64,000 bases of DNA, from the IMG/VR virus record IMGVR_UViG_3300019888_000005, positions 1 through 64,000 of that record. One strand, given 5' to 3'. The notes under the pieces are model-generated. The model ran no database searches, was not told the DNA's origin, and was given only the letters and a program-made list of their open reading frames with translations. Each line of letters opens with the position of its first letter. The first letter of the stretch is position 1. Both the position numbers and the translations under genes were made by a program. Positions 1-64,000 of the stretch are shown here, piece after piece. This DNA comes from a virus.

Positions 1-2
1 CC

Positions 3-548
3 ATCGGCGGCTGGCATTCCAGCGGCACCCCGAGTGCGGTACACACCGACTCCAAGGGCAGCGCGTACACCGTGGCCTTCGCTCAGACCGGCGACCCCAC
101 GACCTCCGGTGGATACATCCGCATTTCGTTCCACTATTTCGCTACGGCACCGGGGGCGATGACCGTCACCAGCACGAACGCCGTGGCAGGAGCGTGGTCG
201 CTTCAGGTGTTGGTGCTCAACGGTGCGGCTGTCACCCAGAACGGCGCGACCGCAGGGGCACAGTTCCTCGACACGACGGTGTTCACCAGGTCCATCACCA
301 CCACGGCAGCGCGCTCTCGGGTCTACGGGGCAGTAGACGATTCCAGGTCCACCAACACCCTGACAGCGGCAGCGAATACAACCCTCACCTCTGCGGACTG
401 GACCGAGACCACAGTGGACCTGGTCAGTCAGGTGTTCATCAAGGCGTCGGCGGCTACCGTGACACCGGGGGCGGTCACCCTTGGCGTCAACGATTCGTCG
501 TCCGCCGCGCGTGGCGTCATCGCGCTGTGGGAGGTTCTGGCTGCCTGA
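3..548 (+). CDS. Virion protein, C-terminal part; 5' end lies left of the window
   Basis: The frame is open from the first bases of the window, so the gene starts upstream. About 181 residues are visible. They are rich in Thr, Ser, Ala and Val with alternating beta-type patterns and no enzyme motif, typical of a tail, fibre or decoration protein. It lies directly upstream of baseplate genes. A GTG at 72 could be an internal start, but sequence of the same character continues upstream of it. Exact role not recognised. Confidence 0.7.
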   Translation: MGGWHSSGTPSAVHTDSKGSAYTVAFAQTGDPTTSGGYIRISFHYFATAPGAMTVTSTNAVAGAWSLQVLVLNGAAVTQNGATAGAQFLDTTVFTRSITTTAARSRVYGAVDDSRSTNTLTAAANTTLTSADWTETTVDLVSQVFIKASAATVTPGAVTLGVNDSSSAARGVIALWEVLAA

Positions 549-605
549 CTGGGTTTCCTGCGCAAGGAAGACGTAATAGATAGGTGTGAGGAGGTTGAGA
601 CTGAA

Positions 606-1022
606 GTGAGTTTTTCGCTAGCACTCGACGGCGACGATTTACAACTCAAGGGATCGGCCCTGGGCATCGTCTATGGTGTCGAGAAGCTCCAGCAGGACGT
701 GTCCATCTGGCTGCGCGAGCGCTATCGCTCCGATCGCTTCCACACCAATTACGGCTCCGTGCTGGATTTCTACATCGGTTCGGTTATGGAGGACGGGACG
801 CGGGCAATGGTGCAGGGTGAGGTACTTCGGGTGCTTCAGAACTATCAGTCTCTTCAGTATCGAATGCTCAAGGAGCATCCCGAACGAATGAGTGCGGACG
901 AGGTCTTGGTCAGCATCGCCGATGTCAGGGTGGCGATCGATTACGACGCCGTGAATGTCAATATCAAGTTCGTCACCGGCTCCAAGCAAATCGGACAGTT
1001 GTCCGTGGGTCTCGGGATTTAG
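606..1022 (+). CDS. Baseplate wedge protein, gp25/GpW-like
   Basis: A 138-residue protein of the T4 gp25 / P2 GpW baseplate family, which forms part of the wedge around the hub of a contractile tail. The family shows in its size, in the central stretch GEVLRVLQNYQ followed by a beta-rich C-terminus, and in its place just before a J protein. The GTG start at 606 follows GAGGAGG. Ten bases separate it from the J gene. Few other functions would fit this neighbourhood. Confidence 0.72.
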   Translation: MSFSLALDGDDLQLKGSALGIVYGVEKLQQDVSIWLRERYRSDRFHTNYGSVLDFYIGSVMEDGTRAMVQGEVLRVLQNYQSLQYRMLKEHPERMSADEVLVSIADVRVAIDYDAVNVNIKFVTGSKQIGQLSVGLGI

Positions 1023-1031
1023 GAGAGATTT

Positions 1032-2798
1032 GTGAGTCGCACACCATCTCGGGTCTCTCAGGACATCAGAGCCACCCTGGCTACCACGCTGCCTGGACTG
1101 TCGCTGGAGATCGGCACCCCGGAGCGCAAGCTGGTCGATGCAGCGGCGGAGTCCATCTCCGAGGCTTACCTGGATCAGTACGTCACCGGCACTACGCTTG
1201 ACCTCGACACCAAGGTCGGATTGGAACTGGAGCAGTTCGTCGGCATCTTTGGCTTCGGGCGGCTTCAGGGGCGACAGGCGACCGGACTCGTACATATGGA
1301 ATTGTCCGTCGCGGCCACCAACGATATCTACATCCAGACCAGCACTCAGTTCTACGTGCAGAGCGGCGGTATCGGCGCGGGTGTGCCGTTGTTCTTCAGC
1401 TCAACGCAGCCTGCCGTCCTGGCACGGAGCACCTACACCGTTGATATCCCGGTGCAGTGCACCGTGGCCGGTTCCATCGGCAACGTGAGCCCCGGCTCCA
1501 TTTCTTCGATTTCTGCTGAGATCGGCGCTACGTCCGTCACCAACCTTGCCCCGATGACGGGCGGGATCGACATCGAGAGCGACGACCAGCTGCGGCAGCG
1601 CTTCAAGAACACCTTCCTGCGCAACATCGCAGGGACGGCGGACTTCTATCGGGCACTGTGTTTGCAGAACCAGAACGTGTCCAGGGTGGCGGTGTACGGC
1701 CCGGTGACGCGCTACCGCACGCAGATTGCCGCTCCGTCGACCAACCTCACCCTCCCGGTCAACCAGGATGTGAAGTACGTATGGGAACAGTCACAAACCA
1801 TCTTCAAGAATCTGGCGCAGCCTGGCGAGACGTTCTTCACGCCGGGCGTGGATTACACCTTCAACGGGGGTTCGACAGCGGTGTTCAACCGGCTCTCCGG
1901 TGGTGGCATCACAGCCGGGGACATCATCGACGTGGAGTTCGAGTACACCACCCGTAGCTCTCGCAACGATCCCATGGTGGCCGGGAAGACGAACAAGGTC
2001 GACATCTTCGTCAACGGTGCCGATCCCTACAACGTGTCCGAGAAGACGGTCATCTCGGGGACCACCTTCTCCACCGTTGCCACCGATGACCTCTATACCG
2101 GGAACTTCGTGCGAGTGGGCACCGCTAACACCCCGCCCAGTTCGGTCAATCGTTTCATGCGGCTGGGAAGCCATCCGATTCTGGCCTTTCCGACCACTCT
2201 CGTCGTCAAGGACCCGAACAGTGCGGTGACGACGACCTACACCCAGGGTGTGCATTACTACTGGCTCAAGAGCACGACATTGCTTGCGGGCAGCGAGCGG
2301 TCGATAGCCGGTATCGAGTGGTTGCCCACCGGGCCCACGAGTGGGACTCCGACGACGGTGACGTACAGCTACAACCGCATCCCGCAACTTCTCAACGGTC
2401 TGCTCAAGGCGAGCAAGCAGATCACTACGGATGTCCTTGTGCACCAAGCGGATTACCGATACATCCGGGTGTACCTCAACGTGCTCTACGACCGCTCTGC
2501 CTCCATCGACCAGACCAATCAGAATCTCCAGGCGTCGTTGCGGGCGTTCTTCTCTGCCTACGCTTTCGGTCAGTGGGTGCAGCTCAGTGACATTCTGATG
2601 GTGGCGCATCAGGTGATCGGGGTGGACAGTGTGCTATTGACGACGGTGGCCGACAGCGGCACCAACTACGGCGTGAAGGTCTACAACGCCAGTGACGCAG
2701 CATCACCGTTGTCCACCAATGCCATCGACTTCAAGCTGAGCGACAATCAGTTACCGATCTTCCTCGATGCTGTGATTACGCGGAAGGCAAACCCATGA
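1032..2798 (+). CDS. Baseplate J-like protein
   Basis: A 588-residue member of the baseplate J/gp6 (GpJ) family, which forms the wedge ring linking baseplate and tail tube. The N-terminus (LATTLPGLSLEIGTPERKLVDA, then a helical region) and the stretch SDDQLRQRF-KNTFLRNIAGT near residue 190 are typical of GpJ, as is the C-terminal part with ADYRYIRVYLNVLYD. The GTG start has AGGAGA just upstream. Its stop overlaps the ATG at 2795, the original start of the next gene. That gene is now interrupted by an HNH element. Confidence 0.85.
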   Translation: MSRTPSRVSQDIRATLATTLPGLSLEIGTPERKLVDAAAESISEAYLDQYVTGTTLDLDTKVGLELEQFVGIFGFGRLQGRQATGLVHMELSVAATNDIYIQTSTQFYVQSGGIGAGVPLFFSSTQPAVLARSTYTVDIPVQCTVAGSIGNVSPGSISSISAEIGATSVTNLAPMTGGIDIESDDQLRQRFKNTFLRNIAGTADFYRALCLQNQNVSRVAVYGPVTRYRTQIAAPSTNLTLPVNQDVKYVWEQSQTIFKNLAQPGETFFTPGVDYTFNGGSTAVFNRLSGGGITAGDIIDVEFEYTTRSSRNDPMVAGKTNKVDIFVNGADPYNVSEKTVISGTTFSTVATDDLYTGNFVRVGTANTPPSSVNRFMRLGSHPILAFPTTLVVKDPNSAVTTTYTQGVHYYWLKSTTLLAGSERSIAGIEWLPTGPTSGTPTTVTYSYNRIPQLLNGLLKASKQITTDVLVHQADYRYIRVYLNVLYDRSASIDQTNQNLQASLRAFFSAYAFGQWVQLSDILMVAHQVIGVDSVLLTTVADSGTNYGVKVYNASDAASPLSTNAIDFKLSDNQLPIFLDAVITRKANP

Positions 2799-2860
2799 CG
2801 GTGAGCACTGAATTCCCGTTGATGCCACCGCGTTCCACCGAATCGCGCCTGGCACGTTTT
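2795..2860 (+). pseudogene. Orphaned 5' end of the next tail gene, cut off by an HNH insertion
   Basis: Twenty-two codons start at an ATG that overlaps the J stop codon (ATGA), the usual coupling in this genome. The peptide contains STEFPLMPPRSTESRLA followed by RF. The same peptide is encoded again at 3412-3477 in different codons, ahead of the body of the gene. After 2860 the frame runs into the antisense of the HNH gene and loses any phage-protein character. This is therefore most likely the ancestral start, separated from its gene by the insertion. Confidence 0.75.
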
Positions 2861-3380
2861 ACTTTCTTCGGTGGTACGACTCACGTGCGATTCGGCGTAT
2901 GCAGATTATGCAGCGGCGAGCTTGATCACCGTTTTTCTTTGTTACCCATCGAGTGTTCTCTTCGGTGTATTCGTGGTCTTGAGGGCAATGAGTCTTCAGT
3001 GTGTTGTGGTGATTACCGTTGCGTACCTTATCGAGCTGATTGTCACGCTTCGTCCCCCAGTACAGGTTGGGCAAGGTGTTGTTCGCAGGGTCATCGTCTC
3101 GATGTAGACCGAACAGGCTGGGTGGGCGTGGCTCTACGAACGCTTCGAGGACGAGGTGGTGGATCAGGGCTCGGTGGTAGCTACCCTTGCGAGATAAGGT
3201 CACGGCAAGATGTCCTTGGCCGTTCGATATCACTGGTGAAAGGTACCGACTTCGATATTTTCTCTCGAAAATCGAGCCGCCACGCTCGACAACGACAGTT
3301 CTCTCAACAGATCGGCTCCGACCCAAGTCGCTGACTTCATACTCACCTTCGTAGCTCAATATCGGCATCCAGTTCTCCAC
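2859..3380 (-). CDS. HNH homing endonuclease with NUMOD4 domain
   Basis: A 173-residue homing endonuclease encoded against the direction of the tail genes. The N-terminus (MENWMPI-YEGEYEVSDLGRSRS) is a NUMOD4 DNA-binding segment. The middle (HHLVLEAFVEPRP, then LHRDDDPANNTLPNLYWGT) is the HNH nuclease core. Late Cys pairs (CPQ, CIIC) may bind zinc. Its stop codon touches the last conserved bases of the interrupted tail gene at 2860, so the gene itself forms the left edge of the insertion. Base composition is more AT-rich than its neighbours, as expected for mobile DNA. The GTG start at 3380 keeps the conserved ENW residues. Confidence 0.9.
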   Translation of the reverse strand: MENWMPILSYEGEYEVSDLGRSRSVERTVVVERGGSIFERKYRSRYLSPVISNGQGHLAVTLSRKGSYHRALIHHLVLEAFVEPRPPSLFGLHRDDDPANNTLPNLYWGTKRDNQLDKVRNGNHHNTLKTHCPQDHEYTEENTRWVTKKNGDQARRCIICIRRIARESYHRRK

Positions 3381-3397
3381 CTTATAAACCTACTTTG

Positions 3398-3409
3398 AGG
3401 AGGTGATCC
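3398..3409 (+). promoter_or_regulatory. Ribosome binding site complementary over 12 nt to the 16S rRNA 3' end
   Basis: AGGAGGTGATCC is the full complement of the anti-Shine-Dalgarno tail of 16S rRNA. Its AGGAGG core lies 8 nt before the GTG at 3412. It is much longer than any other ribosome site in the window. It supports 3412 as the working start of the re-created 5' end of the tail gene. Confidence 0.8.
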
Positions 3410-3411
3410 AA

Positions 3412-4771
3412 GTGGCCACATCGACCGAGTTTCCTCTTATGCCTCCCAGAAGTACTGAATCTCGTTTGGCCCATTTTTGACGAAACGGTCTACCGGGCCG
3501 ACTCGACGACAGTCGTCTACAAGCTCGTCGATGCGCTGTGCGGGGACTCCGGTGCGGGGGACCTCAAGAAGCAGGCCTTTCTTCAACGTCTCAGTCAGAC
3601 GATGGAGAATATTTATTTTTCGGATCTCGATTACATCTTCGGTGGCATCGGGTTTCTGGAACGCACCACCTCGGAGAGTTACCCCTATGACCCCGCCAAC
3701 GACATGCTCACGAGTGACCAATGGGACGAAGTTCGCGTCAAGGATGCGTGGTATCGCGCTCGGATTCGTGATTTCTTTATTGCAGCAGGAAAAGGCGGAA
3801 CGCCTGATGGTATTCGTATGGCCACGATCGCTGCGACCTCGGTGGATTGCGATATCTACGAGGTTTGGCGCTACATGGACAACTTCGGATTGACGGCATC
3901 GTTGGGGCGCGCTCCGGTGGCGACTCGTAGTGAGTTCGTGGTGGCCCCGCACAAGAGCAACCTGGGTCAGAAGGAGCTGCGCCTCCTCAAGCAGATGCTC
4001 ACTAGAATCGCTCCACTGGATTCCATCGTCACGGTCAACACGGCGGGGCTGGCCGTGCACACTCCGGTGGCCATCGCCGCAGCAGCGGCGGACTCCAGCT
4101 ATTTCGAGGTCCAGAAGATTGTCACAGGCTCTCCGATCCTGGCGGATCTTCCCGCACCCGAAGTGATGGCCATCGACCTGCGGCCCAGCGAGCAGTGGCT
4201 TCTGAGCGGCAACCCCACCTTGGCCCCTTATGCAGCGTTCAACATCACTCAGGAGTACGGCTACTACTATCTGGCCAGCGGTGGGGCACGGAGCCCTATC
4301 GACTCCGTGCAGTACGGAACTCTCCAGGGCGATGGCAGTGTCAAGAAGGAGCCGAACTACGAGAGCTTTCAGGTCATCGAGCAGTACACCGCGTGGGTGG
4401 AGTACGAGAAGGCCGACAGCCCTGACAACTATCCTGGCGGAAAGTTCGGTCTTACGCCCGACGTGGCCCCTGCGGTCAACCCCGACAACTCACCGTATGT
4501 ATTTCAGTACACTTCTCAGCAGGTCTATGTGGACAAGGTCAAGGACGGGGTCTTGACTCAGGGCGGTCAAGCTGACGACATTCGTTTCAGGCTCCCGATC
4601 ATTGCGACGTCGACCACCAAGAAATCATTCACTCCCGATCTGGCCGTGGCTTACAACCCTCCGGTCAAGGATTCGACCGTGACCAGTAGCTGGACCAGCG
4701 GGCAGTACACCAAGTCTGTCTTCGATGGCCCCAAGGCGTGGACGTTCAACTTCGGGGTGTTCGGCCTGTGA
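3412..4771 (+). CDS. Tail/baseplate protein with recoded 5' end and +1 frameshift at codon 22
   Basis: From the GTG at 3412 the frame encodes 22 residues (VATSTEFPLMPP...RLAHF), then meets TGA at 3478. Shifting +1 at TTT-TGA-C continues as DETVYRADSTTVVYKLVD into an open frame to 4771, about 452 residues in all. Without the shift the first start in the downstream frame is ATG 3602, which has no ribosome site and would lose about 65 residues. The body (IYFSDLDYIFGGIGFLER and beyond) is a structural protein of unknown family, placed between GpJ and a large tail protein as in other contractile-tail phages. A true programmed shift, an indel error in the T5 run, or real damage are all possible. 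Confidence 0.7.
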
Positions 4772-7700
4772 CTCTCGGACTGTTTTTCGATTTTCACTTT
4801 CCACTCGACCTGGTGACGCTGCTGGGCAACCTGCTCAACTTCAAGAATTTCGATCCCAAGAACCCAGCCACTCCAGTTGATACAAGTACGCGTGAGTGGT
4901 ACTCCCAGCCTCGTCCGTCGACCGACACCACTACCGAGGTCATCACCGTCACCTTCAAGCTGCCGTTGTCGGTGAGTGAGTTGTCGGCGGATTTTCTACG
5001 GAAGTCCTGCCGGGTGGAGATCTGGTACAAGGACCGCTCGAACAACTGGATGCAGATGCGAGATCGCCAACGGGTTCCCTTGGCGCTCAACGTATCCAGC
5101 TCAGCAGCTCAGGCCTGGTACAAGTACCGCTCGACTGTCTATCCCATTGTGGCCAAGGCTGTGCAGATTCGTATCACACGTACAGCGGACCCCGATCTTG
5201 CGAGTCGTCCTTATTCGCTGGGTATGCGCAACATTCTCATCAAGCGCAACGTCTACGAGCGAAATCAGGGCGTGCAGGCGTTGGAGGACGAGCAAGACGT
5301 ACTCGGCAACGTCATCACCAAGTACATCAAGGACTGGGATGCTTCCAAGGCGGTCGACTCCGACGCTATTACCTATTGGAAGTGTTCACCTCAGCCTGAC
5401 CCTGCTGCTGTGGTGGCGCTCTATCTCGATGTGCGGACACCGTCCGGGGTAGCACAGGCCATCGACAAGCTCTATCTCGATCCGGTGCACTCGGGGCAAC
5501 AGCTGAATCTCTATTACAGCTCCGATGACACCGTGGCCGACCGAAAGCTTTCGCCCATCTCGGTCTATCCCGACATCGACAACAACACCGACTGGCGTGC
5601 GGGACGCGGACGGTGGGACATCTCGGGAGTGACGGGACAGAACGCGCTCTACCAGGTCACGGCCAACTGGGGGCCGCAGTTCCAGCAGGCCGTGTGGGTG
5701 GGTCTGGAGTGGTTGCCGGACTTCGATCCGCTCAGTGGGCCTTCTCTTACTCCGGTGCTGTTGCAGGTCACTCCGCAAGTGGCCACAGCGGCGTGGGCTC
5801 CGCAGATCATCTACGACCCCGGTGCGGGAACGTTCGAGTTGCATTTCGTGCACGCGCCGGACACGACGATCACCTTCATTGCTCCCATGAGCAAGGTGTT
5901 CGTCAAGAACGAGCCGGTGCGCATCGTGATCGGGTGGGCCTACAACCCCAAGCGCATCATCATCAAGGTGGTCAACCGGGCGGGAGAGATTCTGGCGACG
6001 ACCACTGCCAATGCGTCCGCGTTGCCCGATCTCGTGACGTTAGACGGCTCTATCAGCTTCTTGCGGTTCCGGGGCACCTACACCGCGATGGTGATCAAGT
6101 TGCAGGACTGGGTGACCGAGGTAGCACCCTTCTTGTCCAACCCCACCACCTACGTAAGCCCCGATCCGGTGTTGCCCGATGCGCAGGGCAACATCCCGAC
6201 ATCCTCACTGGACAACGCCATCTACGCGGCGGACTGGACCCAGCAGTCCGAGGGTGTGGGCGGGGTGGACCACACCGAATACAACTCCAAGGTGTGGACT
6301 CCGATCTGGCGGAACTACGTATCGGAGAAGGGCGATATCTTCTTTCCGGCCATGATCATGGCGAAGTACTTGAAACTCGAATTCACCAACCTCACCGAAG
6401 AGCCTTACCCCATCTACGAGTCCGGTATTCAGGTCAGCTACAAGGTGTTCCCGATCAGCGTGCAGCAGGTCGCCACGACGGGGCCCAGGCTCTATACCGG
6501 CTCTGCGGTGGGTGGTTTGTTCGGGGTGGCAAACCTCAACGGGGTCAAGAGCATCAACTGGTTCGACCCCGGCTCCATCCTCGGGGCGCTGTCCTCGATT
6601 CTCAGCCCGCAATACGATCCGGTGTCGGTGTCGGTGGGTCCGGGGTACATCAACAGCACCATGCCCAACCTGTCGGATGGTCCCATCACCAAGAGCCATA
6701 CGGCGGAGTTGAGCAGCAACACCATCTATCGGCGCACGGTGCTCGATCCGTTCGTATTGGCAGCGGATCAGTACTACACGACGATCAACAGCGACGGGCT
6801 CCAGAAGCTCGCGCCCTACACCACTATTCCGTGGCAGGAGATTGCTGCGGCGAACCCCGGTGCCATCGCTACTGCACCAGCTCTGGGCGCGCAGGCGGTG
6901 CGTGGAACGGACTGGTGGCTGTTCCCTGGTCAGCAGCTCAAGATTCCAGCTTCGGTGATGTCCAAGCTCACCGACACCTCGACGGTGACAGAACGCAGGG
7001 CCACGTTCGAAACGCGCGTGCGTTTCACCACCACGGCGGTGCATCGTTACGAGGTCCGCACACTCAAGCGCGACGCGGCCATCGCTTACTTCGCGGGAGT
7101 GCGGGAGGTGATCCCGAGTGTGTCCAGCTACATCTACGGCGTGGACAAGGATCAGTTCGACTTTCCCTTCTACACTCCTGCACAGTGGGTCTTCACCAAC
7201 ATCGCTACTTCGCCTATCGGCTCGGTGACCTATGACGGCACGCCGGACGGGGGGCTGGCCTATGGGTCGATGTACTTCAATTTCCAGACCTACTCGAACT
7301 TCGCGAAGGTGGCGCTGGACTTCCGCGACTCCGGTCTGATGCGGTCGGATGCGATGTGGGCTTCTGCGGAGAGCGATACTCTTTCGCCCTACACACACCT
7401 GATCCCGTCGAACCTCGAAGGGTCCGCGTGGCTGGACAATTTCGTGGACTGGACCGACATATCCATTCAGTGGGGTGCTCCACGTGGTGTCGTGGCGGTC
7501 AATCTCGACGGTGACCGGCGTTACCAGGGTCGTCGTGTGCTGCACTTCTCGCGTGCTCCCGGAGCGGGTGAAGCGGGTCTGTCGTTGGAGCAGCAGACCA
7601 ACTACATTCCGGGCGCGTTGTTCCGGCTGGGTTGCGTGATCTACAAGCCTTTCGCCAACGCGAACATCATTCTGTTGCGTCTGGTACGTAAGCTCGACGG

Positions 7701-8394
7701 TGTCGTCATCTATGAGACTCCGGTCGACGTTACGGTGGGGCGCTGGACGGACTTCACCACCGACCTGATCGAGGTCCCGGTCAATCCTTCCCTGGCTGCT
7801 CCAGTCCTCACGAAGGGTGCGACCAATACCTCGGGTGGAACCTTTGCGGCGGGAACGTATTACTGGAAGCTCACGGCCATCAACGCCAACGGCGAGACGT
7901 TGGGTTCGAACGAGGTTTCGGCCACCCTTGTCCTCAACGGCACGCAGGTTCTCAACTGGACGGCGGTGCCGGGGGCAACGGGTTACAAGCTCTATCGCGG
8001 GACGGCGGCGGGTGCGGAGAACAAGCTCACCGCCACCCTGGGAACCGTGACGACCTATACCGCCACTGGAGGCGCGGGAACGACGGCGACAGTGCCGAGT
8101 GTGAACACCACCGCAGCAACGGGCATGGACTTCGAGGCCCACCTCGTATTGACAGGCGATTCCGAGGACGATCTGTATGTGTCCGATCTGTATTCGGAGT
8201 TGACTCACGTTCGCTACTTCGCCCAGCTGGGTGGAGTGACCGGATTCCTGCACGAGGTAACGGACCTGAGGTTTAAGGCTGGTGCGGCAGTGGTGGCCCC
8301 GGTTGCGGTCCAGCAGTGCAATGTCCGGGTGAACATCCTCTCGGACAGGGGATTTTGTTTCGGTGCCTCGATGACGCCGACGTACTTGAAATAG
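4768..8394 (+). CDS. Large tail/baseplate-associated protein with FN3-like module
   Basis: The GTG start at 4768 overlaps the previous TGA (GTGA) and gives 1208 residues; a longer frame from 4738 would overlap the upstream gene for no reason. The protein is a beta-rich virion component with repeated Trp/Tyr-rich patches. Residues about 1011-1114 (GTYYWKLTAINANGETLGSNE... TGYKLYRGT) form a fibronectin type III-like module, often involved in carbohydrate or surface binding. It ends in MTPTYLK. Size and place suggest a baseplate periphery or tail fibre-like protein. No enzymatic motif seen. Confidence 0.75.
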   Translation: MTLGLFFDFHFPLDLVTLLGNLLNFKNFDPKNPATPVDTSTREWYSQPRPSTDTTTEVITVTFKLPLSVSELSADFLRKSCRVEIWYKDRSNNWMQMRDRQRVPLALNVSSSAAQAWYKYRSTVYPIVAKAVQIRITRTADPDLASRPYSLGMRNILIKRNVYERNQGVQALEDEQDVLGNVITKYIKDWDASKAVDSDAITYWKCSPQPDPAAVVALYLDVRTPSGVAQAIDKLYLDPVHSGQQLNLYYSSDDTVADRKLSPISVYPDIDNNTDWRAGRGRWDISGVTGQNALYQVTANWGPQFQQAVWVGLEWLPDFDPLSGPSLTPVLLQVTPQVATAAWAPQIIYDPGAGTFELHFVHAPDTTITFIAPMSKVFVKNEPVRIVIGWAYNPKRIIIKVVNRAGEILATTTANASALPDLVTLDGSISFLRFRGTYTAMVIKLQDWVTEVAPFLSNPTTYVSPDPVLPDAQGNIPTSSLDNAIYAADWTQQSEGVGGVDHTEYNSKVWTPIWRNYVSEKGDIFFPAMIMAKYLKLEFTNLTEEPYPIYESGIQVSYKVFPISVQQVATTGPRLYTGSAVGGLFGVANLNGVKSINWFDPGSILGALSSILSPQYDPVSVSVGPGYINSTMPNLSDGPITKSHTAELSSNTIYRRTVLDPFVLAADQYYTTINSDGLQKLAPYTTIPWQEIAAANPGAIATAPALGAQAVRGTDWWLFPGQQLKIPASVMSKLTDTSTVTERRATFETRVRFTTTAVHRYEVRTLKRDAAIAYFAGVREVIPSVSSYIYGVDKDQFDFPFYTPAQWVFTNIATSPIGSVTYDGTPDGGLAYGSMYFNFQTYSNFAKVALDFRDSGLMRSDAMWASAESDTLSPYTHLIPSNLEGSAWLDNFVDWTDISIQWGAPRGVVAVNLDGDRRYQGRRVLHFSRAPGAGEAGLSLEQQTNYIPGALFRLGCVIYKPFANANIILLRLVRKLDGVVIYETPVDVTVGRWTDFTTDLIEVPVNPSLAAPVLTKGATNTSGGTFAAGTYYWKLTAINANGETLGSNEVSATLVLNGTQVLNWTAVPGATGYKLYRGTAAGAENKLTATLGTVTTYTATGGAGTTATVPSVNTTAATGMDFEAHLVLTGDSEDDLYVSDLYSELTHVRYFAQLGGVTGFLHEVTDLRFKAGAAVVAPVAVQQCNVRVNILSDRGFCFGASMTPTYLK
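8380..8390 (+). repeat. Left copy of 11-bp direct repeat flanking an HNH element
   Basis: ACGTACTTGAA occurs here at the very end of the tail gene (Thr-Tyr-Leu-Lys-stop) and again at 8983-8993 just after the HNH gene. The right copy also reads Thr-Tyr-Leu-Lys-stop, with AAG TAA instead of AAA TAG. The pair marks the likely edges of the inserted element. Confidence 0.6.
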
Positions 8395-8422
8395 ATAGGT
8401 CTCGCGGTAGCTATAATTGATC

Positions 8423-8992
8423 ATGAGCAAGTGTGCTGAGGGGTGTACGTGCGGACACCACTCCAGAAGAGATTTCAAGAAGTGTGAGCCAGGGTGTACC
8501 TGCGCAAGGCACGAACAGACGGAGGAGCATCGCCGTAAGAATTCCGAAGCGAATAAGGGCCGCAAGATGCCCCCCGAGGCTGTCGCTAGGCGAACAGAGA
8601 CCAAGAGAGCGCGCGGAGATTTCTCTCCCGAGCGAATGGCGGTAGCGCAAGAAGGGCGGCGGCGCGCGCTTGCTCAAGGTCTGATCACCACAGGGCGCTA
8701 TGTGGATGGACGGTCACGGCACCCTTCCTATGAGCGTTGGTACAACATGGTTCAGCGTTGCACCAATCCCGAGGATGCGAGTTGGAATCGGTACGGAGCG
8801 AGGGGCATCAAGGTCTGTAACGAGTGGCTTGATCCGCTTGTTTTTTATCACTATCTCGATACGGTGCTTGGTCCGTGCCCCGAGAAGTATTCCATTGATC
8901 GGATCGACAATGATGGTGATTACGAGCCAGGGAATATCAGATGGGCTACGGCACGTGAGCAGGTATTGAACCGGAGAAATTCACGTACTTGA
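8423..8992 (+). CDS. HNH homing endonuclease with paired CTC zinc motifs
   Basis: A 189-residue HNH protein. Residues 3-40 hold two copies of a KC-x3-CTC-x2-H motif (KCAEGCTCGHH, KCEPGCTCARH), probably zinc-binding. A basic linker follows. The C-terminal nuclease part contains YNMVQRCTNP, YGARGIKVCNEW, and SIDRIDNDGDYEPGNIRWAT, the pattern of a large phage HNH family. The ATG at 8423 is chosen over the TTG at 8417. It sits right after the stop of the tail gene and is AT-richer than it. Its last codons overlap the right copy of the flanking repeat. No clear ribosome site is visible. Confidence 0.88.
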   Translation: MSKCAEGCTCGHHSRRDFKKCEPGCTCARHEQTEEHRRKNSEANKGRKMPPEAVARRTETKRARGDFSPERMAVAQEGRRRALAQGLITTGRYVDGRSRHPSYERWYNMVQRCTNPEDASWNRYGARGIKVCNEWLDPLVFYHYLDTVLGPCPEKYSIDRIDNDGDYEPGNIRWATAREQVLNRRNSRT

Positions 8993-8993
8993 A
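8983..8993 (+). repeat. Right copy of 11-bp direct repeat flanking the HNH element
   Basis: This second copy of ACGTACTTGAA is followed by GTAA, so in the tail-gene frame it again reads Thr-Tyr-Leu-Lys-stop. It could be the original 3' end of the invaded gene, or a target duplication made on insertion. Confidence 0.6.
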
Positions 8994-9067
8994 GTAATAT
9001 GTGAAGCGGTCCCAGACGTTTGGACCGACATAAGCTGGGGATCGCGACCTTGGAAAACGTCAGACAG

Positions 9068-9104
9068 CCCCCGAGGAGTTTCCCGACATCTCGGGGGTTG
9101 TTTT
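9068..9104 (+). terminator. Rho-independent terminator between converging gene blocks
   Basis: CCCCCGAG (9068-9075) and CTCGGGGG (9090-9097) form an 8-bp GC-rich stem with a 14-nt loop, followed by TTGTTTT. It lies between the rightward tail genes and the leftward helicase/HNH genes, where transcription from both sides should stop. Confidence 0.8.
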
Positions 9105-9108
9105 ACTC

Positions 9109-9639
9109 CTACGCACGTCGTTTTCGATTGCAAGGTCCGCAACTGGGACGTAGGTTTTCCGGGCGGTTGTCGTGTCGTACTCCGTTGACGTGATCGGCGT
9201 GCAGTGTGTCCCAGTCGATAGTGATGCCACACACCCAACAGGAGTGGGGGCCTGGACCGATGGTGTCGTAGAGCACCATTCGGTTCTCGCGTACGGTGCC
9301 AGCCGTTGTGGTCATTGGGTGGTTGTATTGCATCGTGAGGATGACGTATCCATCACTGTCGAGGTAGCGACCCACAGCTGGCCTGTTGCCATCCCTGAGT
9401 CCTTTTCGACTCTGAGAGAGACGGTCTTTCATCTGTTGAGATTTCGGTTTCCCGAGATGGATTTCGGAAAGTTTAGCTCTGTGATCTTCGCTGAGGGGGA
9501 CGCCTCGTTTGGCTTCTGATATCTTTTTTCGAGTTTCCTCTGTGATGACTCTCCCTCTGAGAGCCTCAGACTTTCTTCTCTTACTCTCGTCGCTCTGTTG
9601 ATGGCGACCGCAGGTGCATGTCGGAGAGCACTTAGCCAC
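9109..9639 (-). CDS. HNH homing endonuclease with NUMOD3-like repeats
   Basis: The likely start is the GTG at 9639, preceded by AGGA, giving 176 residues; the frame stays open further upstream inside the helicase gene. The protein begins with the zinc motif KCSPTCTCGRH, shared with the HNH gene at 8423. NUMOD3-like DNA-binding repeats follow (RRKSEALRGR, RKKISEAKRG, RAKLSEIHLGK). It ends in an HNH core (HSCWVCGITIDWDTLHADHVNG, then ENLRPSCGPCN). It overlaps the last codons of the helicase gene and was probably inserted at that 3' end. Confidence 0.88.
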   Translation of the reverse strand: MAKCSPTCTCGRHQQSDESKRRKSEALRGRVITEETRKKISEAKRGVPLSEDHRAKLSEIHLGKPKSQQMKDRLSQSRKGLRDGNRPAVGRYLDSDGYVILTMQYNHPMTTTAGTVRENRMVLYDTIGPGPHSCWVCGITIDWDTLHADHVNGVRHDNRPENLRPSCGPCNRKRRA

Positions 9640-11479
9640 GGTGATTCCTGAATAGTCCTTGAGCGAAAACGACTTCTGAAGTTCTTGAAAGTGTTTCGTG
9701 GGTTCCTTGAGTGGACGCCGAGAGTGCCATTCGTTCTTGATTGATCTTCCAGATACGTTCTTCGACAGAATCCTCGACCACATAGATGTAGCTGGTCAGA
9801 CCTTCCAGGTAGGAGTCGGCCCTGTCGATCCGGTCGTTTCTTTGCATCAAGGTGTCGTAGTCGTAGGGGCATTCGACATTGATCACGAAGCGTGCGTTCT
9901 GGAAATTAAGGCCGGAGGCTCCTGCGTCTGATGACAAAAATACAGTGATTTCGGGGCTTGACTTGAAACTATCTTGAGCGGTTTGGGCATCCTTATCACT
10001 CATGCCGGTCCCATAATGAGTGACGTATCGTATACCCCTCTCATGAAAGACCTTGGCAAGTAAAAAAAGACATAGATATGTGTAGTGCGTAAAGACGATG
10101 ACCTGGTCGCCCTGCTCGCGGATGTCCTCGATTTTGTCGCAGACCATTTCGAATTTGCTGGATGGCGCGTCGATGAGTCTGGGGTAGGTCTGTACGATTC
10201 GCTGCGCCACCTCGGACTCCGAATACCGAAGGGCGGCGGGGGTATTGCAGGCGTAGCGGATGCAGTTGTAGTGGGCGACGAACGAGAAGTCGTTTTCGAT
10301 CTGTGTCGACATCTCGGCGTCGTCAAGGATCAGACTGATGAGCTTACGTTCCTCCGGTGAGTGCTGGACCGGGATCATCAGGGTCTGCATTCCTTTGAAG
10401 AACTCGCGAACGCCGGGGTCGGTCTTGCGTACGGCTTGAGTCTTCGCAGAGACGCGATGGCGAACTTCGGTCAGTTCGCTCTTGTTCCAGACGTAGTTGT
10501 GCAGAATGACTCCGGGTCGAAGTTGGTAGTCCTCGATGCGGGTGCAGTAGCGTGCCACGAAGTCCTTGCGCGTGCCCAAAGGGTTCTTGCCGAGCAGTTC
10601 GAAGATGTTGTGATAGCGCAAGGGCGAGGCTTTGACGATGCTGGCAGACATGGGCCAGACCAGAGACTTCTCGGTGGCGCGCAACAACACGTCAATCGCC
10701 TTGCGGGCGCGGGTGGCATCGTTCTCGCCCCGGACGATTTTCTGGACCTCGTCGAAGACGAACAGCACGCGCTTGCCTGTCACCTTGCGCTGGAGTTCCT
10801 CGGCGTCGAAGTGCGCCTTCTCGTAGTTGAGCACGAGGCAGGGCGCTTCGCTGTCGTCGTAGCGTCGCTGTCGGCGGGTTTTGGTCCCCTCGATGACCTC
10901 GGCCTCCATTCCTGTCAGAGCTGTCACTTGGCGGGACATGTTGATGCGCAGTCGTCGGAGGGTAAAGAACAGGCACAGGTCGATCTCGTCGCGGTTGACG
11001 AGCAGCTCTTGCATTCCGGCAGCGGCAGCTACCGATTTCCCCGTTCCTGTACCCCAGTTGAAGAAGAACCCGTTGACCTTCGCGCGCCCACCACGGGCGT
11101 CGAATGCGCGTCGTAGTGAGAATTGCTGGAAGGGGTGGAGGCCGTCCGGAAGGATGAGACCGTCCACCTTGAGCGGTTCTGCCCAACGCACGAATTGCTC
11201 GATGATGGGTGCGGCGGAGGGCAGTGCGACGACGTTCCAACCTTCGTCCAATAGCTGATTGGTGAGCACGTCGAGCATGAACAGCTCGGACAGTATGCAG
11301 TAGGGAGACAGGAAGCGGGAGTGCTCGTGGACGAACTCCTCCAGCAGCTCCGTAGGGAACACCTGGAACAGCAACTCGCCGGGGTAGTCATCGGACCCCT
11401 CTACGAGACACACTCGCTCCCCGGCGCGAATCGCGGGAACGATGGCACCTACGTTGTCGATGACACTCGGTAGGCTCAT
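9632..11479 (-). CDS. SNF2/superfamily 2 DNA helicase
   Basis: A 615-residue superfamily 2 ATPase of the SNF2 type. Walker A (GTGTGKS, residues 143-149) follows HPFQQFSLRRAF, a Q-motif-like segment. The DEAH-like box is VFDEVQKI. The second RecA lobe shows DQVIVFTHYTYL, then FLSSDAGASGLNFQ and QRNDRIDRAD (motifs V and VI). Such enzymes use ATP to remodel or translocate on DNA during replication or repair. This is the only non-HNH leftward gene in the window. The minus-strand sequence TATAGT ends 6 nt before the ATG and there is no ribosome site, so the transcript may be leaderless. Confidence 0.87.
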   Translation of the reverse strand: MSLPSVIDNVGAIVPAIRAGERVCLVEGSDDYPGELLFQVFPTELLEEFVHEHSRFLSPYCILSELFMLDVLTNQLLDEGWNVVALPSAAPIIEQFVRWAEPLKVDGLILPDGLHPFQQFSLRRAFDARGGRAKVNGFFFNWGTGTGKSVAAAAGMQELLVNRDEIDLCLFFTLRRLRINMSRQVTALTGMEAEVIEGTKTRRQRRYDDSEAPCLVLNYEKAHFDAEELQRKVTGKRVLFVFDEVQKIVRGENDATRARKAIDVLLRATEKSLVWPMSASIVKASPLRYHNIFELLGKNPLGTRKDFVARYCTRIEDYQLRPGVILHNYVWNKSELTEVRHRVSAKTQAVRKTDPGVREFFKGMQTLMIPVQHSPEERKLISLILDDAEMSTQIENDFSFVAHYNCIRYACNTPAALRYSESEVAQRIVQTYPRLIDAPSSKFEMVCDKIEDIREQGDQVIVFTHYTYLCLFLLAKVFHERGIRYVTHYGTGMSDKDAQTAQDSFKSSPEITVFLSSDAGASGLNFQNARFVINVECPYDYDTLMQRNDRIDRADSYLEGLTSYIYVVEDSVEERIWKINQERMALSASTQGTHETLSRTSEVVFAQGLFRNHRG

Positions 11480-11533
11480 GGAGTTACTATACGGTCGGAA
11501 GCGTTAACACTACGGTGTCTGAGGAGGCCCAAA

Positions 11534-11914
11534 GTGCGGGTCAAGGACGAGCAACAGTGGTCGATGCAGTGTGTAGTCTTCGATCAGGGAGAGACAGGTA
11601 AACAGTTCAGAAAATATTTGACCTTCTGGGTGGACACTGCCGAGCGGATCATGGACGAATCTGTGGAGCCGATGACTCCGCATGTGGCGCTCAGCGAGGC
11701 GCTGGCGGTCACCGAAGAGAACATCGGCAACATGGATGCAGCGGCATTCCTGGGGCAGATGTTGGCATTTATTATCTCCAACTGGGTGCATGGTGAGGAG
11801 CTTGCTCATGCCATGAGCAACATCGAACTCAAGATCGTAGCCGACGCGGTGCAGGACCACACTGCGCAGATGCAGGCGATGGCGGGTGAGTCCGTGGAAT
11901 CGTCTGCGCCATAA
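11534..11914 (+). CDS. Hypothetical protein, first gene of the replication block
   Basis: A 126-residue acidic, mostly helical protein, not recognised. The GTG start has GAGGAGG about 7 nt upstream. The gene is divergent from the helicase with only 54 bases between them, so both promoters must lie in that gap. The Met-rich C-terminal half looks like a helical bundle. Confidence 0.65.
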   Translation: MRVKDEQQWSMQCVVFDQGETGKQFRKYLTFWVDTAERIMDESVEPMTPHVALSEALAVTEENIGNMDAAAFLGQMLAFIISNWVHGEELAHAMSNIELKIVADAVQDHTAQMQAMAGESVESSAP

Positions 11915-11927
11915 GGACTTTGATCAC

Positions 11928-11961
11928 TATACTTGCGAGTAGCGCTGTGATGACGCGCTAC
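11928..11961 (+). promoter_or_regulatory. Possible -10 box followed by a 7-bp inverted repeat
   Basis: TATACT (11928-11933) is followed by GTAGCGC (11939-11945) and its exact complement GCGCTAC (11955-11961) around a 9-nt loop. The repeat lies where a transcript from this box would begin, ahead of the gene at 11997. It could be an operator or a leader hairpin. No -35 box was recognised. Confidence 0.35.
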
Positions 11962-11996
11962 CTGTGCAGTAACCCCAAACCAGGAGGATGCTTCTG

Positions 11997-12716
11997 ATGG
12001 CTGGAACCCAAATCGTCAATCGAGACGACCTGCTCGCGTACATTGCGGCGGGTGGCAGCTACACCGACGCACTGTCGCGGGTGCTCGGTGACGAGGATAA
12101 AAAAGTAGCTGCCAAGAATAAAAAATCAACAGTTGCCAGTCGTAAGGCGGAGTTGGCCAAGGCCGTCTCCGAGTACGACGTCGAGGTCCTGATGGACCTG
12201 CAAGTGAAGATGCAGAATTACGTCGACAGCATCGTTCGGCTGTCGATGGATTCGCCTCGTTCGTTGACCCACCAGGAAGCCCTGGAGTTGATGGTCGAGC
12301 ATGAGGACTATCGGAAGATCAACGAGTTCTTGGCCGCACGGCGAGAGGCCATTCGTACGCTGGTCTTCGCCAGCATCGACGCGGAGAATGCAGCCAAGGG
12401 ACTGGACCCCGACAGTCACGGCGGTCAGATTCTGGTGCCCGAGCTGGGCAAGAAGTTTGCCAAGGAGGGTGCAGGGTACAAACCCCCATCCTTGGACGTC
12501 AACGCATTGCGCCTGATGCTGGGCCCCGAGGATGCTGCCAAGGTGTTCGAGGAAGAGGTCATCCCAGCGCAGACCGTCCAGGTGCTCAGCGAGGAGAAGC
12601 TCATGCAGCTCGCCGCCGAGAAACCTGACGTCATGGAGACCATTCGCGCGGCCCTCATCCCCGGAGCGGTGAAGACTCCGAGGTTCACCGTTCCGGATTA
12701 CACACTGGGGAGCTAA
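11997..12716 (+). CDS. Hypothetical protein, replication block
   Basis: A 239-residue soluble protein of unknown family, helical and charged, with a Lys-rich stretch near residue 35. The ATG at 11997 lies 10 nt after AGGAGG. The in-frame ATG at 11988 abuts that ribosome site and is unlikely. It precedes an HTH protein and a 5' nuclease, so a role in replication or its control is plausible but unproven. Confidence 0.7.
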   Translation: MAGTQIVNRDDLLAYIAAGGSYTDALSRVLGDEDKKVAAKNKKSTVASRKAELAKAVSEYDVEVLMDLQVKMQNYVDSIVRLSMDSPRSLTHQEALELMVEHEDYRKINEFLAARREAIRTLVFASIDAENAAKGLDPDSHGGQILVPELGKKFAKEGAGYKPPSLDVNALRLMLGPEDAAKVFEEEVIPAQTVQVLSEEKLMQLAAEKPDVMETIRAALIPGAVKTPRFTVPDYTLGS

Positions 12717-12720
12717 GGCA

Positions 12721-13074
12721 ATGTCCGGTACTGGGTACAGTCCGGCACTGGAGAAGATCTTGCGAGAGGCGGGCGTCACCGAGGTGGTGTACACCACTGG
12801 TGAAATGGCCAAGGTGTTCGGCAAGTCACGCCAGTGGGTGATCGTAACGATGCGCCGTGGCATGTTGTTGAACAAGGACGAACAACCCATTCAGCCTCGT
12901 CAGGAAGACGGTCAGTACTTGTGGAGTGCCGAGGACATCAAGTGGATCGCTGTCGCGCGTTACCGTAGACGCAAGATGTCGATGGATGAACTCAAGCGCG
13001 TCATACGGAGATTGGTCACCGACACCGGGGCCATCGACCGGAAGTACTTGATCGAAGGGAGCACCGATGAATAG
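12721..13074 (+). CDS. Small helix-turn-helix DNA-binding protein
   Basis: A 117-residue protein. VVYTTGEMAKVFGKSRQWVIVTMRRGML has the shape of a MerR/excisionase-type winged helix (start of the domain, then recognition helix). The next part (YLWSAEDIKWIAVARYRRRKMSMDELKRVI) looks like the MerR wing and dimer helix. It may regulate the replication operon or act as an accessory protein. It overlaps the 5' nuclease gene by 8 bases. Confidence 0.65.
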   Translation: MSGTGYSPALEKILREAGVTEVVYTTGEMAKVFGKSRQWVIVTMRRGMLLNKDEQPIQPRQEDGQYLWSAEDIKWIAVARYRRRKMSMDELKRVIRRLVTDTGAIDRKYLIEGSTDE

Positions 13075-13984
13075 GTGCGTCGTTGTGGACGGCACCAACG
13101 TCATGTACAGAAGTTACTTCGCGATGGCCAACAGCAACCTCTCGGCCAACAGCTCGCCTTCCGGTGCATTGTTCGGCACCATCGTTGCTCTGCGCACCTA
13201 TTTGCGCGAGTTACAGCCCACGCACATGGTGTGGTTCTTCGACAACGGCAAGAGCGCCCTACGGCTGGGAATGCGTGAGGACTACAAGGGACATCGCAAG
13301 TACAGCGCCGTTGAGGTCGCTTCGGACCCGGCGACCGATATCCCGCCACAGCTGGAAGCGTTCGAAGACTTTCTTGACACCTTGGGGATCAAGCATTACG
13401 ACGAGCGCGGAGTGGAAGCCGACGATCTCATCGCTCAGGTTGCGCATCGTTGGGATGCGGAGGGTTGCGAATTGGTCATCGTGTCCGGTGACCACGACAT
13501 GCTTCAGTTGGTCAATGACCACGTGCTGGTGTTTCGTCCTGGAGAACAGGGCGGGAATGGAGGTAGTAAGGGGCTCAAGAACAGAGTGAACGGCAGGCTG
13601 TATCACCGACGCGACGTTGTGGAGAAGTATGGACTGGAACCCGAGCAACTTGCACAGATGTGGGCACTGACCGGAGACGTTGGCGACAACATCATCGGCA
13701 TTCCCGGTGTCGGACCCAAGACGGCAGCGAAGTGGATTGTCAAACATGGCAGCCTTCAGAAGACGCTCTCTGCGGAGCCGAAGTGCGAGGGCTTCGAGCG
13801 TCAGTGCTATGTCAACTGGCAGATGATCAATCTGGATGGATCGGTAGGCAATGTCGCCTTCGACATGAGTGACTGCCAGGTCGTTCCACCCGACCGTGCC
13901 GCTCGGTACCGGGCATTGGACTTTCTGAGGGAGTGGGAAATGCGTACGGTTGCCGAAGATTTCGGCTCGGGAGAACCGTGGTGA
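13067..13984 (+). CDS. 5'-3' exonuclease (FEN/T5 D15 family)
   Basis: A 305-residue flap nuclease that removes RNA primers and 5' flaps. The acidic active-site motifs occur in order: VVVDGTNVMYRSYF near the N-terminus, DYKGHR, GVEADDLIA, IVSGDHDMLQLV, then the helix-hairpin-helix GIPGVGPKTAAKWI after TGDVGDN. Its length matches phage stand-alone 5' nucleases, which lack the polymerase part of Pol I. The ATG overlaps the end of the previous gene. Confidence 0.93.
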   Translation: MNRCVVVDGTNVMYRSYFAMANSNLSANSSPSGALFGTIVALRTYLRELQPTHMVWFFDNGKSALRLGMREDYKGHRKYSAVEVASDPATDIPPQLEAFEDFLDTLGIKHYDERGVEADDLIAQVAHRWDAEGCELVIVSGDHDMLQLVNDHVLVFRPGEQGGNGGSKGLKNRVNGRLYHRRDVVEKYGLEPEQLAQMWALTGDVGDNIIGIPGVGPKTAAKWIVKHGSLQKTLSAEPKCEGFERQCYVNWQMINLDGSVGNVAFDMSDCQVVPPDRAARYRALDFLREWEMRTVAEDFGSGEPW

Positions 13985-14046
13985 GTCGAGTGCGAGATAG
14001 GCTTCATGGAGCCGCGACCCGTCACGCCGGACGTAGAGGAACACCA

Positions 14047-14397
14047 ATGCCTGAGCAAGTGCCATCGCATTTGGACCTGGAGATGCACGACAATCAGTTG
14101 TTTCAGAGGTTTATCGCCAATCGGGTCAGCAAGGAACGCGAGTTCGTCTTTTCCACCTCCTCCAACGACTACACAGGTTTCGTGACAGGGCTGGACAGTA
14201 CGCATCTGCAATTGACGACGACGGATGGATTGCGGGCGGTGCTGTTGCAACGGCCCAACATCGACGGAATCGAAGAGACCGGTCGCACGCTGGAGGAGTT
14301 GGACCCAGAGACTCAAGAGAAGGTCAGGGAGTTCAGTGCCTTGTTCTTTCGCATCGTGGTACGGGAGATGTCGAGAAACAAAATAAGTAGCGGTTGA
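14047..14397 (+). CDS. Small protein with possible Sm/LSM-like fold
   Basis: A 116-residue protein with ATG after AGAGGA. Residues 20-70 read as a short helix, then strands FVFSTSSNDYTGFVTGLD and HLQLTTTDGLRAVLL with a turn and NIDGI. That layout (helix, bent strands, conserved Asp and Gly, final short strand) resembles Sm/Hfq RNA-binding proteins. This rests on pattern reading alone. The C-terminal tail is helical and basic. It lies between a 5' nuclease and helicase-loading genes. Confidence 0.6.
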   Translation: MPEQVPSHLDLEMHDNQLFQRFIANRVSKEREFVFSTSSNDYTGFVTGLDSTHLQLTTTDGLRAVLLQRPNIDGIEETGRTLEELDPETQEKVREFSALFFRIVVREMSRNKISSG

Positions 14398-14426
14398 CAA
14401 ATCTCTCTCCGACCAAAGGGAAGTAA

Positions 14427-14840
14427 GTGTCTGAGTTGTTGGCGACAAACGATCCCATTGAGCAGCTGATGGGCAAATCGGTCGAGAAAATGGTGGCGGC
14501 AGAGCTGGTCACCTATATGAAAACGTATCTGAACGAGCGTTACGAGATCGACCTCCCCGTCGAGGGAATTGTCGAAAGAAAGACTCTGGAGAGCTTTCAG
14601 CGACGCTATGGACAGGCGAAGGCCGGTCGCATAGTGCAGTGGGTGATGCTGAGGCGTGGGGGGCGCAAGGACGGGGCGTACATCACTCCATCGGCGTTCT
14701 GCCTGGCTATGAAGTGGTGGACCGATCAGGTTTACTTGGAGATACAGCAAGAGCAGCAGCGCGAGGAAAATCGATTACCGGGGCAGGAGGAGATGGATCG
14801 CCGGTTCTTCGATATGCGGAGACTCAAGGACATGCTTTGA
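14427..14840 (+). CDS. Hypothetical protein preceding the helicase loader
   Basis: A 137-residue helical, charged protein. It starts at GTG 14427 and its stop overlaps the ATG of the DnaC-like gene (TGATG), implying co-translation. No family recognised. By position it may help load the helicase or bind DNA at forks. Confidence 0.7.
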   Translation: MSELLATNDPIEQLMGKSVEKMVAAELVTYMKTYLNERYEIDLPVEGIVERKTLESFQRRYGQAKAGRIVQWVMLRRGGRKDGAYITPSAFCLAMKWWTDQVYLEIQQEQQREENRLPGQEEMDRRFFDMRRLKDML

Positions 14841-15628
14841 TGAGGCGAAACATCGCTACCTGGTATCTCACCGACGACGAGGCTGCCCGTCTCTATCGCG
14901 AACACCCCCAGCTCAAGGCGTCTGCCGACAAGTTCTGTCCCACGTGCAACACGACCGGAAAATATACCTGGAAGGGCGAGGAGCACCGGTGTGACTGCGT
15001 CATGCAGCTCCAGCTCCACAAGCATTACCTGGCAGCCGGTATCGGTGTGGCGTATCAGCGATTGTCCTGGGAGGACTTCGAGGGAGACCCTGACCTCAAG
15101 GTCGACATCGAGATCTACCTCTCTCGCTATGAGCACTTCATCGGCAAGGGCGTGGGATTGTTGTTGTGGGGTGACTACGGTACTGGCAAGACCTTCGCTG
15201 CTACGCTACTGTTGAAGGAGCTAGTAAAACTTGGATACCGTTGCTACTCAACAACATTCGCGTCGATGGTCGAGATGTTCACAGCGGGGTGGAAGTCGGT
15301 CGACGACCAGAGATTCTTCCAGCAAAAAATCATGTATTCCGATGTGCTGCTGCTGGACGAACTGGGTCGAAGCATGAAGACCAAGACCAAGTTGGCCGAG
15401 TCAACGTTCGACGATGTGCTGCGTAGCAGAACGAATTCCGGACGTCCGACGTTCGTCACCACCAACCAGACGACGGTGGAGTTGAGCGAGGGTTATGGTG
15501 GGGCGATCATGTCTCTGCTTTCGGAACGCTCGATCCAGTTCCAGGTCAAGGGGCGCGATTATCGGCCTGAGGCCAATGAGCGAATGATGAGAGAGGTCAT
15601 GGGCGGGGAGTCCCGTCCAATCTTCTGA
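14840..15628 (+). CDS. DnaC-like replicative helicase loader ATPase
   Basis: A 262-residue AAA+ ATPase of the DnaC/IstB type. An N-terminal zinc-ribbon-like segment (FCPTCN... HRCDC, residues about 33-54) precedes Walker A GDYGTGKT (about 111-118), Walker B VLLLDELG and sensor-1 FVTTNQT. It would deposit the phage DnaB-like helicase encoded immediately downstream onto DNA. The ATG at 14840 is set by the TGATG junction; a longer frame upstream is antisense-type noise. Confidence 0.88.
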   Translation: MRRNIATWYLTDDEAARLYREHPQLKASADKFCPTCNTTGKYTWKGEEHRCDCVMQLQLHKHYLAAGIGVAYQRLSWEDFEGDPDLKVDIEIYLSRYEHFIGKGVGLLLWGDYGTGKTFAATLLLKELVKLGYRCYSTTFASMVEMFTAGWKSVDDQRFFQQKIMYSDVLLLDELGRSMKTKTKLAESTFDDVLRSRTNSGRPTFVTTNQTTVELSEGYGGAIMSLLSERSIQFQVKGRDYRPEANERMMREVMGGESRPIF

Positions 15629-15671
15629 CCTTCCTTTTCGACCTTGAAAGACAACGAAGGCGCGAGGGTTA

Positions 15672-16934
15672 GTGAGCTTTGATCTGGAGCTGGCGCTCCT
15701 GGGCAAGTTGGTGGACGCGGACTCTGTTCTCGCATGTTGGGACCAGGGTCTCCGCGCCGAGGTCCTGGAAGATCCGTTCCATCAGGAAATATTCTCCTTC
15801 GTCATTGAGTATTGGATGAGAGAAGGGATGGCGCTTGCTCCCACGGAACAGGTTGTGCGCTACGAGTTTTCCACCTATGAACCCCAACGCACCGAGGAGT
15901 CGTTGACGTGGCTGATCGACAAGCTCAAGACGCGCTACGTCACCAATCGGCTTCAGGAGTTGATGCGTTCGGCAGCCGGAACGTCGGTGGACGATCCGGT
16001 GTCTTCGCTGGAGACGCTCTACATCGGTTCCTGGGAGGCCAAGCAAGTCACCGCCCCACGGCACAACCGAGTGAACGTGGCCACGACCATCGACTCTCGG
16101 CGTCGGCGGTATTCCGAACGGCAGCAACAACAATCGTTGTCCGGTGCCCCCTTGGGCCTGGCCGAGGTCGACGAGCACACCAACGGCACGTTGCCAGGAG
16201 AGCTGGCGGTGGTGGCGGGCTACGCCAAGACGGGTAAGAGTTTCACTCTGGTCAACGCTGCGGTGCAGGCGCGCAAGGCGGGCTATACACCGTGTCTGTT
16301 CACGCTGGAGCAGGCCATTCCCGAGTTCGAGGACCGCATCGACTGCCTGGCTTCGGGTGTGGGCTACGGGAAGATGCAGCGCGGAGAGCTGACGATGACC
16401 GAGGTGCGGCGGTTGCACACCACCCAGGAGGAAATGGCGGCGTTCGGCCCGTTGCATCTGGAGCGACCAGGGCGTGGAGAACGCAGCGTAGTCAACTTGG
16501 TCAATCGGGCACGTCAGATCGGATCGGATTACCTCATCATCGACCAGCTGTCGTGGCTGGAAACGGCGGGACGGTATCGGGAGCGCCGCGACGAGTATCG
16601 CGAGTTGATATACGACCTCAAGGAAGAAATATCTCGTGCCAGTTCGGGAGAGTTGCCTTGCCTCATGGCAGTGCAATACAACCGTCAGGCCGTCAGCACG
16701 CGTGGGGAACGTGGTGGGCTGCACAACATTGCCAACGCTGCCGACATCGAGCAGGCGGTGGATATCGCCTACGGGCTGTGGCGCAACCGAGAGACCAGGG
16801 CGAACAACTCCATGGTTCTTGATGTGTTGGGTTCGCGGCGAAGTGATGTCCAGAGTTGGATGCTCGGCTGGGTGTTGGATCAGGAGAGCAGGATCTTCGT
16901 GCGCGAGGTCTTCACCGAGGATGGTGTGGCATGA
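15672..16934 (+). CDS. DnaB-like replicative DNA helicase
   Basis: A 420-residue hexameric helicase of the DnaB family. The N-terminal helical domain is followed by a RecA-type core: Walker A GYAKTGKS near residue 185, CLFTLEQ, Walker B LIIDQLSWL, and the late PCLMAVQYNRQ and ADIEQAVD segments. It unwinds the phage fork together with the primase, whose ATG overlaps its stop codon. It is somewhat shorter than cellular DnaB, as usual for phage versions. The GTG start is preceded by GAGGG. Confidence 0.9.
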   Translation: MSFDLELALLGKLVDADSVLACWDQGLRAEVLEDPFHQEIFSFVIEYWMREGMALAPTEQVVRYEFSTYEPQRTEESLTWLIDKLKTRYVTNRLQELMRSAAGTSVDDPVSSLETLYIGSWEAKQVTAPRHNRVNVATTIDSRRRRYSERQQQQSLSGAPLGLAEVDEHTNGTLPGELAVVAGYAKTGKSFTLVNAAVQARKAGYTPCLFTLEQAIPEFEDRIDCLASGVGYGKMQRGELTMTEVRRLHTTQEEMAAFGPLHLERPGRGERSVVNLVNRARQIGSDYLIIDQLSWLETAGRYRERRDEYRELIYDLKEEISRASSGELPCLMAVQYNRQAVSTRGERGGLHNIANAADIEQAVDIAYGLWRNRETRANNSMVLDVLGSRRSDVQSWMLGWVLDQESRIFVREVFTEDGVA

Positions 16935-18019
16935 AGGGTCTGAGTGCGCTGGCCAAGCGTGAGGCTACTCGCGAGCTGTACGCGGAGTACCTGCGCCGTA
17001 TCGACGCGGAATCCGTGTTGGATCATTACGGCGCTGAGCACGTATCGCGGCGAGGTGACGAGATCATTCATTCTTGCTTGATCGACCGAGTGGAGACCCA
17101 CCATAATCACGGCGACAGCAATCCCAGCGCGAGCCTCAACATCGAGAAGAAGCTCTACTCCTGCTACAGCTACGGGGGCGGTGATCTGTTCTGGCTGATC
17201 ATGAAGATGGAGGGCAAAGAGGACTTCACCGATATCGTCTCGATGCTGGGACCGTTCCTCACCGGGCTGACCGAGACGGCAGGCGATTTTCTTGCGGAGC
17301 TGGACCGTTACTTCCGCTCCGAGCAGGCAGTGCCCGCTTATCCGGTGTACCACGAGCGCGTGCTGCGCAACTGGGCGCTCTATCACCCGTATCTGCGCAG
17401 TCGGGGGATCACCAAGGAGGCGGCAGCGCGACTCCAGCTCGGTTACGACGAACGCACCGCGCGGATCACGATTCCGCACTGGGTCGGCGGACGTCTGGTG
17501 GGCTGGCAGCGCAGGGCGCTCAACGATTCCCGGTGGCCCCAGACCGAGGTCGAGGTGGATCGTGACGGCAGACAGCTGGACGGGGGCAGGATTCCCAAGT
17601 ACAAGAACAGTTCTGGGTTTCCCAAGGACACCACGCTCTACAACCTGGACTGCGTCCTCGATCGGGGTTGCGTCGACGTCATAGTTGTCGAGTCACCCAT
17701 GTCTGTGGTCAAGGCAGAGTCTCTGGGCTACGACAACGTGGTGGCTACGTTCGGTTCCAAGGTGGGTGAGGAACAGCTCAAGGCGCTTCGGGGCTTTCGT
17801 GCTGTGACGGTGTACTTCGATTCCGACGTCGCGGGCCGTTATGGATCGCTCAAGCTCATCCGTGGCCTCTATCGGCATACGGCGGTGTTCCACGTGGAAC
17901 CCGAGGTGGGTCGTGACCTCGCGGACTACGACACGCGCGAGCAGGCGGATCGCATACTGAACACGAGAGACCCAGCGGTGCTCGCATTGATCGGATTGGA
18001 GAGAGACTATGCCCGATAG
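16931..18019 (+). CDS. DnaG-type DNA primase with TOPRIM domain
   Basis: A 362-residue primase. The N-terminal part has a zinc-finger-like region (HSCLIDRVETHHNHGDSN..SYGGGD) resembling CHC2, with altered ligand spacing. The catalytic TOPRIM fold follows: VIVVESPMSVV with the key Glu, then VTVYFDSDVAGR with the Asp-x-Asp pair near residues 297-299. It makes RNA primers for the phage polymerase. Its ATG overlaps the helicase stop, consistent with a helicase-primase pair. Confidence 0.88.
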   Translation: MKGLSALAKREATRELYAEYLRRIDAESVLDHYGAEHVSRRGDEIIHSCLIDRVETHHNHGDSNPSASLNIEKKLYSCYSYGGGDLFWLIMKMEGKEDFTDIVSMLGPFLTGLTETAGDFLAELDRYFRSEQAVPAYPVYHERVLRNWALYHPYLRSRGITKEAAARLQLGYDERTARITIPHWVGGRLVGWQRRALNDSRWPQTEVEVDRDGRQLDGGRIPKYKNSSGFPKDTTLYNLDCVLDRGCVDVIVVESPMSVVKAESLGYDNVVATFGSKVGEEQLKALRGFRAVTVYFDSDVAGRYGSLKLIRGLYRHTAVFHVEPEVGRDLADYDTREQADRILNTRDPAVLALIGLERDYAR

Positions 18020-18239
18020 CGCATCCATCGTTCCGGAGGGCGAGACACCCCCGGAGCCCCCGGAGCTTCAGTACTATCAGCCACCCGAGGAGTCTCCGAT
18101 GGTGACCAAGATGCGGGCGGAGTCCGAGGCCCAGCTCGCCGAGTTCGAGAAACTGCTCGCAGACAACGTGGGCAAGGCCGATGCCAAGTCGGCGCTCATG
18201 GCCGACAAGGGTGTTCCCGAGGAGAAGCGCTCAATCTGA
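18009..18239 (+). CDS. Small Pro/Glu-rich hypothetical protein
   Basis: A 76-residue acidic protein with a Pro-rich N-terminal half (PPEPPELQYYQPPEESP) and a helical Lys/Asp-rich C-terminus. It overlaps the primase by 11 bases and the J-domain gene by one (TGATG). No family recognised; it could be a flexible adaptor. Confidence 0.65.
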   Translation: MPDSASIVPEGETPPEPPELQYYQPPEESPMVTKMRAESEAQLAEFEKLLADNVGKADAKSALMADKGVPEEKRSI

Positions 18240-18922
18240 TGCCGGAGCTGATATTCGACGAGGGCGTGGGGTTCCCGTCCTGTAATCGGGAGCTGGATGT
18301 GGTCCCGGTCAACACGAACGACGCCAACGGCTTCTACGAATATCTGGACCTGCCACCCTGGGCCACGTCGCGCGAGATCAGGACTCGCTGTCGGTGGCTG
18401 CTGCGCAAGTACCACCCGGACGGTCGCTCACCCAACCAGGAGAGGTTTCGGCGCGTGGTGGAGATTTATCGTGTCCTGAGTGATGCGTACCAGAAGTCGC
18501 TCTACGACCACACGCCCCCGGACAGTTTGTTCCTCGACGATTACGAGGTGATGGAGCAACTCCGGGAAAAAGCGGACACTTTCGAGGCGCTCAAGAACCT
18601 CACCACGTCGTTGCCCAAGACGCACTGGTCCTATCACGTCTACGGGCCCGCTGTGGCCCCGAAAGACGACAGGGCGCTGGCACAGTCGTGGTACGACGCG
18701 CTCGTGCCAGCTGCGTACGTACGGGGCTACAGAGGCACCATCCAGCTCGTTCTCAGTGACCTGCTCAGGACGTTCTTCGAGGAAGGAGGTTTGGTGTCGG
18801 TTCCTCGCGTTCCGCCTGATTGGATGGCGGTCGAGAGGTTGCTGAACGGGTGCCGTTTTCTGTCGCATCCGGCTGTTATGTTCACTTCGAGCGAGAGCTT
18901 CGCTCACACATCGCACGGCTGA
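18239..18922 (+). CDS. J-domain (DnaJ-like) protein
   Basis: A 227-residue protein. Residues about 25-85 form a J-domain: FYEYLDLPPWATSREIRTRCR, then LLRKYHPDG with the invariant HPD, and FRRVVEIYRVLSD with YQKSLYD. J-domains stimulate Hsp70 (DnaK) ATPase. The rest has no Gly/Phe region or zinc finger, so it is not a full DnaJ. Among replication genes it may recruit host DnaK to take protein complexes apart, as lambda uses DnaJ/DnaK at its origin (established for lambda, inference here). Confidence 0.8.
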   Translation: MPELIFDEGVGFPSCNRELDVVPVNTNDANGFYEYLDLPPWATSREIRTRCRWLLRKYHPDGRSPNQERFRRVVEIYRVLSDAYQKSLYDHTPPDSLFLDDYEVMEQLREKADTFEALKNLTTSLPKTHWSYHVYGPAVAPKDDRALAQSWYDALVPAAYVRGYRGTIQLVLSDLLRTFFEEGGLVSVPRVPPDWMAVERLLNGCRFLSHPAVMFTSSESFAHTSHG

Positions 18923-18960
18923 CAAGGGCCACGCAATTCAATTGAGAGAGTGAGAAGTCC

Positions 18961-19971
18961 ATGGGCGTAGGAATGGGTGCTGTCGAGAAGGCAGTCGAAC
19001 GCAGCAAGCTGAGGAGCGGCGGTTCGGGAGAGTTTCTCCCCGGTATTTTCTGGGCGGACGACAAGGGCAAGGAGAACGTCAACTACCGCAAGGTGCTTCG
19101 GTTCCTGACCGATGACGTCATCACGTGCAAGATCTATGAGTTCGTCAAGGGCGGTCCCGAGAACAAGGGCCGTGATTTCTATGCTCCGCAGAGCATCGTC
19201 GAGGAGATCGACAACCCAGACGGCACGGTGACGACGAGGCCGTTGTGGGAGGAGCTGGCCAACGAGAAAGATTATTTCTTGGAGAACAACATCTGGCTTC
19301 CGGACTTCAAACAGAAATTGGTCGCGCCGGGCAAGTATGCCAAGGAGAAGACCACAGGTTTGGCGGTGCTGCGTGAGGAGATCAAGGAGAGCATCAACGG
19401 TAAGCGTCTCTCGACGGTGCATGATCTCGTGGTGGAGCGCGAGTGGAAGGACGGCGACGACAAGGTGCAGAAGGAGTCGGGGCTGTTCTTCGGCATCGTC
19501 AAGCAGGGCCACAAGAATTTCTGGTCCACGCTGGTGGGGTATTACAACCGCTACGGCACCATCATCGACCGTGACTACGAGATCATTCGCAACGGCAACG
19601 GGACCGATACCCAGTATGTGATCCTGCCGATGGACCCCGATCCGGCGTTCATTCCGGCTGACGACGAGAAGCACGAAGACGGCACTCCGGTCACCACTGC
19701 GGACAAGATCGCGGAGCGCTACTACGGGGAGGGCGAGGGCAAGCTCTCCATCACGCTCAAGGACTACATCGTCCCGAAGGCGCGGTACGCGGCGGCGGAA
19801 GAGTGGGTGAAGGGCAAGGGTTCGCCACCGCAGACCGAACCCACCGACCATGGGCAGAGTGTCGTGGAGCCGGATGGCAATTCCGATGCAGGAGAACGGA
19901 TTCGGCAACCCGCATCCTCTGCTGGCAAGTCGCTCAAGGAGCAATTAGAAAGCTACGCCAAGACGTCCTGA
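18961..19971 (+). CDS. Possible single-stranded DNA-binding protein
   Basis: A 336-residue abundant-type protein: Lys-, Asp- and Gly-rich with aromatic patches, and the early stretch YRKVLRFLTDDVITCKIYEFV. It lies between primase and polymerase genes and has its own transcription terminator just downstream. Together these fit a phage ssDNA-binding protein, but no diagnostic motif was recognised. The C-terminal 50 residues look disordered. The start at 18961 lacks a strong ribosome site. Confidence 0.6.
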   Translation: MGVGMGAVEKAVERSKLRSGGSGEFLPGIFWADDKGKENVNYRKVLRFLTDDVITCKIYEFVKGGPENKGRDFYAPQSIVEEIDNPDGTVTTRPLWEELANEKDYFLENNIWLPDFKQKLVAPGKYAKEKTTGLAVLREEIKESINGKRLSTVHDLVVEREWKDGDDKVQKESGLFFGIVKQGHKNFWSTLVGYYNRYGTIIDRDYEIIRNGNGTDTQYVILPMDPDPAFIPADDEKHEDGTPVTTADKIAERYYGEGEGKLSITLKDYIVPKARYAAAEEWVKGKGSPPQTEPTDHGQSVVEPDGNSDAGERIRQPASSAGKSLKEQLESYAKTS

Positions 19972-19988
19972 GCGTCTTAAGCTGGACG

Positions 19989-20045
19989 AGCAGGCGAGGC
20001 ATTGGGTCCCGTTGAACCCCTGGGGACGCCTCGCCTGCTTTCTCC
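19989..20045 (+). terminator. Strong 12-bp stem terminator
   Basis: AGCAGGCGAGGC (19989-20000) and its exact complement GCCTCGCCTGCT (20028-20039) flank a 27-nt loop that holds further G/C pairing. A short T-rich run follows. It lies right after the possible ssDNA-binding protein gene and would separate that unit from the polymerase unit. Confidence 0.78.
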
Positions 20046-20093
20046 GACCGACTACTCGTAGGCAGCTGTGACCAGCGGGACTAAGGGTTTTTG

Positions 20094-20588
20094 ATGGAAG
20101 AACTTTGGGCAGAGGTGCCTGATCAGCCTGGACGTTATTGGGCTTCAAGTCTTGGGCAAGTCAGGTCTCGGCGAGGAATTTTGAAGGTCATACCGCGAGG
20201 TAAAGCCGGTCGCCCTGCGGTGAACATCGGAGGTCGTAAGAGGTACGTCCATATCCTGGTCCTCGAAGCCTTTGTCGGACTTAGGCCGGAGGGATTGCAA
20301 GGTCTTCATCATGACGACGATCCGCAGAATAATAATATTGAAAATCTGCGGTGGGGGACTCCATCGGAGAATGGTCTCGATGCTTCGAGAAACGGAAGAC
20401 TGCCACACGCACTGAGGACGCATTGCCCGCAGAGACATCGTCTCGAATCTCCCAACCTCATGCCGTCTCACCCTGGTAGGTCTTGTTTGTCTTGTAATCG
20501 TGCTCGCGGCTATGTCACTAAGCATCCGGGAGTGGACTGGAGAACTGAGTCTCATCGTTATTATCGTCAGTTAGGGATGGCAGCATGA
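20094..20588 (+). CDS. HNH homing endonuclease with NUMOD4 domain, upstream of dnaE
   Basis: A 164-residue NUMOD4-HNH protein: MEELWAEVPDQPGRYWASSLGQVRS, then HILVLEAFVGLRP, LHHDDDPQNNNIENLRWGT and a C-terminal Cys pair (CLSC). It is related in layout to the protein at 2859-3380. Its stop overlaps the ATG of the polymerase gene. Upstream, GTG ACC AGC at 20069 reads Met/Val-Thr-Ser like the polymerase start (ATG ACG TCG), so this element too may have displaced the original start. That match is only three codons. Confidence 0.88.
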   Translation: MEELWAEVPDQPGRYWASSLGQVRSRRGILKVIPRGKAGRPAVNIGGRKRYVHILVLEAFVGLRPEGLQGLHHDDDPQNNNIENLRWGTPSENGLDASRNGRLPHALRTHCPQRHRLESPNLMPSHPGRSCLSCNRARGYVTKHPGVDWRTESHRYYRQLGMAA

Positions 20589-23500
20589 CGTCGGATTATG
20601 TAGCGCTCCACCAGCATGGCCAGACGTCTTTCCTCGACGGCGAGGCGTCGATCGAGTCCATCGCCAGAGGTGCGGCAGAGCGTGGTCAGACGGCTACTGC
20701 TCTCACCGATCATCAGGAAGTGGCGGGGCATCTTGCGCTTCAGAAGGCGTGCAAAAAGCACGGCATCCGGCCCATTTTTGGAATGGAGGGCTATCTCTCC
20801 GATGTGAATGCGGTGGAGTCCAAGGCCCGCAAGTACAAGGTGCCTGACTACAGCCACGTCACGTTGCTCGCGCAGAACGACGTGGGGTTGCGCAACTTGT
20901 GGAGTTGGGCCTCTGTTGCTTCGACGCAGAACTTCTACTATCGCGCGCTGATGGACTGGGAGACGCTCAAGCCCTACACCGAGGGCATCTACGTCAGCGA
21001 CGGATGCATGTTGAGCTGGATCGCGAAGTCGATTATTGCCGGAGACGAGTCGCGGACTCACGAGCTGATGGCGCGTTATCTGGGAGCCTTCGGCGACAAC
21101 TTCTACATGGAGCTGCACACCTGGCAGTTCGTGGACCCGCAGACCGAGGAGCATTGCACGCTCAACAAGGACATGGCGCTGGTCAACCAGGTCAAGGTCG
21201 AGTTGGCACAGCAGTACAGCGTCCCGCTCGTCGTGGTGAACGACAACCATTACGTCAATCGCGAGGATTGGGTGCGTCACAACCTCGTCTGGGCCATGAA
21301 CACGTCCGACGAGGCGGACAAGACGGGGAGTGGCGAGTGTGCGGCGTGGCTCATGGTGGACGACGAACTCGTGCACTGGATGGGCAAGCACGGCGTGTCC
21401 GAAGCCGTCACTCGGGAAGCCATTCGCAACACGAAGATGATTTCGGACAACTGTGACATCGAAATCACCGCTGAGCCCAAGATGCCTCGTCTCACTGGGT
21501 CGGACTTGGAGGACTTGCACTTGTTCGCCGACCAGGTCGAGAAGGGGTTCGAGCGCAAGATCGTGCAGGGTGGGCGTGACGTGGAGTTGTATCGGGAGCG
21601 CATGGAGGAGGAGGCCCGCATGATTGCCCGCAAGGGGTACGCGGGCTATTTCAACGTCGTGACGGACTTCACGTCTCATGCTCGCGACGACCTGGGCATT
21701 TTTATGGGACCGGGGCGTGGTAGTGCTGGAGGGTCCTTGTGTGCCTGGCTGCTTGGCATCACCCGCATGGACCCGCTCAAGTACGACCTGTTGTTCGAGC
21801 GCTTCATTTCCGAGGACCGCGAGGACTATCCCGACATCGACGTGGACTTCCAGAAATCGCGGATTGGAGAAATAAAAAAGTACACGGCAGACAAGTACGG
21901 GGCGGATCACGTCTGCGGCATCGGTACGTTCACGCGCTCTCAGCCCAAGGCCATCCTCAAGGATCTAGGGCGCGCGATGGGCGTCTCGTTCGCTGATTCC
22001 AATTCCATTTCCAAGGCGGTCGGCGTACTGCCGGAGGGGATGGATTGGACCGGGATGCTGGTATGGCGCAACGACACACTCGAACCTTGGATTCGCAAGT
22101 ATCCGGAGCTGTTCAAGCGTGCCGAAGAGATGGTGGGCATGGTGCGGCAGTCCTCCGTGCACGCCTCGGGCTGGGTGATCAGCCCGATTCCGTTGCTGGG
22201 CAACATCCCGCTCCGCAAGAAGAACAATGCGGTGGTGACGGCGTTCGAACAGGGTGAAGTCGAGGAGATGGGCTTCATCAAGATGGACTTTCTCGCCCTG
22301 CGACATATGGACACGATCCAGTTCGCGCTCGACCTCGTCAGGGAACGCCACGGTATCGAAATCGACTTGGACGAGTTCGGTGATGGGGAGTTCTGCGATC
22401 CGGCCATCTGGGAGGCGGTGGGCAAGGGAGATTGCCTGGGGCTGTTCCAGCTCGATGCGGATTTGATGCAGAGCACGGCCAAGCGGCTCAAGCCGCAGAG
22501 CGAGCGTGAGGTGGCGGAGCTGCTCGCCATCAACCGTCCGGGCGTGATCGGTGCGGGGTTGCTGACGCCCTACATCGAGCGCAAGCACAGGCGTGAGGAG
22601 GTGTTGTTCGACCATCCGATGGTCGAGGCGATCCTGAACGAGACCTACGGCATCATGATCTACCAAGAGCAGATGATGAAGATGGCGCGACTGGCGGCGG
22701 GGTTCTCGCCTACCCGCACCGAGTATCTGCGCAAGGTCGTGGGCAAGAAGCTGATCGACAAAATTCCTGCGCTCAAGGACGAGTTCTATGCGGGGTGCAA
22801 GGCCAATGCGGCGTTCCTGGAGCAGTGCAATGGCAATCCCGACAAGACGATTGCCAAGCTGTGGATGGGCATCGAGGCGTCGGGCTCCTATCTGTTCAAC
22901 AAGAGCCACTCCGTGGGTTATGCGCTGGTGGCGAGCTGGGAAGCGTGGCTCAAGACCTACTACTATCCGGAGTTTGTGACCGCGTGCCTCATGACGGTGG
23001 ATGACGACGAGATGCCTCGTTACGTCCGTCACGCCCGCACGCACGATCTGCGTATCCTGCCTCCGGACATCAACGTGTCCAAGAGATCCTTCACGCTCAC
23101 GAACGAAGGTGTGCGTTACGGATTGACGTCCGTGCGGAATGTAGGTGCGGTGGCCTACAACGACATTCTTCGATGTCGTCCGTTCTCGTCACTGGAGGAG
23201 CTGCTGGACAAGGTGACGCGAGCCAAGGTGAACAAGCGTGTCGTGCTCAACCTGATCAGGTTGGGGGCCTTCGACACCATGCATCCCGAGGACACGAGAG
23301 CAGAGCTGGAGGAGTTCTACTACGGCGCGATGAAGACGCCCAAGGCAGCGAGAGAGAAGATTCCCGACTACAGCGACATGCTGGCTATGTATCGCCTGGA
23401 GAAGGAACTGGTCGGGAGTTTCATTCTGCACGATCCGATGCAGCAGTACGAACACATTGTGGAGCGCACGTGTCTGTCCGATCCCGAGCAGATAGACGAT

Positions 23501-23773
23501 ATGGAGTCCGGAGCACTGTGCATGATCGGCGGGATGGTGTCGAAGATAAAAAAGCACACCACCAGAGGCGGCGACGCGATGGCGTTCATCTCGTTGACGT
23601 TCCACGAACGAGACTTCGACGCCGTGGTGTTCCCCGATGCGTATCGGGCGTATCGCAGCTTTCTCAAGATCGACGCACCTGTCGTGGTGCGGGCGATCAA
23701 GACCAACAAAGGCGGGGTGCAAGTCACCGCCCTCGAAAGACTTGATTTTTTAACTTTAGAAGACAGGCATTGA
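20585..23773 (+). CDS. dnaE: DNA polymerase III alpha subunit (DnaE-like)
   Basis: A 1062-residue C-family polymerase, the phage replicative enzyme. The N-terminal PHP domain shows VALHQHGQTSFLDG, ALTDHQ and PIFGMEGYL. The palm domain has GPGRGSAGGS (near 375), PDIDVDF (near 415, two catalytic Asp) and IKMDFL (near 567, third Asp). The finger region includes YQEQMMKMA and FNKSHSVGYA. The OB-fold part is at the C-terminus. It is slightly shorter than bacterial DnaE and lacks a proofreading exonuclease. HNH genes sit directly on both sides, and its last ten codons are unusually AT-rich. Confidence 0.95.
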   Translation: MTSDYVALHQHGQTSFLDGEASIESIARGAAERGQTATALTDHQEVAGHLALQKACKKHGIRPIFGMEGYLSDVNAVESKARKYKVPDYSHVTLLAQNDVGLRNLWSWASVASTQNFYYRALMDWETLKPYTEGIYVSDGCMLSWIAKSIIAGDESRTHELMARYLGAFGDNFYMELHTWQFVDPQTEEHCTLNKDMALVNQVKVELAQQYSVPLVVVNDNHYVNREDWVRHNLVWAMNTSDEADKTGSGECAAWLMVDDELVHWMGKHGVSEAVTREAIRNTKMISDNCDIEITAEPKMPRLTGSDLEDLHLFADQVEKGFERKIVQGGRDVELYRERMEEEARMIARKGYAGYFNVVTDFTSHARDDLGIFMGPGRGSAGGSLCAWLLGITRMDPLKYDLLFERFISEDREDYPDIDVDFQKSRIGEIKKYTADKYGADHVCGIGTFTRSQPKAILKDLGRAMGVSFADSNSISKAVGVLPEGMDWTGMLVWRNDTLEPWIRKYPELFKRAEEMVGMVRQSSVHASGWVISPIPLLGNIPLRKKNNAVVTAFEQGEVEEMGFIKMDFLALRHMDTIQFALDLVRERHGIEIDLDEFGDGEFCDPAIWEAVGKGDCLGLFQLDADLMQSTAKRLKPQSEREVAELLAINRPGVIGAGLLTPYIERKHRREEVLFDHPMVEAILNETYGIMIYQEQMMKMARLAAGFSPTRTEYLRKVVGKKLIDKIPALKDEFYAGCKANAAFLEQCNGNPDKTIAKLWMGIEASGSYLFNKSHSVGYALVASWEAWLKTYYYPEFVTACLMTVDDDEMPRYVRHARTHDLRILPPDINVSKRSFTLTNEGVRYGLTSVRNVGAVAYNDILRCRPFSSLEELLDKVTRAKVNKRVVLNLIRLGAFDTMHPEDTRAELEEFYYGAMKTPKAAREKIPDYSDMLAMYRLEKELVGSFILHDPMQQYEHIVERTCLSDPEQIDDMESGALCMIGGMVSKIKKHTTRGGDAMAFISLTFHERDFDAVVFPDAYRAYRSFLKIDAPVVVRAIKTNKGGVQVTALERLDFLTLEDRH

Positions 23774-23774
23774 G

Positions 23775-24344
23775 ATGGGGCGACCGAAAGGCTCTAGACA
23801 ATCTCCCGAAACGCGAGCAAAAATTTCTGCCGGTCTTCGAAACAGGCCGGTCTCAGAAGCCACGCGACGCAAGTTGTCGGAGTCCAATACAGGTAAATCC
23901 CATACGGTCGAAGCGCGAGACAAGATGTCGGAGTACTGGTCCGGGCGACCTCGTAACCCCGAGACTGTCGCAAAGCAGACCGCGACTAGAGTTGCGAACT
24001 TGAGGGCAAGAGACCCGTCATCGTTCATTATTTTTCAAGGCTATCGAGTGCTCACTGCGCAATACGGGCATCCGTTAGCTGGCTCCAACGGTCAACTTCG
24101 TGAGCATCGTAAGGTTCTTTTTGACGCGATCGGAGTAGGCCCTCACGAATGTCATTGGAATCAATGGTCTGCCTGTGGGCAGCTCAGTCTTGAGTGGGAT
24201 ACCGGGACGCTGTGTGCCGACCACCTGAATGAAGACAAACTTGACAATCGACCAGAAAATTTGGTGCCAAGTTGCTGTATCTGCAATCTCAATCGCACGA
24301 GATCGTCTTGGTGGACTGAATATATTAATTTTCCGACCAACTGA
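23775..24344 (+). CDS. HNH homing endonuclease with NUMOD3-like repeats, between dnaE and recA
   Basis: A 189-residue protein starting one base after the polymerase stop. NUMOD3-like repeats (RAKISAGLRNR, RRKLSESNTGK, RDKMSEYWSGR) precede an HNH core: LCADHLNEDKLDNRPENLVPSC with CIC. AT-rich relative to both neighbours. Architecture resembles the HNH protein at 9109-9639, without the CTC zinc motif. Confidence 0.88.
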   Translation: MGRPKGSRQSPETRAKISAGLRNRPVSEATRRKLSESNTGKSHTVEARDKMSEYWSGRPRNPETVAKQTATRVANLRARDPSSFIIFQGYRVLTAQYGHPLAGSNGQLREHRKVLFDAIGVGPHECHWNQWSACGQLSLEWDTGTLCADHLNEDKLDNRPENLVPSCCICNLNRTRSSWWTEYINFPTN

Positions 24345-24353
24345 AAGGCGATC

Positions 24354-25469
24354 ATGGGTGTCTCGACAGCAGACAAGATCCTGGCAGACATAAACAAAGA
24401 ATTCGGGGAGGGCTCCGCTACCTACGCCAGGGATATGGCTCCCATCGAGGTGTGTTCTTCAGGCTCGCTGTCGTTGGATTTCGCCATCGGTATCGGCGGG
24501 GTGCCCAAGAACCGGGTGATGGAACTGGTGGGTGAGGAGGGCTCGGGCAAGACGTCTGTCGCTCTGCTCATTGCGCGTCAATTCATCGACGACCAGCCGG
24601 GACGCTTGGTCATCGTGCTGGACATCGAACACAAGCTCACGCCCGATTGGGTGGAGGCGTTGATCGGCAGCGCGCGGATGGAGAAGCTGCTCGTGCTCAG
24701 CCCGGACACCATCGAGCAAGCGACGGACATGTATCGCAAGACCGTAGGCACGGGCAAGGTGAGCCTGGTCATCCTGGACAGCATCGGCGGGGCCCCGACG
24801 TCTCAGGTGATGGACGAGGATCGCAGCGCGGAGAAGAAGGAGATGGCGGGCAACGCAGCGGGCGTTACCAAGTTCGCTCGTTTTGCTTCCACGTTCTCGG
24901 CCAAGTACTCCTGCTTGACCATTGGTATCAATCAGGTGCGAGACGACATGGGTGGCTATCACAGGCTGGTCACACCGGGTGGGCGGGGTTGGAAGCACGC
25001 CTGTGTGTTGCGCATCCAGCTCAAGCGGGGTCAGGAGAAGTACTTCGAGAAGATCAACGGCGAGAACGTGCAGGTCGGTTACGACGTGATTGCGCGCTGC
25101 TTCAAGAACCACCTGGCGACTCAGGGGCGGATCGCGCAGTGGCGGTTCTTCAACCAGCCGTGCAAGCTGGCTCCGCTGGGCGTGGACACCACCGAGGAGT
25201 GCATCCGGCTGGCAAAGATGGTCGGTGTCGTGACGCAGGCGGGTGCCTACTATCGCCACGACGGCTTTCCGGGTGGGCAGGTGATGGGGCAGGCCAAGAT
25301 GCTCGACCTCATCATGAGCGACGACGCGCTGCGAGCACAGCTGGTGTCCGAGGTGCTGGCAGAACTCAAGGCCGACCCCGCCAAGTTGTCCGAGGTGGCT
25401 CCGGTGACCGATATCGACGAGGTGCTCGACGACGAACCCAAGGGCTTCATCAAGGGTCAGGACGACTGA
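24354..25469 (+). CDS. recA: RecA-like recombinase
   Basis: A 371-residue strand-exchange ATPase of the RecA family. Walker A GEEGSGKT is near residues 59-66, Walker B is VSLVILDSIGG, and TIGINQVRDD matches the L2-proximal segment. The C-terminal region is acidic, as in RecA. It likely promotes recombination-dependent replication and repair, in a run with two nuclease-like genes downstream. The ATG follows GAAAGG and the stop overlaps the next ATG. Confidence 0.92.
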   Translation: MGVSTADKILADINKEFGEGSATYARDMAPIEVCSSGSLSLDFAIGIGGVPKNRVMELVGEEGSGKTSVALLIARQFIDDQPGRLVIVLDIEHKLTPDWVEALIGSARMEKLLVLSPDTIEQATDMYRKTVGTGKVSLVILDSIGGAPTSQVMDEDRSAEKKEMAGNAAGVTKFARFASTFSAKYSCLTIGINQVRDDMGGYHRLVTPGGRGWKHACVLRIQLKRGQEKYFEKINGENVQVGYDVIARCFKNHLATQGRIAQWRFFNQPCKLAPLGVDTTEECIRLAKMVGVVTQAGAYYRHDGFPGGQVMGQAKMLDLIMSDDALRAQLVSEVLAELKADPAKLSEVAPVTDIDEVLDDEPKGFIKGQDD

Positions 25470-25825
25470 TGCCCAATGATGATTGGGAGCAGCACGAGGC
25501 GGACGTTCAGAAATTGCTAGGTCTGGACAGCACAATTGCGAGCGGATCGCAGTGGCACGACCCCGGAGACGGCACGACGCGCAATCAGTACGACTCCAAT
25601 CCATTTCGCATCATGATGGATGCGAAATGCACTGTGTCCAAGTCGTTCTCGATGAAGCGAGACTTCCTGGCGGTGTGGATGAACAAGGCCGAGATGTTGG
25701 GCAAGCGATTCATTCTGCCGATCCGGTTCGTGCGGAAGCCAGGAGTGCACGAGGACTATGTGTTGCTGGAACTGAACGACTTCGCGGAGCTGTTGATGCT
25801 CGCACAAAAAGGAGCCGAGAGGTGA
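25469..25825 (+). CDS. Small PD-(D/E)XK-like nuclease, possible Holliday junction resolvase
   Basis: A 118-residue protein coupled to recA. GSQWHDPGD..., then FRIMMDAKCT (Asp-x-Lys strand end), KSFSM and ILPIRF resemble the compact core of archaeal-type and phage resolvases in the PD-(D/E)XK fold. Size and recA linkage fit a junction resolvase. The assignment rests on pattern only. Confidence 0.7.
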   Translation: MPNDDWEQHEADVQKLLGLDSTIASGSQWHDPGDGTTRNQYDSNPFRIMMDAKCTVSKSFSMKRDFLAVWMNKAEMLGKRFILPIRFVRKPGVHEDYVLLELNDFAELLMLAQKGAER

Positions 25826-26241
25826 CCGTTGAGGAGGCTCGCCGGGAACTGGAACGACTACGAGGAGAAGGCACGAGGTGTCCCTGCTGCGATCAGTTCG
25901 TCAAGGTTTATCGGCGGAAGATTAATTCGACTATGGCGCGAGCCTTGATCTTGCTCTACCGCGAAGGCGGCTGGGTGCACGTTTCCTCGAAGCTGGACAG
26001 TGGTTCCGAGCTGTCGAAGACTCGCTTCTGGTTCTTGGTCGAAGAGCGCGAAGATGCTCACTCGGGGTGGTGGCGACTGACTTCATTAGGTCGAGAGTTC
26101 GTCCTAGGCCAGACCGATCTGCCCAAATACGCCGAGATCTACAACAATCAACTGCTCTGCCTCGACTTCTCCGAGTCGATCACTATTCGGGACGCACTCG
26201 GAACCAGGTTCAACTATCGAGACCTGATGGAGGGCCGATGA
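25822..26241 (+). CDS. Zinc-ribbon protein with winged-helix-like body
   Basis: A 139-residue protein starting at GTG 25822 inside the previous stop (GTGA). Residues 18-30 (CPCCDQFVKVYRR) form a zinc-knuckle-like start. Then comes a helical part with SSKLDSGSELSKTRFWFL and a strand-turn WWRLTSLGREFV that could be a winged helix. Probably nucleic-acid-binding, within the recombination operon. Confidence 0.68.
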   Translation: MTVEEARRELERLRGEGTRCPCCDQFVKVYRRKINSTMARALILLYREGGWVHVSSKLDSGSELSKTRFWFLVEEREDAHSGWWRLTSLGREFVLGQTDLPKYAEIYNNQLLCLDFSESITIRDALGTRFNYRDLMEGR

Positions 26242-27083
26242 CCGGAAGTATGGGTGGCATATTCAAACGCCTGGCGGAGCGTCAGCTCGTGGCCCCGTAC
26301 CTGGAGAATGCCTTCGCTGCGGACACGTGGCCCGAGACCTACACCGTCGTGGTGGACAGCTCGCCCTACTACGGATTGATCGACACCGAGGGCAACACCC
26401 ACGAGGTGGGCGCGGGTGACGGCTACTTCCATCCCTCCACGCATCCGCTCATGCCAGCGCGTGAGTTGTATTACAGATTCCATCCCGCCCATGCGAACAA
26501 GGTGATGCCCGAGCGCCGCACGTTCTCCAATCACATGACGTTGGCAGTGGCGTCGGCGTTGCACGCTACCGTGCAGCAACAGCTCGACATGGCGGGCATT
26601 CTCAAGTCCGGGAGCTATGAGTGGGAGGACGTACGCGAGGGCGTACGTGGGCGTTACGTCAGGCGGAACAAGGGTGAGTGGGAGTACATCAACGAGCTGC
26701 GCAAGTGCCGTGGGCGTGCGGATGGCATCTTGAATCACCCTGCTGAAGGCGAGATGTTATTTGAATTCAAGACGATGAACAGCAGGTCGTACAAATACCA
26801 GGACACAGCTCAAGAGTCCTGGGAGATTCAGGTCAACCTCGCGATGGATCACTACGGCGTGGATGAGGGCGTGATCCTGCTGTTGGAGCTGGGTTGGCCT
26901 TGGGACATGCGCGAGTTCCGGGTGTCGCGTAGGCAGGCCATTTTGGAGCCTGTCTACGAGAAGTGGGAATACGTCCTGGAGTGCATCAAACGTGACACTC
27001 CACCACCGTGCGTGCACGCGCTGGCTTCGGGAGCGGCAGCATCGTGTCCGGTGTCGCATCTATGTTGGAAACAGGAGAGCTGA
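26238..27083 (+). CDS. PD-(D/E)XK exonuclease, RecB/Cas4-like
   Basis: A 281-residue nuclease. The catalytic core is RGRADGIL, then EMLFEFKT (Glu-x-Lys) and a following strand region with QVNLAM. Three late Cys residues (CVHA, CPVSHLC) recall the Fe-S cluster of Cas4/AddB-type enzymes. It likely resects DNA ends for RecA-mediated recombination. ATGA overlap with the gene upstream and a close TGATG junction downstream. Confidence 0.78.
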   Translation: MTGSMGGIFKRLAERQLVAPYLENAFAADTWPETYTVVVDSSPYYGLIDTEGNTHEVGAGDGYFHPSTHPLMPARELYYRFHPAHANKVMPERRTFSNHMTLAVASALHATVQQQLDMAGILKSGSYEWEDVREGVRGRYVRRNKGEWEYINELRKCRGRADGILNHPAEGEMLFEFKTMNSRSYKYQDTAQESWEIQVNLAMDHYGVDEGVILLLELGWPWDMREFRVSRRQAILEPVYEKWEYVLECIKRDTPPPCVHALASGAAASCPVSHLCWKQES

Positions 27084-27796
27084 TGAGCTGGGTGGGTGAC
27101 AAGGCGGCGGAGGTAGCCGAAGCACTACGTGCGGAGCACATGGCCCAGATCGAGTCCGGCGCAGTCGTTTTGGACAAGAACGATGCTCATAACGTGATGA
27201 TGACGGAGAAGAAAGGGATCTTCTCACGTGTCGAGTTCAAGTGGCGCGATTCCGACAAGCTCATGCTCGAACAGATTCGCGCAGCGGCCAACAGTGCATT
27301 CGTGGAGTTGTTCGACGATGCCATCACCCTGCTCGACAACCTCTATGCGGAGTTGCGTGTCCCCGCCACCAACGAGCACGGCGTCGTGCGGCGAGACGAC
27401 AAGGGGCGGACGGTGTGGGAGCTGGATGCGAGGACCAATCAGCCTTTGGAACGCTGGGAACAGCTGACCGGACAGGACATCGAACAGTGCCTTTTCGATC
27501 TCACTCGGCTGAGATTCACAGCTGTTCCTCAGGTGAACGAGCTGTTATTGGAGGCTATGTTTGCCAAGAGGATCTCGGCAGACAGCTACGATGACCATTA
27601 CATGGCAATGATCGACGGAACTATTCAGGACAAGTCGTCCAGGGCCAGTAGAAACAGCAGGCAAGACACGTACCACGCCTTTTTTCGGTACTGGTTATGG
27701 AGCCAAGGAGATGTGTTCCTCAGGGAGTTGTCTAATTTCCAGCGAGTCCTTGAGCGTGTGAGGGACTGGGAGGTGAGGGGCTCCTGGAACAAATAA
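27083..27796 (+). CDS. Hypothetical protein, recombination block
   Basis: A 237-residue helical, charged protein of unknown family, translationally coupled to the RecB/Cas4-like nuclease (TGATG). It has no Cys motif or Walker motif. Co-expression suggests a link to DNA processing. Confidence 0.7.
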   Translation: MSWVGDKAAEVAEALRAEHMAQIESGAVVLDKNDAHNVMMTEKKGIFSRVEFKWRDSDKLMLEQIRAAANSAFVELFDDAITLLDNLYAELRVPATNEHGVVRRDDKGRTVWELDARTNQPLERWEQLTGQDIEQCLFDLTRLRFTAVPQVNELLLEAMFAKRISADSYDDHYMAMIDGTIQDKSSRASRNSRQDTYHAFFRYWLWSQGDVFLRELSNFQRVLERVRDWEVRGSWNK

Positions 27797-27808
27797 AAGT
27801 GAGGCGCG

Positions 27809-28207
27809 ATGAGTCGCAAGCTATCCGACGATCCCGAGAAGCGTCGACTCCAGATCTTCCGTTCCATCTACATCAACTTCTACAAGTGGGAAGCTCTCGT
27901 CGAGAGTCAGAACGTCCAGTTCCTCAATATCGACGGCGAGGAAGTTTATTTCTATGACCTACTGACCGGGCTGGAATCCCTACCACCCCGCCAACGTCAG
28001 GCCTTCGAGCTGCACCTGTTGTTCGGCATGACCGAGAAGGAAGCGGCCTCGAAGATGGGGTTCGTCAAGTGGGTGACGTTGGTGGGTCAGTACTCCACAG
28101 CAGCGCTCAAGCGCATGGTCGCCAGTTATGATTCGGTCAACCATAATTTTGTAGTCGAACCCGACGATCTCCTTGAAAGCGACGACCTCTGTGAGGGGGT
28201 GGTCTGA
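27809..28207 (+). CDS. Sigma factor region 4-like transcription protein
   Basis: A 132-residue protein. The segment LESLPPRQRQAFELHLLFGMTEKEAASKMGF, then TLVGQYSTAALKRM, matches the sigma region 4 helix-turn-helix that contacts -35 DNA. Regions 2 and 3 are absent, so it cannot be a complete sigma factor. It may replace or redirect region 4 of the host sigma, like phage AsiA/MotA-type or gp55-type partners (inference). It could read the GTAACG boxes found in the right part of the window. Confidence 0.72.
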   Translation: MSRKLSDDPEKRRLQIFRSIYINFYKWEALVESQNVQFLNIDGEEVYFYDLLTGLESLPPRQRQAFELHLLFGMTEKEAASKMGFVKWVTLVGQYSTAALKRMVASYDSVNHNFVVEPDDLLESDDLCEGVV

Positions 28208-28225
28208 CTGTTAGCATCGGGGATT

Positions 28226-28573
28226 GTGGAGACCGAAGGGGATATTCCACCGCAGTGCAGGCTAGGTAACGCCAAGGCAGGCGTGGATTACACCCTCGAA
28301 GAGCGCGCCGATGCTCTGCTGGCCCAGAGCAGGCGAGAACATCCTCGTTCTCAGGACGAAGACCCTTACGAGGTGCTCTCACCTGGACAGATGGATCGCA
28401 GGCGCTCTCGCGAGATATACAACAAGAACGGGTTCCCCGAACCGCACCTCTTCGCCGGACTCTATCGTCGTGCGCACAACCCCAAGATGTTCGATCGTCC
28501 ACCACGTGGAACCGAGCTGACCGAAGATGATAATGCGAACTGGGACCCGAATGGAGGGTGGGGAGCACCGTGA
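28226..28573 (+). CDS. Hypothetical protein
   Basis: A 115-residue Arg/Pro-rich polar protein from GTG 28226, probably partly disordered. Stretches such as LFAGLYRRAHNPKMFDRPPRG have no recognised family. Its stop overlaps the GTG of the next gene. Confidence 0.62.
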   Translation: METEGDIPPQCRLGNAKAGVDYTLEERADALLAQSRREHPRSQDEDPYEVLSPGQMDRRRSREIYNKNGFPEPHLFAGLYRRAHNPKMFDRPPRGTELTEDDNANWDPNGGWGAP

Positions 28574-29355
28574 CGGACAACCTCAGCAAGAGCGAATTGA
28601 ACAGGATGCGTCGTGAGGCAGCGGCCACGCAGCGCGTGGACAAGGTGGTCATCGAAACCTTGGCGGAGCTGGACGACGAGCACCGGCTCTACATCTTCCG
28701 TCCCGAGGCTCAGTGCAAGGTGTGCAACTCCCAGGCGTTCGGCACTGTCAACCTCATGCTCGCTCATGCCATGACCTACGCAGACATCCTGCGAGCGTTG
28801 GTGCCGGTCAACGATGCGCTACCGGAGGATCAGAGGATTGTCTATGCCTCCATCCGCACTCATGCCAAACGGCACTTTCCGATCCAGGGCGCAGCTCAGG
28901 CCGTCTATCGGCGCATGGTCGAGAAGCGTGCGGAGGAGTACGGGCTGGACTTCGTTCGTGGTGTCGGCGGTGCGCTCACTCCGCTGGCCTACGTCGACGT
29001 GGTCATGCGCAAGGGCTTCGAGACACTGGTCAAGAACGAAACGACGGTCGATGTCGAAACCGGCATGAGGGCAGCAGTGCGCTTGCGCGAGATGACGAAG
29101 GACAACGAGGAGTCGGGTGATATCGCCTCGCTCATGCTTCAGATGAACAAGGTCGTCGAGGCGGTCAAGTCCACCGTCCCCGAGGAGATGTGGCCGGTGA
29201 TTCTCGCCAAGATCGAAGGCGACGACAACATCATCGACGCCGAGACGGTCGAGGAAGATCCCAACATCGTGGACATCGTGGCGGGTTACGACCCCGGCGA
29301 TCCGGACTTCGTGGACGACGACCCAGAAGGCGAAAACGACAGTGAGCACTACTAG
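28570..29355 (+). CDS. Zinc-knuckle and HTH-like protein, possibly small terminase-like
   Basis: A 261-residue protein. EAQCKVCNSQ begins a CxxC segment, followed by helices and IVYASIRTHAKRHFP, a layout seen in phage DNA-binding proteins that recognise packaging or recombination sites. The C-terminal 40 residues are very acidic. No large terminase is in the window, so a packaging role is a guess. GTG start in a GTGA overlap; its end overlaps the next gene. Confidence 0.65.
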   Translation: MTDNLSKSELNRMRREAAATQRVDKVVIETLAELDDEHRLYIFRPEAQCKVCNSQAFGTVNLMLAHAMTYADILRALVPVNDALPEDQRIVYASIRTHAKRHFPIQGAAQAVYRRMVEKRAEEYGLDFVRGVGGALTPLAYVDVVMRKGFETLVKNETTVDVETGMRAAVRLREMTKDNEESGDIASLMLQMNKVVEAVKSTVPEEMWPVILAKIEGDDNIIDAETVEEDPNIVDIVAGYDPGDPDFVDDDPEGENDSEHY

Positions 29356-30403
29356 CGCCACGGCACTACCGGCTACATCGGTGGACATGGCTGGTCTGGG
29401 CATCGTGACGTCCACGGCCATCGGTGTCACCGACGAGCCCGGACGTGGGGTGGCGTACACCCCCGCGACCTTGGCGGCGGGAAAGCTGGTGCATTGTCAT
29501 TGCACGAGCGACAACGTGTTTCTCTGCGCGTACTCGCTGATCTGGAATGCGGCGACAGCAGACCCGCTCATCCCTGGTGCGTTCACTGCGAAGACCGCTC
29601 TGGCTCGTTCGATCTTCTGGTGGGTAGGAACGGACTCCGGTAAGTCGGTGCCTGCCGTGGATCGAGCCGGTACTCCGGGTTACCTGTATTCCAACGCATC
29701 CCCTGCCCTGGTGGACGGCACCTCCAACGGCGGGATGGTCTACTACCTTGTCATCATCAACCTGGTCCCGGCATTGCTGTCCTATTCGGTGGACAAGGGC
29801 ACCGTGGATTTCGTCGCCTCGAACTGGGTGGTCAACTCCGTGCCCCTGGACGTCAACGGCACACCACTGGAGCAGGTGATCTGGAACAAGGGCGTGCACT
29901 CCTACGGTGCACATCTCTTCGTCGTGGGTGAACGACCCTCCGATCATGCGCTCTACATGTGCAAGAAGAATTTGCTCTCGGGGTGGACCTACTACCTCGG
30001 AAGCAAGGGGTGGAGCAGTGACCCCGCCACGCTGTCTCCGTTGCTGGATAACAACGGGGCAGTGCTGACGTCGTTGGGCCCCGTCTCCGTGTCCACGTTC
30101 CAGGACACCTGGTATCTGTCTGCCACCGCCAAGCCTGCCGCGAACACCATTGCCTCGTTCTATCGCGCACGGCATCCGTTGCTGGGGTGGACGAAGATGA
30201 CGCAGACCGTGGATTTGGGCACCGTCACCGCTGCGGCGAGCGCGGGCGTGTTCTTCCAGCAGGCGGTGGCTGCCTCTGCTGCGCTGGTGGGATTGGCCGA
30301 TCTCGACACGGTGGTGGGCATTCCGTACACCTACACCATCGAGTCCGCCACAGCGTTGCGTACCTACTGGAATGCGCTGCCTGTGCCCCGGATTCGAGTG
30401 TAG
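29342..30403 (+). CDS. Virion or exported beta-propeller-like protein
   Basis: A 353-residue protein rich in Ala, Thr, Gly, Trp and Tyr. Repeated blocks (HLFVVGERPSDHALYMCKK..WTYYLGSKGW, VSVSTFQDTWYLSATAK) look like blades of a propeller, as in some phage fibre and glycan-binding proteins. There is no signal peptide, so it is more likely structural than secreted. It is unusual to find it among replication genes, 20 kb from the tail cluster. Confidence 0.65.
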   Translation: MSTTSATALPATSVDMAGLGIVTSTAIGVTDEPGRGVAYTPATLAAGKLVHCHCTSDNVFLCAYSLIWNAATADPLIPGAFTAKTALARSIFWWVGTDSGKSVPAVDRAGTPGYLYSNASPALVDGTSNGGMVYYLVIINLVPALLSYSVDKGTVDFVASNWVVNSVPLDVNGTPLEQVIWNKGVHSYGAHLFVVGERPSDHALYMCKKNLLSGWTYYLGSKGWSSDPATLSPLLDNNGAVLTSLGPVSVSTFQDTWYLSATAKPAANTIASFYRARHPLLGWTKMTQTVDLGTVTAAASAGVFFQQAVAASAALVGLADLDTVVGIPYTYTIESATALRTYWNALPVPRIRV

Positions 30404-30442
30404 AAATGCCGCGCAAAAGGTCCTAAATAAAAATATTTCGGG

Positions 30443-30477
30443 TAAAATTAACACAGTAAGAGAGCGCGAAGGCGCTC
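30443..30477 (+). promoter_or_regulatory. Possible -10 box and leader hairpin
   Basis: TAAAAT (30443-30448) in an AT-rich stretch is followed by GAGCGC-GAAG-GCGCTC (30462-30477), a 6-bp stem with a tetraloop. It lies 33 bases before the GTG at 30511 and does not end in a T-run, so a leader hairpin is more likely than a terminator. Confidence 0.35.
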
Positions 30478-30510
30478 GACATTCTTTCCCACGATCAAGG
30501 GAGTATTCCT

Positions 30511-31605
30511 GTGTCCGACATCATGACCGTAAGCCAGATCGCGGGTCTCGTGGAGCGCGACGAACAGCGGTTGCACACCACGCTCGGCGACATCACTGTG
30601 GCGGACAACGGCCAGAAGATCACTATCAAGACGTTGATGGACGATGTCGAGCGTGAGTTCGAGTTCGACGAAGTGGTGGAGCGCAGCTTCTCCAAGTTCC
30701 TCGATGTCAACCCGACGTACATGAACAAGTGTCCCAGCGAGTTGAAGGCATACAACTTCAACTATTGGCTGAGAAAAAATCCCGAGACACAGGCCATGCT
30801 GATGGTGGGTCCCAAGGGCATCGAGACCATGTACGACCCCGATACCACGATTGTGACAGTGCCGGAGATCGCAGGAGTCATCTCTCGCGTCTTTTCTCCC
30901 GAGGACGAGGTGGCAACGCTCTACAGCGACCCGGACAAGTTCCACATCGACATCAAGGTGGCAGCCAACGTCACGGTGCCCGGAAACGGCATGGGTGATC
31001 GGCCCAATGCGGAGGGCATCGTCCATCGTCCGGGAGAGGAAGCTCCTGCTCTGGACGCGCCCAAGGTCTTCGACATCACCCACGGTGGGGTGCGCATCAT
31101 CAGTCATCCGTCCAAGCCCAAGGCTCCCACCATCGAGCGCTATTTCAATCGCCTGATCTGCACCAACGGTGTGACGATGCCTGTGGCCGACAGAAAAATT
31201 ACTTTGCGTGGCATGACCGTGCCGGATGTGCTCGCGGAAATCGAGGACATTGCACAGCAGCTCATGGCCGACATGCCTCACGCCTTGCAGAGCTATGCGG
31301 AGCTGGCGAACTTGGCAGTGCCCGGAAACCCGCTGGCGTTCATTCGCCAGATCGGCAAGGAGATGGGCATTCCTGATCGCATCGTCGCCAAGGCGCTGGA
31401 CTTTGCCGGAGCTTCCAACCTGGGTACGCGTGGCGATATCCCTGTCACCAGCTACGACGTGATGAACATCTTCACGAGCCTGGCGAACAACGAGAGCGTG
31501 CGCTACGACACCGCGCGCAAGCTTCAACACCTGGGCGGGGTTATGGTCCATCGTGGCGAAGAGATGAACCACAGGTGCATCGCATGTGAGCGCCCGCTCG
31601 TCTGA
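30511..31605 (+). CDS. Hypothetical protein, faintly DUF932-like
   Basis: A 364-residue protein from GTG 30511 with GGGAG upstream. It is a standalone transcription unit flanked by a possible promoter and a strong hairpin. The stretch RYFNRLICTNGVTMP recalls the NG motif of phage/plasmid DUF932 proteins, but the rest was not matched. A CxxC ends the chain (CIACERP). Function unknown. Confidence 0.68.
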   Translation: MSDIMTVSQIAGLVERDEQRLHTTLGDITVADNGQKITIKTLMDDVEREFEFDEVVERSFSKFLDVNPTYMNKCPSELKAYNFNYWLRKNPETQAMLMVGPKGIETMYDPDTTIVTVPEIAGVISRVFSPEDEVATLYSDPDKFHIDIKVAANVTVPGNGMGDRPNAEGIVHRPGEEAPALDAPKVFDITHGGVRIISHPSKPKAPTIERYFNRLICTNGVTMPVADRKITLRGMTVPDVLAEIEDIAQQLMADMPHALQSYAELANLAVPGNPLAFIRQIGKEMGIPDRIVAKALDFAGASNLGTRGDIPVTSYDVMNIFTSLANNESVRYDTARKLQHLGGVMVHRGEEMNHRCIACERPLV

Positions 31606-31614
31606 CGCAGGCGT

Positions 31615-31656
31615 GGCGGGAGGGGGTTTCCAAGGCGATGGACCCAACCTCCCGCC
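31615..31656 (+). terminator. Nine-bp stem hairpin after the 30511 gene
   Basis: GGCGGGAGG (31615-31623) pairs with CCTCCCGCC (31648-31656), extended by inner GGTT/AACC pairing. No clear T-run follows, so it may terminate weakly or protect the transcript end. Confidence 0.55.
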
Positions 31657-31726
31657 GCTTCACCTCCGTTCCACATCCATTTTCAGGACCAATCAGCACG
31701 ACCACTATCCAACCTGAGGAGGGCGG

Positions 31727-31906
31727 ATGGCGAACGATTTGATTTCTCGACCGTGCAAGGCTCTGTTCTGCATAGCTGATGCCCACGAACCGGATATGCA
31801 CCACTACGACGTCACCGGCAGCTCGTGGCACGAGGACACCAGCGACTACGAGGGCAACATCATCGCCCACGTCTACGAAGTTCGGGACGAGGGAGACACC
31901 AGATGA
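31727..31906 (+). CDS. Small hypothetical protein
   Basis: A 59-residue acidic protein (MANDLISRPCKALFC...). The ATG follows GAGGAGGGCGG and its stop overlaps the next ATG (ATGA). The His/Asp-rich middle (EPDMHHYDVTG) is notable but not a known site. Confidence 0.65.
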   Translation: MANDLISRPCKALFCIADAHEPDMHHYDVTGSSWHEDTSDYEGNIIAHVYEVRDEGDTR

Positions 31907-32223
31907 GCGGGCCGATGCTCTACGTTTCGGTTCCCACGCAGATCACAGCCATGCAGTGGAAGGGATACGACAACACCGGGCGCGGAATCAACACCGAGGA
32001 CTTCTGGGATTGGTGCAGTGAGAAGTTCGTGGAGCGGATGGGGTTCACTCACCTCTCGGGGAAGAGCTACGTCGCGGCGGGTATCTACGTCCATGCGAAC
32101 AGCGCGTGGTTACCGCTGGAGACCGGAGAATGGGTTGCGAAGGATTCGCATGGTTTCTATCCCATCAAGAACGATGTGTTCGAGAAAAAATATCGGTTGG
32201 TGCCGGAGAGCGATTCTCCGTGA
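31903..32223 (+). CDS. Small hypothetical protein
   Basis: A 106-residue soluble protein. Hydrophobic strands and Trp residues (TAMQWKGYD, FWDWCSEKF, AWLPLETGEWVA) suggest a compact fold similar in style to many phage accessory proteins. The start is set by the ATGA overlap. Unknown function. Confidence 0.66.
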   Translation: MSGPMLYVSVPTQITAMQWKGYDNTGRGINTEDFWDWCSEKFVERMGFTHLSGKSYVAAGIYVHANSAWLPLETGEWVAKDSHGFYPIKNDVFEKKYRLVPESDSP

Positions 32224-32254
32224 CGACGATATATTTTCCGAATCTTCCTTCGTG

Positions 32255-32542
32255 ATGTGGGTATACCGCAGTCCCGACCTGGGCAGACAGCATCGTTGCG
32301 CACTTCCCGAGGTGGCCGAAGCTGTGTCCCTGGTATTGCCTGCCGAACATGTTCCCGATGGCGAACCCGGAGACATCTGGGTCTGTACGGAATGCGAGAG
32401 GGTATGGATCATTCGCAGCGAATGGAGTTATCTCGGAGTGGACAAATGGTGGGCACGAAAAATCTGGAGGCAGAAGGTATGGAGACTCAAGGCACGACGA
32501 CTGCAAGCACACTCGGCACCGGACGACCAGGTCGATCCATGA
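32255..32542 (+). CDS. Small Cys-containing hypothetical protein
   Basis: A 95-residue protein. HRCALPEVAEAV, then IWVCTECERVWII, gives one Cys plus CxxC, a common zinc-ribbon pattern in this region. The C-terminus is Arg/Lys/Trp-rich and may bind nucleic acid. The start (ATG 32255 or GTG 32252) has no clear ribosome site. The stop overlaps the next ATG. Confidence 0.58.
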   Translation: MWVYRSPDLGRQHRCALPEVAEAVSLVLPAEHVPDGEPGDIWVCTECERVWIIRSEWSYLGVDKWWARKIWRQKVWRLKARRLQAHSAPDDQVDP

Positions 32543-32706
32543 ATATAACCCCGGACTATCACTATCGGGAGGCTGAGGAACTCCTCGCGGAAGCGGACAG
32601 AGTGGCGGACATGGACATGGGTATGGACGACACCACCAGGGAACTGATCGCGAAGGCCCACGTCCATGCCATCCTGGCGACATGTGACCCCTCGCCGGAT
32701 CGCTAG
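32539..32706 (+). CDS. Small acidic hypothetical protein
   Basis: A 55-residue helical acidic protein with a DMDMGMDD stretch, coupled by ATGA to the gene upstream. It is the last gene before the repeat-rich gene-free region. Confidence 0.6.
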   Translation: MNITPDYHYREAEELLAEADRVADMDMGMDDTTRELIAKAHVHAILATCDPSPDR

Positions 32707-32794
32707 CCCCAACCTCTACACCCCTCACACCCTCACAACCCCACACTCCTCACACTCGTAGGGGTGTACATCGTGGGGATAAAATTTCGGGACT

Positions 32795-32921
32795 ACCTAT
32801 CATCCCACGATCACCACAGCACAGGAGACCTATCACCACTGGTGATCAGCAACCCCACCTATCACCGCACTATCACCCAGGGTCATCCACAGGTGACAAC
32901 AGGGTGACAACACACCGACAA
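32795..32921 (+). other. Repeat-rich gene-free region: candidate replication origin or operator array
   Basis: In 250 gene-free bases (32707-32955) several motifs cluster. ACCTATCA(C/T)C appears at 32795, 32828 and 32857, with CTATCACC at 32870. A perfect palindrome ATCACC-ACT-GGTGAT lies at 32832-32846. TCATCCACA at 32883 is one base off the DnaA-box consensus TTATNCACA. GGTGACAACA occurs at 32892 and 32903 with a partial third copy at 32914, an 11-bp iteron spacing. AT-rich sequence follows. This fits an origin or a repressor/partition array. Confidence 0.5.
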
Positions 32922-32955
32922 CACAATAAATCTACTACAGGGAGTAGGACACCAC

Positions 32956-33501
32956 ATGACCAGGAGAAACATCCCAGGGACATCAATTCCTGACCTCAAT
33001 TTTCGGGGTACAGCTCCTTCTCGTTCTCCCCTCTCTTCACTCCCTCCGGGGCACCCTCTGGTCTCTCCGCCTCCACCTCCTCCAGGGAATCCCTTCTACG
33101 TCAATCCTTACGGAGAGGAGGTCGGAGAGCTGTTGCCTTGGGAGCAGAACGCTGCTCTCGCCATTGTCACCGAGCTGATGCAGGCGTTCAGCTCCACGAC
33201 GATGACGCAGGATGCCGTGCGCAAGCTGGAAGGAGAGGCCAAGGAACGTTTTGCCGAGGAGCTGGGCTTGGTCGTCACGCTGGACTGGGACGCCAATTCC
33301 CCTGAGCCAGACGGCATTCCAAGTAGTGACAGGGTGTGGTTCTCTCCCAACCTCGTCATCGAGGCCCGTATCCACAAGCACACCGTGGATCACGACGAGG
33401 TGGCACGTGCTGTCGTTTCGGGAGAGGCAGATGGGATCACTGGGTACATCCGCAGCGACGGGACACGTTCTGAGGAACCTCGCCGCAAACACATCACGTG
33501 A
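32956..33501 (+). CDS. Hypothetical protein with Pro-rich N-terminus
   Basis: A 181-residue protein. The first 55 residues are disordered, with a run of six prolines and many Ser/Arg. The C-terminal part is a compact mixed fold (LVVTLDWDANSPEPDG, VIEARIHKHTVDHDE). Just right of the candidate origin, so a binding partner for it is conceivable. Family not recognised. Confidence 0.66.
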   Translation: MTRRNIPGTSIPDLNFRGTAPSRSPLSSLPPGHPLVSPPPPPPGNPFYVNPYGEEVGELLPWEQNAALAIVTELMQAFSSTTMTQDAVRKLEGEAKERFAEELGLVVTLDWDANSPEPDGIPSSDRVWFSPNLVIEARIHKHTVDHDEVARAVVSGEADGITGYIRSDGTRSEEPRRKHIT

Positions 33502-33502
33502 A

Positions 33503-33538
33503 AACTCTCCCTCCCCATATATAGGGGTAAAGAGAGTT
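33503..33538 (+). terminator. Compound hairpin after the 32956 gene
   Basis: AACTCTC (33503-33509) pairs with GAGAGTT (33532-33538), enclosing CCCC/GGGG around ATATATA. A strong hairpin two bases after the stop codon; no U-tract, so partial termination is likely. The remaining bases to 33670 hold two near copies of GACCTCCG(T/C)TTAG but no gene. Confidence 0.5.
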
Positions 33539-33670
33539 CGCTCGGACCCCGGAAACACCCCGAAATCGACGAGGACCTCCGTTTAGAGATGTGCTGGTCA
33601 GTGCCGGTTTGGCTCCAGGGTAAAACGCTTTGAAACCACGATCGACCTCCGCTTAGCAGACAGGGCCACG

Positions 33671-33961
33671 ATGACAGAGCAACAGCAGACCACAGGCGTC
33701 ACAGCAGCCTCACGACCGAGAGAGTCAGCAAACCCTTGGGACGAGATAGCAAACCGTTTCGTCTACCACCCTCCAGGCCCGGAGGCCCGAGAGGCCCACG
33801 AAGGTGTTCGGGCGCAGTATCTGGACCTCGTGCGCTACGTCTACGTGCACACCAAGCCCGGACGGCATCAGGCTCTGGCGTTGACTGCGCTCCAGGAAAG
33901 TATGTTCTGGTGTAATGCTTCGATAGCGTGCGATGGCCTCCCGCCTGTTCCTGGGCTTTGA
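33671..33961 (+). CDS. Acb2/Tad1-like cyclic-nucleotide sponge candidate (anti-defence)
   Basis: A 96-residue helical-hairpin protein. NRFVYHPPGPEAREAHEGVR, then a second helix ending ALALTALQESMFWCNASIA, matches the pattern of the Acb2/Tad1 hairpin family: FxYHxP near the start, a Gly/Arg-rich turn, and a final helix LALTxLxExxxWxNAxIA. Family members soak up the signal molecules of CBASS or Thoeris defence and stop the abortive response. The match is by reading only. Its binding specificity (cyclic di/trinucleotides or gcADPR) cannot be told. Confidence 0.75.
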   Translation: MTEQQQTTGVTAASRPRESANPWDEIANRFVYHPPGPEAREAHEGVRAQYLDLVRYVYVHTKPGRHQALALTALQESMFWCNASIACDGLPPVPGL

Positions 33962-33973
33962 GAAGGAGAAGAT

Positions 33974-34246
33974 ATGATTCTCGGAGACGTGGGGCCCACG
34001 TGCCCTGTCTGTGGGCGGGATGCCGAACACGACGATCCCTGTCCCCCTCACTGGGATACCCACGAGGCATTGGCGCATCTCACCAAGACCCGTTTGCGCA
34101 CGGACCCTGAGCACACCCGCACACTGGCGTGGCTGAGCTTGGCCCTCACCCGCATCAGGGAGCTGGAGCCCACACCCAGTTCCTACGTGCAGGACCACAT
34201 TCTGGACGACGAGGAACGGCTACGGGAGTGGAACGGGCAGTGGTGA
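33974..34246 (+). CDS. Small zinc-ribbon protein
   Basis: A 90-residue protein with CPVCGRDAEHDDPCPPH near the N-terminus, probably one zinc site, then a helical tail. The ATG follows GAAGGAG and the stop overlaps the next ATG. It lies next to the anti-defence candidate. Function unknown. Confidence 0.66.
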   Translation: MILGDVGPTCPVCGRDAEHDDPCPPHWDTHEALAHLTKTRLRTDPEHTRTLAWLSLALTRIRELEPTPSSYVQDHILDDEERLREWNGQW

Positions 34247-34410
34247 TGCCTCCGCAGGAGGACCCGCCGTGTGCGGTGTGCGAGGACGTGGGGTTCGTGC
34301 TGCGCTCCAGGGAGGCATGTGATGGCACGCAGGTGATCGAGATGGCACGGTGTCCAGGGTGTGGGCGCTACGAACACATCGTCTGGAGTGGGGCATGGGA
34401 AGATTGGTGA
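34246..34410 (+). CDS. Very small zinc-ribbon protein
   Basis: A 54-residue protein with PPCAVCEDVGFV and later MARCPGCGRYE, a classic two-knuckle zinc ribbon. TGATG coupling to the gene before. Likely binds nucleic acid or protein; no closer call. Confidence 0.65.
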   Translation: MPPQEDPPCAVCEDVGFVLRSREACDGTQVIEMARCPGCGRYEHIVWSGAWEDW

Positions 34411-34460
34411 CCGCCGGAGGGACGGTCCACCACAGCACAAATTCTTTCAGGAGTGTTGAG

Positions 34461-34688
34461 ATGTGCGACTTCGTATCGAGTTCTGGTCCGCTTTCCGAGG
34501 AGCCCACGCTCTTCGAGGTGTTCGACGACGGGAGCCAGCTGTTGTACTACGACGGGGAAAGGATCTCGGACGCATCCCTCGCGGAAGGGATCGTGCGGTT
34601 CGTGAGCCCGGACGGGTCTGCTGATTTCACCTGTCCCAAGCGTTACATCGACGTGCTGATGAAACGAATCGAGAGTCGTCATGGCTGA
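34461..34688 (+). CDS. Small hypothetical protein
   Basis: A 75-residue beta-rich acidic protein. The ATG is preceded by CAGGAG. It has a short strand-turn-strand core (LLYYDGERISDASLAEGIVRFVS). Overlaps the next gene by 8 bases. Unknown. Confidence 0.64.
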   Translation: MCDFVSSSGPLSEEPTLFEVFDDGSQLLYYDGERISDASLAEGIVRFVSPDGSADFTCPKRYIDVLMKRIESRHG

Positions 34689-34926
34689 CACCAGCGAACT
34701 CACCGAACACCCCTTGCCCACCTTCGGGTTGGACCCTGCGGAGTGCCGCGTGGACGTCATCGGGGCGTTCGAGGCACTGGCCTTTCGCAAGGTCGAGTTC
34801 CTTTGCGCGGTAGTGCATTCCATGTCGGTGTCGGAGTACCGTGAGGTCTTCACCCAACAGGAGCGGGACCGCCATCAGCAGGATCTGCGGGATGCGTTGG
34901 TATACGTGGGATTCCACGACAATTGA
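34681..34926 (+). CDS. Small hypothetical protein
   Basis: An 81-residue mostly helical protein with the single-domain core RVDVIGAFEALAFRKVEFL. It ends the short operon. An AT-rich stretch (TAATATAAA, 34940-34948) between it and the next gene may hold a promoter, though no GTAACG box is present. Confidence 0.64.
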   Translation: MADTSELTEHPLPTFGLDPAECRVDVIGAFEALAFRKVEFLCAVVHSMSVSEYREVFTQQERDRHQQDLRDALVYVGFHDN

Positions 34927-34989
34927 ACGGACGATAGCGTAATATAAAAAATCAGTCATCCAACCACGTTTGGCCCTGAGGAGGGACAT

Positions 34990-35580
34990 GTGACGAGAGA
35001 AGAAGATTCCGACGAGCCTGCTGACGAGCAGGGCTTGGAACGTCTGGGGCTACAGCACAGGGCGGGTGAAATAGCTGAGGACCTGGACGACACGACGGTC
35101 AAGGTGCCTGCGGCATGGCTGGACGAACTGGCGGGGTACAAGGTGGTCGAGAATACGGACCAGATGCCCGAGAAGCGGTACGACGCCGAGGCCGTGCGGC
35201 TGCGCATGAACGAGGAAATAGAGCGCTCGCGCTTACCGGGCATCGACCACCGGCTGTCGTGGATGCTGCGGGTGCTGGGTGACGAGTTCGGTCCTATGGG
35301 TGTGGCCCTGGTGGCTGCACAGCTCACCGACAAGGACGTGCTGATACATCGGCTCACCGTTCCCCAGGAGACTTCGCCGAAGGCCGACACACCTCGCTAC
35401 AGTTGGACGCAGCCGGTCTGTCCGGGCTGTTACGGGGAGAAGAATCCGGGACGTACTCCTGTCGTCCTGATCGAAACCAAGCGGGAAGCGTGCTGCTTCT
35501 GCGGCGCGGTGACACGTGATGGAATTTATTTTCGTGTAGATCCTGCCACGTGCCCCAATCCGACCTTGTTGAAGGACTGA
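34990..35580 (+). CDS. Hypothetical protein with C-terminal zinc ribbon
   Basis: A 196-residue protein from GTG 34990 after GAGGAGGG. Acidic N-terminus, a helical middle (LSWMLRVLGDEFGPMGVALVAAQL), then a zinc ribbon (QPVCPGCYGEKNPG, EACCFCGAVTRDG). The ribbon suggests DNA, RNA or protein binding. Heads a new cluster of small genes. Confidence 0.68.
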   Translation: MTREEDSDEPADEQGLERLGLQHRAGEIAEDLDDTTVKVPAAWLDELAGYKVVENTDQMPEKRYDAEAVRLRMNEEIERSRLPGIDHRLSWMLRVLGDEFGPMGVALVAAQLTDKDVLIHRLTVPQETSPKADTPRYSWTQPVCPGCYGEKNPGRTPVVLIETKREACCFCGAVTRDGIYFRVDPATCPNPTLLKD

Positions 35581-35582
35581 CC

Positions 35583-35795
35583 ATGGCCTACGGTTCCGAC
35601 GTCATCCAGCGCTCTACGGAGTGGTATGTCACGACGTTCTATCAGAAGCGTCCACCGGGAAGCAGGCCGATCATGCACGTCTACGGTCCCTATCCCAAGG
35701 CGGAGGCCCAGCGAGAGAAGCGACGGATGTTGGCTGACAATCATCCTGCTGCGGGTTCCAGCTTCCACGTGCGGTGCGCGAGGGCAGTGCGCTGA
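35583..35795 (+). CDS. Small basic hypothetical protein
   Basis: A 70-residue basic protein (TEWYVTTFYQKRPPGSRPIMHVYGPYPKAEAQREKRRM) with the look of a short beta-alpha fold. TGATG coupling to the next gene. Unknown. Confidence 0.63.
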   Translation: MAYGSDVIQRSTEWYVTTFYQKRPPGSRPIMHVYGPYPKAEAQREKRRMLADNHPAAGSSFHVRCARAVR

Positions 35796-36142
35796 TGGAT
35801 GAGCCGAACTTCGACGGTCCCGCTCCACGCAAGGTTCCGCTTCTGTGCCGACTGGGTTGGCACCGCTCCACGAGGGTGTATCGAAGGCGTACGCAGGCGA
35901 TGCAACTACTGCTGGAAGAGGCTCGGATGAAGCTGATCACCGACGTATGTCGGTGGTGCGGTGGATGTATGACGCTGATGAACGGTCATTGGGTATGCAG
36001 ATGCATGGAGGGGGGTCGTTGTGAAGCGATGTGGTGCGACCTACAACGGTCATCGGTGCGTTCTCGCCGCTGGACACAATCGTGGTCAGGCGGACATTCC
36101 GCAGCAACATTATTTCGGGTTGACGTACTCACTGTCGGATGA
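35795..36142 (+). CDS. Small Cys-rich hypothetical protein overlapping the next gene
   Basis: A 115-residue frame. LLCRLGWHR, then CRWCGGC and HWVCRCMEGGRC, gives several possible zinc ligands. Its last 122 bases overlap the gene at 36021, far more than any other pair here. The C-terminal 40 residues look like out-of-frame noise, so the true end may have been lost through a frameshift or an extended stop. Confidence 0.55.
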   Translation: MDEPNFDGPAPRKVPLLCRLGWHRSTRVYRRRTQAMQLLLEEARMKLITDVCRWCGGCMTLMNGHWVCRCMEGGRCEAMWCDLQRSSVRSRRWTQSWSGGHSAATLFRVDVLTVG

Positions 36143-36311
36143 CTACACCGCACTGAGTGGATTCTGGATGTGCCATCGCTGCTCTGCCCTGGTCGCGAAT
36201 ACTGAAACACACACCGGGTTCCACGCCGGTATCGAGGCCGCTGTGGACGCTTTGAGCAATGCAATTCGGAAGACCGTAGCTGCTGCAACGGACAACAAGG
36301 AGACACGATGA
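36021..36311 (+). CDS. Small Cys/His-rich hypothetical protein
   Basis: A 96-residue protein from GTG 36021. CGATYNGHRCVLAAGHNRGQADIPQQH and WMCHRCSAL form a Cys/His pattern that may bind zinc; the same CG-x-RC-x3-GH layout recurs in the gene at 37184. ATGA overlap with the tiny gene downstream. Confidence 0.64.
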   Translation: MKRCGATYNGHRCVLAAGHNRGQADIPQQHYFGLTYSLSDDYTALSGFWMCHRCSALVANTETHTGFHAGIEAAVDALSNAIRKTVAAATDNKETR

Positions 36312-36391
36312 GAGACCCCATAGACCCGCACGCCGTGCTCCTGCTGCTCGGAGCGGCGGTCAGTTTCGTTCGCTGGCTGTTGCATATCTGA
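36308..36391 (+). CDS. Tiny membrane peptide, 27 residues
   Basis: An ATGA overlap at its start and a TGATG overlap at its end lock this 27-codon frame between two genes. The peptide has one hydrophobic span (AVLLLLGAAVSFVRWLLHI) and would insert in the membrane. The tight junctions on both sides are the main evidence that it is translated. Confidence 0.5.
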   Translation: MRDPIDPHAVLLLLGAAVSFVRWLLHI

Positions 36392-36801
36392 TGGACTCCG
36401 GCATCGCACTGCGCTTGGTTGCGGCAGTGGAGGAAGGCGTGCAAGCGTTGCGCCACATGGCGGATGCCGCCGTGCAGCAGCAACCCCAGAGAGAAACGAC
36501 TGTCTTCTACGATGAGGTTCCGGGCACGACACGCTGTGACTTCCATGTCGGGGAGCTGCGATGTTGTCTGCTTCATGGGCACGCGATGTTGCGCACCACT
36601 CGGCACGGACACTTCGTGATTCCTGATTCCGTTCCGTCCGAGACGGCGGACTACGGGGTGTGGCTGTTTAACCATGTGGGTTGGACGCGCCTGACAGATG
36701 CGGGCCGGATAGATATGTCACCTGAACCGACGTCTTGTGACGGTGTACCTGTGAGCCGTGTCGAAGTCTCGCAAGCGGTTGCGGACGACGAGGATGGTTG
36801 A
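36391..36801 (+). CDS. Hypothetical protein
   Basis: A 136-residue protein. A helical start is followed by a Cys/His stretch (TTRCDFHVGELRCCLLHGHAM) resembling the Cys/His pattern of its neighbours at 36021 and 37184, then an acidic tail. ATG from a TGATG junction. Confidence 0.62.
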   Translation: MDSGIALRLVAAVEEGVQALRHMADAAVQQQPQRETTVFYDEVPGTTRCDFHVGELRCCLLHGHAMLRTTRHGHFVIPDSVPSETADYGVWLFNHVGWTRLTDAGRIDMSPEPTSCDGVPVSRVEVSQAVADDEDG

Positions 36802-36964
36802 GCACAATCCGGGGACCCAGACCAAGTACGGCTGGCATTGTTCCTGTGGCCGGGTCTTCGCCACTATCGAGAAGAGGGGCAAGCACTTGAAGAAGACGAA
36901 GTCCTCCGTCAGTCGGGAACGATGTATTCAACCAAAGGAGACACAGTGCAGAAGCTCGGCCTGA
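36794..36964 (+). CDS. Very small zinc-finger-like protein
   Basis: A 56-residue protein. GWHCSCGRVFATIEKRGKHLKKT looks like a half C2H2-type finger (CxC..H) with a basic tail. The ATG at 36794 overlaps the previous stop; the frame is open from GTG 36758 but that would overlap further. Confidence 0.58.
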   Translation: MVEHNPGTQTKYGWHCSCGRVFATIEKRGKHLKKTKSSVSRERCIQPKETQCRSSA

Positions 36965-37182
36965 CACGTGACGAGATAGTGAAGCACGCACGCTCCAAGG
37001 GGTGGCAGCGGGTCTCAGCGTCGACCTACGACAGTTTCGCCAAGGGCGGGACACGCGTGACTGTCGTCTATAGAGAGGACGGTGAGTTGGCTGCTGCGAA
37101 GGTGTCTGGGTTGCGCGTAGGCCGTGATATGGCACCCACCAAGCTGGTCGAATGGCTGGCCCATCCGGTGGGAGAGTTGTGA
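36946..37182 (+). CDS. Small basic hypothetical protein
   Basis: A 78-residue basic protein with GGAG before GTG 36946. LTRDEIVKHARSKGW may be a short DNA-binding helix pair, then two strands (TRVTVVYREDGELAAAKVSG). Unknown function. Confidence 0.62.
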   Translation: MQKLGLTRDEIVKHARSKGWQRVSASTYDSFAKGGTRVTVVYREDGELAAAKVSGLRVGRDMAPTKLVEWLAHPVGEL

Positions 37183-37183
37183 G

Positions 37184-37369
37184 GTGAGCGCTGTTGTCGA
37201 GACTCGCGTGGATATCGACGGGGACCCAGAGGGCTGTGATGCCACGCTGCGCACTCGACGTGACCGGGGTATGACGCTGTACTGCACCCTGAAGACGGGG
37301 CATCAGGGGTCACACGAGGCCCACCGCAAGGAAGACAATGCCGATGTACCGATAGCGACTTGGAGCTGA
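37184..37369 (+). CDS. Very small Cys/His protein
   Basis: A 61-residue protein from GTG 37184. GCDATLRTRRDRGMTLYCTLKTGHQGSH repeats the C...C-x5-H-x3-H layout seen at 36021, suggesting a shared zinc-binding miniature fold duplicated in this cluster. Confidence 0.58.
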   Translation: MSAVVETRVDIDGDPEGCDATLRTRRDRGMTLYCTLKTGHQGSHEAHRKEDNADVPIATWS

Positions 37370-37372
37370 AAT

Positions 37373-37600
37373 ATGGTCACAGACGAGACACGTATGGTGC
37401 AGGCACTGGATCGTCTTGCGGTGCAGATGAAGAGGATCGCGGATGCGGAGGAAAAGCGCAACGCGCTCATCGAAGGACCTACTATAATAAATCTTGACGG
37501 TGACGGCCAGCACCGCATCGGATCAGGTCACGATCCAGACCCCCACGGAGGAGAAGCAGAAGTCGATGAGGCAGACGAACCCGTTGAACAGGCCAGCTAG
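37373..37600 (+). CDS. Small helical, acidic hypothetical protein
   Basis: A 75-residue protein. Residues 5-33 form one charged helix (MVQALDRLAVQMKRIADAEEKR), probably a coiled coil as in the gene at 43286; the tail is very acidic. It overlaps the next gene if the latter starts at 37566. Confidence 0.58.
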   Translation: MVTDETRMVQALDRLAVQMKRIADAEEKRNALIEGPTIINLDGDGQHRIGSGHDPDPHGGEAEVDEADEPVEQAS

Positions 37601-37793
37601 CACGATCAGCAGAGACGAGCTGTTCGATCACGCGGAAGCGCACAAAGGCAAGCTGGTGGTGGAGCCCTGGGAAGGACGCTGGCGAGTCACCTATCAGTGG
37701 GGCTCCAGGCGTGGAGGCTTTACGATCACCGGGCACGAGGACACCTACGACGCCGCCCTGAATGCCGTGGCCACGACATTGGCGAGGGCCTGA
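37566..37793 (+). CDS. Small hypothetical protein
   Basis: A 75-residue protein. KLVVEPWEGRWRVTYQWGSRRGGFTITGHEDTYDAAL folds as strands plus a helix, like a miniature dsRBD-type or ferredoxin-type unit. ATG 37566 chosen; the frame is open from 37494. TGATG to the next gene. Confidence 0.6.
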   Translation: MRQTNPLNRPASTISRDELFDHAEAHKGKLVVEPWEGRWRVTYQWGSRRGGFTITGHEDTYDAALNAVATTLARA

Positions 37794-38053
37794 TGGCGGT
37801 CATGCCGATGGACGACGACCTCAAGCAGGCGTTCGCCGAACGCGAGGCATGGAGAGAGGACGTGCTCAAGGGTGCGAGCTTCTCCTCGTGGGAGGCCTAT
37901 CGGGTGGAGTCGACTGCGGAGCAGCGCGAAGCCGTGGAGGACTTGCTTGCCGACATCCTGTTCTACTGCCAGTCCGGGCGCGGTACCGATGCCCCAGACA
38001 TGGTCAGGTTGCTGTTTCAAGGTGGGTTCTGTTTCAAGCGACTACGGGGATGA
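37793..38053 (+). CDS. Small hypothetical protein
   Basis: An 86-residue acidic helical protein (DDDLKQAFAEREAWREDVLKG). Coupled at both ends (TGATG at the start, ATGA at the end). Unknown. Confidence 0.62.
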   Translation: MAVMPMDDDLKQAFAEREAWREDVLKGASFSSWEAYRVESTAEQREAVEDLLADILFYCQSGRGTDAPDMVRLLFQGGFCFKRLRG

Positions 38054-38217
38054 ACGTCGTTCACTTGAGGGACCCGCTGCCCTTCACGCCGCTGGACAAA
38101 CGTCTGGTCAGTATTCACACGAGCTGGACCACGTGGTTCGACGGCAGGCCACGAACTCCGAACAAGCGGCTGCGCATCTATTGGCGGGGCCATACCTGGT
38201 TGATCGGTCCTTCGTGA
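38050..38217 (+). CDS. Very small basic protein
   Basis: A 55-residue basic, Trp-rich protein (TSWTTWFDGRPRTPNKRLRIYWRGHTWLIG). ATGA start, GTGA end. No family recognised. Confidence 0.58.
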   Translation: MNVVHLRDPLPFTPLDKRLVSIHTSWTTWFDGRPRTPNKRLRIYWRGHTWLIGPS

Positions 38218-38735
38218 GTACCGAGGATGGCATCCGGTGTCCGAGGTGTGGCACGTTCTCTGGACAGCTACCCGGTGGGATGTGTGGCAGCGATTGGCAC
38301 GTGACGGAGTTGACCGCCGATGAGTACGACGCCATCACAGAGATGCGTACCAAGATGGGTAAGTTGTTGACGGAGAACGACATTCAGGATCTGGCCAACG
38401 AGGCGGAGCGCGAAAGAGATATGGATGAAGCCGTCGTACGACGACACAGTGGGGTGCGGGAGGCGGTCGGGTATCTGTCGACGCTTCTGACCGACGCGAG
38501 GAACCAGGCGGAGTTCGACCACATCGCCGCACAGATCGAAGTGCTGGAACGAGACGGGACGGAGGCAGACGTAATGGGACGTTCGGCGTTTCAGTTCACT
38601 GATTCGATGCTGCAAGAGAAGATGGATCAGATCGCTACGTTGCTAGGAGAGGTGAACACAATCCTGGGAGAAGACAGCTCGATTGTGTTTGCGGTGGTAG
38701 CTGTCCCAAATCAAACCCAGCGAGCTGGAGAGTGA
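38214..38735 (+). CDS. Hypothetical protein with N-terminal zinc ribbon and coiled coil
   Basis: A 173-residue protein from GTG 38214. GIRCPRCGTFSGQLPGGMCGSDWH is a Cys-rich knuckle. The remaining 130 residues are long charged helices, likely coiled coil. It could bridge nucleic acid and a protein partner. Unknown. Confidence 0.64.
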   Translation: MSTEDGIRCPRCGTFSGQLPGGMCGSDWHVTELTADEYDAITEMRTKMGKLLTENDIQDLANEAERERDMDEAVVRRHSGVREAVGYLSTLLTDARNQAEFDHIAAQIEVLERDGTEADVMGRSAFQFTDSMLQEKMDQIATLLGEVNTILGEDSSIVFAVVAVPNQTQRAGE

Positions 38736-38741
38736 GGACTG

Positions 38742-38951
38742 ATGATGCCGAGCAAACTGGTAACCGTGAAGGATTACGAGGTCATGGAGAAAGCGCTCTC
38801 CCAGGTTCGTCCGTTGCCCAAAGGCAACGCGAACGGGCCGCTTGCCCGCCAGCTCGTGAATGCGCTGGATCGAATGGACTACATCCTGATCGACAAGCGC
38901 ACCTACAGCGATATGGAAATCGGTGCGAATACTCATGGGTTCGCCACGTGA
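38742..38951 (+). CDS. Small hypothetical protein
   Basis: A 69-residue basic-acidic mixed protein (LVTVKDYEVMEKALSQV...), starting at ATG 38742 or 38745. GTGA overlap with the next gene. Unknown. Confidence 0.6.
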   Translation: MMPSKLVTVKDYEVMEKALSQVRPLPKGNANGPLARQLVNALDRMDYILIDKRTYSDMEIGANTHGFAT

Positions 38952-39094
38952 GCGAGTCGTTCTTCGACCTGGACCCCGCAGACAGAGGGGCTACCTACGA
39001 CCGAGCAGAGCGAGAGACCGGTACGAACTTCTTCGACTTGTCCCCCGAAGAGCGTGGGCACTACTACGACCAGGCCACGGAGGGCGAACGATGA
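38948..39094 (+). CDS. Very small hypothetical protein with internal repeat
   Basis: A 48-residue acidic protein. It contains two copies of a motif: SFFDLDPADRGATYDRA and NFFDLSPEERGHYYDQA, so it is nearly a tandem duplicate of one 22-residue unit. ATGA end overlap. Unknown role; the repeat suggests symmetric binding. Confidence 0.6.
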   Translation: MSESFFDLDPADRGATYDRAERETGTNFFDLSPEERGHYYDQATEGER

Positions 39095-39303
39095 CTGAGA
39101 CGGTGCCATCGCGGGATGAATTCCTACCGGGTGAGCGCCTTCCTCGAATCAAAGGTTCGGGAGACCACGACTGGGAACCGTGGAGCAAAACCACCCTCGG
39201 TCGTGGACGCAAGTGCCGGGATTGCGGGTGCGAAGACGACGGATACCAACAGCCGTGCACAGAGCTGAAGGATTCGAAATCGAACGGGATGGACAGGAAT
39301 TGA
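39091..39303 (+). CDS. Small Cys-containing hypothetical protein
   Basis: A 70-residue protein with HDWEPWSKTTLGRGRKCRDCGCEDDGYQQPC, a compact CxxCxC...C site, probably zinc-binding. Start fixed by the ATGA overlap. Confidence 0.58.
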   Translation: MTETVPSRDEFLPGERLPRIKGSGDHDWEPWSKTTLGRGRKCRDCGCEDDGYQQPCTELKDSKSNGMDRN

Positions 39304-39365
39304 TGGCAAGCGAAACCTTGGGGTTCAGGCTTTCAACGCCGCCTGACTCAAACGACTCGGCTTAG
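39303..39365 (+). CDS. Tiny possible peptide, 20 residues
   Basis: A 20-codon frame in a TGATG junction with the previous gene. The only support is the junction; it directly precedes the structured, gene-free stretch at 39366-39506. Confidence 0.25.
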   Translation: MASETLGFRLSTPPDSNDSA

Positions 39366-39382
39366 CAGAGCGCCCAAGATCA

Positions 39383-39466
39383 GGGGCTCCCATGGATGGG
39401 CGCAGCGGCGAGGTCTCCCCCCGACCGGAAGCGCGCTAGCGGGTGGTTCGATTCCACCAAGCTCCA
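39383..39466 (+). other. tRNA-like folded element
   Basis: GGTGG-TTCGATT-CCACC (39442-39458) is a textbook T-arm. Bases 39383-39389 (GGGGCTC) pair with 39459-39465 (AAGCTCC) with one wobble and one mismatch, as an acceptor stem. Between them lie GGTC-TCCCCCC-GACC, a 4-bp stem with a 7-nt loop, and a short arm CGC-GCTA-GCG. But the loop lacks U33 and a purine at 37, and the D-arm is poor. It is a degenerate tRNA or a tRNA-like RNA rather than a clear tRNA. Confidence 0.3.
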
Positions 39467-39506
39467 CCTCTGCACAATGTGAACGACCAGGACTAGGGTG
39501 AGGTCT

Positions 39507-39737
39507 GTGGCGTTGCCGTTGGATTACGACGAGGTTCTGTTCACCTACGAGTACGACTGCACAGGGTTTCAGATGCCAGGGCTGACCCCGAATCGAATGC
39601 GCGCCACGGTCTCTCGTCTCGGATTGAGTTGTGTGGTCGATGGACCGGCGTACGGCGTGGACATGCGCAACATGTGCTATTCACGCTTGATGACCCTGTG
39701 GGAGGAACGATGCCCGAAAGCATCCGTGTCGACTTGA
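39507..39737 (+). CDS. Small hypothetical protein
   Basis: A 76-residue protein from GTG 39507 after GGTGAGG (an in-frame GTG at 39498 is possible). Hydrophobic core with several Cys (YDCTGFQMPG, SCVVDGPAYG). Overlaps the next gene by 28 bases. Unknown. Confidence 0.56.
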   Translation: MALPLDYDEVLFTYEYDCTGFQMPGLTPNRMRATVSRLGLSCVVDGPAYGVDMRNMCYSRLMTLWEERCPKASVST

Positions 39738-39964
39738 CGCAATCTCGTGCCACCAATCCTTCTCTGGTCAACGAGAAGGACATTCAGTGGACCGTGGACA
39801 AGGAAGTCGACCCTCCTACCGCGTATCCCGTCATCAAGGTAACGGGGACGCATATTCCCACCGGAGCCACGGCCTACACCGTTGGCGCAGGGATGTCCGA
39901 GTTACACCTCAAGGCAGATGTGCGTCACAAGCTGACAATTCTGTTGGAGGCCGGATCGGCCTGA
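39710..39964 (+). CDS. Small hypothetical protein
   Basis: An 84-residue beta-rich protein (DIQWTVDKEVDPPTAYPVIKVTGTHIPTG). ATG follows GGAGGAACG. TGATG to the next gene. Unknown. Confidence 0.62.
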   Translation: MPESIRVDLTQSRATNPSLVNEKDIQWTVDKEVDPPTAYPVIKVTGTHIPTGATAYTVGAGMSELHLKADVRHKLTILLEAGSA

Positions 39965-40350
39965 TGCCTGATCTCTGGGTGTCATGGCCATACGATTACC
40001 GGGAGGCCGTGCGCGACTTCCTTGGAAGTAGTGAAGTACCCATGAGCCACAAGAAGAAGAACGGAACGTCCCGCACCACTCCGAAGATGGCACTCTCGCC
40101 TCGCCCGCCCGTCATCCCCCGACTGGCCACCACCGAGGACCTTGCCCCCCACCGCCTCACGCATACGTTGTTCGCGGGTAGCCCACCTCAGGTCACGCAC
40201 GCCTCGGAGTTGGAGCAGGCGTGGCGGGACGGGTACACAGCGGGGCACATGGACACTCTCGGTCATGTCTCACCCTCACAGGAGACGCATAATCCTTACG
40301 GTGCGGTCGAAGAAGAAGAGGAAAGAATATATCGTCTCGGGGGAACGTGA
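39964..40350 (+). CDS. Hypothetical protein
   Basis: A 128-residue protein with a basic, disordered stretch (SHKKKNGTSRTTPKM) and an acidic helical end. The ATG at 39964 is coupled; ATG 40042 is an alternative. The stop overlaps the next ATG. Confidence 0.58.
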   Translation: MPDLWVSWPYDYREAVRDFLGSSEVPMSHKKKNGTSRTTPKMALSPRPPVIPRLATTEDLAPHRLTHTLFAGSPPQVTHASELEQAWRDGYTAGHMDTLGHVSPSQETHNPYGAVEEEEERIYRLGGT

Positions 40351-40598
40351 TGGCCATCACGCCTCCGGTACATCCCAACCAACGCCCCTTCTATGTCTAT
40401 GGCCTGCGGGAATGCCCTGGTGGGTGTGGGCGGGAGGATGTCGACGAGCGGGTGTTCGCGTGTTCGGTGTGCCTGGAACGGTTGCCCGCCAAGGTGCACG
40501 AGGCGCTGATCGAGGGCGGTCCCGGACTGCTGCCCGCATTGGCACGTGCCAAGATTTTCTTCGACAACGTCACTCCGCATCCTGTGTCCGGGATGTGA
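40350..40598 (+). CDS. Small zinc-ribbon protein
   Basis: An 82-residue protein. LRECPGGCGREDVDERVFACSVCLERLP is a clear four-Cys zinc ribbon. The C-terminus is a helix with an LPALARAKIFF stretch. Likely nucleic-acid or protein binding. Confidence 0.62.
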   Translation: MAITPPVHPNQRPFYVYGLRECPGGCGREDVDERVFACSVCLERLPAKVHEALIEGGPGLLPALARAKIFFDNVTPHPVSGM

Positions 40599-40600
40599 TC

Positions 40601-40663
40601 ATGAGCGTGCTCGATCTGTTGGTGTACGACCTGGTGCACTTCTTCGATTGCCCGAGGTATTGA
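40601..40663 (+). CDS. Tiny possible peptide, 20 residues
   Basis: An ATG two bases after the previous stop opens a 20-codon hydrophobic peptide (SVLDLLVYDLVHFF). Its TGA overlaps another ATG (TGATG). Support is positional only. Confidence 0.3.
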   Translation: MSVLDLLVYDLVHFFDCPRY

Positions 40664-40722
40664 TGGAGTGCGGCTACCCCTCTGCACCAGCCCCTGCCTT
40701 TCCGGGCGTAGAGGGTGCATGA
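40663..40722 (+). CDS. Tiny possible peptide, 19 residues
   Basis: A 19-codon Pro/Ala-rich frame in TGATG junctions at both ends. It may simply serve to pass ribosomes on to the next gene. Confidence 0.28.
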   Translation: MECGYPSAPAPAFPGVEGA

Positions 40723-40919
40723 TGGCAGTGCGGCGGAAGGTCGACCCCACGCTCGCCAGTGCGCACGCATATTGGCGGCTCGCAGCCAAGGCGTATCGCG
40801 CGGACGACATGCGCGGACACGCTCGCTATATCGACATCGCGGAGCGCAAGTTCCGCGAGTACAAACGCCAACAAGAGTTCCTCAAGACGCTGAAGAGACG
40901 CGATGGCTCAACTCGGTAA
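40722..40919 (+). CDS. Small basic hypothetical protein
   Basis: A 65-residue basic helical protein (LASAHAYWRLAAKAYRADDMRGHARY..KRRDGSTR). Overlaps the next gene by 17 bases. Possibly DNA-binding; unrecognised. Confidence 0.62.
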   Translation: MAVRRKVDPTLASAHAYWRLAAKAYRADDMRGHARYIDIAERKFREYKRQQEFLKTLKRRDGSTR

Positions 40920-41169
40920 GCGACAGCGACAGTATCTGCACGCGCTACATGTCTTCGGCAGCTCGCGGGGTTGGCCGTCCTCCTATGAATCACGTCAGGC
41001 GCTGGAAGCCTTGGAGCGCAAGGGTTTGGCGCAGCGCTGCGGCGTGGACTTCTACCCGACCACGACCACGGTTCCTCCGAAGTGCGCTTTCCCGTCACCA
41101 CATCCGCGCAAGCACAACATCACGCCGCGCAGGAATAATGTCGGGGTGTTCATCTGGAAGGAAATCTGA
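40903..41169 (+). CDS. Small winged-helix-like protein
   Basis: An 88-residue basic protein. KRQRQYLHALHVFGSSRGWPSSYESRQALEALERKGLAQR reads as a helix-turn-helix (first helix, turn, recognition helix), then a wing-like tail. Possible repressor or accessory DNA-binding protein. It ends the unit before the first GTAACG-type promoter. Confidence 0.6.
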   Translation: MAQLGKRQRQYLHALHVFGSSRGWPSSYESRQALEALERKGLAQRCGVDFYPTTTTVPPKCAFPSPHPRKHNITPRRNNVGVFIWKEI

Positions 41170-41172
41170 GCG

Positions 41173-41203
41173 GTAACATTTTTTAAACTTGGGCGTATAT
41201 AGT
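41173..41203 (+). promoter_or_regulatory. Phage promoter, GTAAC-type
   Basis: GTAACA (41173) and TATATAGT (41196-41203) with a 17-nt spacer. It lies four bases after a stop codon and about 50 bases before the ribosome site and ATG at 41253. A member of the repeated promoter family of the right half. Confidence 0.6.
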
Positions 41204-41252
41204 AGGTAGAGGGGCACGCAGAAGCCCACGGACCTTCCACGAAGGAGCGCAG

Positions 41253-41423
41253 ATGAGCGGATACCCGATCCAAGAATCGCTGGAGCACTTCCACCGCAAC
41301 GACCCCACTTTTTTCTACGACGGTGATCCCGAGGTAGACGCTGCCGTCGCCGAAGAAGAGGACTACATCGAGTCCCTGGTTCGTCTCGTCCCGCCCACAG
41401 ATCACCGCTCCACCAATTCCTGA
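41253..41423 (+). CDS. Small acidic hypothetical protein
   Basis: A 56-residue acidic protein (DGDPEVDAAVAEEEDYIESLVRLVPP) with AAGGAG upstream. First gene after the GTAAC-type promoter at 41173, so perhaps strongly expressed. Unknown. Confidence 0.6.
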   Translation: MSGYPIQESLEHFHRNDPTFFYDGDPEVDAAVAEEEDYIESLVRLVPPTDHRSTNS

Positions 41424-41438
41424 GGAGGAATCATCATC

Positions 41439-41603
41439 ATGCGAAACACAAAGACTCTCATTACCGAATACGAGGCTCTCCTTAACGGTGACACTCAATC
41501 CCCTCTCGGTGGTCAACGTCTCGATGAGATCGCCGAGATTTTGATCACCAAAGCGGAGGACGGCGACACCGCTGCTGCTCGCTGGGTCGAGCAGTACGCC
41601 TAA
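41439..41603 (+). CDS. Small hypothetical protein
   Basis: A 54-residue protein, helical (LITEYEALLNGDTQSPLGGQRLDEIAEILITKAEDGD). The ATG follows TGAGGAGGAATC. Unknown. Confidence 0.62.
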   Translation: MRNTKTLITEYEALLNGDTQSPLGGQRLDEIAEILITKAEDGDTAAARWVEQYA

Positions 41604-41650
41604 GCATCCCTGGACCTGGACCATAGAAGGAAGAGAATCGTGATCGAACG

Positions 41651-41965
41651 ATGACATCACCCAAGCAAGTCGAGATTCGCCGCAGGAACAGGAAGCGACC
41701 GCTCGTGGGCGATGGTGAGCCGATGGTGTCACGTCGTACGTTCCAGTACGGGCAGCACGCGGGCACGGTGTTGCGCTGGGAATGGCATGGCGGAGAGTAC
41801 ATCGAGGTCTTCATGGGCGACGCGGACACCCCGTTCGAGGTCGTCAACACGACGGACAAGGACGGTGTCGTACCGGAGTTCACGGCACGCAACTTCGGCG
41901 CGGAGATCAAGGCTGGACCCTCGATGCGAGAACTGATCAGGGTCTACGAGGCAGCGCAGACATGA
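41651..41965 (+). CDS. Hypothetical protein
   Basis: A 104-residue protein. Basic start (IRRRNRKRP) then a beta-rich core (GTVLRWEWHGGEYIEVFMGDADTPFEVVN). The stop overlaps the next ATG (ATGA). Unknown. Confidence 0.64.
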   Translation: MTSPKQVEIRRRNRKRPLVGDGEPMVSRRTFQYGQHAGTVLRWEWHGGEYIEVFMGDADTPFEVVNTTDKDGVVPEFTARNFGAEIKAGPSMRELIRVYEAAQT

Positions 41966-42219
41966 GACCGGGTACCCGAGTCTGGCTTGCGACGGAGTAT
42001 GCCATCGCGGGGAAAGATGCTACCTCCGGTGTCGTCGTAGACGAACCCGCTATTCCGGGAGCCGTTGTGGTCGCGGACGACGACGGCCACGATGTCGTCG
42101 ACTGGTTGCCCGCGACCTCCGATGCCCCGGACGGTGGCATGGTGGCCGTCTGCTGGGGTCCTGCCGCTGCGGCGTGGGAGTACGAAGAGGACTTGACCGA
42201 TGGCACGCAACTTCTGTGA
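41962..42219 (+). CDS. Small protein, paralogue of the gene at 43811
   Basis: An 85-residue beta-barrel-like protein. PGTRVWL, SGVVVDEPAIPG, PDGGMVAVCWG and WEYEEDL line up with PGIQVWW, AGTVLSPGVM, PDEGMVVVQWMG and WEYEEEL of the protein at 43811-44068. The two are clear paralogues with a shared C-terminal WEYEE motif. Function unknown; the fold looks like a small SH3-like barrel. Confidence 0.68.
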   Translation: MRPGTRVWLATEYAIAGKDATSGVVVDEPAIPGAVVVADDDGHDVVDWLPATSDAPDGGMVAVCWGPAAAAWEYEEDLTDGTQLL

Positions 42220-42223
42220 AACG

Positions 42224-42254
42224 GTAACGTCTTCCAGCTGATCACGATATAATA
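42224..42254 (+). promoter_or_regulatory. Phage promoter, GTAACG-type
   Basis: GTAACG (42224-42229), 18 nt, TATAATA (42248-42254), five bases after a stop codon and before a CCCCACGAGGAGG leader for the gene at 42300. Confidence 0.7.
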
Positions 42255-42299
42255 AATGTAAGCCACAGCGCTTATGCCCACCCCACGAGGAGGATTCAG

Positions 42300-42503
42300 A
42301 TGTCAGATATAAAATTCCCACAGGTCCACGTCCAATTGACCGGTAACGACGGCAATGCGTTCATGGTGATGGGCCTGGTGATCAAGGAGATGCGTCGCGC
42401 GGGGTTGCCTCGTGAGGACATCGACGCCTACCAGAACGAAGCGATGTCTGGCGACTACAATCACTTGCTGGTTACGACGATGAAGACCGTGGACGTGTTG
42501 TGA
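42300..42503 (+). CDS. Small hypothetical protein
   Basis: A 67-residue protein (VHVQLTGNDGNAFMVMGLVIKEMRRAGLPREDIDAY). The pattern strand then helix with GNAF is common in phage and plasmid small proteins annotated as hypothetical. Excellent AGGAGG ribosome site; TGATG to the next gene. Confidence 0.68.
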   Translation: MSDIKFPQVHVQLTGNDGNAFMVMGLVIKEMRRAGLPREDIDAYQNEAMSGDYNHLLVTTMKTVDVL

Positions 42504-42775
42504 TGCTGAGCAGAACGCTTCCTGCCGACTTTCGCTGGTACACCATCGGCAACACGTTGGTCTGCTACGACCTCTACGACTCTTTTCAGTACGGCAACAG
42601 TGGTGCCTATCGCGCTTCGGTTCATGCCGAGGTGTTGGGCGACAACAGGATTCACTATCGCTACGACGTCCACAACAGGGGCGGCAGCGTCTGTTCCGGC
42701 GTCGCTGACAGTCTGATCGACGCCCAGGAATCGGCTCTGATCGTGCTGAACGACAAGATGGGGCGCACGAGGTGA
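42503..42775 (+). CDS. Small hypothetical protein
   Basis: A 90-residue protein, beta-rich with Tyr (LVCYDLYDSFQYGNSGAYRASVHAEVLG..HYRYDVHN). TGATG start, overlap with the GTG at 42772. Unknown. Confidence 0.64.
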   Translation: MLSRTLPADFRWYTIGNTLVCYDLYDSFQYGNSGAYRASVHAEVLGDNRIHYRYDVHNRGGSVCSGVADSLIDAQESALIVLNDKMGRTR

Positions 42776-43122
42776 CACGCTCTATCACTACATTGCGTCC
42801 CAGCATGATCACAGGGCGATGGCATACCTGGGACGACAGGTTCTATGCCAGTCAGGATCTGTTCGCCGAGCTGCGGGTGTACCAGGAGCCTCCGTATGGG
42901 GATCGCGAGGCATTTCGGTTGCGGTGCAACAGTATCGAGGACTGCCAGGTTGCCATCAATCAGATTGTTCATGCCGAGGATTACGGGCGCACGGACGATC
43001 CCGAGGTCGAGATCACGCTCGCGTGGGCATGGGAGCAAGGTTTCTCTCACGGTGTGAGATCCCATCGCGACGGTGTGCACTTCGCCCACGCACGTAGGGC
43101 CAATCCCTACCAGGAGGTGTGA
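42772..43122 (+). CDS. Hypothetical protein
   Basis: A 116-residue protein from GTG 42772. RWHTWDDRFYASQDLFAELRVYQEP and EITLAWAWEQGFSHGVRSHRDGV; the last block AWEQGFxxG occurs in many small phage proteins of this kind. Unknown function. Confidence 0.64.
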   Translation: MTRSITTLRPSMITGRWHTWDDRFYASQDLFAELRVYQEPPYGDREAFRLRCNSIEDCQVAINQIVHAEDYGRTDDPEVEITLAWAWEQGFSHGVRSHRDGVHFAHARRANPYQEV

Positions 43123-43135
43123 TGGGAAGGGAGTC

Positions 43136-43282
43136 GTGAGTCTGTGGGACGAGAACGTACGGCAGCTGAGCCTGACCGAGCTGGACAGCCTGCGCGAGGC
43201 ACTCTCGAAAAAATATGCCGAGGTCAACACTGAAATGGACAGGCGACTGCGGACAATGCACGAAGGCGATTGGAAACGATGA
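43136..43282 (+). CDS. Very small helical protein
   Basis: A 48-residue protein (VRQLSLTELDSLREALSKKYAEVNTEMDRRLR), a helical hairpin. GTG 43136 after AAGGGAG. Unknown. Confidence 0.56.
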   Translation: MSLWDENVRQLSLTELDSLREALSKKYAEVNTEMDRRLRTMHEGDWKR

Positions 43283-43285
43283 TTG

Positions 43286-43468
43286 ATGGCTACCAAATTC
43301 GAAGTGATAGAGCGCCTTGTAATCACCATTGGCGAGGCTTTAGGCAAACAGACCAAGGCGCTTGAGCGCATAGCTGATGCTGTAGAGGCATTGGCTGCGA
43401 AGAAAGATCAACCGTCCGACCAAGGGGTAGGGGCAAATGATCGCGATCGGAGGGCATCTCATGAGTGA
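43286..43468 (+). CDS. Small coiled-coil protein
   Basis: A 60-residue protein with a long amphipathic helix (VIERLVITIGEALGKQTKALERIADAVEALAAKK), similar in type to the gene at 37373. AT-richer than its neighbours. Unknown. Confidence 0.56.
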   Translation: MATKFEVIERLVITIGEALGKQTKALERIADAVEALAAKKDQPSDQGVGANDRDRRASHE

Positions 43469-43814
43469 CGCGGTATGTCCGGTCAAGGGATGCGAAGCCC
43501 TGGCCACGACCGAGAAGGGAATCGCCGAGCACATCGTCCGGGTCCACCCAGAAGATCAGAAGTACGAGCAGATCGCTCGCCTGTTCCTGGAGGACTATGC
43601 GGCACAGGAGGCCAAGGGGCTCAGCTACAACCCCCATCTCGGGTGGTACGACGCTGCGGCACGCATTGCCGAGGCGAAGGCCAAGGAGGACGAACGGTTG
43701 CGCCCGATTCGGGAGGCAGCGTGGAACGAGGGTGCTCGTCGGGGAGCGGACCTCCAGCGTAGGGGAATGATGCTGTTGCCCGTACACAATCCCTATCGGA
43801 AGGTCAGCGCGTGA
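43461..43814 (+). CDS. Protein with C2H2-type zinc finger
   Basis: A 117-residue protein. AVCPVKGCEALATTEKGIAEHIVRVHPED has C-x4-C and H-x4-H in the spacing of a C2H2 finger, rare in bacteria and phages. A charged helical tail follows. ATG 43461 has GGAGGG upstream. Probably DNA-binding. Confidence 0.66.
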   Translation: MSDAVCPVKGCEALATTEKGIAEHIVRVHPEDQKYEQIARLFLEDYAAQEAKGLSYNPHLGWYDAAARIAEAKAKEDERLRPIREAAWNEGARRGADLQRRGMMLLPVHNPYRKVSA

Positions 43815-44068
43815 ACGACATCGTGCCCGGAATACAGGTGTGGTGGAAAGAGCATGTCGACGACCCGAGCATCCCGTTGCACGAGCGCACGGCGGGGACC
43901 GTCCTGTCTCCGGGAGTGATGGCGTTCGCGGGGTACGCACAGAACGAGAGCGGACGGGATGTTCCAGTGATCTCCACCGAGGCACCGGACGAAGGGATGG
44001 TCGTGGTGCAGTGGATGGGCGGGGATCGGACGTGGGAGTACGAGGAGGAATTGGTGAAGGTGACGTGA
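43811..44068 (+). CDS. Small protein, paralogue of the gene at 41962
   Basis: An 85-residue protein. It shares the PG-V-W start, the DEGMVVVQWMG block and the final WEYEEE motif with the protein at 41962-42219, so a duplication inside this phage lineage is likely. GTGA overlaps at both ends. Confidence 0.68.
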   Translation: MNDIVPGIQVWWKEHVDDPSIPLHERTAGTVLSPGVMAFAGYAQNESGRDVPVISTEAPDEGMVVVQWMGGDRTWEYEEELVKVT

Positions 44069-44232
44069 GGCCCTGGGACCCGGTTGAGATTTTTTATGTC
44101 CTGGCGGCACTTTTCGGTGTGGCGTTGGTTGTCTTCTGGATCGTTCAGATCGTGTGGTTCGCCGTCGTGTTTTTCGAGGAGGTCCGCGCAGAAGAGGTTA
44201 TCGTTACACCCAAGGCTGAGGAGCTGTCATGA
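44065..44232 (+). CDS. Small membrane protein
   Basis: A 55-residue protein. One long hydrophobic helix (VEIFYVLAALFGVALVVFWIVQIVWFAVVFF, read here in two parts around GVALVV) ends in an acidic tail. Single-pass, tail likely cytoplasmic. It is followed by the HIT gene and, 0.8 kb on, lysin B; a holin role is possible but it has no second helix. Confidence 0.6.
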   Translation: MRPWDPVEIFYVLAALFGVALVVFWIVQIVWFAVVFFEEVRAEEVIVTPKAEELS

Positions 44233-44609
44233 CGACGACCGACACGACCAACGACCCGAGCGAGTTCCGCGTGATCGGTGGGTGCGTGTTTTGCGACATC
44301 ATCGCCGATCACAAGTACGAGCGCCGCATGGGATCGGTGGTGATGTTCACTCCGTTGAACCCAGTTGTGTTGGGCCACAAGCTCTTCGTGCCTGTCCACC
44401 ATGCTGGCAATGCGTCCGATCATCCGTGGGGCGCAGCAGATGCAGTCTATGAGGCGGCAGCCTATGTCCGCGACAACGCGCTCCAGGCCAACATCATCAC
44501 CAGCATCGGTGGGGCCGCCACGCAGACGGTTTTTCACACTCATATACACCTGGTTCCTCGCGTCGATGGAGATGGCTTACATCTCCCTTGGACAGGACAG
44601 GAACACTGA
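44229..44609 (+). CDS. HIT family nucleotide hydrolase/transferase
   Basis: A 126-residue histidine-triad protein. CVFCDIIADHKYERR begins the domain, FTPLNPVVLGHKLFVPVHH sits in the middle, and HTHIHLVPR is the H-x-H-x-H active site (the middle His attacks the phosphate). HIT enzymes cleave AMP conjugates or dinucleotides. In a phage it might clear nucleotide signals or NAD-derived products of defence systems (inference). Confidence 0.85.
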   Translation: MTTTDTTNDPSEFRVIGGCVFCDIIADHKYERRMGSVVMFTPLNPVVLGHKLFVPVHHAGNASDHPWGAADAVYEAAAYVRDNALQANIITSIGGAATQTVFHTHIHLVPRVDGDGLHLPWTGQEH

Positions 44610-44768
44610 ATGACGTTCGTAGAGATGCTGTTTGCGATCATGACCACGCCTGCGCGTCCACACATGTTCGATCTGTGGCTGACGTTCTTCGTTCCCGAGA
44701 CGGGAATCGGGAGTATCCGGTTCGTAGAGACGATGTCCGGCGATTATGTTCCCCCGGCTCCGAGATGA
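44610..44768 (+). CDS. Small hydrophobic protein
   Basis: A 52-residue protein (TFVEMLFAIMTTPARPHMFDLWLTFFVPETGIG) with moderate hydrophobicity; may associate with the membrane. The ATG directly follows the HIT stop codon and the end overlaps the next ATG. Confidence 0.52.
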   Translation: MTFVEMLFAIMTTPARPHMFDLWLTFFVPETGIGSIRFVETMSGDYVPPAPR

Positions 44769-44998
44769 GTGAGAAGTGGGAAGAGTCTCCGTGGGTCGCG
44801 CGTATTGCGCGCGCTGATGTGCCGTGCTCCTCGAAGAACGTCGGTGACGGCAGCGCGTGCACTCTCTTGGCGAGATATCACTACGAGGGACGTCTGGGTG
44901 GGTTCGATGTGTGCGGGCGACACCTGATCACCGACTACGTGCACGCCTTCGAGGGTCATGCCATCCAGGAATTCTTCAAGAGGGGAAGCAGACGATGA
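44765..44998 (+). CDS. Small hypothetical protein
   Basis: A 77-residue protein. VPCSSKNVGDGSACTLLARYHYEGRLGGFDVCGRHLI gives Cys/His spacing that could bind a metal. ATGA overlap with lysin B, so they are co-translated. Confidence 0.62.
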   Translation: MSEKWEESPWVARIARADVPCSSKNVGDGSACTLLARYHYEGRLGGFDVCGRHLITDYVHAFEGHAIQEFFKRGSRR

Positions 44999-45804
44999 CG
45001 GACACTGCTACGACCACAGTCTTGGCTTATCGCGGTACTGGAGAGGTGCTGGGGCAAGGGATGCTGGCAGACTTCGCCACGTACCTCTCCCCGAGCTTCC
45101 AGGTCGTCCACGTGGACTTTCCGGCCACGCTGGGCCCAGTGGGCCGAGGTATCCAGATTCAGGGCGTAGCGCTCGACACAGCCGTGCGTATCGGGGCGAG
45201 CAATGGGCTTGCCTTGGCCCAGAAGTACTCTCCGGGGAAGATCGCCTTGCTGGGGTACTCCTTGGGTGCGCTGGTGGTGGATCAGATACTGACGGAGCTG
45301 ACGTCCTCGACCGTACGAGGGGACTTGGATGTCATGTGGGCGCTCAACATCGCCAACCCCGGACGTCGGGCAGGGGAGAGTCTGGGCGACGTTTGCGGAG
45401 CGGTGAACTTCGGGCTCCACGGACAGCGGGTGGGGGGACCAGCAGACATCCCCGTCATCGAGCTGGCCAATCCCCACGACATGATCACCAACTGCGATCC
45501 GTTGTCTCCGATACGCAGGATCAGTGATGCCATCTCGCCGTTCTCTTTGGCGGCGGTGGAGGGCATCAAGTTCGGCGACGTCACTCATCAGCTCAAATAC
45601 AGACGGGGTCAGGAGGCGCTGTGGCAGTTCTGGAATCCGGCGTTCTGGGCACGGTACAGGCAGGCCGAGAAGGACGTGATGGGCTACATTCGGACTCCGC
45701 CAACCGAGCACGGTATCTACATGGCTGCTGGGCATCACTTCCCCGGAACGCAGGAGACGTGGAACGAGCACGGTGCGAAGTACATCAACGACCTGTGGGG
45801 CTAA
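44995..45804 (+). CDS. Lysin B-like mycolate esterase
   Basis: A 269-residue alpha/beta-hydrolase of the cutinase/LysB type. The nucleophile elbow is ALLGYSLGAL (Ser 89). Asp likely comes from NPHDMITNCDP and His from GHHFPGT near the C-terminus. LysB frees mycolic acids from arabinogalactan at the end of infection, so it implies a mycolata host. No signal peptide or peptidoglycan-binding region. Lysin A and a clear holin are not in the window. Confidence 0.85.
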   Translation: MTDTATTTVLAYRGTGEVLGQGMLADFATYLSPSFQVVHVDFPATLGPVGRGIQIQGVALDTAVRIGASNGLALAQKYSPGKIALLGYSLGALVVDQILTELTSSTVRGDLDVMWALNIANPGRRAGESLGDVCGAVNFGLHGQRVGGPADIPVIELANPHDMITNCDPLSPIRRISDAISPFSLAAVEGIKFGDVTHQLKYRRGQEALWQFWNPAFWARYRQAEKDVMGYIRTPPTEHGIYMAAGHHFPGTQETWNEHGAKYINDLWG

Positions 45805-45830
45805 CGTCTAGTTAATTCGAGCGCTATTTA
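45801..45830 (+). promoter_or_regulatory. Phage promoter, TAACG-type, overlapping the lysin B stop codon
   Basis: CTAACG (45801-45806), 18 nt, TATTTA (45825-45830). The TAA of the box is the lysin B stop codon. Followed closely by GGAGG and the starts at 45847/45850. Confidence 0.52.
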
Positions 45831-45846
45831 TTGGCTAATGGAGGCC

Positions 45847-46077
45847 ATGATGCTGGACAAGGTGGGGTGTCGCACGGTGCACGTCGAGGGGGTTGCGGTG
45901 CGTTTGCGGGGACGGGGCAAGCCCACCACCGCAGACATGGACGCCGTCAACGAATTCGTCAGGCAACTGAAGGAGAGGCAAGCTGGTGAGCGACAGAGTG
46001 ACGCAGGAAAGCAAGGACCAGGCAGCAGCGGCAGGGCTGGACGTGCAACCCGATCCCATACCCAACGGCGGTCCTAG
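45847..46077 (+). CDS. Small hypothetical protein
   Basis: A 76-residue protein from ATG 45847 (45850 and 45838 are alternatives; GGAGG lies at 45841-45845). VRLRGRGKPTTADMDAVNEFVRQLKER is the conserved-looking part. The last 30 residues overlap the gene at 45986 by 92 bases and look unstructured. Confidence 0.55.
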   Translation: MMLDKVGCRTVHVEGVAVRLRGRGKPTTADMDAVNEFVRQLKERQAGERQSDAGKQGPGSSGRAGRATRSHTQRRS

Positions 46078-46459
46078 CGCGCATGATCTGGTGAAGGCCG
46101 ATCTCGCGCACCGTCTCCAACGCGGCATCGACACCGTGATGGAGGATCAGACCAAGCGCAAGCAGTATGGCCTCGACAAATATAATTCTTTGCTACAGCC
46201 GTTCAACGGACGCGACCAGCTTCAGGACGCCTACGAGGAAGCGCTCGACCTCTGTGTCTACTTGAGGATGGCTATCGAGGAACGCGACCTGAATCTCGCG
46301 CAGGGTCTCGAAGACGAGCGTCACTTTCTGCGGGGTTACGAGGTAGGCATTCGCGACGAGAAGCGGCGACACGAACGGGAGGACGAGCGGGAGAAGATCG
46401 ACATCTTTCAGGAGGGATACAACAAAGGAGCACTCGACGAACGAGATCGTCTCTCCTGA
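45986..46459 (+). CDS. Conserved phage protein, possibly MazG-like
   Basis: A 157-residue protein. RKQYGLDKYNSLLQPFNGRDQLQDAYEEALDLCVYLRMAIEE (central part) is a pattern found in many actinobacteriophage proteins; the DAYEEALDL stretch recalls the EExxD helix of MazG-type nucleotide pyrophosphohydrolases. The C-terminal 60 residues are a charged helix. GTG 45986 after AGGCAAGCTG. Function tentative. Confidence 0.66.
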   Translation: MSDRVTQESKDQAAAAGLDVQPDPIPNGGPSAHDLVKADLAHRLQRGIDTVMEDQTKRKQYGLDKYNSLLQPFNGRDQLQDAYEEALDLCVYLRMAIEERDLNLAQGLEDERHFLRGYEVGIRDEKRRHEREDEREKIDIFQEGYNKGALDERDRLS

Positions 46460-46656
46460 TGGGACAGCATCCACAGTCCCGTTTGTCGTATCGGGCGAGA
46501 GGGTGGGCAGCGCGGTTGGATTCCACTCCTCATCCGCAATTGGAGAACCGCGAGTACGAGACGTTGGTGAAGCTGTTGGAGTCCTTGGCCTCTCGGGTCG
46601 ACGAACTGAATGCGCAGAACCGACGACTGAAGGAACGGATATGGAGTGACCAATGA
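46459..46656 (+). CDS. Small coiled-coil protein
   Basis: A 65-residue protein. Basic start, then one amphipathic helix (YETLVKLLESLASRVDELNAQNRRLKERI) with Asn at core positions, typical of a short parallel coiled coil. TGATG start. Confidence 0.6.
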   Translation: MGQHPQSRLSYRARGWAARLDSTPHPQLENREYETLVKLLESLASRVDELNAQNRRLKERIWSDQ

Positions 46657-46811
46657 CCCTGAACGAGTTTCTCGACGCGCTTCGGGATGCGGGACCGGAG
46701 CGGTGTGATTGGAATGTCATTTTCGACGGAGAGCCGGTGCTCGGAGTCGGAGACAACGGCAAGGGCCAAATCGAGATCACTAGTGCCAGCCATCCTCCGA
46801 GTGAACCCTGA
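46653..46811 (+). CDS. Small acidic hypothetical protein
   Basis: A 52-residue protein (LNEFLDALRDAGPERCDWNVIFDGEPVLGVGDNG). Coupled on both sides (ATGA and TGATG). Unknown. Confidence 0.58.
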   Translation: MTLNEFLDALRDAGPERCDWNVIFDGEPVLGVGDNGKGQIEITSASHPPSEP

Positions 46812-47092
46812 TGACCTACGATGTCGTCCGCAATAGCGCTGGAGAGGTAATGGCGCGGCTCTATCACGATCATGATCCCGAGCAGGACTATCACCAGTGG
46901 GTGCCGCTTGGTCTCAATAACGTGATGATCAAGTGCAATCGTATCGGTGTTCCCAATCCACGTATGTGGGAAGCGAATTGGATAGCGATGATGTGCAACA
47001 ACCTACAATGCAACGCGCAGATGGTGATCAATCAGGAGGCATCTGCGAAACATTTCGCGCAGCTGATGACGGGGGCGGCACTCCATGAGTGA
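46811..47092 (+). CDS. Hypothetical protein
   Basis: A 93-residue protein. MARLYHDHDPEQDYHQWVPLG and later MMCNNLQCNAQMV with a CxxxxC site. Overlaps the next gene by 8 bases. Unknown. Confidence 0.62.
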   Translation: MTYDVVRNSAGEVMARLYHDHDPEQDYHQWVPLGLNNVMIKCNRIGVPNPRMWEANWIAMMCNNLQCNAQMVINQEASAKHFAQLMTGAALHE

Positions 47093-47384
47093 TTACTTCG
47101 GCGGTACGACGGGTGCAGACGGCTCGAACACCTACGAGGACGGCGAATGCAAGCACGGCATGACCAAGGCGTATTGCGCCGACTGCCGAGGTCTCTCGCT
47201 TTCGACAGAGCCGGACTGGAGTGCGGAATATAGATTCGCAGCCAAGTTTGACAGCTCGTGTGCTCGCTGCGAGGGTGATATCGAGGTGGGCGATCCGGTC
47301 GCCAAGGTCGATGGTTTCGAACTCTACATTCACGAAAGCTGCGTCAAGCCAGTCACGCGTCGAGGGAGTGTCGGGTTGCGATGA
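47085..47384 (+). CDS. Zinc-binding protein with two knuckles
   Basis: A 99-residue protein. DGECKHGMTKAYCADC is one site; FDSSCARCEGDIEVGDPVAKVDG..IHESC is the second and recalls the PARP/LIM-type ligand spacing C-x2-C...H-x2-C. A similar KHG-YC-DC layout recurs in actinobacteriophage proteins. Probably nucleic-acid-binding. Confidence 0.65.
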   Translation: MSDYFGGTTGADGSNTYEDGECKHGMTKAYCADCRGLSLSTEPDWSAEYRFAAKFDSSCARCEGDIEVGDPVAKVDGFELYIHESCVKPVTRRGSVGLR

Positions 47385-47617
47385 ACGTCACCAAGCTCAG
47401 CGGCTATATGGCCTTCACTCTGTTGATTGGAGCGGCGAACGCCGATGCTGATGATTACCAGCGCAATCGACTTCGTGCGGAGCTGTTACCGCTGCTGGAG
47501 GACACCAAGCACTGGAACGGTCCCGCTATTTTGCAGACCTTCCACGACATTATGGGCCCGAGCTGGAAACCCAAGGGCGAGTGGGCTTCTGCCATCGAGA
47601 ATTTCACGGAGAATTGA
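47381..47617 (+). CDS. Small hypothetical protein
   Basis: A 78-residue protein. The start KLSGYMAFTLLIGAANADADDYQRN resembles a weak signal sequence (AANA-DA), but there is no basic N-region of usual strength. Helical remainder. TGATG to the next gene. Confidence 0.58.
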   Translation: MNVTKLSGYMAFTLLIGAANADADDYQRNRLRAELLPLLEDTKHWNGPAILQTFHDIMGPSWKPKGEWASAIENFTEN

Positions 47618-47943
47618 TGCCGGACAGCGTTGATCATCGCGTCGAGATGTACCAGCTTGCCAGGGAGCGCCGCAAGGCCGGGAAGCCGGTGTGGTCGGAA
47701 ACGGTGAAGGTGGGAGACATCTTCCACAACCCCGAGCTGAGCTTCGAGCAGCAGCGGGATCAGGTGTGCTTCCGCTTCCGGCAGAGTCGTTGGATGCGGC
47801 GTGCCCCGGAGTGCGAACCGATCCACGAGTACATCGACGAGTTGGGCGACACCGAGGACCAGCAGGAGTTCAACGAGGTCTTCCAGTCGGTCTACGACGA
47901 GGCGGACTACGCCAGAATTTGGATTGATCACATCAGTGCCTGA
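47617..47943 (+). CDS. Hypothetical protein
   Basis: A 108-residue acidic protein with a regular helix-strand pattern (WSETVKVGDIFHNPELSFEQQRDQVCFRFRQSRW). Overlap with the next start if GTG 47936 is used; otherwise separated by 10 bases. Unknown. Confidence 0.62.
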   Translation: MPDSVDHRVEMYQLARERRKAGKPVWSETVKVGDIFHNPELSFEQQRDQVCFRFRQSRWMRRAPECEPIHEYIDELGDTEDQQEFNEVFQSVYDEADYARIWIDHISA

Positions 47944-47953
47944 GGAGGCTTCT

Positions 47954-48535
47954 GTGTTCGACGAGGACGACTATCTGGATACCACCCCTCGCGCTCGTTC
48001 CGGTGACCCGGAGACCAGTCGTGTCGCCGCAGCTTCGGTCGACGAGCACAGCCAGCGCACGCTCCAACGGGCTGTGCTGCGCATTCTGCGTGAGTACGGG
48101 CCGCTCACCGATAACGACATCGCGCTGGCTCACAAACAGACCAGTGTGGTGCCGTTCTCTCTCTCGGGGCTTCGTACGCGCCGCCACGAGTTGGTCGTTC
48201 GAGGTCTGGTGCACGACAGCGGGCGGCGAGAGGTGCTGGAGTCCGGGCGCAGGGCCGTTGTGTGGGAGGCTGTGGGCGTATCTGCGCCTGTCCGGACGTT
48301 GGGGCCGGAGACCACGGAATCGGAGCTGGAGCGGCTACGTCGACAGCACGAGTTGTACATGGCATTGTTCAGCGACGTGCTCGATGCCGTCGACCGGAAG
48401 GCGTCCACTAATTCACCGTTCGTTCCTGGCGTGCGGCAGGCTCCTTTCGATACCGATTTCGCCCGAGGGGTGTTCGACGTCGTGGGTGTCATACGGCACG
48501 TTCTGGATGAGCACGGAGCACTCGACTATGAATGA
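47954..48535 (+). CDS. Winged-helix regulator-like protein
   Basis: A 193-residue protein. LQRAVLRILREYGPLTDNDIALAHK, then FSLSGLRTRRHELVVRGLVHDSGRRE, is a clear winged helix: first helix, DNA-reading helix with TRR, then wing. The C-terminal half is a helical domain. GTG 47954 after GAGGAGG. Likely a phage transcription regulator or a DNA-binding accessory. Confidence 0.7.
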   Translation: MFDEDDYLDTTPRARSGDPETSRVAAASVDEHSQRTLQRAVLRILREYGPLTDNDIALAHKQTSVVPFSLSGLRTRRHELVVRGLVHDSGRREVLESGRRAVVWEAVGVSAPVRTLGPETTESELERLRRQHELYMALFSDVLDAVDRKASTNSPFVPGVRQAPFDTDFARGVFDVVGVIRHVLDEHGALDYE

Positions 48536-48893
48536 GCCCGATGGTGTGGCGTGGTTCGCCGCAGAGGGTGTGACGTGGTGGGCTCCCGAGACTGTGATCC
48601 GCTGTACGCAGACCGGGGACGAGAACGGTTGGCTCGACGAGCTGTCCAAGCTTTGGAGTGTGCACCGCGACTCCATGAGTGCGCTGCTCAACGACATCAA
48701 TTGTCGTGGCATCACGACGCCGGTCCAGATCGCCATCGAGGGGAACAAGCGTCGTGTGGTGGACGGGCACCACCGGATTGCGGTGTGCTTGGCTCTCCAG
48801 TTGTCCATCCCGGTGGAATTTGTGCGATGGAGCAACGAAGACGAGGTAATCTCGTGGACGGCAGCCCTCTCCGACCCGCTCACCGAGGAGTGA
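48528..48893 (+). CDS. ParB/Srx-fold nuclease-like protein
   Basis: A 121-residue protein. LLNDINCRGITTPVQIAIEGNKRRVVDGHHRIAVCLALQLSIPVEFVRW matches the ParB/sulfiredoxin fold: the I-x-PV strand, then VDGHHR (like the GERR/GHHR motif) and hydrophobic helix. ParB-like phage proteins are often nucleases or CTPases. It overlaps the wHTH gene by 8 bases, so the two may act together. Confidence 0.75.
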   Translation: MNEPDGVAWFAAEGVTWWAPETVIRCTQTGDENGWLDELSKLWSVHRDSMSALLNDINCRGITTPVQIAIEGNKRRVVDGHHRIAVCLALQLSIPVEFVRWSNEDEVISWTAALSDPLTEE

Positions 48894-48895
48894 CG

Positions 48896-49192
48896 ATGGA
48901 ATCTCCGATGTGCCCTACGCCGTTGATCGACCTCAGTGTGCGCGTCTACTCCAGTACCGATCCGTGCGTGATGTGCAACGTGACCAAGTCCCAATTGGAC
49001 AGGGCGGGAATACCTTTCACCGAATTGATCGCCGCCGAGCATCCCGAGATCATCGAGGAGGTGGTGGCGCTGGAGCTGCCACGCCAGCTTCCGGTGGTCA
49101 AGGTGGTCAATCCACACGGCGAGGACATGCTGTGGACGGGGCTGAGCCGGGAGAACATTGTGGCGCTCAAGTTCCTGTTCTCCGAAACGTAA
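48896..49192 (+). CDS. Glutaredoxin/NrdH-like protein
   Basis: A 98-residue thioredoxin-fold protein. VRVYSSTDPCVMCNVTKSQLDRAGIPFTELI has the CxxC site (CVMC) after a beta strand; RQLPVVKVV is the cis-Pro loop. It would feed electrons to ribonucleotide reductase or repair thiols. No reductase gene is in the window. Its TAA stop lies inside the next promoter box. Confidence 0.85.
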   Translation: MESPMCPTPLIDLSVRVYSSTDPCVMCNVTKSQLDRAGIPFTELIAAEHPEIIEEVVALELPRQLPVVKVVNPHGEDMLWTGLSRENIVALKFLFSET

Positions 49193-49217
49193 CGTTTCCG
49201 CCCGGTGTCAGTATATT
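49189..49217 (+). promoter_or_regulatory. Phage promoter, GTAACG-type, overlapping a stop codon
   Basis: GTAACG (49189-49194), 17 nt, TATATT (49212-49217). The box is part of AAACGTAACGTTT, nearly palindromic, and contains the TAA stop of the glutaredoxin gene. Leader CCCCACGACGGAGAGG follows. Confidence 0.7.
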
Positions 49218-49269
49218 ATTTGTAGAGGCACACAACCTCAATAGATCCCCACGACGGAGAGGTAAGACG

Positions 49270-49539
49270 ATGTCACAACACCCGGACCCGATAGAGGTCT
49301 TTCGGAGTGCGCAACGTGCCCAAGCTGCCGTCGATGCGATGGGAATGGGACCTCAACCCTCTTTCGCCGCTCAGGCCCTGGAGCGTATGACCCACCGTCT
49401 GTGCGAGATGATCGACATTCTTACCGAGCACGAGTCGTTCGAGAGCGATTCCGTCGATGCGCGGCTGCCGGAAGGTAGTTGGCTCGAACTCAAGTACGCA
49501 CTGCGCAACATCTTGAACGACAAGGAGATTCGGGCATGA
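49270..49539 (+). CDS. Hypothetical protein
   Basis: An 89-residue acidic helical protein (VFRSAQRAQAAVDAMGMGPQPSFAAQALERMTHRLCEMID). First gene of its unit with GGAGAGG upstream. ATGA overlap with the next gene. Unknown. Confidence 0.65.
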   Translation: MSQHPDPIEVFRSAQRAQAAVDAMGMGPQPSFAAQALERMTHRLCEMIDILTEHESFESDSVDARLPEGSWLELKYALRNILNDKEIRA

Positions 49540-49847
49540 ACGAACAGTCGATGTCGGTGGTCGAGCTTCAGAGACTGGTACAGAAGCTGGAGGAAGCAAT
49601 CTACGATACCGATGTGGAGCTGAGCGTCAATCAACTTTCCGATGTCGACACTGCACAGTTCCGCAGTCTGCCCAATCAGCTCTGGCTCTCGCTGAACAGC
49701 GGCGACCTCATGACAGCGATTCTGGATGCTGAGGAACTCAAGAACAAGGCGGAACGGTTCGCCTACGTAGTGGACAACCAGGATGTCGTCAAGAAGGCCA
49801 ATCATCTGTTCAACGAAATTATGTTCGCCTCCGAGAAGGTGAGCTGA
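49536..49847 (+). CDS. Helical hypothetical protein
   Basis: A 103-residue acidic, Leu-rich helical protein (VVELQRLVQKLEEAIYDTDVELSVNQLSDV). Probably a helical bundle. Unknown. Confidence 0.65.
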   Translation: MNEQSMSVVELQRLVQKLEEAIYDTDVELSVNQLSDVDTAQFRSLPNQLWLSLNSGDLMTAILDAEELKNKAERFAYVVDNQDVVKKANHLFNEIMFASEKVS

Positions 49848-49853
49848 GAGGGA

Positions 49854-50075
49854 ATGGTTGTGCAACGCAAGACCCAGAGGGGGAAACGCCTGGTGGCGTA
49901 CGTCGCACCCACCGGAACCGTGTACCACCGCGATCCCGAGTGCGCGCACGCCAAGACGGGCTATTACATCACCACGGCATCGGTAGAGGTGAAGCTGACC
50001 AGGTTCGACCTGTTCTTCATTCGAGCAAGTCTGATGGCGTGCAAGGCCTGCGCGAGAAGGACGGTGGGGGCGTGA
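49854..50075 (+). CDS. Small Cys/His metal-binding-like protein
   Basis: A 73-residue basic protein. VYHRDPECAHAKTGY and later ACKACARR give H-x4-C-x-H ... C-x2-C, a layout found in short phage proteins thought to bind zinc. GTGA overlap with the next gene. Confidence 0.62.
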   Translation: MVVQRKTQRGKRLVAYVAPTGTVYHRDPECAHAKTGYYITTASVEVKLTRFDLFFIRASLMACKACARRTVGA

Positions 50076-50356
50076 TCTTCCGTGTGACGTTCGGGCAGCA
50101 GTACAGCTATCAGCTCCATCCGACCTACGAAGCAGCTCACCCGGACGGGTGGCTGGAGATCGTGGCCGACAGCGAGTCCCAGGCGCGGGCAGCGACACAG
50201 GTGCTGCTCAAGCAGCATTACTCGATGCTCTACGACGAGCGGGAGTGGAAGAAGGAATGGGAGGACAAGCATTTCCCGGCAGGCTGCATCGAGCGTTTCG
50301 ATGCCGCTACTGTGCTGGGCACCACGGTAACAACAGTGCCACTAAAAAATATATAG
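50072..50356 (+). CDS. Hypothetical protein
   Basis: A 94-residue protein from GTG 50072. VTFGQQYSYQLHPTYEAAHPDGWLEIVADSESQARAA; the strand-helix pattern DGWLEIVAxSExQARAA recurs widely in phage proteins, function unknown. Its last codons contain the next promoter. Confidence 0.64.
   Translation: MIFRVTFGQQYSYQLHPTYEAAHPDGWLEIVADSESQARAATQVLLKQHYSMLYDEREWKKEWEDKHFPAGCIERFDAATVLGTTVTTVPLKNI
50327..50355 (+). promoter_or_regulatory. Phage promoter, GTAACA-type, inside the end of a gene
   Basis: GTAACA (50327-50332), 17 nt, TATATA (50350-50355), within the final codons of the preceding gene. Leader with CCCCACGAG and CCCCCACGGAGGAG before the ATG at 50415. Confidence 0.6.
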
Positions 50357-50414
50357 TTAACGTAAGACCACGACGATTACCCCACGAGAAACCCCCACGG
50401 AGGAGATCCATCCC

Positions 50415-50663
50415 ATGAGCACATCTGTACGTAGTACCAGAACCATTGCGCCCATTGTGCCCATCGTTCCGAACGACACGTTCGTATTGCCCTTCAAGTG
50501 CCGTATTGCCTGGCACGCCTGGTCGAAGTGGGCGGAGATCGAAATCTATTTGATAAGTATGAAGACAGGTCATCGCACCGAAGAGACCATCGACCGGCAG
50601 GAGCGAGTCTGCCTCAGGTGCGACAAACGTCAGCGCACCGGATTTCGGGCGGACGGACGATGA
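50415..50663 (+). CDS. Small protein with CxxC
   Basis: An 82-residue protein. After a Thr/Pro/Val start, FKCRIAWHAWSKWAEIEIYL and RVCLRCDKRQRTG give Cys residues in zinc-ribbon-like spacing. It resembles its neighbour at 50660 (HAW...CLRCD), so the two may be paralogues. Confidence 0.64.
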   Translation: MSTSVRSTRTIAPIVPIVPNDTFVLPFKCRIAWHAWSKWAEIEIYLISMKTGHRTEETIDRQERVCLRCDKRQRTGFRADGR

Positions 50664-50989
50664 GCCCCCAGAAGAAGAAGGTCGTTGCCGGAGAAGACAT
50701 CAGGCCTGTCGTGCAGGGCATGTCTCGACCACACGCGGAGTGTCGCTCCTGGCGACATGCGTGGACCGGGGACAACGTCACGTCGGTACGGCGTAACGTG
50801 TTTCTCGTCGAGTTGAAGTGCCTACGGTGCGACGTCAAACGTCATCAGGAGATCAACAGCAGGACCGGCGTGGTGTTGGAGCGATGGCGACACAATTACC
50901 ACGATGCGAACTACCTTCTCAAGGGCCAGGGCAAACTCACCGACGCGGAAAAGGGGTTCATCCGCCTACGCTCAATTGGGGCGACATGA
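50660..50989 (+). CDS. Hypothetical protein with HAW...CLRCD motif
   Basis: A 109-residue protein. CRSWRHAWTGDN and ELKCLRCDVKRHQEIN repeat the motif pair of the protein at 50415; the tail GVVLERWRHNYHDANYLLKGQG is basic. This C..W.HAW...C..C pattern recurs in actinobacteriophage small proteins and suggests a zinc ribbon. Confidence 0.66.
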   Translation: MSPQKKKVVAGEDIRPVVQGMSRPHAECRSWRHAWTGDNVTSVRRNVFLVELKCLRCDVKRHQEINSRTGVVLERWRHNYHDANYLLKGQGKLTDAEKGFIRLRSIGAT

Positions 50990-51016
50990 TTTTTTATCAA
51001 GGAGTAGGTGAGTTCG

Positions 51017-51229
51017 ATGAAGGTTACTGCACACATAACGGTCGACGTGGATACGGACAGATGGTCAAATCTGGTCGACTCCGAGGGTCAGGTGGCGTCG
51101 GAGGTTCGTAAGGATATCCAGCGCGATATGCGCAAGATCGTCCTGGATGACTATCGCAAGAGCGGCCTGCTGTTGCACGAGCCACCCGAGACCGAGGACG
51201 TCCTGCCAGAGGTGGCGGGGACGGGGTGA
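51017..51229 (+). CDS. Small hypothetical protein
   Basis: A 70-residue protein (MKVTAHITVDVDTDRWSNL...KDIQRDMRKIVLDDY). One strand pair plus helix. The ATG follows AAGGAGTAGG. GTGA overlap with the next gene. Unknown. Confidence 0.62.
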   Translation: MKVTAHITVDVDTDRWSNLVDSEGQVASEVRKDIQRDMRKIVLDDYRKSGLLLHEPPETEDVLPEVAGTG

Positions 51230-51552
51230 CTTATGTCGTGTTCGTCGTAGGAAACGAGGACCTTACCGAGGGTAGGGGCCCGGAGGTTGTTCACTCGGCG
51301 CACGTCGTGCGCACCAAGGACGACTGGCAGGACTATGTCGAGGAGGCTCGTCGTTCCAGTGCGCAGGGCACACCGGGCAGTGTCTACTTGATCAGTTCTC
51401 GTGATCTGCTCTACGGGCCGTGCAACAGCGAATCTCGTTGTCCCCACAGGGCCGAATGCGTATGGAGTGCTGGTAAGTACATCAATCGTGAGGACGATCC
51501 TGATTACCAAGAATATCTTCGACTCAAGAATCGCTTCGAGATTTTCGATTGA
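51226..51552 (+). CDS. Hypothetical protein
   Basis: A 108-residue protein from GTG 51226. YVVFVVGNEDLTEGRG and LLYGPCNSESRCPHRAECVWS give Cys spacing like a small metal site. Unknown. Confidence 0.62.
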   Translation: MTYVVFVVGNEDLTEGRGPEVVHSAHVVRTKDDWQDYVEEARRSSAQGTPGSVYLISSRDLLYGPCNSESRCPHRAECVWSAGKYINREDDPDYQEYLRLKNRFEIFD

Positions 51553-51571
51553 GCAGGATCGTCTTGCTCGA

Positions 51572-51736
51572 ATGAGTAGAAAGACCGTCGTTCGCATCTG
51601 TGCCCTGTTCTTCCTGTCCGCGATGACGGGCGTGATCGCGGGGTGTCTGCTCTACGACCACTACCACCCACCACGGCCTCGTGATTACGTCGTCACGGTG
51701 ATCCCCAACGAATCTGGACTACACGTGAGGACGTGA
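51572..51736 (+). CDS. Small predicted lipoprotein
   Basis: A 54-residue protein. MSRKTVVRICALFFLSAMTGVIAGC has a basic start, a hydrophobic core and a lipobox-like VIAG before Cys 25. The mature part is only 30 residues. Tiny phage lipoproteins in other systems block receptors and exclude later phages (Llp of T5 is the known case), so an exclusion role is possible here. Confidence 0.6.
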   Translation: MSRKTVVRICALFFLSAMTGVIAGCLLYDHYHPPRPRDYVVTVIPNESGLHVRT

Positions 51737-51737
51737 G

Positions 51738-51953
51738 ATGACTGTCGAGGAATTTGCTGCGCTGCTGGGCAAGAACGGCTCGTTCACACTGATGATGTCG
51801 CTGTTCGACGAAGGGACGGTAGTCAGTGATAACACCTGGACTTTGGCATACGAGACGAACGACGACAGTCGTACCCACGACGTCTACATCAACGAATCTC
51901 CCACGCTGGCTGAAGCATTGACTGCGCTCGCTCTTCGATTGGAGAACCGATGA
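51738..51953 (+). CDS. Small hypothetical protein
   Basis: A 71-residue acidic protein (MTVEEFAALLGKNGSFTLMMSLFDEG...). The ending SPTLAEALTALALRL is a helix often found in such small phage proteins. ATGA overlap with the next gene. Confidence 0.62.
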   Translation: MTVEEFAALLGKNGSFTLMMSLFDEGTVVSDNTWTLAYETNDDSRTHDVYINESPTLAEALTALALRLENR

Positions 51954-52267
51954 CGAACGTCACGACCGGAACCGAACGCATCTTGCGACACCACATGAGT
52001 GTTCCGACACCGTGCGTCGTAGGCGACCTCGAACAGCTCATCGGTATGTTTTCGACGCAGGGTCCGCAGTCCGACTACATGGACCGTGCCAACGTTATCG
52101 CCGACGACACGGCGGTGCACATCACCTGGGATGAAGTGCTCGACAAGGACTGGCAGAGCCCGTTGGACAGATTCCAGGTATGGCTCCGAGACAATGCGCT
52201 CGGCGCGCCGGACGACATCGCTTTCGTCCTTCAGAAGATCGAGCAGTTCAAGGCACAGAGGAGATGA
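51950..52267 (+). CDS. Hypothetical protein
   Basis: A 105-residue protein (RHHMSVPTPCVVGDLEQLIGMF..VHITWDEVLD). Alpha/beta mix, coupled by ATGA at both ends. Unknown. Confidence 0.62.
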   Translation: MTNVTTGTERILRHHMSVPTPCVVGDLEQLIGMFSTQGPQSDYMDRANVIADDTAVHITWDEVLDKDWQSPLDRFQVWLRDNALGAPDDIAFVLQKIEQFKAQRR

Positions 52268-52728
52268 GAATCGCGGTCGAGTTCTCGGAAGAGATATTCG
52301 GTGACATAAAGATTTCCGGTAGGTATCCCGACTACGCCAAGACCGGAATGGATTGGCTGAAGGTCTCCATCACGGTACGCCAGGAATCCTCGGACGAGAC
52401 GGACACCTTCTACGTCAGTTGCGTATGGGGCTTCGCCTACAAGGGCAACGGAATGTGGAGCTACGGCATACCGGACCTCGATGCCGTGAGTGTGTGTTAT
52501 CGCGCCTACGACGAGGAGTCCACGGTGACCGAACACCACGTGGCGCTCTCGGTGTATCACGCGGTGGTGGCGTTCTACAATCCGTTCTGGGGCTCCGGTG
52601 TCCCGGAGCAGGGTTTCGATCCACCTTCGGTCGACCGTCTCAACTCTGCGCGCAAGGTCGCGCTCGTGGAGGAGATGGGCAGGGTCAACCAGGAGACGGC
52701 CAAGCTGGCGAAGGCGATGGACGCGTGA
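52264..52728 (+). CDS. Hypothetical protein
   Basis: A 154-residue protein. FSEEIFGDIKISGRYPDYAKTGMDWLKVSITV and DTFYVSCVWGFAYKGNGMWSYGIPDLDA read as an antiparallel sheet with conserved-type Trp/Tyr, followed by a helix. GTGA to the next gene. Unknown. Confidence 0.64.
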   Translation: MRIAVEFSEEIFGDIKISGRYPDYAKTGMDWLKVSITVRQESSDETDTFYVSCVWGFAYKGNGMWSYGIPDLDAVSVCYRAYDEESTVTEHHVALSVYHAVVAFYNPFWGSGVPEQGFDPPSVDRLNSARKVALVEEMGRVNQETAKLAKAMDA

Positions 52729-53006
52729 ACATCTACGCTCTCACACCTCACGGCCCACGCGGGTGGGACGAGTTCATCGGGTTCGTGGTGGTGGCACAGT
52801 CTTCTGGCACGGCACGGCGGTTGGCGGGGAGCACAGCCAAGCCGTTCGACCCGCACGTCGAGGAAGATCACTTCATGGCTAACGTTCATGGAGCTGAACG
52901 CGCCTTCTGGAACGACCCCGAGACCACGCTCTGTCGGAAGGTGGGTGTCTACACCGGCACGTGCACCACGGCGCACGTCGTACTGACCAGTTATCATTCC
53001 GGGTAA
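52725..53006 (+). CDS. Hypothetical protein
   Basis: A 93-residue protein from GTG 52725. IYALTPHGPRGWDEFIGFVVVAQSSGTARRLAG, with later WNDPETTLCRKVGVYTG; this arrangement (VVVA..SxxARxLA...G.E...W..P..T.C..V) is common in actinobacteriophage proteins of unknown function. Confidence 0.64.
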   Translation: MNIYALTPHGPRGWDEFIGFVVVAQSSGTARRLAGSTAKPFDPHVEEDHFMANVHGAERAFWNDPETTLCRKVGVYTGTCTTAHVVLTSYHSG

Positions 53007-53060
53007 AGATCAAGCAGCACAACACAATCCGACCAAGAAGAAACACGAGGGAGCAGTCAT

Positions 53061-53567
53061 ATGAGCACCAGGTGTGTTGTTGGCATCATTTCGGAGTCCG
53101 GCAAGGTGGGGCGTTATTCGCATTGGGATGGGTATCTCGACGCCAAGTTGCCCACCTTGGCAGCCATCGTTGCGCGAGACGGGGCAACTCAGGCCGGGAA
53201 TATGCTTATGGCGCAGGACCGGGGAGGGTGGTCCTCGCTGGACGAGAATGCCAGTCTTGTACAGGAATCGACACTGGGTGGCCGCTCGGAAATCATCGTG
53301 GGGTACGGCGAGGCCTATCGGGATGTCGAACCGCAGAAGCCGATCACCTTCGTGGAGGCCGAGGCGGATGGAATGATCGAATATGCCTATTTCGTCGATG
53401 TGCGAATGGGCGTAACGTACGGCGACATCCATTGGCATGAGTTCAACTACGGCGGTCGCCCGGACAAGCGGGGGATTCTCTCTCCCGCACAGTTCGACAG
53501 GGTGGCGGAGTACCTGATGCAGTTGAGCGAGAACGAAGCCGCCAACACCGAAGTTGTAGAGGCCTGA
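53061..53567 (+). CDS. Hypothetical protein, YARHG-type or peptidase-like fold uncertain
   Basis: A 168-residue protein. STRCVVGIISESGKVGRYSHWDGYLDAKLPTL is reminiscent of conserved phage proteins whose start TR..I.......G....YCHWDGYP..lG..L lies before a helical body; ours has the same SHWDGYLDAKLPTL block. Function of that family is unknown. ATG after CACGAGGGAG. Confidence 0.68.
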   Translation: MSTRCVVGIISESGKVGRYSHWDGYLDAKLPTLAAIVARDGATQAGNMLMAQDRGGWSSLDENASLVQESTLGGRSEIIVGYGEAYRDVEPQKPITFVEAEADGMIEYAYFVDVRMGVTYGDIHWHEFNYGGRPDKRGILSPAQFDRVAEYLMQLSENEAANTEVVEA

Positions 53568-53570
53568 ATC

Positions 53571-53753
53571 GTGTGGAGCTATTTCGTCGAAGGGCTTGTC
53601 ACCGGAGGTGTGCTGGGCTACGTGGCACGCATGGGGCACCAATCTCTTCGCAAGTACAGCCGGGAACACTACCTAGCGGAACATCGTGAGCGTCTATGGG
53701 CGCGCATCGAGGAGAATCGTGATGACGACAACGCCTCGCCTTCTAAAACCTGA
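53571..53753 (+). CDS. Small membrane-associated protein
   Basis: A 60-residue protein from GTG 53571. Residues 3-20 (SYFVEGLVTGGVLGYVARM) form a short hydrophobic segment with Gly spacing; the rest is charged and helical. It overlaps the next gene by 32 bases. Confidence 0.56.
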   Translation: MWSYFVEGLVTGGVLGYVARMGHQSLRKYSREHYLAEHRERLWARIEENRDDDNASPSKT

Positions 53754-54057
53754 CGAAACGTATTGTGCGCGGTGCCAACAGATATTCGTCAACGGGGACG
53801 CATACGATGTCCATCTTGCGAATCGCACCGGGTGCGCCACGGATAACGGACTGGTGCGTCGTGGGGACGTGTGGTGCTTCCCCGGACGAGACCGCACGCA
53901 CAAACCTCGACGCACTCCAGCGCAGGCAGCGTTCGATCGCATCATGACCGAGGTGAACTATCGACAGCAGTTCTTGAACAAGAACGCGCGACGTCGATTC
54001 AGCGACAGCGATATCGAGAAGGTGCTGGCAGCACTGGAGAGAGACAGGGACCGATGA
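53722..54057 (+). CDS. Protein with zinc-finger-like N-terminus
   Basis: A 111-residue protein. ETYCARCQQIFVNGDAYDVHLANRTGCATD has C-x2-C-x13-H-x6-C, a finger-like site, then basic tail KKNARRRF. Similar sequences with CxxC..H....GC are frequent as small DNA-interacting phage proteins. ATGA overlap with the next gene. Confidence 0.62.
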   Translation: MTTTPRLLKPDETYCARCQQIFVNGDAYDVHLANRTGCATDNGLVRRGDVWCFPGRDRTHKPRRTPAQAAFDRIMTEVNYRQQFLNKNARRRFSDSDIEKVLAALERDRDR

Positions 54058-54398
54058 AGACTGACCAAGAAATCAAGGAACAAGCGGCAACGCATTGGAC
54101 GGAGATGACCGTCGACAAGGCCACCCGGTCCATGATGACGCTGTCAGTGGACGAGTTGCGCGCATTGCTGGCCGAGGTGTGGGACGACGGTTACGACCTG
54201 GGCGTGTCCGACGAATGCAGCAGTGTGGACAACATCGGGATCGCGGGCATGGGAATGAAGGTCGCCCCAGCGCGCGAGAATCCTTACCGGGAATCTCGTT
54301 TCACGGAGAGGCCCGAGACGAGCAGTATGGAATTCAGACCGGCACCCATTCAGAGCCCTGGCGCAGGCCGGGGAGGATATGAGGATCATGACCACTGA
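54054..54398 (+). CDS. Hypothetical protein
   Basis: A 114-residue acidic protein. LSVDELRALLAEVWDDGYDLGVSDECSS, then ARENPYRESRF; the W..GY..G.......NPYR pattern recurs in small phage proteins (also visible in the proteins at 42772, 43461 and 39964). Unknown. Confidence 0.64.
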   Translation: MKTDQEIKEQAATHWTEMTVDKATRSMMTLSVDELRALLAEVWDDGYDLGVSDECSSVDNIGIAGMGMKVAPARENPYRESRFTERPETSSMEFRPAPIQSPGAGRGGYEDHDH

Positions 54399-54900
54399 CA
54401 GCAAGCCCAAGCCCACGGCGGTCCTGGTGGACTGTGATGGCACTCTCGTCGACGTACGCCCCGTCCGGCACCTCGTGATGAACAAGCCCGCGAACTTTCG
54501 TGCCTTCCACGAGCAGGCCGAGGATTGTCCGCCGATCCAGGAGGCACTGGACTTCTGCGCCGAGGCCAGAGAGTCCGGACATCAGATCGTTATCGTGACG
54601 GCGCGCAAGGAGAAGTTCCGAGGTTCCACGGTGAACTGGCTCAATCGCCATATGCCCCACCATTATCACGGCCCGGTGATGCGCGACGATGACGACAATC
54701 GTCCCGACATCGAGGTCAAGGCGGGGATGCATCGTTGGTTGTGCACTGTCTTCGACATCGTGGGGGCCATCGACGACAACCCGCACGTCGTCGCGTTGTG
54801 GGAGGGTCTGGGTATCCCGACGATCACAGTTGAGGGTTGGGACCACGAGGCTGCCGCTGTCTACATCGAGCAGGTAAACAGAATGCCGGTGCGGCGATGA
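54388..54900 (+). CDS. HAD phosphatase, polynucleotide kinase 3'-phosphatase-like
   Basis: A 170-residue HAD-fold enzyme. VLVDCDGTLVDV is motif I (Asp nucleophile), IVTARKEKFRG holds motif II (Thr) and the basic residues, and MRDDDDNRPDIEVKAGM with VGAIDDNPHVV provides the late Lys and Asp pair. The T..RK..R..T..WL and D.R.D..VK pattern matches the 3'-phosphatase half of T4 Pnkp. The kinase half is missing, so it may clean 3' phosphates on cut RNA/DNA. Start 54388 or 54379. Confidence 0.8.
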   Translation: MTTDSKPKPTAVLVDCDGTLVDVRPVRHLVMNKPANFRAFHEQAEDCPPIQEALDFCAEARESGHQIVIVTARKEKFRGSTVNWLNRHMPHHYHGPVMRDDDDNRPDIEVKAGMHRWLCTVFDIVGAIDDNPHVVALWEGLGIPTITVEGWDHEAAAVYIEQVNRMPVRR

Positions 54901-55100
54901 GCGCTCACGACGAGCTGACTCCGTTGGAGTCCAACGCGCTCAAGTGGGTGCTGCTGTGCCAGCGCTATCAGTACGACCCGCTGACCGCTGACGTGACGTA
55001 CTTCGAACCCCGTCACCTCAGCGCGAAGCTCGGGATCGACCCGAACCACGAGCACGTGCATTTCGCCGCCGAGTCGCGTCCACCACCTACCGATGGGTGA
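54897..55100 (+). CDS. Small hypothetical protein
   Basis: A 67-residue protein (LTPLESNALKWVLLCQRYQYDPLTADVTYFEPRHL). Helical start, coupled by ATGA to the phosphatase. Overlaps the next gene by 8 bases. Unknown. Confidence 0.6.
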   Translation: MSAHDELTPLESNALKWVLLCQRYQYDPLTADVTYFEPRHLSAKLGIDPNHEHVHFAAESRPPPTDG

Positions 55101-55335
55101 TCCCGACATCGAGCTGGAGCTGGACAAGCTCCGCGTCGTGGGGCCACAGCTTGCCGCTACGGTGGCGTTCATTCAGTGGTTGCACGAGAACGGTATCGTT
55201 CTGGCACAACCCAATCCGGCGATAGGGATGCTGAGCAGACTGGAGGCTACTCCCGATCAGGTGGCAGCGGCGTTTCACGGCATCGACATGGTGCGACTGG
55301 AGAAGGAGCGCAAGAACTTTCTGGGGGAGAAGTGA
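55093..55335 (+). CDS. Small hypothetical protein
   Basis: An 80-residue protein, Leu/Ala/Glu-rich helices (DIELELDKLRVVGPQLAATVAFIQWLHENGIVLAQP). GTGA overlap with the tiny membrane peptide. Unknown. Confidence 0.62.
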   Translation: MGDPDIELELDKLRVVGPQLAATVAFIQWLHENGIVLAQPNPAIGMLSRLEATPDQVAAAFHGIDMVRLEKERKNFLGEK

Positions 55336-55430
55336 ACGGGCCTCGCGACAAACTTGAAGCGTTCTACTTCGGGTTCTTCTTCGGCCTGGTGTTCTCCGGT
55401 GTCGTTGTGGCCGTGTTCGGGTGGCGGTAA
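55332..55430 (+). CDS. Tiny membrane peptide, 32 residues
   Basis: A 32-residue frame fixed by a GTGA overlap. KLEAFYFGFFFGLVFSGVVVAVFGWR is one membrane span with repeated Gly at helix-packing spacing, so it probably oligomerises. Its TAA stop lies inside the next promoter box. Confidence 0.58.
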   Translation: MNGPRDKLEAFYFGFFFGLVFSGVVVAVFGWR

Positions 55431-55454
55431 CGTATTTTGTTTTTGATGTATAGG
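55427..55454 (+). promoter_or_regulatory. Phage promoter, GTAACG-type, overlapping a stop codon
   Basis: GTAACG (55427-55432), 16 nt, TATAGG (55449-55454). The TAA is the stop of the 32-residue membrane peptide. Drives the single gene at 55492. Confidence 0.55.
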
Positions 55455-55491
55455 CTCGTTGTACTCCACCACGATTGAGAGAGGGGCTCAC

Positions 55492-55692
55492 ATGCCCGCA
55501 TCACTTCCCTGGCAGGTCGATACCTACAACGTCGCTGCAATGTACGACGACGGCGAGATCGTCACCGCGGTGTTCGATGTGCCGACGAACTCCACCGACG
55601 ACGTGATCGAGATAGCAGCTCGTGAGACGCTGATCGACAACTACATCGGCACCCCTGCCATCGTGTCCATCGTGCTGTGCGGCGACTGGTAG
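55492..55692 (+). CDS. Small acidic hypothetical protein
   Basis: A 66-residue protein (VAAMYDDGEIVTAVFDVPTNSTDDVIEIAARETLID). Alone in its unit, between two promoters, with GAGAGGGG upstream. Single-gene units usually mean strong expression. Unknown. Confidence 0.62.
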   Translation: MPASLPWQVDTYNVAAMYDDGEIVTAVFDVPTNSTDDVIEIAARETLIDNYIGTPAIVSIVLCGDW

Positions 55693-55740
55693 AGAACGAC
55701 GGGCCATTGTTCCGGTGAGCCAGTTCCCGAAAAAATAAAT

Positions 55741-55769
55741 GTAACGTTTCCGGGTAAGTGTCCGATAGA
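55741..55769 (+). promoter_or_regulatory. Phage promoter, GTAACG-type
   Basis: GTAACG (55741-55746) with TTTCC after it as at 49189, 17 nt, GATAGA (55764-55769), a weak -10. Precedes the DUF732 gene. AT-rich AAAAAATAAAT lies upstream. Confidence 0.5.
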
Positions 55770-55824
55770 CCCCATGTAAAGCAGTTCACACGGAGCTGCA
55801 TATCACTTCCACGAAGGGCATTCC

Positions 55825-56235
55825 ATGACCACCCACGCCAGCTTCAACGTTCCGCAGGACCAGCCCGTCACGGCTGTCAACCCGAAGGTGTTCTTCGCCT
55901 TCGTCGCGTTGCTTGCCATCGTAGGCATCTTGGCCGGTGCGCTGCTGCACGACAACGGTACTTCTTCGACCAGTACTGCTACTGCTCCGGTCCAGACCAA
56001 GGACCAGTTGTACATCCAGCAGCTCGCGTCCATCGGCGTTGTCCCCCTCCACAGCGAGCAAGGCCTTATTTTCTTGGGACATCAGATCTGCGCGGAGCAG
56101 CAGCTCGGTGGTTCGCCGCAGATGTCGGCGGTGGAGTATGTCAGCAAGAACGACGTGGACTACTCGCAGGCTCAGGGAGCGGTTGCTATCGCGATTCGCG
56201 TCTACTGCCCCCAGTACAACACCTCCGACTACTGA
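55825..56235 (+). CDS. DUF732-like exported/membrane-anchored protein
   Basis: A 136-residue protein. Residues 21-41 (KVFFAFVALLAIVGILAGALL) are a membrane anchor; the outside part (QLYIQQLASIGVVPLHSEQGLIFLGHQICAEQQL..AVAIAIRVYCPQY) matches DUF732, a small disulfide-linked helical domain common in exported mycobacterial proteins: L...G......A...G..C..L.........A...A...YCP. The gene looks borrowed from a mycolata host and sits alone behind its own promoter, so it may change the cell surface. Confidence 0.75.
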   Translation: MTTHASFNVPQDQPVTAVNPKVFFAFVALLAIVGILAGALLHDNGTSSTSTATAPVQTKDQLYIQQLASIGVVPLHSEQGLIFLGHQICAEQQLGGSPQMSAVEYVSKNDVDYSQAQGAVAIAIRVYCPQYNTSDY

Positions 56236-56252
56236 CCCACCCGCTGGTCGCC

Positions 56253-56280
56253 GTAACGCTTTCCCGTCTGTTCCGATGCC
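56253..56280 (+). promoter_or_regulatory. Weak GTAACG-type promoter
   Basis: GTAACG (56253-56258) followed by CTTTCC as in other members, but only GATGCC where the -10 should be. Placed correctly ahead of the gene at 56318. Confidence 0.35.
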
Positions 56281-56317
56281 TGATGAGGATCGGAACTGTC
56301 CAGAGGAGGACCCACCC

Positions 56318-56587
56318 ATGCCCGGACAGAAGATGTCCCATGCCGATGCCGTTGCGGTAGCGATGCAACACATCATGCACCAGAACACCTACGAGAGTAC
56401 CTACGAGGCTGCCGTGTCGTTCGCAAAGTCTCGCGCCGAGAACATGGTGGTCGTGGAGCATTTCGCGGAACGGTTTGCGATCAGGCATCACGAATATCTA
56501 TGGGGACCAGCAGATCTGGATAAGGCGTGGGGTGAACAGCAACGGGCAGTGTTCTCCATCGCAGGCGTACGGAATCCGAGGGATTAA
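56318..56587 (+). CDS. Small hypothetical protein
   Basis: An 89-residue protein (SHADAVAVAMQHIMHQNTYESTYEAAVSFAKSRAENMVVVEHFAERFAI). Helical, His-rich. ATG after GAGGAGG with CCACCC. Unknown. Confidence 0.6.
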   Translation: MPGQKMSHADAVAVAMQHIMHQNTYESTYEAAVSFAKSRAENMVVVEHFAERFAIRHHEYLWGPADLDKAWGEQQRAVFSIAGVRNPRD

Positions 56588-56609
56588 ATATCTCGTAATC
56601 CGTAAATCC

Positions 56610-56639
56610 GTAACATTTTTTATACTGTCCCGATATACT
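56610..56639 (+). promoter_or_regulatory. Phage promoter, GTAACA-type, for the ArdC-like gene and polysaccharide cassette
   Basis: GTAACA (56610-56615), 18 nt, TATACT (56634-56639). GTAACATTTTTTA is shared with the promoter at 41173. Leader GAGGTTCACACGG and CCCCACGGAGG follow. No further terminator or promoter was seen until 63948, so one transcript may cover eight genes. Confidence 0.7.
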
Positions 56640-56687
56640 AAGCAAGAGGTTCACACGGAACCCCAATCAGCCCCACGGAGGCAATTG

Positions 56688-57648
56688 ATGGCCACGTCCA
56701 CATCACAGACTCGCAAGCCGGTGTCCGAAGCTGAGCGCGAGCGTCGATCCACTGCTCGCAAGGCGCAAGCCGAAGCAATGCAGGCGTCCCTCGCCACTCA
56801 GGTCGAGGCAATGGCGTCGGGCGAGCAGTGGAAGGCGTTTCTCGACCACGCGCAATCGTTCCACAAATACAGTTTCTCCAACATGATGTTGATCTTGGCT
56901 CAACATCCCACCGCGACGAAGGTCGCCGGGTTCGACGACGAAGGTCGCCGGGTTCGACCAGTGGTGTGCGAAGGGTCGAGTTCCGCGCAAGGGGGAGAAG
57001 GGGATCAAGATCTACGGCTACTCCGTCAAGAAGACCACCGACGAGGTGACGGGCAAGGAGAAGCGCGAAGTCTACTACCCGCTGTGGACCGTCTTTGCGC
57101 AGGACCAGACGGTCGAGTTCGAGGGTGACGAGATCAAGCTCGGGAACAAGACGATCAAGGTGAAACACCGCGAATCCGAGCATCCCGCCAGGTTGCTGGA
57201 GGGCGAGGACACCGCACAGATCGGCCAGCGGGTCATCAAGTACGTCATAGGTCACGGCTGGAACTTCGAGTTCGAGGATATTGCCGGATCGTCCAACGGC
57301 TACACCACCCAGGACGGCTCCAAGCGCGTCGTGGTGGACATCAAGCTCAGCCCGATCATGGCGGTCAAGACGAGTTTGCACGAGGCAGCGCACATGCTGC
57401 TGCACACCTCCGAGGAGGGCATGAAGACTCTCCGCGATACCGCCGAGTTGGAGGCCGAGAGTGTGGCCTACATCGTGGGCGGATTGCTGGGACTGGACAC
57501 CACCGACTACAGCATCGGTTATCTCACCGGCTGGGCGGAAGGTGACGGCGAGGCTGTCAAGGCCACTGCCACTCGTGTGCTCAAGACGGCACACATCATC
57601 ATCGAGGCGCTCGACCCGAGCACCCCGGAAGCAGAAGAGAAGGAATGA
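56688..57648 (+). pseudogene. ArdC-like antirestriction protein, frame broken by a 22-bp tandem duplication
   Basis: The ATG at 56688 (GGAGG upstream) opens a protein with the ArdC N-terminal ssDNA-binding pattern (FLDHAQSFHKYSFSNMMLILAQHPTATKVAGFD). After two identical 22-bp copies at 56915-56958 the frame is wrong and runs on to a stop at 57128. Deleting one copy restores AGFDQWCAKGRVPRKGEKGI and the rest to 57648, including the zinc-peptidase motif HEAAHMLLH and the late Glu helix TAELEAESVAYIV. Restored length is about 312 residues. ArdC protects incoming DNA from restriction. The gene may be inactive in this isolate or switch on by loss of one copy. Confidence 0.85.
56915..56958 (+). repeat. 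Perfect 22-bp tandem duplication inside the ArdC-like gene
   Basis: Two exact copies of a 22-bp unit beginning GACGAAGGTCGCC and ending GGGTTCGAC occupy 56915-56936 and 56937-56958. As 22 is not a multiple of 3, the duplication shifts the frame. The family-conserved sequence is restored when one copy is removed. Confidence 0.92.
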
Positions 57649-57869
57649 TGATCTTCACCAAGACATCCGTGTTCAGCGGGAAGGCCAACTCGATGGAGTT
57701 GCCGATCACGGAACAGCAGTACGACGAGTGGATGGCGTATCCCCGCCATGAACGTCCATTCGTGCAGCACAGCTTTCCGCAGCTCAATCCCGAGCAGCGG
57801 GAGTTTCTCATCAACGGCGTCACGCCTGATGAGTGGTTGGAAGCATTCGGAACCGAGGAGGACAGCTGA
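57645..57869 (+). CDS. Small conserved protein of the antirestriction operon
   Basis: A 74-residue protein. LPITEQQYDEWMAYPRHERPFVQHSFPQLNPEQREFLINGVTPDEW (read in parts) follows a pattern common in phage and plasmid proteins: LPIT-x-EQ, W, IQ..FP.L....REFL..G.TP.EW. Coupled to the ArdC-like gene by TGATG and to the next gene likewise. Function unknown, but the link to ArdC suggests plasmid-like origin. Confidence 0.7.
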   Translation: MMIFTKTSVFSGKANSMELPITEQQYDEWMAYPRHERPFVQHSFPQLNPEQREFLINGVTPDEWLEAFGTEEDS

Positions 57870-58168
57870 TGGGCGGTCAAGAGTTCTACGAGATGGCTAC
57901 GGGAGCGTCGATGGGGGAGGCATTCACCAAGGCTTTCGACCAGGCGCAGTGGGAGTACGGCCACGGTGGCTACACCGGCAGCATTGCCGAGAAGCCCGGA
58001 GCGCATCTCCTTCAGCGCGAAGAATTACCGGACGAGAAGGCTGCGATGGTGGTAGCCGAGAAGATGTTGCGGGGCGACGATCCGATAGCCAACGACAAGT
58101 GGGGCCCAGCGGCGTGCCTGTCGATCCAGGGTGGTAAGTGGTTGTTCTTCGGGGTGGCGTCATCGTGA
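57869..58168 (+). CDS. Conserved hypothetical protein
   Basis: A 99-residue protein. GASMGEAFTKAFDQAQWEYGHGGYTGSIAEKPG matches a pattern in plasmid and phage proteins (A..A....HG..GY.GTIAEK). The C-terminal KWGPAACLSIQGGKWLFFGVAS is a beta pair. GTGA overlap with the sugar dehydrogenase. Confidence 0.68.
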   Translation: MGGQEFYEMATGASMGEAFTKAFDQAQWEYGHGGYTGSIAEKPGAHLLQREELPDEKAAMVVAEKMLRGDDPIANDKWGPAACLSIQGGKWLFFGVASS

Positions 58169-59478
58169 CTGAGATGATGGTCGAGGTGATGGTCGAGGAG
58201 GATGTACTCCTCCCGCTTCGTGGGCAGACGGTTGTCGTGGTGGGGATGGGTTACGTGGGCTTGCCCACGGCGCTGTCTCTGGTGAGCAAGGGTGCGCGAG
58301 TGATGGGGCTCGACGCCAGTGCCGCTCGACTGCGCAATATTCACCATGGCAGCGTCGATCTCTCGGCGCGGGACATGGAACGGCTGCGTCAGTATCGCTC
58401 CGGGGCTCAACTGGACTTGTCGGAGGACCCCGAGGTGCTCTCCGATGCGGATTACGTCGTGATCTGTGTCCCGACTCCGGTGGACGATTACCAGGCCCCG
58501 GACCTCGCGGCGCTTCAGGGTGCCTGCGACAGCGTAGTGGAGCGAGCGAAGGCGGGGCAGACGATCATCCTGACCTCGACCACCTATGTGGGGTGCACGC
58601 GCAAGATGTTGGTCGAGCCGCTTGCGGCACGCGGTCTGGTTGCGGGACAGGACATCTCGGTCGTCTTCAGTCCCGAGCGCATCAATCCTGGTGTCGCAGA
58701 CCACATGCCGGAGCTGACGCCTCGTGTGGTGGGTGGCACGACCGCCAACTGCCTGTTGGCGGGACAGGAGTTTCTGTCTCATATATCCAGCACGGTGCAT
58801 GTGGTGACGTCGCTGGAGACAGCCGAGATGACCAAGCTCATGGAGAACACCTTTCGGGCGGTCAACATCGCATTGGCCAACGAATTCTCCGATGTAGCCA
58901 ACGAGCTGGGTGTGGACATTGTGGAGGCGGTCGATGCTGCTGCCACCAAGCCGTACGGGTTCATGGCGTTCTACCCCGGAGCCGGGGTGGGTGGGCATTG
59001 CATTCCGTGTGATCCGCACTATCTGCTGTGGCAGCTTCGTGGGCGGCGCGTCATCGCTCCGGTGATCCAGTCGGCCATGGAAGCCATCTCGGTGCGTCCT
59101 CGTCGGGTGGTGGAGCGTGCCCGGATGGTGCTGGGTGAGTCCGGTCGTACTCTGGCGAACGCTCGTGTGCTGGTGGTGGGCGTGACGTACAAACCAGGGG
59201 TGGCAGATGTGCGGGAATCTCCGGCACTGGAAATCATCGACGGGCTGATGCACCTCGGGGCCAAGGTGTCCTACGTGGACCCCTTCGTTCCTGCGTTGGA
59301 TACTCCGCTCGGAGGACGCTTGCTCAGTCAGACGAACGCGGATCAGTTCGCGAAGATTTGGGACTTGGTGATTGTGCACACTGTGCACCCCGGACAGGAT
59401 TACGGGTGGCTGGAAAACAGCTTTGCCGTACTGGACACGACCTACCGTTTGGACTTCCCGAACCGGCACGTGCTGTGA
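58165..59478 (+). CDS. UDP-sugar 6-dehydrogenase (UDP-HexNAc type)
   Basis: A 437-residue NAD-dependent enzyme of the UDP-glucose/UDP-GlcNAc/GDP-mannose dehydrogenase family. GMGYVGLP (27-34) binds NAD. VICVPTPVDDYQAPDL, VVFSPERINPG and PRVVGG are closer to WbpA/WecC-type UDP-N-acetylhexosamine dehydrogenases than to UDP-glucose dehydrogenase. The catalytic Cys is 279 in GVGGHCIPCDPHY. It oxidises C6 to make a UDP-uronic acid for the glycosyltransferase encoded next. GTG start inside the previous stop; GTG of the next gene overlaps its end. Confidence 0.9.
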   Translation: MTEMMVEVMVEEDVLLPLRGQTVVVVGMGYVGLPTALSLVSKGARVMGLDASAARLRNIHHGSVDLSARDMERLRQYRSGAQLDLSEDPEVLSDADYVVICVPTPVDDYQAPDLAALQGACDSVVERAKAGQTIILTSTTYVGCTRKMLVEPLAARGLVAGQDISVVFSPERINPGVADHMPELTPRVVGGTTANCLLAGQEFLSHISSTVHVVTSLETAEMTKLMENTFRAVNIALANEFSDVANELGVDIVEAVDAAATKPYGFMAFYPGAGVGGHCIPCDPHYLLWQLRGRRVIAPVIQSAMEAISVRPRRVVERARMVLGESGRTLANARVLVVGVTYKPGVADVRESPALEIIDGLMHLGAKVSYVDPFVPALDTPLGGRLLSQTNADQFAKIWDLVIVHTVHPGQDYGWLENSFAVLDTTYRLDFPNRHVL

Positions 59479-60821
59479 TTGCGATGCTCGCTTCGGCGAG
59501 AAACGGTGTGCGGGAAAGTCCTGTATCTCGTTCCGGGAGAAGCACTTTCCAAGTGGTGCTGTTGTGCATCTTCGGTGTCGTGGTCATTGGGATCATCGTG
59601 CTGAAGGTTTACACCTACTCCAACTTGGTGAAGGACCCCATATTCGCCGTCTACAGCGTGACGATCACCACGTTCATTCTCTCTCGTTTCGGGTTGGGAT
59701 GGCTGTACCTGCGTGCCCGCTCCAGGATTGTGACGGGGGAGGCAGCAGAACAGCTCTACTACGAGCCGACAGTGGCGATCATCGTTCCCGCCTACAACGA
59801 GCCGGACATCGCTGCCACCATCAGGGCGTGCGTGAGTGTCGATTACCCCAAGGGCAAGCTGAAAGTGGTTGTGGTGGACGACAAGTCCACCGACAACACC
59901 CTGGAGCTGATTTATCGAGCGCAGATCGACCTCGAAGACGACGAGTTCATTACAGTGATCCCGTTGGTCGTCAACGGGGGCAAGCGGCACGCCCTGGCGG
60001 CGGGGTATGCGGCACTGGAACCTGAGGATGGGGAAATCTGCGTCTTTATCGACTCCGACAGCCAGGTGACTGCGGAGGGCGTCACCAAGTTGGTGGCATA
60101 CTTCCGCGATGCCACGGTTGGGGCCGTAGCGGGCCATACGGACGTGGCAAACCGCCAGACGAACATCCTCACGCGGATGCAGGCCATGCAGTACTACATC
60201 GCCTTTCGGATCTACAAATCAGCCGAGGCGCTGTTCGGGTGTGTCACGTGTTGCTCGGGATGTTTCTCGGGGTATCGCCGGAGTGCGTTGGAGCCGATTC
60301 TCGACCCCTGGTTGAAGCAGAGCTTCTGCGGGATGTTGAGCACCTACGGGGACGACCGGAGCTTGACGAACTTCCTGCTGCCCGATTGGCGGATTCTGTA
60401 TGCCCCGGACGCTCAGGCATACACGAACGTGCCCGAACATCTGAGGCAACTGCTCAAGCAACAACTGCGGTGGAAGAAGAGCTGGTTGCGGGAGTGCACT
60501 CGTGCCGCGAAGGTGATGTGGCGCAAGCACCCGATCATGGTGGCGTTGTTCTATCTCGGGTTCATTCTGCCGCTGCTTGCTCCGCAGGTCGTTTTCCGAG
60601 CCATGGTAGTGCAGCCGTATTTCATCAACGAATTGCCGGTCTGGTATTTCGGTGGAGTGGCTGCGATGGCGGTCATGTACGGGATCTATTACCGCGCGCA
60701 TCAAAGCGAAAAGCGTTGGTATCAAGGAATTTTCTTCACTCTGTTCTATACAGTCATTCTCGTCTGGCAACTGCCCTACGCAATGGCCACCATCCGGGAT
60801 TCGAAATGGGGGACTCGCTGA
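59475..60821 (+). CDS. Membrane processive glycosyltransferase, hyaluronan/chitin synthase-like (GT2)
   Basis: A 448-residue integral membrane GT2 enzyme. Two N-terminal membrane helices (about 26-45 and 57-77) are followed by the GT-A domain: IIVPAYNEP (102-110), VVVDDKSTD (Asp 135-136), FIDSDS (Asp-x-Asp at 193-195), SGCFSGYRR acceptor site, GDDRSLTN (catalytic Asp, 292-299) and QQLRW (329-333). Three or four C-terminal helices complete the channel. This set defines synthases that build and export a beta-linked polymer in one step (hyaluronan, chitin, NodC, PgaC). GTGA overlap with the dehydrogenase. Confidence 0.9.
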   Translation: MIAMLASARNGVRESPVSRSGRSTFQVVLLCIFGVVVIGIIVLKVYTYSNLVKDPIFAVYSVTITTFILSRFGLGWLYLRARSRIVTGEAAEQLYYEPTVAIIVPAYNEPDIAATIRACVSVDYPKGKLKVVVVDDKSTDNTLELIYRAQIDLEDDEFITVIPLVVNGGKRHALAAGYAALEPEDGEICVFIDSDSQVTAEGVTKLVAYFRDATVGAVAGHTDVANRQTNILTRMQAMQYYIAFRIYKSAEALFGCVTCCSGCFSGYRRSALEPILDPWLKQSFCGMLSTYGDDRSLTNFLLPDWRILYAPDAQAYTNVPEHLRQLLKQQLRWKKSWLRECTRAAKVMWRKHPIMVALFYLGFILPLLAPQVVFRAMVVQPYFINELPVWYFGGVAAMAVMYGIYYRAHQSEKRWYQGIFFTLFYTVILVWQLPYAMATIRDSKWGTR

Positions 60822-62425
60822 TGTTCGGAATGCGTTTGAAATCATTACGACGACGGACTGTGGTGTTCGTCGTGTCGGCGTCGACAACCGTCATGGTGTT
60901 GAGCCTGGTCGTGCTGTATCTTCTCGTGCCGGGGTCGTGGCAATGGAATCATGCAGCGGCCAGAGTCAATACGATCAGATCCAACGTCGTGGAGCAGGTC
61001 GTTGCCGTCACTCCCGCCACTTCATCGCAAGCATTGGTCGATCGACTCAAGACAGCGAGCACCAGCTCGCAGAGTGCGCCGATCATCTTGACCTATCACG
61101 ACGTCGGCTATCGGCAGAACGACTACACGGTCACTCCCGAGGTGTTCGCCGCACAGATGAAGTTGCTCGCGGACGGTGGGTGGTCCACGCTGACTGCCGA
61201 TCAGCTCTCCGCGTGGCTCAAGGGCACCCCGTTGCCACCACACAGTGTGATGATCACGTTCGACGACGGTGTGCGGGGGGTGTGGAAGTATGCGGACAAC
61301 ATTCTTGCTGCCAACCATCAGCACGCGATTGCGTACATCATCACCGGGTTCGTGGGGACGAATGTGCCCTACTACATGACATGGGAAGAGATTCAGGCAC
61401 TTCAGAAGTCGGGTCGATGGGACATCGAGGCTCACACCCACCTCGGTCACGTGAACATCAAGACGGACGAGAACGGTACACCGGGGCCGTTTCTGACCAG
61501 TCTGCAATGGCTTCCGGATCAACACAGGATGGAAACTGCTGACGAATACCATGTGCGTATTCTCGGCGACTTGGTGGAGTGCAAGAGACAGCTTGTCGAT
61601 CACGGCATTCCGTCTCCGAACTTCTTCGCCTATCCGTACTCGGCGCACACCGATGCACCGTCTGGCACCAACTTGTTGAGGGATACGGTGGGTTCGTTGT
61701 TCCAGGCAGCGATGCTCGACCAGGCAGGTTCTGTCTCTACCACCACCACTACCAATCTCAGCGATTTCAATATCGGTCGTATGGATATCACGAGCAAGGT
61801 CTCTCTGGAGACGTGGGTGAATTATCTGCGTGATGCCAGTCCGTTGAATCCGGTTGGCTTGCGTCCGTTCGCAATGGCAGGTGACTGGATCACCGACGAC
61901 GACCGATTCAAGGCCCAGTTACCCATCGAGAATCCCGATCAGGTGCTGCGGCTCGATCCTGGTCCGCACGCCTATACGGGGCGCATCTTCGCTCGGTTCC
62001 GCAGCAGTATGTGGAACACCTACACGGTGAGCGTGAGGGTCGGCGGGTTCGTCGCACCAGCAGACGGGATGACGGTGGGACTGATTGCCCTGTCGGGTAA
62101 TTGGGACAATCAGGTGGATGTCACGATCAGCGACGGTTACTTCCAGGTTCGTCGGGGGATGGACAAGAACAACATCGTCACCACCGGGAATCTCGCCCCG
62201 GACAGTGCTTACACTGTCGTCATCGCAGTACATCCCGAGGGCGTCACAGTGGCTGTTGGTGGACGGCAGGTGTACGCCTTCGTCATACCTCCGGTCAGCT
62301 TGGACGTGTCGGTTGCTGCGCCCAACAGCCCGCGCGCCGTTGCGGGTGGTATCGAACTCAGCGCCAACCGAGAGTTCGAAACCAGTCCCGTACCTCAGTT
62401 CAGTGATCTCAAGGTGGATAAATGA
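60821..62425 (+). CDS. Membrane-anchored polysaccharide deacetylase with C-terminal lectin-like domain
   Basis: A 534-residue protein. Residues 14-36 are a membrane anchor. A NodB/PgaB-type deacetylase follows: APIILTYHDVG (87-96), ITFDDG with the metal Asp (145-150), EAHTHLGH with the metal His residues (203-210), then FFAYPYSAH. A Ser/Thr-rich linker leads to a beta-sandwich (about 370-534) resembling a laminin-G/concanavalin fold and ending FSDLKVDK. It would remove acetyl groups from a GlcNAc polymer outside the membrane, as PgaB and IcaB do. TGATG to the synthase. Confidence 0.88.
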   Translation: MFGMRLKSLRRRTVVFVVSASTTVMVLSLVVLYLLVPGSWQWNHAAARVNTIRSNVVEQVVAVTPATSSQALVDRLKTASTSSQSAPIILTYHDVGYRQNDYTVTPEVFAAQMKLLADGGWSTLTADQLSAWLKGTPLPPHSVMITFDDGVRGVWKYADNILAANHQHAIAYIITGFVGTNVPYYMTWEEIQALQKSGRWDIEAHTHLGHVNIKTDENGTPGPFLTSLQWLPDQHRMETADEYHVRILGDLVECKRQLVDHGIPSPNFFAYPYSAHTDAPSGTNLLRDTVGSLFQAAMLDQAGSVSTTTTTNLSDFNIGRMDITSKVSLETWVNYLRDASPLNPVGLRPFAMAGDWITDDDRFKAQLPIENPDQVLRLDPGPHAYTGRIFARFRSSMWNTYTVSVRVGGFVAPADGMTVGLIALSGNWDNQVDVTISDGYFQVRRGMDKNNIVTTGNLAPDSAYTVVIAVHPEGVTVAVGGRQVYAFVIPPVSLDVSVAAPNSPRAVAGGIELSANREFETSPVPQFSDLKVDK

Positions 62426-63174
62426 TCTTACGTGCCCTGGTCGCAAGTGCAGCGATGCTCGCCGTTGCGGGTGGATGCACTGAATCTCCGGTACAGGTGA
62501 CACCCACCGCGTTCGTCCCGTTGTCCGACAATTTCCACGGGCCCGACGAGTTGATCCTGTCGGAGTTCAACCACCCCGACACGGTGGCGCAGCGGGACGA
62601 CAACTGGGACGTGACGAGTGGATCGTTGTATCGCTCCAACGACACCGGGTGGACGGGGCGACTGGACAAGAGGTCCAAGATGGCGACCGATTCGCAGGTG
62701 TTCCGCATGGTGTCCGTGCGGCGGGATTTCGGCGATGTGACCATGTCCTTGCGGTTGCGCGTGAACGACATGGTGGAGAGTAACGGCACTCCGGCACAGG
62801 ATTTCGATGGCGCTCATATCTGGCTGCGCTATACAGGTGAAACGTCGTTGTACGCGATCTCGGTGGACCGTCGAGACGGAGCGATGGTCATCAAGAAGAA
62901 ATGCGTGGGGGGTACGGACAACGGCGGTACTTACTATGATCTCGTTCCGTTGAACACCGATAATCCCATCCGAATGGGCCAGTGGGAAAGTATCGTGGCG
63001 ACGGTGAGGAACATGCCGGACGGCACCGTGAAGGTCACTGGTGATCGAGACGGTACGCATGTCGAGGCGGTGGACAGCGGTCAGGGGTGTGCCCCCATCA
63101 CAGGCACTGGTGGCGTGGGCATTCGCGGCGACAATGCCGAATTGCAGTTCACCGATATCGAGGTCGGGCAATGA
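62422..63174 (+). CDS. Lectin-like lipoprotein of the polysaccharide cassette
   Basis: A 250-residue protein. MILRALVASAAMLAVAGGC is a lipoprotein signal with Cys 19. The body is a beta-sandwich (DNWDVTSGSLYRSNDTGWTG, HIWLRYTGETSLYAISVDRRDG, GVGIRGDNAELQFTDIEV) like laminin-G/concanavalin polysaccharide-binding folds. It is paralogous to the next gene and ends like the deacetylase. It may hold the new polymer at the surface or cut it; no catalytic Glu pair was identified. ATGA start. Confidence 0.78.
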   Translation: MILRALVASAAMLAVAGGCTESPVQVTPTAFVPLSDNFHGPDELILSEFNHPDTVAQRDDNWDVTSGSLYRSNDTGWTGRLDKRSKMATDSQVFRMVSVRRDFGDVTMSLRLRVNDMVESNGTPAQDFDGAHIWLRYTGETSLYAISVDRRDGAMVIKKKCVGGTDNGGTYYDLVPLNTDNPIRMGQWESIVATVRNMPDGTVKVTGDRDGTHVEAVDSGQGCAPITGTGGVGIRGDNAELQFTDIEVGQ

Positions 63175-63935
63175 GTTGGTGGCACCCCGTCAAGCCGAGC
63201 CCTGCTCCGGTTTCCGCTCCGATCCCGATGACACAAGGAAGCGATCCCATGACAAGCACACTGCTCACAGATTCGTTCGTCGGGCCGGATGGATTCATCT
63301 GTTCCGAGACGCATCAAGCACCCCCCGGCTCGCTGTGGGTGCTGACCAGTGGTTCGCTGTTCCGAAGCAACAACGAGGGGTGGACGGGGAAACCGAACAC
63401 CGGAAACCCTCCGGACAGCGGCAGCACACCGACAGGGGTCACGGACTCGTCCATCTTTCGAATGACCACTGCCGCAACCAATTTCGGCAACGTCGACATC
63501 TCGCTGTTTCTGCGGGTAGACGCTTTCGTCAGCGACAGCCAGACTCCAGCGGTTCCTTGGGACGGTGCGCACATCTGGGTTCGGCATCAGTCGCCGTTCC
63601 AGCTCTATGCGGTCAGCGTATGTCGTCGAGACGGCACGATGATCATCAAGAAGAAGATCAAGGGAGGTCCCGATCCCAGTGCTGGGGGCACCTATTACGA
63701 TCTCAGTCCGTCTGTTGGCCCTGCGCCTGTGGTGCTCGGCAAGTGGATGCATGTCGTGGTGTCCGTTCGCGATCTTGCCGATGGCAGCGTGTCGATCACT
63801 GCCGTGCGTGACGGCTACAAGGTGTCCGCCGTGGACAAGGGAACTGGCGCGCCTCCTCTTCGAGGCAGCGCGGCCTTCGGGATTCGGGGCGACAACGTGG
63901 AACTCCGTTTCGCCTCGGTCGGGGTTCAGGGCTGA
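63171..63935 (+). CDS. Lectin-like protein, paralogue of the lipoprotein upstream
   Basis: A 254-residue protein. Its beta-sandwich (LWVLTSGSLFRSNNEGWTG, GAHIWVRHQS..LYAVSVCRRDGTMIIKKK, FGIRGDNVELRFASV) is clearly duplicated from the gene before. It has no signal peptide: ATG 63171 is fixed by an ATGA overlap, with ATG 63249 after AAGGAAG as an alternative that keeps the whole domain. It may stay in the cell or be a virion part binding the same polymer. Confidence 0.75.
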   Translation: MSWWHPVKPSPAPVSAPIPMTQGSDPMTSTLLTDSFVGPDGFICSETHQAPPGSLWVLTSGSLFRSNNEGWTGKPNTGNPPDSGSTPTGVTDSSIFRMTTAATNFGNVDISLFLRVDAFVSDSQTPAVPWDGAHIWVRHQSPFQLYAVSVCRRDGTMIIKKKIKGGPDPSAGGTYYDLSPSVGPAPVVLGKWMHVVVSVRDLADGSVSITAVRDGYKVSAVDKGTGAPPLRGSAAFGIRGDNVELRFASVGVQG

Positions 63936-63947
63936 TGATCTGATCCG

Positions 63948-63977
63948 GTAACGCTTCTCCGAGTATCTCGATATATT
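63948..63977 (+). promoter_or_regulatory. Phage promoter, GTAACG-type, closing the polysaccharide cassette
   Basis: GTAACG (63948-63953), 18 nt, TATATT (63972-63977), after which GAGACACAC resembles the start of other leaders (GAGGCACAC at 49224). It opens the next unit beyond the window. Confidence 0.68.
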
Positions 63978-64000
63978 AAAAGAGACACACTGTCCGTGAA

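Follow-up and report, generated by a model that had tools for sequence, protein, structure and literature searches.

A phage-borne five-gene cassette related to a bacterial operon and predicted to build and N-deacetylate a uronate-containing surface polymer

Why would a phage carry a set of genes for a cell-surface polysaccharide, and where might it have obtained them? The preliminary description of this viral DNA (the window, a stretch of 64,000 nucleotides) had placed a five-gene exopolysaccharide cassette at 58165-63935, composed of a sugar dehydrogenase, a synthase, a deacetylase and two lectin-like proteins. These limits proved exact: the five open reading frames are all on the + strand, closely coupled and without internal stops, and they retain every catalytic motif, with profile matches and motifs bearing out the cassette (Table 1).

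Table 1. Genes and motifs of the cassette and of its upstream neighbour (positions in the window).
Feature	Position	Strand	Basis
Upstream phage gene, homologue of Finch gp194 / Stormageddon gp166	57833..58168	+	45-47% identity to Finch/Stormageddon/RedWattleHog proteins
Nucleotide-sugar 6-dehydrogenase, UDP-N-acetylhexosamine class; predicted (amino)uronate donor maker	58165..59478	+	TIGR03026, profiles
Dehydrogenase active-site motif GGHCIPCDP with catalytic Cys	58990..59016	+	motif scan
Processive membrane GT2 synthase, hyaluronan-synthase (HAS) fold; predicted polymeriser/exporter	59484..60821	+	AF2, Foldseek, PDB sequence search
GT2 DxD motif (DSD), metal/UDP binding	60051..60059	+	motif scan; invariant in alignment A4
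GT2 GDD catalytic motif, HAS-type (NodC: GED)	60348..60356	+	motif scan
GT2 QQLRW motif, then KKSWLRE as in HAS	60459..60473	+	motif scan
GT2 C-terminal WGTR signature, common to HAS	60807..60818	+	motif scan
NodB/PgaB-type polysaccharide N-deacetylase, membrane-anchored, predicted; extra C-terminal region	60821..62425	+	PF01522, profile to BpsB/PgaB
Deacetylase motif TFDDG, catalytic/metal Asp pair	61256..61270	+	motif scan
Deacetylase metal-binding motif HTHLGH	61433..61450	+	aligned to HSHNLH of BpsB
LEC1, exported, probably lipid-anchored concanavalin-like beta-sandwich, predicted	62422..63174	+	hydrophobic N-terminal segment ending AGGC; AF2
LEC2, LEC1 paralogue without signal peptide or anchor	63171..63935	+	46% identity to LEC1; no hydrophobic segment

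Every phage protein finds a homologue on the chromosome of Smaragdicoccus niigatensis (Nocardiaceae), where the gene order is the same; the operon there (NZ_AQXZ01000019.1, L022 6739-11694) is the nearest cellular relative found and has chromosomal flanks. Identities are 58% for the dehydrogenase, 62% for the GT2, 45-47% for the deacetylase and 51% for LEC, and two further genomes from the order of Smaragdicoccus keep the arrangement in extended versions, dehydrogenase-GT2-deacetylase(s)-LEC. Because of these same-order homologues, the gene arrangement appears far beyond chance, and on sequence comparison the cassette reads as a captured bacterial operon whose last gene was duplicated in the phage; its description as phage-encoded holds for its location and was corrected for its origin. 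The Smaragdicoccus operon has the same four gene families as the phage but only one lectin-like gene, a different N-terminal anchor on its LEC protein and host metabolic flanks. We know of no reported function for it. The dehydrogenase can be assigned to the pathway because it is the first operon gene in the phage, Smaragdicoccus, genomes G258, G357 and G263, and Saccharibacteria, and the lectin-like protein because the order is kept in Smaragdicoccus and the two further genomes.

The carrier is indeed a phage, as had been claimed: the 66.8-kb IMG/VR contig is colinear with Rhodococcus phage Finch from 0.6 to 58 kb, and phage genes lie on both sides of the cassette. Upstream, the stop of the Finch gp194 homologue overlaps the dehydrogenase start by 4 bp (GTGA; junction sequence CATCGTGACTGAG), while the 3' side holds a phage-type methyltransferase (phrog_15480, 1.9e-48) and a phrog_3156 protein. 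A prophage or chromosomal fragment was rejected on the colinearity with Finch and the phage-type downstream genes. The GC3 of the cassette (0.70-0.76) is like that of phage core genes (0.70-0.83) and does not match that of Smaragdicoccus (0.79-0.89); an assembly chimera is unlikely, because the cassette shares 4 bp with a conserved phage gene and its composition matches the phage. Finch is predicted to be lytic (PMC13313380). Since the data consist of a single metagenomic contig of about half a genome, lifestyle and actinobacterial host were taken from Finch, and the phage is probably large, lytic and of the Finch lineage, with the cassette in a right-arm accessory region. A reading of the cassette as anti-phage defence genes was rejected after PADLOC returned no match.

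The first gene had been called a UDP-sugar 6-dehydrogenase, which its match to TIGR03026 (NDP-sugar dehydrogenase; 378 bits, cut-off 190) supports and further comparison refines. It scores 212 bits to UDP-ManNAc dehydrogenase and 208 to WecC, against 117 to TuaD and 137 to AglM; the scores to UDP-HexNAc models lie under the curated equivalog cut-offs, so that the assignment is to a class and not to an exact substrate. In a PDB profile search the best matches were 4r16 (2.7e-86) and Cap5O (3.1e-83), with the best UDP-Glc dehydrogenase, apart from CalS8, at 1.3e-48. Cap5O and 4r16 carry GGHC..DP in the active site, while the UDP-Glc dehydrogenase 3vtf carries GGSCFPKD. The phage enzyme has the GGHC-DP site and best scores of the UDP-N-acetylhexosamine 6-dehydrogenases (WecC/Cap5O/WbpA), and neither the GGSC/GGYC-PKD site nor the best score to UDP-Glc models expected of a UDP-glucose 6-dehydrogenase (HasB/TuaD/Ugd). 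Its sequence thus places it in the UDP-N-acetylhexosamine class, not the UDP-glucose class.

The second gene had been described as an integral membrane GT2 with the HAS motif set, and the capsule idea had been made to depend on a predicted transmembrane channel. The AF2 model (pLDDT 84.3, pTM 0.86) shows a transmembrane part like that of HAS, with helices at 21-47 and 52-86, a GT-A domain, and helices at 320-345, 350-380, 386-407 and 412-435. Foldseek places it closest to Xenopus HAS1 (3.1e-24) and Chlorella-virus CvHAS (2.5e-21), with query TM-scores of 0.68-0.77, and the PDB sequence search finds the same enzymes (HAS1 2.9e-32, CvHAS 1.6e-28). The model thus suggests the single-module architecture of class I HAS, with a membrane channel predicted from the fold. 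Besides PF00535 (6.7e-24), the synthase matches the NodC (202 bits) and PgaC (117 bits) models, in both cases far under the equivalog cut-offs of 550 and 422. The class I HAS motifs are present, namely DSD, GDD and QQLRWKKSWLRE (QxxRW and the conserved Arg after it), as is WGTR. In CvHAS the carboxylate of GlcA is sensed by Lys177 and Arg341 (PMC12632751). These residues and Arg348 align to the conserved K169, R331 and R338 of the GT2 (numbered from 59478), which is no proof of uronate use because their motifs (GKR, QQxRW) also occur in NodC. A split with 98/98 support separates the phage and operon synthases from a group of PBCV-1 HAS, Xenopus HAS and NodC; in this tree, which has some long branches and was built without streptococcal HasA, the GT2 does not group with proven HASs. 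By its sequence, the synthase falls in a clade of its own with the bacterial operon synthases, apart from the PBCV-1 and vertebrate HAS. The sugar specificity of a GT2 is not readable from sequence.

The proposal of an anchored NodB/PgaB-type deacetylase agrees with the match to PF01522 (Polysacc_deac_1; 2e-14, 54 bits, cut-off 23.1), the PDB profile match to BpsB/PgaB 5bu6 (1.1e-39) and one N-terminal TM helix. The protein has the features of NodB/PgaB CE4 enzymes (TFDDG, an H-x4-H metal triad and PF01522 over its cut-off), but it is not a PgaB equivalog, reaching 102 bits of the 322 for TIGR03938 over 4-287 of 621 model positions. The reading of the extra C-terminal region, absent from the preliminary description, as a LEC copy was rejected on a negative profile comparison.

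For the lectin-like pair, a beta-sandwich lipoprotein and its paralogue had been suggested; the fold, the paralogy and a probable LEC1 anchor stand, while LEC2, whose start overlaps the LEC1 stop (ATGA), has neither signal nor anchor. Pfam, PHROG and NCBIfam gave no family match for either protein, and LEC1 has homologues in three bacterial operons. The LEC1 model is all-beta (pTM 0.65, pLDDT only 60); with this pLDDT of 60, the best Foldseek match is CBM66 (E 6.5e-7, TM-score 0.50/0.71), and lectins and alginate, glucuronan and ulvan lyases also match. Both proteins are read as ConA-like beta-sandwiches with putative sugar binding.

Does any other phage hold such a set? Viral contigs queried with the single GT2, a GT2-clade alignment, a LEC alignment and the neighbour genes yielded no cassette-bearing relative, and a helicase query yielded no cassette-bearing sister phage. 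Among 13 related contigs (five of 125-165 kb) there was no dehydrogenase match in a search with working controls, and no GT2 or deacetylase match in alignment searches run without controls. The HAS-type search query was a three-sequence alignment; 16 viral records with a HAS-like synthase (L008-L021, Streptomyces phage Kromp gp79 and GX15bay) had no PF03721 or PF01522 match. In the open-access literature on phage hyaluronan synthase, phage EPS genes and Finchvirus, no title or abstract reports such a cassette. As far as these searches reach, the full set has not been found before in a bacteriophage, in line with the earlier statement, while algal viruses have comparable genes.

Known systems resemble parts of the cassette. 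Chlorovirus PBCV-1 encodes a UDP-Glc dehydrogenase, GFAT and HAS, and its infected host gets a coat (PMC7019647). Like PBCV-1, the phage contig has genes for a uronate-donor enzyme and a HAS-fold synthase, but PBCV-1 infects an alga, uses a UDP-Glc dehydrogenase and has a synthase of another clade; the parallel drawn earlier is therefore one of function and not of membership. To our knowledge, the PBCV-1 hyaluronan pathway has no deacetylase or lectin-like partner. The streptococcal hasABC capsule operon pairs a dehydrogenase with a HAS gene, and there and on a Lactococcus plasmid (L040) the dehydrogenase adjoins a membrane GT2 HAS-like synthase, as in the phage. Unlike the phage, neither is known to have a deacetylase downstream in the operon, and the Lactococcus dehydrogenase is of the UDP-Glc class (GGYCLPKD). 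Conversely, pgaABCD, icaADBC and rhizobial nodBC share with the phage a GT2 synthase and a NodB-type N-deacetylase, but have no dehydrogenase, and NodC (GED) and PgaC (without GDD/QQxRWxKS) differ from the phage GT2. The lone viral HAS-like synthases mentioned above belong to the same broad GT2 family at 25-35% identity.

Substrates, polymer, capsule formation and purpose are what we infer from here. The polysaccharide operon would have come from a bacterium resembling Smaragdicoccus (Nocardiaceae) and would since have been kept intact by a Finch-lineage phage. During infection, the dehydrogenase would make a uronate donor by oxidising a UDP-sugar at C6, the likeliest substrate being a UDP-N-acetylhexosamine. 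The HAS-like synthase would polymerise this donor, probably with UDP-GlcNAc, and pass the chain out via a membrane channel of its own. Outside the membrane, the anchored PgaB-type deacetylase would then strip N-acetyl groups, leaving a charged or zwitterionic polymer that LEC1 may hold or trim at the surface; LEC2, a duplicate minus the export signal, may act within the cell or once it has lysed. Most likely such a coat would make it harder for competing or sibling phages to adsorb, or would shield the cell until lysis. Against this reading stands the expense of making a polymer when the lytic cycle is brief, which would have to be repaid by some benefit.

The product is best read as a polymer that is secreted onto the infected cell, contains (amino)uronate and has lost part of its N-acetyl groups; the data do not support hyaluronan itself. 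True hyaluronan, made with UDP-GlcA from the dehydrogenase as in chloroviruses and later N-deacetylated, has in its favour that authentic HASs are the best matches of the synthase by sequence and fold, that GDD, KSWLRE and WGTR fit HAS rather than NodC or PgaC, and that PBCV-1 pairs a UDP-Glc dehydrogenase with HAS (PMC7019647). We consider it unlikely given the UDP-HexNAc class of the dehydrogenase, where the Lactococcus HAS-like synthase has a UDP-Glc-type partner, and the 98/98 separation from PBCV-1 and vertebrate HAS. A GlcNAc homopolymer (chitin- or PNAG-like), turned by the deacetylase into a chitosan-like coat, with the dehydrogenase serving a side branch or a separate pathway, would agree with the NodC and PgaC matches, with the PgaB model on the deacetylase and with a Paenibacillus relative that adjoins deacetylases and GH18 with no dehydrogenase listed beside it. 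That the synthase has GDD where NodC has GED, that its scores fall so far under both cut-offs and that a dehydrogenase heads the operon in all the lineages named above make this quite unlikely.

The operon could also be a passenger from a host, unexpressed or nearly neutral: it was found in no other related phage, and a promoter/terminator scan gave sites no commoner than in shuffled sequence. However, five frames and their catalytic motifs are intact despite only 47-62% identity to the nearest homologue, composition is like the phage, the genes are coupled mutually and to the upstream phage gene, and one gene was duplicated and then diverged, which renders this very unlikely. Least credible, at a slim chance, is a role of the genes in virion decoration or in editing a glycan that the host already has, with no secreted polymer. 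Phages often carry glycosyltransferases, such as GtrB-like phrog_841 (a weak match here), and LEC2, lacking an export signal, could belong to the virion or stay in the cytoplasm, but neither a processive HAS-type architecture nor the N-terminal anchors or signals of the deacetylase and LEC1 fit virion glycosylation. On balance we favour, with moderate confidence, the whole reading of a captured operon through which a probably lytic Finch-lineage phage would place an N-deacetylated (amino)uronate polymer on the infected cell. That this is the first known bacteriophage pathway building, exporting, N-deacetylating and binding an undescribed aminouronate polymer that remodels the surface of a lytically infected cell, in functional convergence with the chlorovirus hyaluronan coat, we put forward only tentatively.

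Host polysaccharides are a known target of phages, which break them down or edit them; if this is true, a lytic phage that makes its own would be the reverse. It would also be a bacterial counterpart of the unexplained hyaluronan coat on chlorovirus-infected algae. Chlorovirus polysaccharides are apparently dispensable for laboratory replication, and their role is open (PMC7019647). The cellular operon, patchy in the Smaragdicoccus order and candidate phyla, appears to encode a polysaccharide pathway that has not been described and that may yield a new product, and with an actinophage system in tractable laboratory hosts, why a virus coats its host would become directly testable.

The preliminary description had proposed five consecutive genes for a cell-surface polymer, and these were recovered at the same positions with every junction overlapping or abutting: GTGA at 58165, TGATG at 60819, ATGA at both 62422 and 63171, and a 5-base gap (59479-59483) between the dehydrogenase and the GT2. 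All five ORFs are free of internal stops. Profile searches place the dehydrogenase, GT2 and deacetylase in their families beyond doubt, while the lectin-like proteins LEC1 and LEC2, at 46% identity, look like duplicates of a single ancestral gene.

Coordinates of the cassette genes, the gene preceding them and lone synthases of two other viral records
Feature	Record and positions	Strand	Evidence or remark
Finch gp194 homologue	window 57833-58168	+	final codons overlap cassette start
NDP-sugar dehydrogenase	window 58165-59478	+	TIGR03026, 378 bits (profile search)
Processive GT2	window 59484-60821	+	PF00535 6.7e-24; NodC model 202 bits, residues 80-447
NodB/PgaB deacetylase	window 60821-62425	+	PF01522 2e-14; PgaB model 102 bits
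LEC1	window 62422-63174	+	ORF; no family match found in profile searches
LEC2	window 63171-63935	+	ORF; no family match found in profile searches
Kromp gp79	MH744420.1 49552-51063		lone HAS-like membrane synthase
GX15bay synthase	MK557849.1 7105-8466		lone HAS-like membrane synthase

The window covers 64 kb from the start of an IMG/VR virus record of 66,758 bases, and the contig represents about half of the phage's genome. In a six-frame comparison, the window and Rhodococcus phage Finch are colinear over a span that starts at the baseplate genes (Finch 45.3 kb), takes in helicase, primase, DNA polymerase, RecA and the small-gene array, and ends at gp194. The gp194 homologue also occurs in Gordonia phages Stormageddon and RedWattleHog, and the cassette is absent 3' of it in both Finch and Stormageddon. 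After the cassette, our contig encodes a methyltransferase of a phage family and a phrog_3156 protein. A lytic lifestyle is predicted for Finch, a myovirus whose right arm carries a large array of small genes (PMC13313380), and its record, examined in parts that jointly cover the whole, has no integrase annotation. Judging from Finch, the cassette phage is probably lytic as well.

Several other loci of the contig deserve mention. An ArdC-like anti-restriction/metallopeptidase gene (window 56475-57648) reads as two overlapping ORFs owing to a frame-shifting tandem duplication of 22 bp near 56915-56960. The match to Finch gp84, an RNA polymerase sigma factor (27809-28573), consists of two same-frame ORFs with a stop (28205-28207) between them, and both resemble a part of gp84. 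After the cassette and methyltransferase, contig 64885-66531 (L003 6886-8532) encodes three successive small glycine-rich proteins, probably exported; one shows weak DUF6861 similarity and another weakly matches phrog_658, the family of a DUF732 protein at 55825-56235. Finally, the minor tail protein (phrog_2840, 4738-8394) has C-terminal esterase/lipase similarity (residues 1018-1119), outside the part aligned to Finch gp60; an acylated glycan of the host would be a possible substrate.

The capsule idea was to be dropped for a synthase lacking a transmembrane channel, a check that it passes as far as prediction goes. In the AlphaFold model, which is good (pLDDT 84.3, pTM 0.86), two helices long enough to span the membrane come first, then a GT-A domain and an interface helix, with a helical bundle at the C-terminus. 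In structure comparison it comes closest to Xenopus HAS1 (3.1e-24) and Chlorella-virus hyaluronan synthase (CvHAS, 2.5e-21), with cellulose and chitin synthases ranking lower, and sequence searches agree. The motifs are also HAS-type (GDD, QQxRWxKSWxRE and a C-terminal WGTR), whereas NodC has GED and QQLRWARSTFRD at the corresponding places and PgaC is further removed still. CvHAS senses the UDP-GlcA carboxylate via Lys177 and Arg341, with Arg348 also named (PMC12632751). All three align to conserved residues of the phage synthase, the Lys177 and Arg341 equivalents lying in motifs that NodC also has. In the tree, the phage enzyme groups with the synthases of bacterial operons, and a 98/98 split sets it apart from NodC and from PBCV-1/vertebrate HAS. 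The synthase probably works in a HAS-like manner, and we do not claim HAS membership for it.

The claimed uronate-donor enzyme does belong to the UDP-sugar dehydrogenase family, its best-ranking class being UDP-N-acetylhexosamine. The GGHC/GGSC split probably tracks the substrate of these enzymes, as our alignments support, and the active site here is PGAGVGGHCIPCDPHYL. UDP-N-acetylhexosamine 6-dehydrogenases (4r16, Cap5O) outrank UDP-glucose dehydrogenases in single-sequence and profile searches, with NCBIfam scores of 212 bits for UDP-ManNAc dehydrogenase and 208 bits for WecC. By contrast, a Lactococcus plasmid pairs its HAS-like synthase with a dehydrogenase of the other, UDP-glucose class (GGYCLPKD). 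An aminouronate is thus a likelier product here than GlcA.

An anchored NodB/PgaB-type deacetylase was confirmed by its single N-terminal membrane helix, its PF01522 and PgaB model matches, and TFDDG and HTHLGH motifs that align to BpsB/PgaB; its C-terminal region is shared with Smaragdicoccus, with weaker likeness in other operons, and profile comparisons assigned it no fold. For the supposed lipoprotein and paralogue, the beta-sandwich fold stood, albeit on a modest model (pLDDT 60, pTM 0.65) that comes closest to the carbohydrate-binding module CBM66, with polyuronate lyases and lectins next. The hydrophobic N-terminus of LEC1 ends in AGGC, which fails the strict lipobox pattern but passes under the loose PROSITE rule; a search of the LEC2 sequence found no export signal. 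Because bacterial LEC1 homologues also begin with a hydrophobic segment, although lacking the cysteine, surface anchoring of LEC1 is likely. Conserved basic residues (IKKK, RRD, RGDN) would be well matched to an anionic polymer.

When species genomes of bacteria and archaea, about 85,000 in all, were scanned, one close relative emerged, Smaragdicoccus niigatensis (dehydrogenase 58%, synthase 62%, deacetylase 47%, lectin-like protein 51% identity). Gene order matches, with one lectin-like gene against two in the phage, and the two synthases pair at 100/100 in the tree (n=24 synthases). The flanking GH57-family enzyme, GT4 and nitrite/sulphite reductase indicate a chromosomal operon rather than a prophage. 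At 0.70-0.76, the GC3 of the cassette is the same as in phage core genes and lower than in Smaragdicoccus (0.79-0.89), which suggests that the cassette has long resided in this lineage of phages or came from a donor with like composition. Strong synthase matches occur in 6 of 399 genomes of the order, Smaragdicoccus included. Two of these six, G258 and G357, carry dehydrogenase, synthase, deacetylase, further deacetylases and a lectin-like protein, apparently an undescribed polysaccharide operon; two or three deacetylase genes precede the lectin-like gene there (G258 at L033 8981-13480, G357 on L035). The lectin-like protein is rare (1/395 genomes of the class, 2/101 of the G258 genus) and always inside the operon. 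A third of the six, G263, and one Saccharibacteria contig have the first three genes; in G263 these adjoin integrase-like ORFs seen in translation (L034 10657-11790), and the operon may thus travel on mobile elements among bacteria too.

To our knowledge, chloroviruses are the only known case of virus-directed extracellular polysaccharide. Lone HAS-like synthases were found in 16 viral records (14 IMG/VR contigs, L008-L021, Streptomyces phage Kromp and GX15bay), none of which matched the PF03721 dehydrogenase or PF01522 deacetylase, family controls being positive. In GX15bay, genes annotated endoglucanase and mannanase stand after the synthase. Likewise, the dehydrogenase is absent from the 13 Finch/Myrna-type relatives, and searches of these for the synthase and deacetylase returned no match. 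Four contigs (L008, L009, L012, L013) have synthases that cluster with PBCV-1 and Xenopus HAS (86/97), apart from the cassette phage, so that phages seem to have acquired HAS-like genes more than once. The cassette is known from a single contig, and confidence would be much higher with another example from an isolated phage.

Judging from family chemistry, the most likely sequence of events is that a uronate donor would be produced in the cytoplasm, the synthase would build the polymer and export it, N-deacetylation would follow outside the cell, and LEC1 would then bind or trim the product. Chlorovirus-infected algae carry a polysaccharide coat, whose role is itself open (PMC7019647). By analogy with that coat, our preferred guess for the benefit to the phage, and the weakest step of the proposal, is that the polymer may exclude adsorption or shield the infected cell.
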